18,997 nt of DNA from Chloroflexota bacterium (lineage in GTDB: Bacteria > Chloroflexota > DTOL01 > JACQYG01): the NCBI GenBank assembly GCA_016208345.1, contig JACQYG010000001.1, forward strand, positions 1 to 18,997, written 5' to 3'. Positions 1 through 18,997 of the stretch are shown here, one piece after another. The notes under the pieces are model-generated. The model was not told where the DNA came from. It did not search any database and saw only the letters and a list, made by a program, of their open reading frames with translations. Positions within the stretch are counted from its first letter, which is position 1; each line of letters begins with the position of its first letter. Position numbers and translations under genes: made by a program.

Positions 1-218
1 CTCGTTGGTTCCACGATGGTACCGCCAGGCTTGAGCAGTCCCTTCTTCTCCGCATCCTCGATCATGGCCAGGGCGATCCGATCCTTGACCGAGCCAGCAG
101 GGTTGCAACTCTCTAGCTTTGCCAAAATGGTGGCTGATTCGGCCATGGGGAGGCGGTTAAGCCGGATCAAGGGAGTATTGCCAATTAGCTCCAGGACGTT
201 ATTGGCGACCTGTGGCAT
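1..218 (-). CDS. cysK: Cysteine synthase (O-acetylserine sulfhydrylase), N-terminal part, cut by window edge
   Basis: Makes L-cysteine from O-acetylserine and sulfide with pyridoxal phosphate, in the cytoplasm. Only the first 72 codons are in the window. They start [20 protein letters not shown] and continue to the PLP-lysine motif [19 protein letters not shown], the hallmark of fold-type II beta-substituting enzymes. The ATG at 218 is preceded by a purine-rich AAGGAT. The C-terminal part lies beyond position 1, so I cannot exclude a CBS-type enzyme with extra domains, but the N terminus is closer to CysK than to the CBS gene at 2791-4170. It lies 49 nt downstream of the YeiH-family transporter, which suggests a shared transcript. 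Its leader and first codons are nearly duplicated at about 4214-4292, just after the Rrf2 regulator. Confidence 0.88.
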
Positions 219-267
219 TGCTATCCTTATCCTAAAGAAGGCCATCCAGTGGCGTGTCACGCCACCG

Positions 268-1365
268 CTAAAGTGGGAAGATCACCCCAAAGATGATCGA
301 GGCTACGATCAGGGCCAGCACCGTGTTGAAGACCGTGGCGATCATGTAGACCCAGAGGGGCGCGCCACCCATCTTCTTGAATTCGGAGAAGTTCAACTCC
401 AGGCCGATGCAGACGAAGGCAAAGTTGAAGGCCCAGTTTTTAACATTGGCGATGCCGGCCATGGCATCACTTGAGAAGATGAGGCTCGCCCCCTTGGCAT
501 CCACCAGGGAGCCCATGATGGAGGCGATGATGAAGCCCAACACGAACTTGGGGAAGCGATCCCAGATGACCTTGGCGTTGGGTCGCTCCGCGCCCTTCTC
601 CACCATGGTGATAAAGTAGAGGGCCAAGATAAAGGCCACCAGGCCAATGAGCGCGTTCTGGGACATCTTGACGATGGAAGCGATTCCCTGGGCCTTTTGA
701 CTGTGGATCGTCCCTGCTCCCACCACGGCCGCCGTGGTGTCAATGTTGCCGCCGAACCAGGCGCCAGCGACGGTTGATGTCAAGCCCAGGGCATTGGCTA
801 TGGGTGGCATGATGATCATTAGTGGCAGAGCGGTAATGATCACCAAAGCGATGGTATAGGCCAACTCCTCCTTCTTGGCCAACACCGAGCCCGCCGCGGC
901 GATAGCCGCCGAGACGCCGCAGATAGAGATGGCCGTGCACATGACCGCCTTCAAGGTAGGCGCCAGCTTGAAGACGCCGGCCAGCCACCAGGTAAATAGG
1001 AAGACGCTGGTGACCATGACCAGGGCCTGGATCACACCGCCACCACCAGCTTTGACCACGGTGGTGATATTGATGCCCAGGCCCAGGAGCACCAGGCCAG
1101 CCTTCAAGAATAGCTCGGTGCGAATAGCCGGCTTGACGAAGTCTTTGGTCTTAGTCACGGTGAGAATGACGTTGCCGGCCAAGCCCAGTACCACTGCCCA
1201 AAGAGGATACTCCAGGGACTTGGCCAGGTCAGCCCAGAAGCCCTTCGCTGCCTTGCCCTGAGCCACCGCCCAGGCAGAACCTTGCCAGCTTAGCCAGGCG
1301 AGTACCAGGATGATCACCAATCCTACCAGCACGCCCAGCCAGTTGGTACCCTTTTTGGTCTCCAT
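268..1365 (-). CDS. YeiH-family putative sulfate exporter (UPF0324), 365 aa
   Basis: Integral membrane protein of the YeiH/UPF0324 family, often annotated as a putative sulfate exporter; the substrate is not firmly established for the family. Visible features are about ten hydrophobic segments, the family-like stretch [20 protein letters not shown] in the middle, [14 protein letters not shown], and the [14 protein letters not shown] segment before the last group of helices. The ATG at 1365 has a GGGGG-containing purine run about 12 nt upstream. The position between cystathionine/cysteine genes and cysK fits a role in exporting an oxidised or excess sulfur species during cysteine metabolism, which is inference from context. 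A 36-codon membrane ORF lies just upstream at 1500-1610 and may be a detached first helix of this transporter. Confidence 0.88.
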
Positions 1366-1499
1366 AGATAGTGCCCCCTTATCCAGGCGCTGCGGGGTGA
1401 AGCAGGATAAACTTCCCTTATCTGCCAGCCCGGCGAGGCTGGTAGCTCCTTTCTTCCCCCCGAGCGTCCCCAGTTACCTCCTGCAAACTATAGGCCAGC
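1366..1499 (-). other. Leader region between the 36-aa ORF and the YeiH-family gene
   Basis: 134 nt without a gene. On the minus strand it holds a small hairpin (CCAGCC/GGCTGG, plus-strand about 1424-1442) but no U-run, so it does not look like a terminator. An imperfect GATAA/TTATC pair follows. I cannot recognise a known riboswitch in it. Confidence 0.35.
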
Positions 1500-1610
1500 C
1501 TACCAAGGGATGTTGATCAACCCCTTGGCTTTGCCCAGGAACCCCGCCCAGGCCAGAGCCATGAGCAGAAACCCCACGATCACCGCCCACCAGTCCTCAC
1601 CGATTTTCAT
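1500..1610 (-). CDS. Small membrane peptide, 36 aa, upstream of YeiH-family transporter
   Basis: Unannotated-size ORF with strong translation signals: AAGGAG seven nucleotides before the ATG at 1610, ending at TAG 1500-1502. The peptide starts MKIGEDWWAVIVGFLLMALA and ends KGLINIPW. It has a short acidic/aromatic head (EDWW), one hydrophobic helix at about residues 9-26, and a basic tail, so it should be a single-pass membrane protein. I recall an EDWW-AV motif at the N terminus of longer YeiH-family proteins, so it may be the separated first helix of the downstream transporter or an accessory subunit; this is inference. It follows the gamma-lyase gene by 48 nt. Confidence 0.7.
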   Translation of the reverse strand: MKIGEDWWAVIVGFLLMALAWAGFLGKAKGLINIPW

Positions 1611-1658
1611 GGCATTCTCCTTGTACACTATAGTCGGCTGGTGCTGACTGAAGAATTC

Positions 1659-2801
1659 CTAGAGAGATGATAACGCATTTTTGAGGTCGTTTTTGAGGTC
1701 GATTTTATTTTCAATACCTACCGAAAGCCGTACAAGGTTATCTTTTATACCGCGCTTCATCCTTTCATCGTATGGTAAAGAACCATGGGTCATTCTTGCA
1801 GGGTGACAAACCAGTGATTCAACCCCACCCAGACTTTCAGCTAACAAAAACAATTTGAGTCCAGAAATAAACTTTTCCACTGCCGGGAAACCGCCTTTTA
1901 ATTCTATACTGATCATTCCACCAAAGCCATCCATCTGCCTTTTGGCAAGCTCATACTGCTCATAAGTTTTCAAGCCTGGATAATAAACCCGCTCAATCAT
2001 GGAATGTCTGGAAAGATAATCCGCTAAATACAAGGCATTTTTTTCATGCTCTTTCATTCTTAGGGCCAGTGTTTTTATCCCCCTTAAAACAAGCCAGCAG
2101 TCCCAGGGACCAGGAACTGCACCAGCCGCATTCTGATAAAACTTCAAATCTTCATAGAGTTTTACATCCGAAGTGACAATTGCTCCACCTATTATGTCGC
2201 TGTGCCCGGCAAGATACTTAGTAGTGCTGTGTACTACAATGTCGGCACCCAGTAAAAGCGGTTTCTGGAAATACGGACTGGCAAATGTGTTATCAACAGC
2301 AAGAAGAATGTTTTTTTCATGGGCTATTTCAGAAAGTTTTTTGATATCTACAATTTTTAAGAGCGGGTTTGTTGGCGTTTCAGTCCAGATAAGTTTTGTG
2401 TCTTTCTGTATAGCATTCTCAAAAGAGTCAATATTGTCAATATCTGCATAACTTGTCTTAATACCCCATTTTGTAAATACCTTTTCTAGTAAGCGGTATG
2501 TGCCGCCGTAAATATCGTCACCTGCTATTATATGGTCTCCTTTTTGAAGAAGGCTGAAAACGGCAGTGGTGGCGGCGACCCCTGAAGCGAAGGCCAGACC
2601 ATACTTCCCTTCTTCAAGCGAAGCTATCGCCACTTCCAATGCTTTGCGGGTCGGGTTATCTGTGCGTGAATATTCATAACCTCTATGCCTGCCGACGGCC
2701 TCCTGCTGGTATGTCGATGTTTGATAAACAGGCACAACAATCGCCCCTGTCGGAGCGTCGGGCTGCTGCCCATCGTGAATGGCCCTGGTTTCAAATTTCA
2801 A
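1659..2801 (-). CDS. mccB: Cystathionine gamma-lyase / gamma-synthase family PLP enzyme, 380 aa
   Basis: Cys/Met-metabolism PLP enzyme (fold type I). With a CBS immediately upstream, the likely reaction is cleavage of cystathionine to cysteine, 2-oxobutyrate and ammonia, the second step of reverse transsulfuration. It shows GYEYSRTDNPTR at residues 41-52, the substrate/PLP loop FASGVAATTAVF near 71, DNTFASPY near 170, and the Schiff-base lysine K195 in HSTTKYLAGHSD. The full 380 residues match the family length. The start is TTG at 2801 behind a GGGGGGAA Shine-Dalgarno. It overlaps the CBS stop by 11 nt, so the two are translationally coupled. Base composition is clearly more AT-rich than the neighbouring ccm and yeiH genes, suggesting transfer together with CBS. 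MetB (gamma-synthase) cannot be excluded from sequence alone. Confidence 0.9.
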   Translation of the reverse strand: MKFETRAIHDGQQPDAPTGAIVVPVYQTSTYQQEAVGRHRGYEYSRTDNPTRKALEVAIASLEEGKYGLAFASGVAATTAVFSLLQKGDHIIAGDDIYGGTYRLLEKVFTKWGIKTSYADIDNIDSFENAIQKDTKLIWTETPTNPLLKIVDIKKLSEIAHEKNILLAVDNTFASPYFQKPLLLGADIVVHSTTKYLAGHSDIIGGAIVTSDVKLYEDLKFYQNAAGAVPGPWDCWLVLRGIKTLALRMKEHEKNALYLADYLSRHSMIERVYYPGLKTYEQYELAKRQMDGFGGMISIELKGGFPAVEKFISGLKLFLLAESLGGVESLVCHPARMTHGSLPYDERMKRGIKDNLVRLSVGIENKIDLKNDLKNALSSL

Positions 2802-4170
2802 AAGATTCCCCCCTGCTCTGTGTTATCCAGTAATTCACCAAATCTGCTCTGGTAATTAATCCAACAGGCAAATCTTGCCTCTTGACGACAATACCTGTTG
2901 CCCCTGACAAAAGCACCCGGTATGCCTCTGCTATATCCGTGTTTTCGTCTAGAATAGGCGGAGGTTTTCCCATAACCGCAGAAATCTCCTGCTCATCAAA
3001 TTTTATTCCATCATGCAGAAGTTGCATCAGAGAAGCCTCATTCAAACTACCAACAACTTTGTTATTGTCAATAACCGGCAGTTGTGAAATGTTATAATCC
3101 TGCGTCAGGCCGATCGCTTTAATGAGCGTATCCTTAGGAGAAACAGCGACGAGGGGCGGGAGACCTTTCTTTTCCGTAAGTATATCCTTTATTTTTACTG
3201 CGCTGGCTTGCTTGCCTGCCCAGAAACCATTTTCTTGCATCCATTGATCTGAGAATATCTTATTGATGTAATTTCGGCCTGTATCGGGCAGGAGGACAAC
3301 GATGTATCTGGGCTCTTCCAAACGTTGAGCATATTTTAACGCAGCGGCCAGAGCCGTCCCGGAAGAACCACCGGCCAGAAGTCCTTCTTCCCTGGCTAGA
3401 CGCCTGGCAGTGTTAAAGGACTCCTTATCGCTTACACGGATCATCTCATCGACCAGTTGACGATCAAATGTCTTGGGTATAAAATCTTCACCAATACCTT
3501 CCACCTTATAAGGTTTCGGGCTATCGCCGGAAAGTATTGAACCTTCCGGGTCCGCACCCACAACAACAATACCTGGATTTTTCTCTTTAAGATATTTTGC
3601 CGTCCCCGATATCGTTCCACCAGTGCCCATTGCGGCAACAAAGACCTCTACCTTGCCCCCAGAATCGTTCCATATCTCAGGACCAGTGGTTAAATAATGA
3701 ATCAGTGGATTGTTCGGGTTTTCAAACTGATTTGGCCGATAAGCGTTCGGTATTTCCCTGGCCAGCCTATCTGCTACCCCATTATAGCTTTCAGGTGAAT
3801 CTGGAGGCACGGATGTGGGTGTGATAATCACTTCAGCACCATAGGCCTTAAGCAGATTAATCTTATCCTGGCTCATCTTATCAGGCATGACAAATATGCA
3901 TCGGTATCCTTTGATCGCCGCAACCAGGGCAAGCCCCACACCGGTATTGCCTGCCGTTGCTTCGATGATTGTACTATTCGGCGAGAGCCGTCCATCTTTT
4001 TCGGCGGCTTCAATCATGGCAAGCCCTATCCTGTCTTTTACACTCCCACACGGATTAAGGAATTCAGGCTTGACAAATATTTTTGATCTAACATCTTTAG
4101 TTATATTATTGAGCCTAACAAGCGGTGTTTTCCCGATTGCTTCAAGAATGTTTTGAAATTCGCGACTCAT
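2791..4170 (-). CDS. cbs: Cystathionine beta-synthase with C-terminal CBS-domain pair, 459 aa
   Basis: PLP-dependent synthase that condenses serine (or an activated serine) with homocysteine to cystathionine in the cytoplasm. The catalytic fold-type II domain spans about residues 1-320. It has K45 in NPCGSVKDR as the Schiff-base lysine, the ATAGNTG substrate loop at 71-77 and the phosphate-binding GTGGT at 182-186. A pair of CBS (Bateman) motifs follows at about 328-455, with NISQLPVIDNNKVVG and a second repeat ending VGLITRADLVNYW. This layout resembles eukaryotic and bacterial CBS rather than CysK, although no N-terminal heme region is present. The ATG at 4170 has GGAGG eight nt upstream. 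It ends in TGA overlapping the gamma-lyase start. It is AT-richer than its surroundings, like its partner. Confidence 0.93.
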   Translation of the reverse strand: MSREFQNILEAIGKTPLVRLNNITKDVRSKIFVKPEFLNPCGSVKDRIGLAMIEAAEKDGRLSPNSTIIEATAGNTGVGLALVAAIKGYRCIFVMPDKMSQDKINLLKAYGAEVIITPTSVPPDSPESYNGVADRLAREIPNAYRPNQFENPNNPLIHYLTTGPEIWNDSGGKVEVFVAAMGTGGTISGTAKYLKEKNPGIVVVGADPEGSILSGDSPKPYKVEGIGEDFIPKTFDRQLVDEMIRVSDKESFNTARRLAREEGLLAGGSSGTALAAALKYAQRLEEPRYIVVLLPDTGRNYINKIFSDQWMQENGFWAGKQASAVKIKDILTEKKGLPPLVAVSPKDTLIKAIGLTQDYNISQLPVIDNNKVVGSLNEASLMQLLHDGIKFDEQEISAVMGKPPPILDENTDIAEAYRVLLSGATGIVVKRQDLPVGLITRADLVNYWITQSRGESFEI

Positions 4171-4213
4171 CTACGGCACCTCCAAGATTTATTTCTCGCA
4201 CAACATGCTTTTC

Positions 4214-4292
4214 TTAAGCCTTTGTGCCATCGGCAGGGAATATATTGGCGATCTGTGGCATCGTTATCTCTTTATAGAGAAGGCCATCCGGG
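4214..4292 (-). pseudogene. Remnant of a second cysK leader and start (15-codon stub)
   Basis: The minus strand from about 4292 to 4244 closely matches the leader and first codons of the cysK at 1-218. It shares GGATGGCCTTCT, a purine-rich ribosome site, then ATG CCA CAG and codons for MPQIAN (MPQVAN in cysK). After the sixth codon the match stops and the frame runs into TAA at 4214-4216, giving only 15 residues. The homologous leader lies directly after the Rrf2 gene. It is best read as the truncated 5' end of a lost cysK copy, cut where the AT-rich cbs/mccB pair begins. A short leader peptide is the alternative. Confidence 0.6.
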
Positions 4293-4298
4293 GATGAC

Positions 4299-4736
4299 CT
4301 AGATGTAATACATCGCTCTCGCTTCCCGAGCCCGTTGGCGTTGCACCAGGTCCTCCAGGGTGGTAGAGGTGAGGACCTCATGAGTCGCCTCCTCGATCTT
4401 CTGCCAGACCTCCCGCAGGACGCAGGCGCTGGTCAGGTGGCAGTAGCCCTGGTCGGTCACACAACTTACCGGCGCGGTAGAGCCCTCCAAGGCGGTGACA
4501 ATCTCGCTGAGCGTGATCTGCGCTGGGGGTTTGGCCAGAGAGTGCCCACCTTGAGGCCCCCGGGCACTCCTGACGAGCCTGGCCTTGCCCAGGGTGGTCA
4601 GCAATTGATCGAGATACGATTCGGGGATGCCCTGGCCTGTGGCAATCTCCTGGCTGGGCACCAGCCCCTCCCCATAGCGTCGCGCCAGTTCGAGCATGGC
4701 CCGCAGGCCATAGTCTCCCTTGGTAGAAATCTTCAT
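4299..4736 (-). CDS. Rrf2-family transcriptional regulator, IscR-like cysteines, 145 aa
   Basis: Winged-helix DNA-binding repressor/activator of the Rrf2 family (IscR, CymR, NsrR). The N terminus MKISTKGDYGLRAMLELA is the family signature; the recognition region includes IPESYLDQLLTTLGKARLVRS, and the wing carries RGPQGGHSLAK. Three cysteines, C92, C99 and C105, have spacing C-x6-C-x5-C, very close to the [2Fe-2S] ligands of IscR (C92, C98, C104), so an Fe-S cofactor is likely. CymR, the cysteine regulator, lacks such ligands. The position ahead of the cysteine genes suggests control of sulfur assimilation or Fe-S supply. The ATG at 4736 has GAGGAAGG just upstream and a strong promoter at 4783-4812, from which it may autoregulate. 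Confidence 0.92.
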   Translation of the reverse strand: MKISTKGDYGLRAMLELARRYGEGLVPSQEIATGQGIPESYLDQLLTTLGKARLVRSARGPQGGHSLAKPPAQITLSEIVTALEGSTAPVSCVTDQGYCHLTSACVLREVWQKIEEATHEVLTSTTLEDLVQRQRAREARAMYYI

Positions 4737-4782
4737 CCCCTTCCTCTAATTGTCCAGTAAATCACTTTATATTCTGGTTAAT

Positions 4783-4812
4783 ATTCTAACATAAAATGGA
4801 CGGCCTTGTCAA
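4783..4812 (-). promoter_or_regulatory. Sigma-70-type promoter of the Rrf2 gene
   Basis: On the minus strand a perfect -35 TTGACA (4807-4812) and a -10 TAGAAT (4783-4788) are separated by 18 bp, about 50 nt upstream of the Rrf2 start codon. Overlapping and downstream of the -10 there is a direct repeat of AGAATAT and an inverted ACCAG/CTGG pair, a plausible place for autoregulation by the Rrf2 protein. The sequence is locally AT-rich, as expected for a promoter. Confidence 0.7.
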
Positions 4813-4948
4813 GATGGATAGGGTGCACAGACGATTCAAGATTCGGTCTATCGCAAATTGCTCCCGCTGCAATGCCCAATCCAGCGGATTAGCGGCGGAT
4901 CGGTCAGATCCACCGCGAGCATTCGTGAACTACTGAGATTAGCATAAA
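4813..4948. other. Intergenic region between the ccm terminator and the Rrf2 promoter
   Basis: No ORF with a convincing start. It holds two very short inverted pairs (AATCC/GGATT and GGATC/GATCC around 4878-4910). I see no recognisable RNA gene and regard it as spacer, possibly decayed repeat. Confidence 0.4.
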
Positions 4949-4976
4949 GCCACCCTCTACGTTTGTAGAGAGTGGC
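4949..4976 (-). terminator. Hairpin terminator at the end of the ccm array
   Basis: On the minus strand GCCACTCTCTAC and GTAGAGGGTGGC form a 12-bp stem (one G-U pair) with loop AAAC, followed by TTTATGCT. It sits about 40 nt after the ccmD stop and before the Rrf2 promoter, the right place for the end of the transcript. The U-run is short, so termination may be partial. Confidence 0.65.
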
Positions 4977-5017
4977 CTTCTCACATCTGCCTTCTTGATC
5001 CTAAAGGCGCCGGTAAG

Positions 5018-5152
5018 CTACTCTTGTGCCTGCTTGAGAGCCTCGATTTCGTCCCGCAGGGCCTCCAGCCGCCGGCCGATGCTCCAGGTATAGCCAAAGA
5101 GCACGAGCCAGATCAGGCCATAAGCAGTAAAGAGGTAAATCCCGTTCTGCAT
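5018..5152 (-). CDS. ccmD: CcmD-like small membrane protein, 44 aa
   Basis: Small single-pass protein that in System I holds the CcmABC heme-transfer complex together with CcmE. The chosen start is the ATG at 5152, placed behind GGAGG, rather than the longer frame from 5224, whose extra residues look non-coding. The peptide begins MQNGIYLFTAYGLIWLVLFG, has one helix at about residues 5-23, and then a charged coiled-coil-like tail RRLEALRDEIEALKQ, the usual CcmD layout. It is the last gene before the hairpin at 4949-4976. It is too short for proof by homology, but position and shape agree. Confidence 0.8.
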   Translation of the reverse strand: MQNGIYLFTAYGLIWLVLFGYTWSIGRRLEALRDEIEALKQAQE

Positions 5153-5218
5153 CTTTTTCCTCCAGGTTAATTCCTCATGTACTTCGCGCACAACGAAGGA
5201 TGAAGACAACGCCCAGCG

Positions 5219-5239
5219 GGACAAGTTGGCAACTTGTCC
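5219..5239. repeat. Palindromic repeat at the ccmC 3' end
   Basis: GGACAAGTTG and CAACTTGTCC form a 10-bp perfect inverted repeat around a single central base. It directly overlaps the end of the ccmC stop codon. It is one of several different short palindromes placed at gene ends in this window. Confidence 0.75.
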
Positions 5240-5856
5240 TACATGCTATTTTTCCAACCCTGGTCCCAAGCCCGCTGCGCCTTGAGGCTTGCCACTTGTG
5301 ACCGAAGAGTCTCCAAGCTCACCCGTAAAGCTAGCAGGTAGAAGAAGACCAGAGTCATAGCTACCATGCCCACGATGAAGGCGACCAGCATGGGCGGCGC
5401 CAGGCCAATCCTCCCCGGCTCGAAGAGCACCGGGTGGATGGTACGCCACCAGCGAATCGCCATGAAGACAATGGGCACATCAGCGAATCCGGCGATGCCG
5501 AAGACGGCAGCAAAGCGCGCCCGCCGGTCGGGGTCGTCCAGGCTGTTGCGCAGCATCAGATAGGCCACGTAGATCAGCCAGAGTACCAGGGTGGTGGTCA
5601 GGCGAGGGTCCCAGGTCCACCAGGTGCCCCAGATGGGTTTAGCCCAGATAGAGCCGGTGATCAGTCCCAGGGAGCAGAAGACCACGCCGATCTCCGCCGA
5701 GCTGTGGGCCAGGATGTCCCAGCGAAGTTCTCGTTTCTAGAATATGCGCTGCACGATCCCCATCTGCCGCTCCGTGGGCACCCAGACGAGGATGAGATAG
5801 ATGGAGAAGAGTACAGCAATCAGAGCCACTCCGCCCAGCAATTTGATTCCTCTCAT
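5239..5856 (-). pseudogene. ccmC: CcmC heme-delivery membrane protein, interrupted by in-frame UAG and missing an internal segment
   Basis: CcmC binds heme with its WWD loop and loads it onto CcmE. From the ATG at 5856 the frame reads MRGIKLLGG, a first helix, then PTERQMGIVQRIF and a TAG at 5737-5739. It resumes in the same frame with KRELRWDILAHSSAEIGVVF and continues through WGTWWTWDPRLTTTLVLW (WWD motif), DVPIVF and WWRTIHP (second conserved His) to the end. In the family, QRIF is followed by YFHVPxAW and a whole helix of roughly 27 residues before the K/R-rich linker. That block, with the first conserved His, is absent. The TA of the tyrosine codon joined to a G explains the UAG. A deletion of a multiple of three is the simplest reading; an assembly error is possible. 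Re-initiation at GTG 5685 would give only a C-terminal piece. Confidence 0.8.
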
Positions 5857-5867
5857 CCGTATCTTGT

Positions 5868-6596
5868 TTACTCCCCTATTACATACTCAAAGACCAGCAG
5901 GCCAATCACCAGATAGATCACGTCAAAGGTTGCCAGCAGTTGTAGCCAATTGGCTGCATCGGCCAGGTTGCCGGCCAGGGCTGCTCCGCTGGCCTTCACC
6001 GCCCCGATCAACACTGGCGACAGCACTGGAAAGAGCAAGATGGGGAGCAGCACCTCCCGCGCCCGCGTGTTCACCGACATAGCGGCGAAGAGTGTCCCCA
6101 CTGCTGCGAAGCCAACCGTTCCCAGGACCACCACCGGCAGCAGAGGAAGGATAAGGATAGGCAGATTAAAAAAGACCGAGAAGAGGGGGAGCGTCACCAC
6201 TTCCATGGCCGCCATGAAGATGACAGCGGAGAGCATTTTGCCCAGGTAAAGGACATTTCGGTCAACAGGGCAGAGGAGCAGCCCCTCCAGGCAGCCCCGA
6301 TCCTTCTCCAGCACGAAGCAGCGGTTCAGCCCCAGCACGCCAGCGAAGGTGATGGCCACCCACAATGCCCCTGGGGCGATGGCCGCCACGCTCTCCACCC
6401 GTAGCTCAAAAGCAAAGTTGAAGATCACCAAGGAGAGGACGGCGAAGACGAACATGGCCGTGAAGATCTCCTTGGTGCGCACCTCGGCGGCGATGTCTTT
6501 GCGGACAATGGCGATGATTTGGCCGATGGCAGATGGCGAGTAGCAAATGGCGGATGGCCAATGGCTGATAGCAGATGACTGATGGCCAACGGCCAA
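5868..6596 (-). CDS. ccmB: CcmB heme-exporter permease subunit, start uncertain
   Basis: Membrane subunit of the CcmAB ABC transporter that releases heme-loaded CcmE. Homology starts at QIIAIVRKDIAAEVRTKE (about 6521) and covers six hydrophobic segments, with FVLEKDRGCLEGLLLCPVDR, LGKMLSA, the glycine-rich middle and LLPILLFPVLSP, for about 218 residues, the normal CcmB length. No ATG or GTG lies at the expected place, because eleven heptamer repeats occupy 6522-6598. The nearest in-frame start outside or at the edge of the repeat is TTG at 6596, which would put about 25 repeat-encoded residues on the N terminus; the open frame runs back to 6680 inside ccmA. It follows ccmA and precedes ccmC by 11 nt. 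Confidence 0.88.
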   Translation of the reverse strand: MAVGHQSSAISHWPSAICYSPSAIGQIIAIVRKDIAAEVRTKEIFTAMFVFAVLSLVIFNFAFELRVESVAAIAPGALWVAITFAGVLGLNRCFVLEKDRGCLEGLLLCPVDRNVLYLGKMLSAVIFMAAMEVVTLPLFSVFFNLPILILPLLPVVVLGTVGFAAVGTLFAAMSVNTRAREVLLPILLFPVLSPVLIGAVKASGAALAGNLADAANWLQLLATFDVIYLVIGLLVFEYVIGE

Positions 6597-6598
6597 TG
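6522..6598 (-). repeat. Eleven degenerate heptamers (consensus CATYNGC) at the 5' end of ccmB
   Basis: Read on the minus strand from 6598 the sequence divides into exact seven-base steps: CATTGGC, CGTTGGC, CATCAGT, CATCTGC, TATCAGC, CATTGGC, CATCCGC, CATTTGC, TACTCGC, CATCTGC, CATCGGC. The 77-bp array ends at the first conserved CcmB codon and begins 8 nt after the ccmA stop. Seven is not a multiple of three, so unit gain or loss would shift any translated frame. Confidence 0.85.
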
Positions 6599-6606
6599 GT
6601 TCCGCG

Positions 6607-7362
6607 TCAGGCAAGATTGTTCTCCGAAAATCCTCTCGCAGGTTCCGGCACCTGCGGGGCAGATTTGCAAAACCTGGCATATAGTTGGCGGAAGCCTTCG
6701 TTGGAGAGGGCAGCGCGCTCTCCCTGATAGACGATGCGCCCGCCGGAAAGGATAGCTACCCGATCGGCCAATTCCAGGCCCCGCTCCAAATTGTGGGTAG
6801 TAAAGAGCACTGCCCGGCGTCGGCCATCGGCTTCAACCAAGGCTCCTTGCAAGAGAGGGGTGGCCTCCTGATCCAGGCCCGTGTCCGGCTCGTCCAGGAG
6901 CAGGATCGGCGGGTCGTGGAGCAGGGCCCGGGCCAGGGCCAGGCGCTGTTGCATGCCACGAGAGTAGGTGCGCACGGGATCGCGGCGACGAGCCCACAGC
7001 CCCATCTGCTTCAAGAGGGTGGCCATGCACCCCGCCGCATTGTGCAGGCCGTACATACGAGCATAGAAGGTCAGGTTCTCCTCAGCCGTCAGGTCATCGT
7101 AGAGATAGGTCTGATGCCCCATCACGCCAATATGCCGCCGCGTTGGCTCCTCTCCTTTAGCCAGGTCGTACCCTCCCAGGAGCACGCTACCGGCCGAGGG
7201 CCGGATGAGGCCGGCCAGAATCCGGATCAGCGTAGTCTTCCCCGCCCCATTGGGCCCGAAGAGGGCCACGAACTCTCCCAGCCGTACCTGTAGATCTACC
7301 CCCTGCAATACCTGTCGTGGGCCAAAGGATTTCTTCAGGCCAATAGCTTCAACGGCGAACAT
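6607..7362 (-). CDS. ccmA: CcmA, ATP-binding subunit of the cytochrome c maturation ABC transporter, 251 aa
   Basis: Cytoplasmic ATPase that powers release of holo-CcmE from CcmC/CcmD. It has Walker A GPNGAGKT at 36-43, the Q-loop region near GHQTYLYDDLTAEENL, the ABC signature written as YSRGMQQR (133-140, in place of LSGGQ, as is usual for CcmA and related exporters), Walker B LLLDEPDTGLD at 154-164, and the switch H190. The ATG is at 7362 and the stop is TGA at 6607-6609. It is followed by ccmB in the standard order. Its tail beyond about residue 225 (KSAPQVPEPARGFSENNLA) is probably disordered. Confidence 0.93.
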   Translation of the reverse strand: MFAVEAIGLKKSFGPRQVLQGVDLQVRLGEFVALFGPNGAGKTTLIRILAGLIRPSAGSVLLGGYDLAKGEEPTRRHIGVMGHQTYLYDDLTAEENLTFYARMYGLHNAAGCMATLLKQMGLWARRRDPVRTYSRGMQQRLALARALLHDPPILLLDEPDTGLDQEATPLLQGALVEADGRRRAVLFTTHNLERGLELADRVAILSGGRIVYQGERAALSNEGFRQLYARFCKSAPQVPEPARGFSENNLA

Positions 7363-7374
7363 AACAGGCTTCCC

Positions 7375-8595
7375 TCATTTCTCCCTCATTATCGCCGCCA
7401 GCCGTCTCTTCAACCTGGCTCTTTCCGCTCGGTACTCCTCTTCGCCAATGTCCCCAGCCTCGTAACGGTCATCCAGGTCGGCGATGGCCAGGATGAGAGA
7501 GGCCCGATCCTCAACGACCCGAGCCGTCTCGGTGGGCACCGCTTGAGCGCGACGCCGCTGCAAGGCATAGCCCAGGGCGATGACCACCGCCAGCACTCCC
7601 AGGCCCACCAGCACCACCCTGTACAGGGCGTTCTGGTCGGTGGTGCTGGTGTAGCTCCTCTCCTCCGTGGTTGCTGCTGGGCCAGGCGAAGCCACCGACG
7701 GGAGTTTGGCGGGTATGTTGCTGAAGTCCACGGTCACCTCTGTCCCCCTGGCCAGGTTCTGGCCAGCCAGGTGCAAGTAATTGGTCCCCTGGCCGCTCAT
7801 CCTCTCCCTGGCCACCAACACCGTGCTGGTGATGACCTGCCCCACATCAGGGACCAGAAAACTCAGGTTGCTCACGGCATAATCCAGCTTGCGGCTGAAG
7901 TGAGCCGTGGGCGAGCTCAGAGGCAGGTTGTAGGAGAAGAGCACCGGCTGCATCCCCGGCAGGATAGGCGTGGTGGCCGTGAAGGCATCGCCGCCGAAGA
8001 CCACCCCCTCTAGGCCCTGGCCATACTCCACATTTTTTGCCCCCTTAGGCAGGGAGAAGCGTAAGGTGGCCCGCTGCCCATCGGTGATCGGCTCGCCGGA
8101 GCCGATGAAGGTACGGTCGCCGGTGTTTTGGAAGATGTAGAACTCGGAGGTCTGCAAGGCTCCCTGCACCAGGTCGGCCAGGATATGCACCCGCTGAACG
8201 GAGACCTGAGCGTCGCTGTTTGTGCCCTCGTAGACCTCCAGGAGTACAGGTAGGGTGGTCTGGTCTTTGGCAAACCCCGCCGGTTCACTGCTGTACTCCA
8301 CTCCTTGGTAATAGGTCAAGACCGTATAGCTATAGCTCCCCGTCGCCGAAAGGTCAGCGAACCGGAAAGCCCCGGCAGCATCGGCCTGGGCGGTGCGTTT
8401 CTCTACCAGACTGGTCTCCTGGTGAATGTGTAGGGTCACCGGCAGATTGCCCACAGGGCCGCCGCCTGCCGTCTTATTGATCACCTGGCCCCGGATCATC
8501 CCCTTGCCATCATCGGCCCAGGCCAGAGTGGTCAGGAGCGTCAAGGCAAGGAACATCAAGGCCATGAACGAAAGAGCCAGCGCCTTTCTCCCCAC
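7375..8595 (-). CDS. Unknown exported protein: signal peptide, ectodomain, one helix, SHOCT-like cytoplasmic tail, 406 aa
   Basis: I do not recognise a named family for the whole protein. Residues 1-27 look like a signal peptide ending LAWA-DD. Residues 33-120 resemble a beta-sandwich of the carboxypeptidase-regulatory/transthyretin type (IRGQVINKT..., then GAFRFADLSATGSYSYTV). A larger beta-rich region extends to about 300, one helix lies at about 325-345, and the tail contains LDDRYEAGDIGEEEYRAERARLKRRL, like SHOCT or CcmI-type helical hairpins. The start is GTG at 8595, chosen because AAGGAGG lies seven nt upstream. It is 12 nt from ccmA and in line with the array. Topology parallels the 305-residue protein at 13618-14535. 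It may be a membrane scaffold or redox sensor for maturation (inference). Confidence 0.8.
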   Translation of the reverse strand: MGRKALALSFMALMFLALTLLTTLAWADDGKGMIRGQVINKTAGGGPVGNLPVTLHIHQETSLVEKRTAQADAAGAFRFADLSATGSYSYTVLTYYQGVEYSSEPAGFAKDQTTLPVLLEVYEGTNSDAQVSVQRVHILADLVQGALQTSEFYIFQNTGDRTFIGSGEPITDGQRATLRFSLPKGAKNVEYGQGLEGVVFGGDAFTATTPILPGMQPVLFSYNLPLSSPTAHFSRKLDYAVSNLSFLVPDVGQVITSTVLVARERMSGQGTNYLHLAGQNLARGTEVTVDFSNIPAKLPSVASPGPAATTEERSYTSTTDQNALYRVVLVGLGVLAVVIALGYALQRRRAQAVPTETARVVEDRASLILAIADLDDRYEAGDIGEEEYRAERARLKRRLAAIMREK

Positions 8596-8619
8596 TTAGT
8601 TGCCTCCTTGCGCAGTGAG

Positions 8620-9219
8620 TCATAGCTTTTGGCCGCACCTGGCGCAGAAGCGATCCCCCTCCTGGAACACCGCCCCGCACGATGAGCAACTCCTGGACAG
8701 AGCGGCGCCGCAGTGGCGACAGAAGGCGTCGCCAATATCGTAAGCCATCCCACAGCGAGAGCAGATTAGCGTCGCTGGCTTTCCCTTAGATACCGCCACC
8801 TGTTTGGGCTGGTGACGCGATGGAATTGGGGCCCCCGTGTCTACGCCAACACCGGCCCGCCGGGCCTGGCGCACCGCCGCCACCTCCCGTTCAATCTCGT
8901 CCTCGTCGCCCAGAGCCTCGCTAGACTCCACTACGGGCGCCAACTTTGGCTGCTCGTCCAAGGCCTTGAGGATGGCCACAGCCTTGCGGGTGTAGCGTTC
9001 CCGCAAATCGGTGTGGTCCTTGCCGGAGAGATTGCCCATCTCGTGGTCAAAATCCAACTCTTTGATAGAAGCATAGACGGCATCCCGCTGAGCCCTCAGC
9101 GACTCCATAGCGGTCTCGCCTGCCACAGTCAGGGCCTCCTCTGTCCTCGCCTTGAAAAGCGGATACCCGGCGGCCGCTATGGCCACTCCCGCTAAAACCA
9201 CGGTGAAAATGATCTCCAT
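8620..9219 (-). CDS. CcmI-like membrane protein with two C-terminal zinc ribbons, 199 aa
   Basis: The N-terminal helix (about 4-20) is followed by a coiled helical hairpin, RDAVYASIKELDFDHEMGNLSGKDHTDLRERY, which matches the beginning of CcmI/CycH proteins that help present apocytochrome for heme ligation. Instead of TPR repeats the C terminus has two zinc-ribbon modules: C153/C156/C167/C170 and C178/C181/C192/C195. The ATG at 9219 has GGGAGA upstream; the stop is TGA. Short CcmI-like proteins ending in zinc ribbons fit the apparently reduced System I here. The metal binding is inferred from cysteine spacing only. It lies between ccmH and the 406-residue protein. Confidence 0.82.
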   Translation of the reverse strand: MEIIFTVVLAGVAIAAAGYPLFKARTEEALTVAGETAMESLRAQRDAVYASIKELDFDHEMGNLSGKDHTDLRERYTRKAVAILKALDEQPKLAPVVESSEALGDEDEIEREVAAVRQARRAGVGVDTGAPIPSRHQPKQVAVSKGKPATLICSRCGMAYDIGDAFCRHCGAALSRSCSSCGAVFQEGDRFCARCGQKL

Positions 9220-9237
9220 ACGCTATATCTCCCATCA

Positions 9238-9289
9238 GTCGCTTGAAGCGACCGTCTCAGATAGGTTCAAGCTGGCTTGAAGTCAGCTT
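9238..9289. repeat. Two tandem palindromes with a common CTTGAAG core
   Basis: GTCGCTT-G-AAGCGAC (9238-9252) is followed by AAGCTGGCTTGAAGTCAGCTT-type pairing (9269-9289: stem AAGCTG/CAGCTT extended through a G-U pair). Both are centred on CTTGAAG, lie between ccmH and the ccmI-like gene, and could form consecutive hairpins in the transcript. No U-run follows. Confidence 0.65.
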
Positions 9290-9324
9290 CCGCTCGACTC
9301 AGCCGACGAATTCTATCCAAGGGC

Positions 9325-9792
9325 TCACTTAAACGCCGCCAGATCCCGCCGCAGCCGCTCCTCGTACTCAGCCACTTCGGCATCGGCCACCTCTTCCACG
9401 GTCACCTCTTCCAGTTCCTGGCCGCGGAAGACCCATTTGCGCAGAGCCAGGTACACCGCCCCAGCTCCCAGGACAATCCCGGCGAAGGGGACAACCCAGG
9501 CTGCCAGGTTAAAGCCTTTCTTCGTGGGTGTGGATAACACCACCTCGCCGTACTGGCCTACAAAGTAGGCCAGGATTTCCTCTTTGCTCTTACCCTGGTC
9601 CAGTATTGCTTTGATCGTCTGGCGCATCTGCTCTGCCGTGCCGCAATCGCAGGAGGCTACCGTCTTGGTGCAGCCGCACTGGCACATCAACTCGTTGGCG
9701 ATGGCATCCACCGCCCCATCGGCCAGGGCAGGGGTGGCGATCATCAGGTTGAGGAATCCCACCAATAAGATGGTCAGTAAGATACGTTTCAT
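9325..9792 (-). CDS. ccmH: CcmH-type cytochrome c biogenesis protein with Cys-rich variant motif, 155 aa
   Basis: Membrane-anchored, periplasmic-side thiol protein that reduces or holds apocytochrome CXXCH before heme attachment. It has a signal peptide/anchor at 1-24 and the short helical CcmH domain with ANELMCQCGCTKTVASCDCG. The family's classical LRCxxC is replaced by C37, C39, C41 plus C48, C50. EQMRQTIKAILDQGKSKEEILAYFVGQYGEVVLSTP follows, typical of CcmH/CycL. A helix lies at about 96-116, then an acidic tail. It starts 5 nt after the ccmF stop. Confidence 0.9.
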   Translation of the reverse strand: MKRILLTILLVGFLNLMIATPALADGAVDAIANELMCQCGCTKTVASCDCGTAEQMRQTIKAILDQGKSKEEILAYFVGQYGEVVLSTPTKKGFNLAAWVVPFAGIVLGAGAVYLALRKWVFRGQELEEVTVEEVADAEVAEYEERLRRDLAAFK

Positions 9793-9797
9793 CGCAC

Positions 9798-11750
9798 TCA
9801 GCCCCCTCCCACCCTTTCTCTTCTATCCGGCAGGAAGGCGATCACCGTCCCAAAGAGCAGCACCACCCCACCGATCCAGATCCAGACCACCATGGGATTG
9901 ACGATGAGACGGAAATTGGCCGTGCCGTCGTCCTCCCAACCGGTCAGGATGAGATACAGGTCTTCAATGAGGGTGGTGCGCACGTCCACTTCGGTGTTGG
10001 GCTGCTCGTGGCCCCGGTGGAACTCCTTGGCTGGGGCCATGTTCCCCAGGTACTTGCCGTTCTGACTCACCTCAAGGTTAGCCGCCACCACCTGCTTGCT
10101 GGCGGTAGGATACTGGTTGAGTCCCTTGTAGGTCAAGTTGTAATCCTTTACCGTGGCCGATTCACCCGGTCGCAGGGTCACCTGGTTCTCCACTTTGTAT
10201 AGCGACGAAGCCGCCACGCCCACGGCGATGAGGATGATCCCCAGGTGCACGAAGTAGCCGCCATAGCGGGGCTTGTTCTGCCAGATCAGGTTGAAGAAGG
10301 CGGCCAGATAGCCCTCGCTTAAGGTGCGGTGCCGCGCTCGAGTCCCTCGGTAGAACTCTAATAGAATTGTCGCGACGACGAACACACACAGGGAGAAGGC
10401 CACCACGGCGTAGCTTTCACGGATGCCGCCCACGAAAAGCACCAGTGCGAAAACCATGGTGGCGATGAAAGGATATAGAAAGTTGCGGATCAGGTTCTCC
10501 GTGGAGGCCCGCCGCCACCCAATGAGGGGGCAGATGCCCATGAGGACGATAATGGCCAGGAAGATTGGCGCATTCACCTGGTTGAAGAAAGGCGGGCCCA
10601 CAGTGATCTTCACGCCCCGCACCGCCTCGGAGACCAAGGGGAAGACCGTTCCCCAGAAGGTGGCAAAGGCTGCTCCCACTAGCAAGAGGTTATTGAAGAG
10701 GAAGCTAGACTCCCGGGAGACGAGGCTGTCCAACTCGTTCTCGCTCTGGAGCCTATCCAACCGTTCCACTAGCAGGGCCACGGAGAAGATGACGATCAGC
10801 CCGAGGAAGCCCACGAACATCGGCCCGATGTTGCTCTGGCCAAAGGTGTGCACGGAAGAGAGGATGCCAGAGCGGGTGAGCATCGTCCCAAAGATAGAGA
10901 GGGCGAAGGTAACGATGATCAGCACCATGTTCCAGACCTTGAGCGCACTCCGGCGCTGCTGGATCATCACCGAGTGCAGGTAGGCCGTGCCGGTGAGCCA
11001 GGGCATGAAGGAAGCCGATTCCACCGGATCCCATCCCCAGTAGCCGCCCCAACCTAGTTCCACGTAGGCCCATTGGGCCCCGAAGAGGTTCCCCAGCCCC
11101 AGGAAGAACCAGGCGAAGAGCGTCCAGCGACGGGTGCTCTTGAGCCATTCGCTCCCCAAGTTGCCAGTGATGAGCGCCGCCATGGCGAAGGCGTAGGGTA
11201 TGGTGAAGCCCACGTAGCCCAGGTAGAGGGTGGTGGGGTGAAAGAACATCCCCGGATTCTGCAATAATGGATTCAAGCCATTGCCATCGGGTGGGGTGAC
11301 CGCCAGCCGGGTGAAGGGGCTGGCGATGAAGGTGAGCAGGAAGAGAAAGAAGGTCTCCGTGCCCATCATCACGGCCATGACGTAAGGCATGAGGTCCCGG
11401 TGTCGCTCCCGGTTCTGCCAGACGACCACGGTGGCTAAGATGGCCAGTGTCCAGGCCCAGAGGAGAAGTGATCCCTCGTTGCCGCCCCAGAAAGCAGAGA
11501 TGGTATAAAAGAGCGTCATGTCTCGGCTGGAGTACTCGGCCACGTACTTCAGGGAGAAGTCCCGGCCAATCAAGGCATACAAGAGGGCGATAGATGCGAT
11601 GGTGGTAAAGGCAGCCACCACATAGATGCTGTTGCGGCTGCTCTGCAAGAGTTCCCCATATCCCTTGCGCACCGCCAGCAAAGCGGCCACCATAGCATAG
11701 GCCGCTACCAACGGGCTGACCAGTAAAGCTGCATTGCTGAGATCAGGCAT
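9798..11750 (-). CDS. ccmF: CcmF heme lyase component, 650 aa
   Basis: Large polytopic protein that, with CcmH/CcmI, transfers heme from CcmE to the apocytochrome on the outer side of the membrane. It has FWGGNEGSLLLW at 88-99, GMFFHPTTLYLGYVG (conserved H171), the WWD heme-handling motif WGGYWGWDPVESASFMPW at about 234-251, H259 in TAYLHS, TRSGILSSVHTFG further on, and a soluble domain before the last helix (RPGESATVKDYNLTYKG...). The length matches CcmF. I chose the ATG at 11750 because GGAGGTAATA sits directly before it; an upstream in-frame TTG at 11762 has no such support. The stop is an ordinary TGA, showing UGA is read as stop here. Confidence 0.95.
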   Translation of the reverse strand: MPDLSNAALLVSPLVAAYAMVAALLAVRKGYGELLQSSRNSIYVVAAFTTIASIALLYALIGRDFSLKYVAEYSSRDMTLFYTISAFWGGNEGSLLLWAWTLAILATVVVWQNRERHRDLMPYVMAVMMGTETFFLFLLTFIASPFTRLAVTPPDGNGLNPLLQNPGMFFHPTTLYLGYVGFTIPYAFAMAALITGNLGSEWLKSTRRWTLFAWFFLGLGNLFGAQWAYVELGWGGYWGWDPVESASFMPWLTGTAYLHSVMIQQRRSALKVWNMVLIIVTFALSIFGTMLTRSGILSSVHTFGQSNIGPMFVGFLGLIVIFSVALLVERLDRLQSENELDSLVSRESSFLFNNLLLVGAAFATFWGTVFPLVSEAVRGVKITVGPPFFNQVNAPIFLAIIVLMGICPLIGWRRASTENLIRNFLYPFIATMVFALVLFVGGIRESYAVVAFSLCVFVVATILLEFYRGTRARHRTLSEGYLAAFFNLIWQNKPRYGGYFVHLGIILIAVGVAASSLYKVENQVTLRPGESATVKDYNLTYKGLNQYPTASKQVVAANLEVSQNGKYLGNMAPAKEFHRGHEQPNTEVDVRTTLIEDLYLILTGWEDDGTANFRLIVNPMVVWIWIGGVVLLFGTVIAFLPDRRERVGGG

Positions 11751-11762
11751 TATTACCTCCAA

Positions 11763-11882
11763 AGATGTGACAAGCTATGCCATTCAAGCCTATAAGCAAA
11801 GGTTATAACCGGTTTCTTGGCGACCTTTGTTTCGTTGCTATAAAATCTTGTCTCATCTGCACAAAATCGGATGTCAAGGAGT
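11763..11882 (-). other. ccmF leader with overlapping palindromes
   Basis: 120 nt AT-rich spacer upstream of ccmF. It contains the perfect palindrome GGTTATAACC (11801-11810), which overlaps AACCGGTT (11807-11814), a possible operator. A minus-strand TTGACA lies at 11872-11877 but has no -10 at proper distance, so I do not claim a promoter. Confidence 0.35.
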
Positions 11883-12047
11883 TTAGAGTGGTCTATGCCG
11901 CCAGTATTCCGAAGAACCCTTCTCCGGCGGTTTTTCCTTCATCTGGTGTATCTGTCGTCGCCAGGCCTCCTCGTTGAAGCCGCTGGCCTGCCACATGCCG
12001 TTCAAGAAGGACCGTACCGCTGTCCACAACGCTCTCAGTTTTTCCAT
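11883..12047 (-). CDS. Small unknown protein, 54 aa
   Basis: The start at ATG 12047 is supported by GGGAGG about six nt upstream. The peptide begins MEKLRALWTAVRSFLNGMWQ, an amphipathic helix with aromatic residues, then GFNEEAWRRQIHQMKEKPPE and an end rich in Trp, Arg and His (EYWRHRPL). It has no convincing transmembrane segment and no cysteines. It lies between ccmE and ccmF in the same direction, so it is probably co-transcribed. There is a faint resemblance in size and layout to the YbdD/YjiX group of small proteins, which I do not consider established. The frame continues back to 12110, but those extra codons come from a repeat. Confidence 0.6.
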   Translation of the reverse strand: MEKLRALWTAVRSFLNGMWQASGFNEEAWRRQIHQMKEKPPEKGSSEYWRHRPL

Positions 12048-12063
12048 GATACCTCCCGATTTG

Positions 12064-12120
12064 AACCACCAAGGCACGAAGATACAAACGAAAACTTGGC
12101 GTCTTAGCATCTTCGTGGTG
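12064..12120. repeat. Dispersed ACCACGAAGA-type inverted repeat
   Basis: CACGAAGAT (12075-12083) and ATCTTCGTG (12109-12117) form 9-bp arms 25 nt apart, flanked by further partial complementarity (ACCACC/GGTGGT type). On the minus strand it reads ACCACGAAGATGCTAAGACG and then an inverted copy. The pattern resembles short dispersed repeats with tandem ACGAAG units known between genes of several phyla. It separates ccmE from the 54-residue gene. Confidence 0.65.
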
Positions 12121-12162
12121 AGCTATTTTTTAACCTTCGCCGTGGGCACTGCGTATAAGGAA

Positions 12163-12603
12163 CTACTCCGGCTCGTACTTGGATGGGCATTTAGCGAAGA
12201 GTTGGCTGGCCTGGAAAACGCCGTTGGCGTCCAGCTTGCCCTCGACCACCACGTCGGCTCCCTCTTTGAAAGTATCCGGGATTACTCCTCTGTAGGCCAC
12301 AAGCACCGTTTTGGTGGGGTCTTTCTCGTCGTAGGCCAAGAAGCGCAGGGTCATGATGCGATTGTCTCGCTGGATGGAGCCTTCTTGCACCTTGCCGGCC
12401 AGGCGTACTCCCTGGCCCACCACCTCGGCCTGGCGGGCCTTTAGCTCGCCCACCGTCAGGTAGTACATCATGTTACCCTGGAAGGCGTTCAAACCCAGGG
12501 CGGTGATGGCCAGCACTACAATCCCCACGCCCAAAAGCAGCTTCAATTTATTGGCCTTAAGCCAGCCTCGGCCCACGGGCCGCGTCGCCTCTGCCACAGC
12601 CAT
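12163..12603 (-). CDS. ccmE: CcmE heme chaperone, Cys-type (CPxxY), 146 aa
   Basis: Membrane-anchored heme chaperone: an N-terminal helix (about 20-40) and an OB-fold domain facing outward, with YYLTVGELKA, VRLAGKVQEGSI and VVVEGKLDANGVFQASQLFAKCPSKYEPE. Classical CcmE binds heme through His in HxxxY. Here the position is C139 with Y143 (CPSKY), the variant described for archaea and some bacteria. The start is ATG 12603, chosen because GGAGG lies about nine nt upstream. It is 24 nt downstream of a second CcmE and is the more typical of the two. Confidence 0.93.
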   Translation of the reverse strand: MAVAEATRPVGRGWLKANKLKLLLGVGIVVLAITALGLNAFQGNMMYYLTVGELKARQAEVVGQGVRLAGKVQEGSIQRDNRIMTLRFLAYDEKDPTKTVLVAYRGVIPDTFKEGADVVVEGKLDANGVFQASQLFAKCPSKYEPE

Positions 12604-12627
12604 GGATACACCTCCACCAATCAACCG

Positions 12628-13023
12628 TTATTGCGGCAAATAGCTGTGCGGGCACTTCAATAGCACCTGTGTTGCCTGAAAAACACCATCACGCCCCAGA
12701 CGGCCTTCGGCGATAGCCACGACGCCGGCCTTGAAACCATCGGGTGCTGTGCCCCGGTAAACGACCGGTAGCGCCTGCCCGGTCGCACCATCGTCGCTGA
12801 GGTGAAACCGCAGGAGTCCCTGGCGTTTGTCCCATTCCACCGAACCAGCCACGACTGTGCCTCCCACACGGGAACCCTCGCTGTAGGCAGCCTCGCCCTT
12901 GGCCTGTAGCTCGCTCACCGTCAGGTAATAGACCCGGGTCATATCATACCAGCCACGTACCCCCAGGCCCAACAACGCCACCACGATAACCGCCAGTCCC
13001 CACAGCCACCTCCTCCGCCGCAC
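12628..13023 (-). CDS. ccmE: Second CcmE paralogue, Cys-type (CPxxY), about 131 aa
   Basis: Same fold as the neighbour: a basic N terminus, a helix at about 7-23, then VYYLTVSELQAKGE, SRVGGTVVAGSVEW, and at the end GRLGRDGVFQATQVLLKCPHSYLPQ with C124 and Y128 as the predicted heme ligand pair. Divergence from the downstream copy is large, so this is an old duplication or a division of labour rather than a recent tandem copy. The start is GTG 13023, preceded by GGGGAGGGG. The frame runs on to a TTG at 13062, but those codons come from a palindromic repeat. It ends 24 nt before the other ccmE. Confidence 0.88.
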   Translation of the reverse strand: MRRRRWLWGLAVIVVALLGLGVRGWYDMTRVYYLTVSELQAKGEAAYSEGSRVGGTVVAGSVEWDKRQGLLRFHLSDDGATGQALPVVYRGTAPDGFKAGVVAIAEGRLGRDGVFQATQVLLKCPHSYLPQ

Positions 13024-13040
13024 TCTCCCCTCCCCACCTA

Positions 13041-13063
13041 ATTGCAAATCGAAAATCTGCAAT
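13041..13063. repeat. Palindromic repeat 5' of the second ccmE
   Basis: ATTGCAAAT and ATCTGCAAT are inverted 9-mers with one mismatch around CGAAA. It begins 5 nt after the stop codon of the 180-residue gene, again at a gene end. Confidence 0.6.
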
Positions 13064-13068
13064 CGCCC

Positions 13069-13611
13069 TTACCACGTCACCCTCACTGCCTCGCGCGTCA
13101 CCACCTCTGGCTGCTCACCGCCGATGCCTATCCAGATGACCTTGTTGGCCTTCTGGTAATAGTAGTGTGCCATACCATCGGCACCGTCCAGGCGGTAGAC
13201 CTGGAGATCGCCCACCTCCTCGGTGCGCAGGTTAGTGAAATAGCGATTCCCTTGTTTGATACGACGGGTCATAGCTTCGCTTAGTTGCCTGGCCTGCTCC
13301 ACTGTGCGGGTAATGCCCACCCAGGCGATAGCCTCGCGTTCCCGGTTCTTGTAGTGGGCGATGTAGCCGCTGGCCAGACTCACCTCTTTGCCATGCAGCT
13401 CAGCCAGTTGTTGCAGGGCCGCCTCGCCGGTGACCGTATTGGTCAGGGCCATCCCGGCCAAGCGGCCAGGGATACTCACGTCCTTCACTGGGCTGGTCTC
13501 TATCACCCCCAGGGTCAGCCTGGTCAGCACGGCGATCAAGGCACCAAAGACAAAGAGAACCAGCAGTGTGCCGGTGAGGTTCCACTTCTTCTTCGCTATA
13601 GTTTTCGCCAT
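13069..13611 (-). CDS. Unknown membrane-anchored protein, 180 aa
   Basis: Family not recognised. There is a basic N terminus (MAKTIAKKKW), one helix at about 13-36, then an outward-facing domain of about 140 residues with mixed alpha/beta character, such as SLASGYIAHYKNREREAIAWVGI, QARQLSEAMTRRIKQGN and DGMAHYYYQKANKVIWIGIG. There are no cysteines, so no direct thiol chemistry. The domain looks like a compact soluble fold ending in a conserved-looking YYYQKANKVIW strand. It is 6 nt downstream of the 305-residue gene and 45 nt upstream of ccmE2, so it is co-transcribed with the maturation genes and may be an accessory factor (inference). Confidence 0.75.
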   Translation of the reverse strand: MAKTIAKKKWNLTGTLLVLFVFGALIAVLTRLTLGVIETSPVKDVSIPGRLAGMALTNTVTGEAALQQLAELHGKEVSLASGYIAHYKNREREAIAWVGITRTVEQARQLSEAMTRRIKQGNRYFTNLRTEEVGDLQVYRLDGADGMAHYYYQKANKVIWIGIGGEQPEVVTREAVRVTW

Positions 13612-13617
13612 ATCTGT

Positions 13618-14535
13618 TTACGCCCGCCGTCTCGCCCTGGTTCCACAGCGTGGGCAGAAGCGATCACCTGCTTCCAGGGCCTGACCGCAGTTAGCGCAAA
13701 AGCCTCCTGCTGGCGCCGCACGATCCGCGCTCCCTTTGCGTGCCGCCTTTCCTGGTGGGGGGCTGTAGCGCTGAGGCCCGTAGTCTCGCCGAGAACGTTG
13801 ATCCACCACCCAATAAGCGGCCACGCCTAAGAGCAACGCCCCGCCGATGAGCAAGATCACCTTTCCCCAGTTCACGCCGCTAGCTGCCCCGCCACTGGGC
13901 GAGCCTTTTGTCACCGAAGGGTTGGGATCGCTTTTGGTGTAAGCAATCTTGAGTTCAATTACCCTGTCCCGCTCCAGGTCGCTATAGCTGTAGTTGTAGT
14001 ACTTGAAACCCTGAGCATCCGTCCCGATGGACGTGGTGGGTGGAGTAACTGAGAAGTTGCCAGCCTTGAGCGGCTGTTGCACCTCCAGTTGCAGGCTCTC
14101 TATGGCATAAGGGGCCTTGAACAGGTAGGTCATGCTCTTGTCAGGGGTGCCTTCCAGAGGGTTGTAATAGAATTCCAGGTGGAAGGTGGGGATCGGCAGA
14201 TTATAGGTCACCAAGGCATAGCCATCGCTGGTGTCTTTCATCTCCCAGACCTCGCTCGTGTGCTGCCCATTGGGATCCACCGCGCAGGCCGAGTTTATAG
14301 CCACCCCCTTAGGCACATAAAGCTGTACCCGCTGGGGGAAAGGCCCTCCACTGAACTCGCCGGAGTATTGCACCAACACCCGTGGGTCGTCGTACTCCGG
14401 CCAGATGGCAATGCTCACGCGCTTGATCTTCAGGTCTTCGGCAGCCAGGCCAGGGATCACACTGCCAACCATGGTCAGGAAGAACGCCAGGATCGCCAGC
14501 CAGCGCCAGGACGGCATGGGTATCTTCGGTTTCAC
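13618..14535 (-). CDS. Unknown exported protein with ectodomain, one helix and cytoplasmic zinc ribbon, 305 aa
   Basis: Signal peptide or anchor at about 11-32 (ending GLAAED), a beta-rich ectodomain at 33-205 (KIKRVSIAIWPEYDDPRVLVQYSG, then VQLYVPKGVAINSACAVDPNG), a Ser/Gly linker, a helix at about 224-244, a basic linker and a zinc ribbon with C280, C283, C294 and C297 (CANCGQALEAGDRFCPRCG). The start is GTG 14535 with AAGGAGAG upstream. The same order (ectodomain, helix, small cytoplasmic module) occurs in the 406-residue protein at 7375-8595, and the ribbon resembles those of the CcmI-like protein. I cannot name its function. Confidence 0.78.
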   Translation of the reverse strand: MKPKIPMPSWRWLAILAFFLTMVGSVIPGLAAEDLKIKRVSIAIWPEYDDPRVLVQYSGEFSGGPFPQRVQLYVPKGVAINSACAVDPNGQHTSEVWEMKDTSDGYALVTYNLPIPTFHLEFYYNPLEGTPDKSMTYLFKAPYAIESLQLEVQQPLKAGNFSVTPPTTSIGTDAQGFKYYNYSYSDLERDRVIELKIAYTKSDPNPSVTKGSPSGGAASGVNWGKVILLIGGALLLGVAAYWVVDQRSRRDYGPQRYSPPPGKAARKGSADRAAPAGGFCANCGQALEAGDRFCPRCGTRARRRA

Positions 14536-14554
14536 CTGTCTCTCTCCTTGCCTG

Positions 14555-14962
14555 CTACTCTATGGGCGGCGTGTCGGTTGGCCTGCCGTATTCCTGATAC
14601 TTGGCGTCCAGCCGTGCCCGCACCTCTTTCAGGGATAGCCCCTCCTTGCGCCAGGCCTCAGCGTCCAGGGCGATCTTGCCGCAGAGGTCGCAGGTAGCCC
14701 CATGTTCCTCAAAGCGACCGTCGGGCTTGATGAAGCATTCCTTCAGGTTGCGATGCGGCGGATTGGCCGACTGCACACAACCGCAATAGCAGGGCATTTT
14801 CTCTAAGAAGACCGGCGAACGCACCGCCAGGCGATATGACTCCAGACTGGTGGCCGAGGTGTAGACAAAGGCTGGAAAGCTCCCCACTTTTTCCGACTTC
14901 CCACATCCGGCCAGCACCACTCCTAGCGCAGTAAGCATTAGCAGGACGTATCTTTCCTTCAT
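14555..14962 (-). CDS. PCYCGC-motif lipoprotein, 135 aa
   Basis: Small lipoprotein of the PCYCGC family. The start is ATG 14962 (TGAGGAA before it), not the longer frame to 15109, which overlaps the Fe-S protein gene. The signal peptide ends at lipobox LAGC with C20. The motif PCYCGC is at 57-62 in EKMPCYCGCVQSANPPHRNL, with C76 and a further pair CDLC at 91-94, so seven cysteines are available outside the lipid anchor; several CxC/CxxC pairs suggest metal or thiol-redox function. The lipobox cysteine would be acylated by the Lgt encoded at 17936-18721. The function of the family is not established to my knowledge. It is 17 nt after the NapH-like gene. Confidence 0.85.
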   Translation of the reverse strand: MKERYVLLMLTALGVVLAGCGKSEKVGSFPAFVYTSATSLESYRLAVRSPVFLEKMPCYCGCVQSANPPHRNLKECFIKPDGRFEEHGATCDLCGKIALDAEAWRKEGLSLKEVRARLDAKYQEYGRPTDTPPIE

Positions 14963-14979
14963 TTCCTCAGTTTCGTCTC

Positions 14980-16359
14980 TTAGTGTCCATGCCTGGGGTT
15001 CATCGGCAAAAGGAACATGACCAGGTAGGCCAACGAGAAGAATCCCAGCAAGGCAAAATGCGGCCAGGCCGTGATCGCCGCTCTCCCCTCTCGCTTGACT
15101 ATACGCCAAAGGACGTAGGCAGAAGCACCAATGCCTATCGCCAGCACCATGATGGTCAGAACCGTCACCGTGCTAAAATCTGGGGGAGCGTCCGTCAGCG
15201 CCTCCGGCACCAGGCTAATCGGGATGCCCAACTGGTTCAACGCCGTCTGGATCGCCCTTGGCCCCTCCAAAAGAAGGTGCGAGAAGTTGTGCCCCAGGTG
15301 TCCAGAAAGGGCCAGGGGAATATAGGCATAGCCAAAGCGGGCGAAGATGGTGGCCAGTCCTACGCCACTCAGCCGCCCTGAGGCCCAGGCTGCCACCAGG
15401 TAGCTTCCCAGCCCCAGGGCGATGACCGCGCCAAAGGTAGCGGTGAAGGCAGCGTTGTAGCCTACCAGGGGGGTGTTTTCCACCACCGCCTTCATGTAAT
15501 CGCCCCAGGGTAGGGTCATGTCTATAGTCTGCAAATAGACCAGGGCTACCATCAGCACCGCAAGGGTAGACTCGGCTACCAAGGAGTGACGAAAGAGCCA
15601 AAGTTCCTGGCCCGGTGGGCGCGGTGCCAGGGCGATGGCCCCGTGCTGGCAGCTCTTCAGGCAATTCCCACAGAGATTGCAGTTGCGATTAGAGTCCATC
15701 GTCTGGGGGAACTCATAGAGCGGGCAACTGGCGTAGCAGGCCTTAGTCCTGCAGGTCTGGCATATGGCCTTATCCGCCCGTAGCTCCACAGCAGCGGTGG
15801 TGGCGTAGATGCCGGAGAGGGCCCCCAACGGGCAGAGATAACGGCACCAGGCCCGCTGCCGGTAGAGGAGGCTCATCAGCAGGGCACCGAGCATCAGGAT
15901 GAGCAGGAGTACCCCTGTGGCCCTGGGTGAGCCGATGATGCTAAAGGTACGGTCCACCCAGGCCAGTGCGGCGAAGGTGAAGACCATGAGCCAGACACCG
16001 TAGCGTTTCAGCCAGGCTCCAGGCTGGCGCCCCGCGGCCAGGCCCAGCCGCGCTCCCGGCTCCTGAGCCCAGGAGCCGATCGCCGCCAACGGACAGATAG
16101 CACACCAGGCTCGCCCCAGAAAGAGAAAACTCCAGGGTAAGAGCGGCCACCACAACGTCCAGGTTACCACCGTGGCAAAGTTGCGGGCCGGGCGGATGGT
16201 GCCAAAGAAGGCGAAGTACAAGACCAAGACCAGCCCCAGGACAGTGGCAATCTGAAAGATCGATGGCCAGAAACGGCTGTACGAGAAGGCCCGGAGAGGG
16301 TAGAAACGCAGCAGGCCACCCTCACTGGGTCGTGAGATAGACAGCAGCGTGGTTTTCAA
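14980..16359 (-). CDS. NapH/CcoG-like polytopic Fe-S membrane protein, 459 aa
   Basis: Membrane electron-transfer protein. It has hydrophobic segments and two membrane-boundary CxxC/CxxxC motifs: GRAWCAICPL (C86, C89) and WCRYLCPLGALSG (C172, C176). A cytoplasmic-type ferredoxin pair follows: C200/C203/C208/C212 and C227/C230/C233/C237 (CNLCGNCLKSCQHGAI), for two [4Fe-4S] clusters. The C-terminal half has five or so helices with histidines (LSGHLGHNFSHLLLEG) that could bind heme or metal. The likely role is to pass electrons across the membrane to the neighbouring thiol/selenol proteins (inference). The start is TTG 16359, with only a distant GAGGG, so it is uncertain. It ends MNPRHGH. Confidence 0.87.
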   Translation of the reverse strand: MKTTLLSISRPSEGGLLRFYPLRAFSYSRFWPSIFQIATVLGLVLVLYFAFFGTIRPARNFATVVTWTLWWPLLPWSFLFLGRAWCAICPLAAIGSWAQEPGARLGLAAGRQPGAWLKRYGVWLMVFTFAALAWVDRTFSIIGSPRATGVLLLILMLGALLMSLLYRQRAWCRYLCPLGALSGIYATTAAVELRADKAICQTCRTKACYASCPLYEFPQTMDSNRNCNLCGNCLKSCQHGAIALAPRPPGQELWLFRHSLVAESTLAVLMVALVYLQTIDMTLPWGDYMKAVVENTPLVGYNAAFTATFGAVIALGLGSYLVAAWASGRLSGVGLATIFARFGYAYIPLALSGHLGHNFSHLLLEGPRAIQTALNQLGIPISLVPEALTDAPPDFSTVTVLTIMVLAIGIGASAYVLWRIVKREGRAAITAWPHFALLGFFSLAYLVMFLLPMNPRHGH

Positions 16360-16398
16360 CTGTATGAATTCCCTCGAATGGGTAACGCGGTGAATCTT

Positions 16399-16422
16399 CG
16401 CGTCTCCGTGTCTCCGCGTCTC
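16399..16422. repeat. Three 8-bp tandem units CGYGTCTC after the selenoprotein stop
   Basis: CGCGTCTC, CGTGTCTC, CGCGTCTC abut the stop codon of the gene at 16423-17091 exactly. On the minus strand it reads as GAGACGCG/GAGACACG units, a type of low-complexity dispersed repeat often seen between genes. Confidence 0.7.
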
Positions 16423-17091
16423 TTACGGCTTCCCCCCAGGTGGTGGGATCCAGTTGGAGCGGACCCGCACCTCCTGGGTAGGCGAAACAGGATCGTTAGA
16501 ATGCATGGCGATGACAAACAAGTGCGGCCCCCCCATCCCCTCGTGCATGGTGAAGGGCGCGGCGATAAAGCTGCTCTCCCCTGGTCTCAATGTCGTCGTA
16601 CCGACGAACACCTCGGGTGGTCAGCACCCCTCTAACGTTTTAGCGATGGCGGGTGGCCGCATGGTCAGGGTGGCGTCACCCACATTGCGCACTGTCCAGG
16701 TAGCAACGACGTGCTGCTCGTAGACCAACGTCCCCAGGTCCAGATCAGGCTTCTCCACCTCCAAACGAGGGCCGCCGACATAGCTCGGCTTATAGCCGAG
16801 GGGTGGGGGTATGGGGGTGGCCATGGGACGGGGCGTCATGGTAGGCTCCAGCCAGATCGCGGTCACCGCCGGAACAGGTAAGGATGGTTGAGATGTTGTC
16901 GGCGTGGGCGACGGAGTGGTTGGTGACGGTGTCCGGTTCCCACGACCGACCAAAACGGCTGCTCCCAGAAGAAGCCCGCCGACCAGGCCGAAATAGGGCC
17001 ACAAGCGAGATGCCTTTGACGGTTCACGTTTCTTGCTCTTATGGACCCGTTTGCCTGTACGCCCCTGCAGCGGGTGGTGATTCTTAGACAT
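16423..17091 (-). CDS. Predicted selenoprotein: membrane-anchored DUF1573/Ig-like protein with Cys-Sec motif, 222 aa
   Basis: One reading frame from ATG 17091 (GGAGAAGA before it) to TAA 16423-16425, crossed by a single UGA at 16621-16623. It has a basic N terminus, one helix (about 33-48), a Thr/Pro-rich linker (about 51-100), then an Ig-like domain RLEVEKPDLDLGTLVYEQHVV... in which the UGA codes residue 157 directly after C156 (KTLEGC-U-PPEVFVG). After the UGA the domain continues coherently: LRPGESSFIAAPFTMHEGMGGPHLFVIAM. I recall a double-cysteine GCCPP motif at this place in related proteins, so Sec replaces the second Cys. A hairpin at 16591-16610 gives a suitable SECIS. The function is probably thiol/selenol redox or metal binding on the outer face. 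A nonsense mutation is the alternative. Confidence 0.82.
16591..16610 (-). promoter_or_regulatory. Candidate bacterial SECIS element of the Cys-Sec protein
   Basis: On the minus strand TGTTCGTCG, loop GTA, CGACGACA: six pairs, one bulged U, two more pairs. The loop begins with G and lies 19 nt after the UGA (16621-16623), inside the spacing usual for bacterial SECIS. A bulged U in the stem is a feature needed for SelB recognition in E. coli. Confidence 0.7.
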
Positions 17092-17241
17092 TCTTCTCCA
17101 TCATCCTGCCTTTTTTCGCTCACCAATAGGATATACTATGGTGGAATGCCTGCCCGGGCCAGGCAGGCTCCCCCATCGGTCACGGATGGCACAGGTGGAA
17201 TGGGGGAGCGCCCGGCGTCCTCACCATCACCTCCCTTCCGC
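17092..17241 (-). other. Intergenic region between the two selenoprotein genes, with two nested hairpins
   Basis: GCCTGCC/GGCAGGC (17148-17168) and CTCCCCCAT/ATGGGGGAG (17168-17208) are adjacent stems. A direct repeat GGTGGAATG occurs at 17140-17148 and 17194-17202. No U-run follows on the minus strand, so this may be a transcript-processing or pausing site rather than a terminator. No ORF is supported here. Confidence 0.5.
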
Positions 17242-17850
17242 TTATCGTTGCCCCAGGAGTGCCTGGATGTCCTTCTCCAAGGTCTTCTTGCTCGTGGCCC
17301 CCAGGTATAGGCTGTAGATTGTCCCTTGCGGTGTGACGAAGACGCTGAGGGGATGCCCGGTCAGGCGGTAGGCCTGTATCACCTGGGCATCGGCCATCAA
17401 GTTAAGGTAGTTGACCCTGTTGGCCTGAACGAAGGCGCGTACGGTGGACACATCCTCATCGCCAGCGTCTATGGCCAGGATCACTAGGCCCTTCTCGCCA
17501 TACTCTTTCTGGAGTTCGATGAGGGATGGAACCATCCCTCGGCACCACCCTCACCAGGTGGCCCAGAAGAAAAGCATCACCGACTGCCCCCGGAATTGGG
17601 ACAGGGTTACAGTGCGCCCATCCAAGTCCTTGAGGCTGAAATCTGGCGCTTTGGCCCCCGGGTCGACGTCTTCTGCCCTCGTGGATGGCGATGGTGGCAA
17701 GGAGGCTGACCCCGCTTCGCCTGGTGTACTGGTTGCCGACAAGGGTACAGCGGCCGGCCGGACGCGCCCGGCAATAAGGCCCACAGCGCCGATGCCCACG
17801 AGCATGAGAATCAGGAGCACTATATAAAGACGCCGCCTGCCATCCTGCAT
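17242..17850 (-). CDS. Predicted selenoprotein: membrane-anchored thioredoxin-like protein (CcmG/ResA type) with UxxC, 202 aa
   Basis: Thiol-disulfide protein facing outward, expected to keep apocytochrome or CcmH cysteines reduced. The start is ATG 17850, behind GGAGGAGG. A helix at about 8-27 is followed by a Ser/Pro-rich linker and the TlpA/ResA-like domain from [20 protein letters not shown]. The active site reads [19 protein letters not shown]: the codon at 17551-17553 takes the place of the first Cys of CxxC, giving U100-G-W-C103. The rest is intact: [19 protein letters not shown], the cis-Pro segment [22 protein letters not shown], then TAA. A perfect hairpin at 17521-17540 is the likely SECIS. 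Read as two ORFs, the halves would cut the catalytic motif. It is 85 nt after lgt. Confidence 0.87.
17521..17540 (-). promoter_or_regulatory. Candidate bacterial SECIS element of the UxxC thioredoxin-like gene
   Basis: On the minus strand GAGGGATG, loop GTTC, CATCCCTC: a perfect 8-bp stem (9 if the G-C next to the loop is paired). The loop starts with G and lies 18 nt after the UGA at 17551-17553. The hairpin is within the coding sequence, as bacterial SECIS elements are. Confidence 0.75.
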
Positions 17851-17916
17851 ACCATAACCTCCTCCGCAGGTAGTACGGTGTAGGGTAGGAGGCCAATCAC
17901 ATTGACCGCCTCGGGC

Positions 17917-17933
17917 GCCCAATACGATTGGGC
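17917..17933. repeat. Palindromic repeat 2 nt after the lgt stop
   Basis: GCCCAAT-ACG-ATTGGGC, a perfect 7-bp inverted repeat with a 3-nt loop. It could act as a weak transcript-end hairpin for lgt; no U-run follows. Confidence 0.65.
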
Positions 17934-17935
17934 TT

Positions 17936-18721
17936 CTACCCGCTAGGTTGAACAGTGCGACGCCGCATCAGATAACAGGCCAGGGGCAGGGCAATGACCA
18001 CCACAGCAAGCCCAATCACCTGTGCCTGGCGCAGCCCAAAGAGCGCGATGGTGTCCTCCCGCAGGAATGAGATGAAGACCCGCCCGGCAGAGTAGAGGGC
18101 AAAGCAGAGCAAGAGGAGCACCCCGTCGGTCTGGAAGCGTTTGCGCATTGCCCAGACCACAGCGAAGACGACCAGTGTCCAGAGAAGCTCGTAGGCCTGG
18201 GCCGGATGGCGAGGGACATCGTTTATGGGAGCCATGCTGTATGGGCTCGTCCAGACCACTCCCCAGGGGAGCGTGGTACGTGTGCCGTAGTTGCAGCCAT
18301 TGATCAGGCAGCCGATGCGCCCGATGGCCTGACCCAGGGGAAGGGCAGGGGCCGCCACGTCAGCCAGTTTCCAGAATGAGACCTTATTCCAGAGACTATA
18401 GGCCGCCACCGCCACCAGGCCACCCACCAGGGCCCCATAGATGGCCAGGCCGCTGAAGCGCAAGCCGAGGATCTCACCAGGGTTTTGGGAATAATAGTCC
18501 CAAAAGTCCAGGATATGGAAGACCCGCGCTCCCAGGAATCCGACAATAATGGCCCACGTGGCTACATCGTAAATGAGGTCGGTGGCTATACCCTTGCGCT
18601 TTGCCTCCCTGAGGGCGATGAAAAGACCCGTGGCAATCCCCAGGGCGATCATTACGCCATACCAGCGCACCTCCAAATGGCCGATGCGCAGCAGCACAGG
18701 GTCAATGGCGATGGTAAACAT
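17936..18721 (-). CDS. lgt: Prolipoprotein diacylglyceryl transferase, 261 aa
   Basis: Inner-membrane enzyme that transfers diacylglycerol from phosphatidylglycerol to the lipobox cysteine of prolipoproteins. It starts [22 protein letters not shown], typical of Lgt, and shows [11 protein letters not shown] near 91-101 and the Lgt signature [13 protein letters not shown] at 134-146 (the conserved Arg and Asn are present), then [11 protein letters not shown] and the C-terminal [14 protein letters not shown]. Seven hydrophobic segments and the length fit the family. There is no clear Shine-Dalgarno before ATG 18721. The product is needed for lipoproteins such as the PCYCGC protein at 14555-14962; this may be why it lies at the head of the array. 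Confidence 0.95.
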
Positions 18722-18861
18722 GCAATGCGCTGCTGACGTTTAACGGAAAGAATAGCCTATCATAAGGCTTTGCTGACATGCAGATGGGCCTGGGAGGCGG
18801 CCTCGCTGCTGACCGCCTCCCGTCGCGATTGGAAATCGCCCCCACGTGCCGTGTTGCATCG
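18722..18861. other. Intergenic region upstream of lgt
   Basis: It holds an AGCCT/AGGCT pair (18754-18769), a strong stem GGGAGGCGG/CCGCCTCCC (18792-18821) and a small palindrome GCGATT/AATCGC (18825-18839). The larger stem could end the YHS transcript, but it lacks a U-run on either strand. No ORF is supported. Confidence 0.5.
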
Positions 18862-18997
18862 CTAGCAGCAGCCGTGGCCGCCATGTCCGTGGCCCATCTC
18901 CACCTTCTTGCCCAGATACTTCTCCGGCTCCTTCTCGAACGACTTTTTGCAGCCGGCCGAGCAGAAGTAGTAGGTCACGCCTTTGTAGGCATATGTG
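18862..18997 (-). CDS. YHS-domain metal-binding protein, C-terminal part, cut by window edge
   Basis: The last 45 codons of a gene entering from beyond 18997. The visible part reads [20 protein letters not shown], then [24 protein letters not shown] and TAG. The FCSxxCKxxFxxxPEKYL pattern is the YHS/TRASH-like metal-binding module found on copper ATPases and as small stand-alone proteins. The tail HGHGGHGCC adds three His and two Cys, a further likely metal site. It is upstream of lgt and separated from it by a 140-nt spacer with hairpins, so it may be a separate transcript. Copper or another soft metal is the probable ligand (inference). Confidence 0.82.

Follow-up and report, generated by a model that had tools for sequence, protein, structure and literature searches.

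The window analysed here is a stretch of 18,997 nucleotides from a Chloroflexota bacterium. Two open reading frames on its minus strand, 16621..17091 (156 residues, ending in ...KTLEGC) and 16423..16611, lie in one frame and are parted only by a UGA, as the earlier note had observed. When this TGA is read as a residue, a single frame of 222 amino acids with one recoded codon results. The UGA (16623-16621) directly follows the codon for Cys156, in agreement with the earlier placement of the UGA after a cysteine in a GCxPP motif. The motif here is EGC-U-PP, with Cys156 and Sec157 as a vicinal pair. The nearest genome has a counterpart that is 97% identical over its full length and carries the same TGA. 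The evidence described below makes it almost certain that this is a real selenoprotein gene with Sec inserted at UGA 157 (Table 1).

According to the structure prediction, the protein consists of a basic N-terminus, a helix (residues 33-48), a Pro/Thr-rich linker and one domain that begins at about residue 104. The predicted domain is a single Ig domain of the PapD/ASH type and holds the Cys156-Sec157 pair, so the one continuous Ig-like domain noticed earlier is borne out by the predicted fold. The product is very probably a membrane selenoprotein, in which the 222-residue chain would be exported and anchored. The structure matches listed for it are PapD/ASH/HYDIN-type proteins and other enzymes; no known copper chaperone, neither Sco nor PCuAC, is among them. 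The designation 'DUF1573-like', proposed earlier, holds for relatives, several of which carry the PF07610 label, but the window protein itself reaches only 18.6 bits against PF07610, below the gathering cut-off of 26.1, and is below the PF22544 cut-off too. Both labels, PF07610 and PF22544, are found on many relatives among the 120 proteins listed out of 153. The protein is similar in sequence, and probably in fold, to the DUF1573 and HYDIN-VesB-CFA65-like Ig domains, from which it differs in having EGC-U instead of SCGCT.

The gene is surrounded by genes for redox and cytochrome maturation proteins (Table 1). The upstream TlpA/ResA-like redoxin gene also has an in-frame TGA, with a hairpin downstream of it, and its counterpart in the sister locus L094 has the TGA as well; 'second adjacent selenoprotein', as the earlier note called the gene studied here, is therefore a fair description. 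A scan for promoters and terminators revealed nothing of note.

Table 1. Features of the selenoprotein locus and its surroundings; positions are those of the window.
Feature	Position	Strand	Remarks
DUF1573-like selenoprotein gene (almost certain)	16423..17091	-	ATG start, TAA stop; 222 aa with one Sec
In-frame UGA, almost certainly read as Sec, residue 157, right after Cys156	16621..16623	-	TGA in 70/80 relatives, Cys codon in 10/80
Predicted helix after basic N-terminus, likely membrane anchor	16948..16995 (codons 33-48)	-	Low pLDDT; anchoring inferred
Met/His loop MHEGMGGPH, candidate metal ligands	16522..16548 (codons 182-190)	-	Conservation in set A2
Bacterial SECIS-type hairpin	16590..16611	-	6 bp, GUA loop, unpaired U, 3 bp; covariation and energy
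TlpA/ResA-like redoxin with in-frame UGA at 17551-17553, WATW-U-GWC	17242..17922	-	Recurs only in sister locus L094
NapH-like membrane protein, 4Fe-4S motifs, next gene downstream	14980..16359	-	Directly downstream in 11/81 loci
PCYCGC-motif protein (PF13798), Cys form	14555..15109	-	E 1.3e-20; start codon uncertain
Cytochrome c maturation genes (CcmC, CcmB, CcmA-like ABC ATPase, CcmH, CcmF, CcmE, others)	5239..13062	-	Same orientation
Lgt, prolipoprotein diacylglyceryl transferase	17936..18721	-	PF01790, E 1.1e-67

Relatives are numerous. When 400 genomes from the phylum were searched, 34 had a match. The 25 matches at E <= 3e-23 come from 20 genomes; every one of them has an in-frame TGA, accompanied in a single case by a TAA. 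In the group around the NC10 genome G412, 29 of 95 genomes match, and one TGA is present in each of the 21 matches at E <= 1.1e-31. In the best 80 of the 131 relatives found on genome contigs, the column of the UGA is occupied by TGA (70), TGC (6) or TGT (4) and by no other codon. The earlier note had proposed a profile search for homologues with GCC-PP versus GCU-PP; in this set, ten relatives have cysteine at the UGA position. The relatives belong mostly to the Chloroflexota, followed by Methylomirabilota/NC10 and Rokubacteria, with one Gemmatimonadetes and two actinobacterial bins; one labelled Pseudomonadota is placed by the tree among Anaerolineales. The tree, which is built on few columns and has many unresolved forks, needs five changes between Sec and Cys, of which at least two are forced.

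Several relatives depart from the common layout. Tandem two-domain forms occur in some of P0015-P0059 and in L114 and L146; several of them combine a first domain bearing GCD with a second one that stops at GC or has GCU. The sister genome contains a second, diverged member (L056:66-533, G002:C277) with the motif ESCUPQ, in which Sec is kept and the Met/His loop is lost. A weaker relative, L079:855-902 (G128:C226), with GCT-U and a similar hairpin, perhaps represents a further Sec position; it is included in the DNA set A3 and absent from the protein set A2, whose 32 rows come from a profile or a protein search. Four motif matches due to chance were removed from a separate list of candidates. 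A second gene copy in genome G111 is frameshifted, lies near a contig end and may be an assembly overlap.

The ratio dN/dS downstream of the hairpin is at most 0.28 in all 14 computable pairs out of 17, the other three having saturated dS. On these ratios, selection downstream of the UGA is purifying, and the constraint past the UGA that the earlier note had made a test of its reading is kept. The source genome, a 2.1 Mb draft made up of 366 contigs, has the selB and selC genes to which the note had also looked: tRNA-Sec scores 75.4 bits and SelB is over its cut-off. SelA (578 bits) and SelD (367 bits) are present as well, each of the four being over the cut-off. The SelD gene (G000:C160:622-1554) has an in-frame TGA and probably encodes a selenoprotein itself. 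As a marker separating Sec from Cys genomes SelA is weak: it is over the cut-off in 30 of 38 genomes of the Sec type and in 6 of 10 of the Cys type. The eight Sec-type genomes in which it falls short count against the selenoprotein reading, although they are draft assemblies.

The hairpin downstream of the UGA has all three properties ascribed to it earlier, namely the bulged U, the GTA loop and the 19-nt spacing. The loop G is 19 nt past the UGA and the unpaired U stands before three further pairs. Bacterial SECIS elements are expected 16-37 nt after the UGA and have a small loop with a G in its first two positions and a minimum free energy of -7.5 kcal/mol or lower (PMC13188914). The window hairpin fits these rules (19 nt, loop GUA, -7.8 kcal/mol), although another structure has the lowest energy when all 48 nt are folded together. 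Folding energy was dropped as proof because the hairpin alone is within the range of shuffled sequences (z -1.5; 17 of 200 shuffles fold equally well). An Rfam search of 16200-17950 returned five chance-like matches and no SECIS family.

The case for the hairpin lies in its covariation across relatives. The paired alignment columns after the UGA are 16-22 with 26-32. In the 47 Sec rows of set A5 (46 of the 70 TGA loci plus the window), 94.8% of the cells are paired, compared to a shuffled mean of 81.8, and there are 54 double-change cells against 16.1 in shuffles, a number that none of 500 shuffles attained. Paired cells, double changes and the covariation score each exceed all 500 shuffles. 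With the register slid by three columns, 71.1% of the cells are still paired. In a previous set of 27 rows, 90.7% of the cells were paired and double changes numbered 44, against 16.9 when shuffled. The ten Cys rows carry no hairpin signal (38.6% paired versus 38.5% in shuffles); Sec genes show the covariation proposed as a check, whereas Cys genes do not. Six of the seven hairpin pairs are retained in two of the Cys genes, L115 and L125, which group with the Sec gene L123 in the tree; this looks like a recent change from Sec to Cys that has left a relic hairpin.

Other readings of the UGA can be weighed against these data. It could be a true stop, in which case the locus would be a truncated gene, a split gene or a pseudogene. 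UGA does terminate 6 of the 22 window ORFs tabulated, the folding energy of the window hairpin is no better than that of the shuffles mentioned above, and ...GC is the exact C-terminal end of 75 of 125 retrieved database proteins, which shows that gene callers cut the family at the UGA. Nevertheless, the column never contains TAA or TAG, the Cys homologues read straight through it, a covarying hairpin and purifying selection lie downstream, and a domain ending there would lack its last three long strands as predicted. The true stop was rejected on these grounds and is very improbable. A tryptophan inserted under an altered code has a still smaller, almost negligible probability. GCW does occur at the site in 2 of the 125 database proteins, P0003 and P0016, which are probably code 4 gene calls. 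TGG, however, is found there in none of the 80 genome loci, the six ORFs ending in UGA indicate that the code is not generally changed, and the genome has tRNA-Sec and the Sel proteins; this reading was rejected as well. The earlier interpretation of the gene as encoding a selenoprotein with a Cys-Sec pair is thus upheld.

The statement that no described family accounts for the protein requires qualification. A DUF1573 selenoprotein with the motif UGC has already been listed (PMC9312934, PMC13188914); the GCU type, however, is absent from the selenoprotein table of the review (PMC13188914), where different Sec positions are counted as separate subfamilies. Judging from where the review tables list it, the UGC-type protein (PF07610) is probably the family NF041425 OS_HP2 of NCBIfam. 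It has the same type of domain, has its Sec near the same Gly-Cys pair and likewise has Cys homologues. Its Sec, however, is two residues before the Cys, where the usual CGC has its first cysteine, whereas that of the window protein comes right after the second Cys. NF041425 was expected to claim the family but did not: the window protein has no match to it at E <= 0.1 (cut-off 100 bits), and none of 101 genomes of the phylum and none of 95 genomes of the Methylomirabilota group has a protein over the cut-off. Two genomes that contain an EGCUPP gene also have a DUF1573-type gene with another motif, TSUGCT in G465 (L175, G465:C69) and PTUDCT in G450 (L184, G450:C34). The selenoproteins SaoL, SaoC, HgcA, KCU-star, MbdU and the Csac_0668 family share the vicinal 'CU' pair, but the descriptions in the review table set them apart as having other domains (PMC13188914). 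Among titles and abstracts, no paper was found that describes the EGC-U DUF1573-like group, or that joins selenium to copper or cytochrome assembly. The EGC-U group is a new subfamily within a known fold.

The neighbourhood of the gene was analysed in 81 loci (the best 80 of 131 relatives and the window); flanks of 5 kb on either side were available for 45 of the 80. Electron-transfer proteins are the most frequent neighbours: a cluster of CuA/COX2-type and cytochrome c proteins in 50 loci, a PCYCGC protein in 43 and a NapH-like protein in 39. One close group makes up 36 of the 81 loci. Outside it, the 22 loci with full flanks contain the CuA protein in 14, the PCYCGC protein in 14 and the NapH-like protein in 8, and at least one of the three in 19. 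The CuA/cytochrome c gene is directly upstream in 43 of 80 loci. COX2, the CuA domain, was found by Pfam in four members of this cluster (in one of them just at the cut-off), three of which also have cytochrome c; the cluster also includes short proteins of the COX2 type that lack cytochrome c. In P0023, a PCYCGC domain is naturally fused to a DUF1573-like GCCPP domain. The TlpA-like redoxin was dropped as a general partner; L173 has a distant Cys redoxin elsewhere.

A search of 21 genomes for the CuA/cytochrome c protein gave matches in 12. The 13 full-type copies come from ten genomes, all belonging to one family, and each is no more than about 220 bp away from the selenoprotein gene; one of them, in G111 close to the end of a contig, may result from overlapping assembly. 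Another five matches, partial and weaker, do not adjoin the gene. The other nine genomes, namely the window's own, its sister G002 and seven more, lack the protein at E <= 1e-10.

The loop at residues 182-190 is the other conserved feature of the domain. Of the 32 rows of set A2, 31 have Met182, 31 Met186 and 31 His190, while 27 have His183; the row that departs from the motif is the paralogue L056. L094-L173 were left out of these figures because they had been retrieved by that very motif. The conserved residues and the linkage to CuA genes suggest that the Met/His loop and the Cys-Sec pair may bind copper.

For the function, we tentatively favour, with slightly less than even confidence, a copper or redox service to extracytoplasmic CuA/cytochrome proteins. 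The hairpin just past UGA 157 would enable SelB and tRNA-Sec to insert Sec at this codon, and the Ig-domain protein would sit outside the cytoplasm, anchored in the membrane. Cys156 and Sec157 would form a vicinal thiol-selenol pair serving copper- and cytochrome-containing electron-transfer proteins outside the membrane, the CuA/cytochrome c fusion, the PCYCGC protein and the NapH-like iron-sulfur membrane protein being the recurrent putative partners. The pair might hold Cu(I), with or beside the loop, and pass it to the CuA site; or, during copper loading, it might maintain the cysteines of CuA and of haem attachment in the reduced state. In this scheme, both the partner and the direction in which copper is passed are inferred. 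That Cys156, Sec157, Met182, Met186 and His190 make up a selenium-containing Cu(I) site in a CuA assembly or repair factor is a narrower proposal and a rather doubtful one. Counted against copper are the limitation of the strict CuA linkage to ten genomes of one family, the missing CuA partner in the window's own genome, and the paralogue L056 with Sec and no Met/His motif. The protein would resemble the periplasmic copper chaperones Sco and PCuAC in its proposed role, its soft ligands and its place beside CuA genes; the structure matches, as noted, contain neither.

The protein might instead be a metal-free thiol-selenol oxidoreductase, which is plausible enough to be kept in mind without being probable. 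Its Cys-Sec pair would cycle between a selenenylsulfide and the reduced form, taking electrons from the membrane via a NapH-like or TlpA-like neighbour, and would reduce disulfides of periplasmic proteins such as cytochrome c and the PCYCGC proteins. Redox partners are indeed near (the NapH-like protein, the Ccm genes and, in the window and L094, the U-GWC redoxin), and the replacement of Sec by Cys in 10 of 80 relatives is usual for redox selenoproteins. The GCUG end of mammalian thioredoxin reductase is a vicinal Cys-Sec redox centre, also preceded by Gly, and a selenenylsulfide could form in both proteins; that centre is at the C-terminus of a flavoprotein and the present one is inside an Ig domain. 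The nearly invariant Met, Met and His of the loop and the strict linkage to CuA proteins would be left unexplained, and the TlpA neighbour is close by in just two of the 81 loci, the window and L094. A different task altogether, such as the binding of mercury, arsenic or selenium compounds, or a structural role, is quite unlikely. Several 'CU' families do belong to organometal systems (SaoL, SaoC, SaoB and HgcA; PMC13188914) and HMA-type metal ATPases are encoded nearby in 23 of the 81 loci, but the prevalence of electron-transfer proteins among the neighbours argues against it.

The EGC-U proteins add to the prokaryotic selenoproteome a widespread group, found in environmental bacteria of several phyla beside copper and cytochrome genes. 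With Sec occurring at two places of one fold, both in G465 and in G450, it becomes possible to test how a position for Sec is chosen within a fold. A role of selenium in copper or cytochrome assembly is suggested by the linkage to CuA/cytochrome c genes, and if the proposed Cu(I) site is real, selenium would serve as a ligand that moves copper outside the cell membrane.
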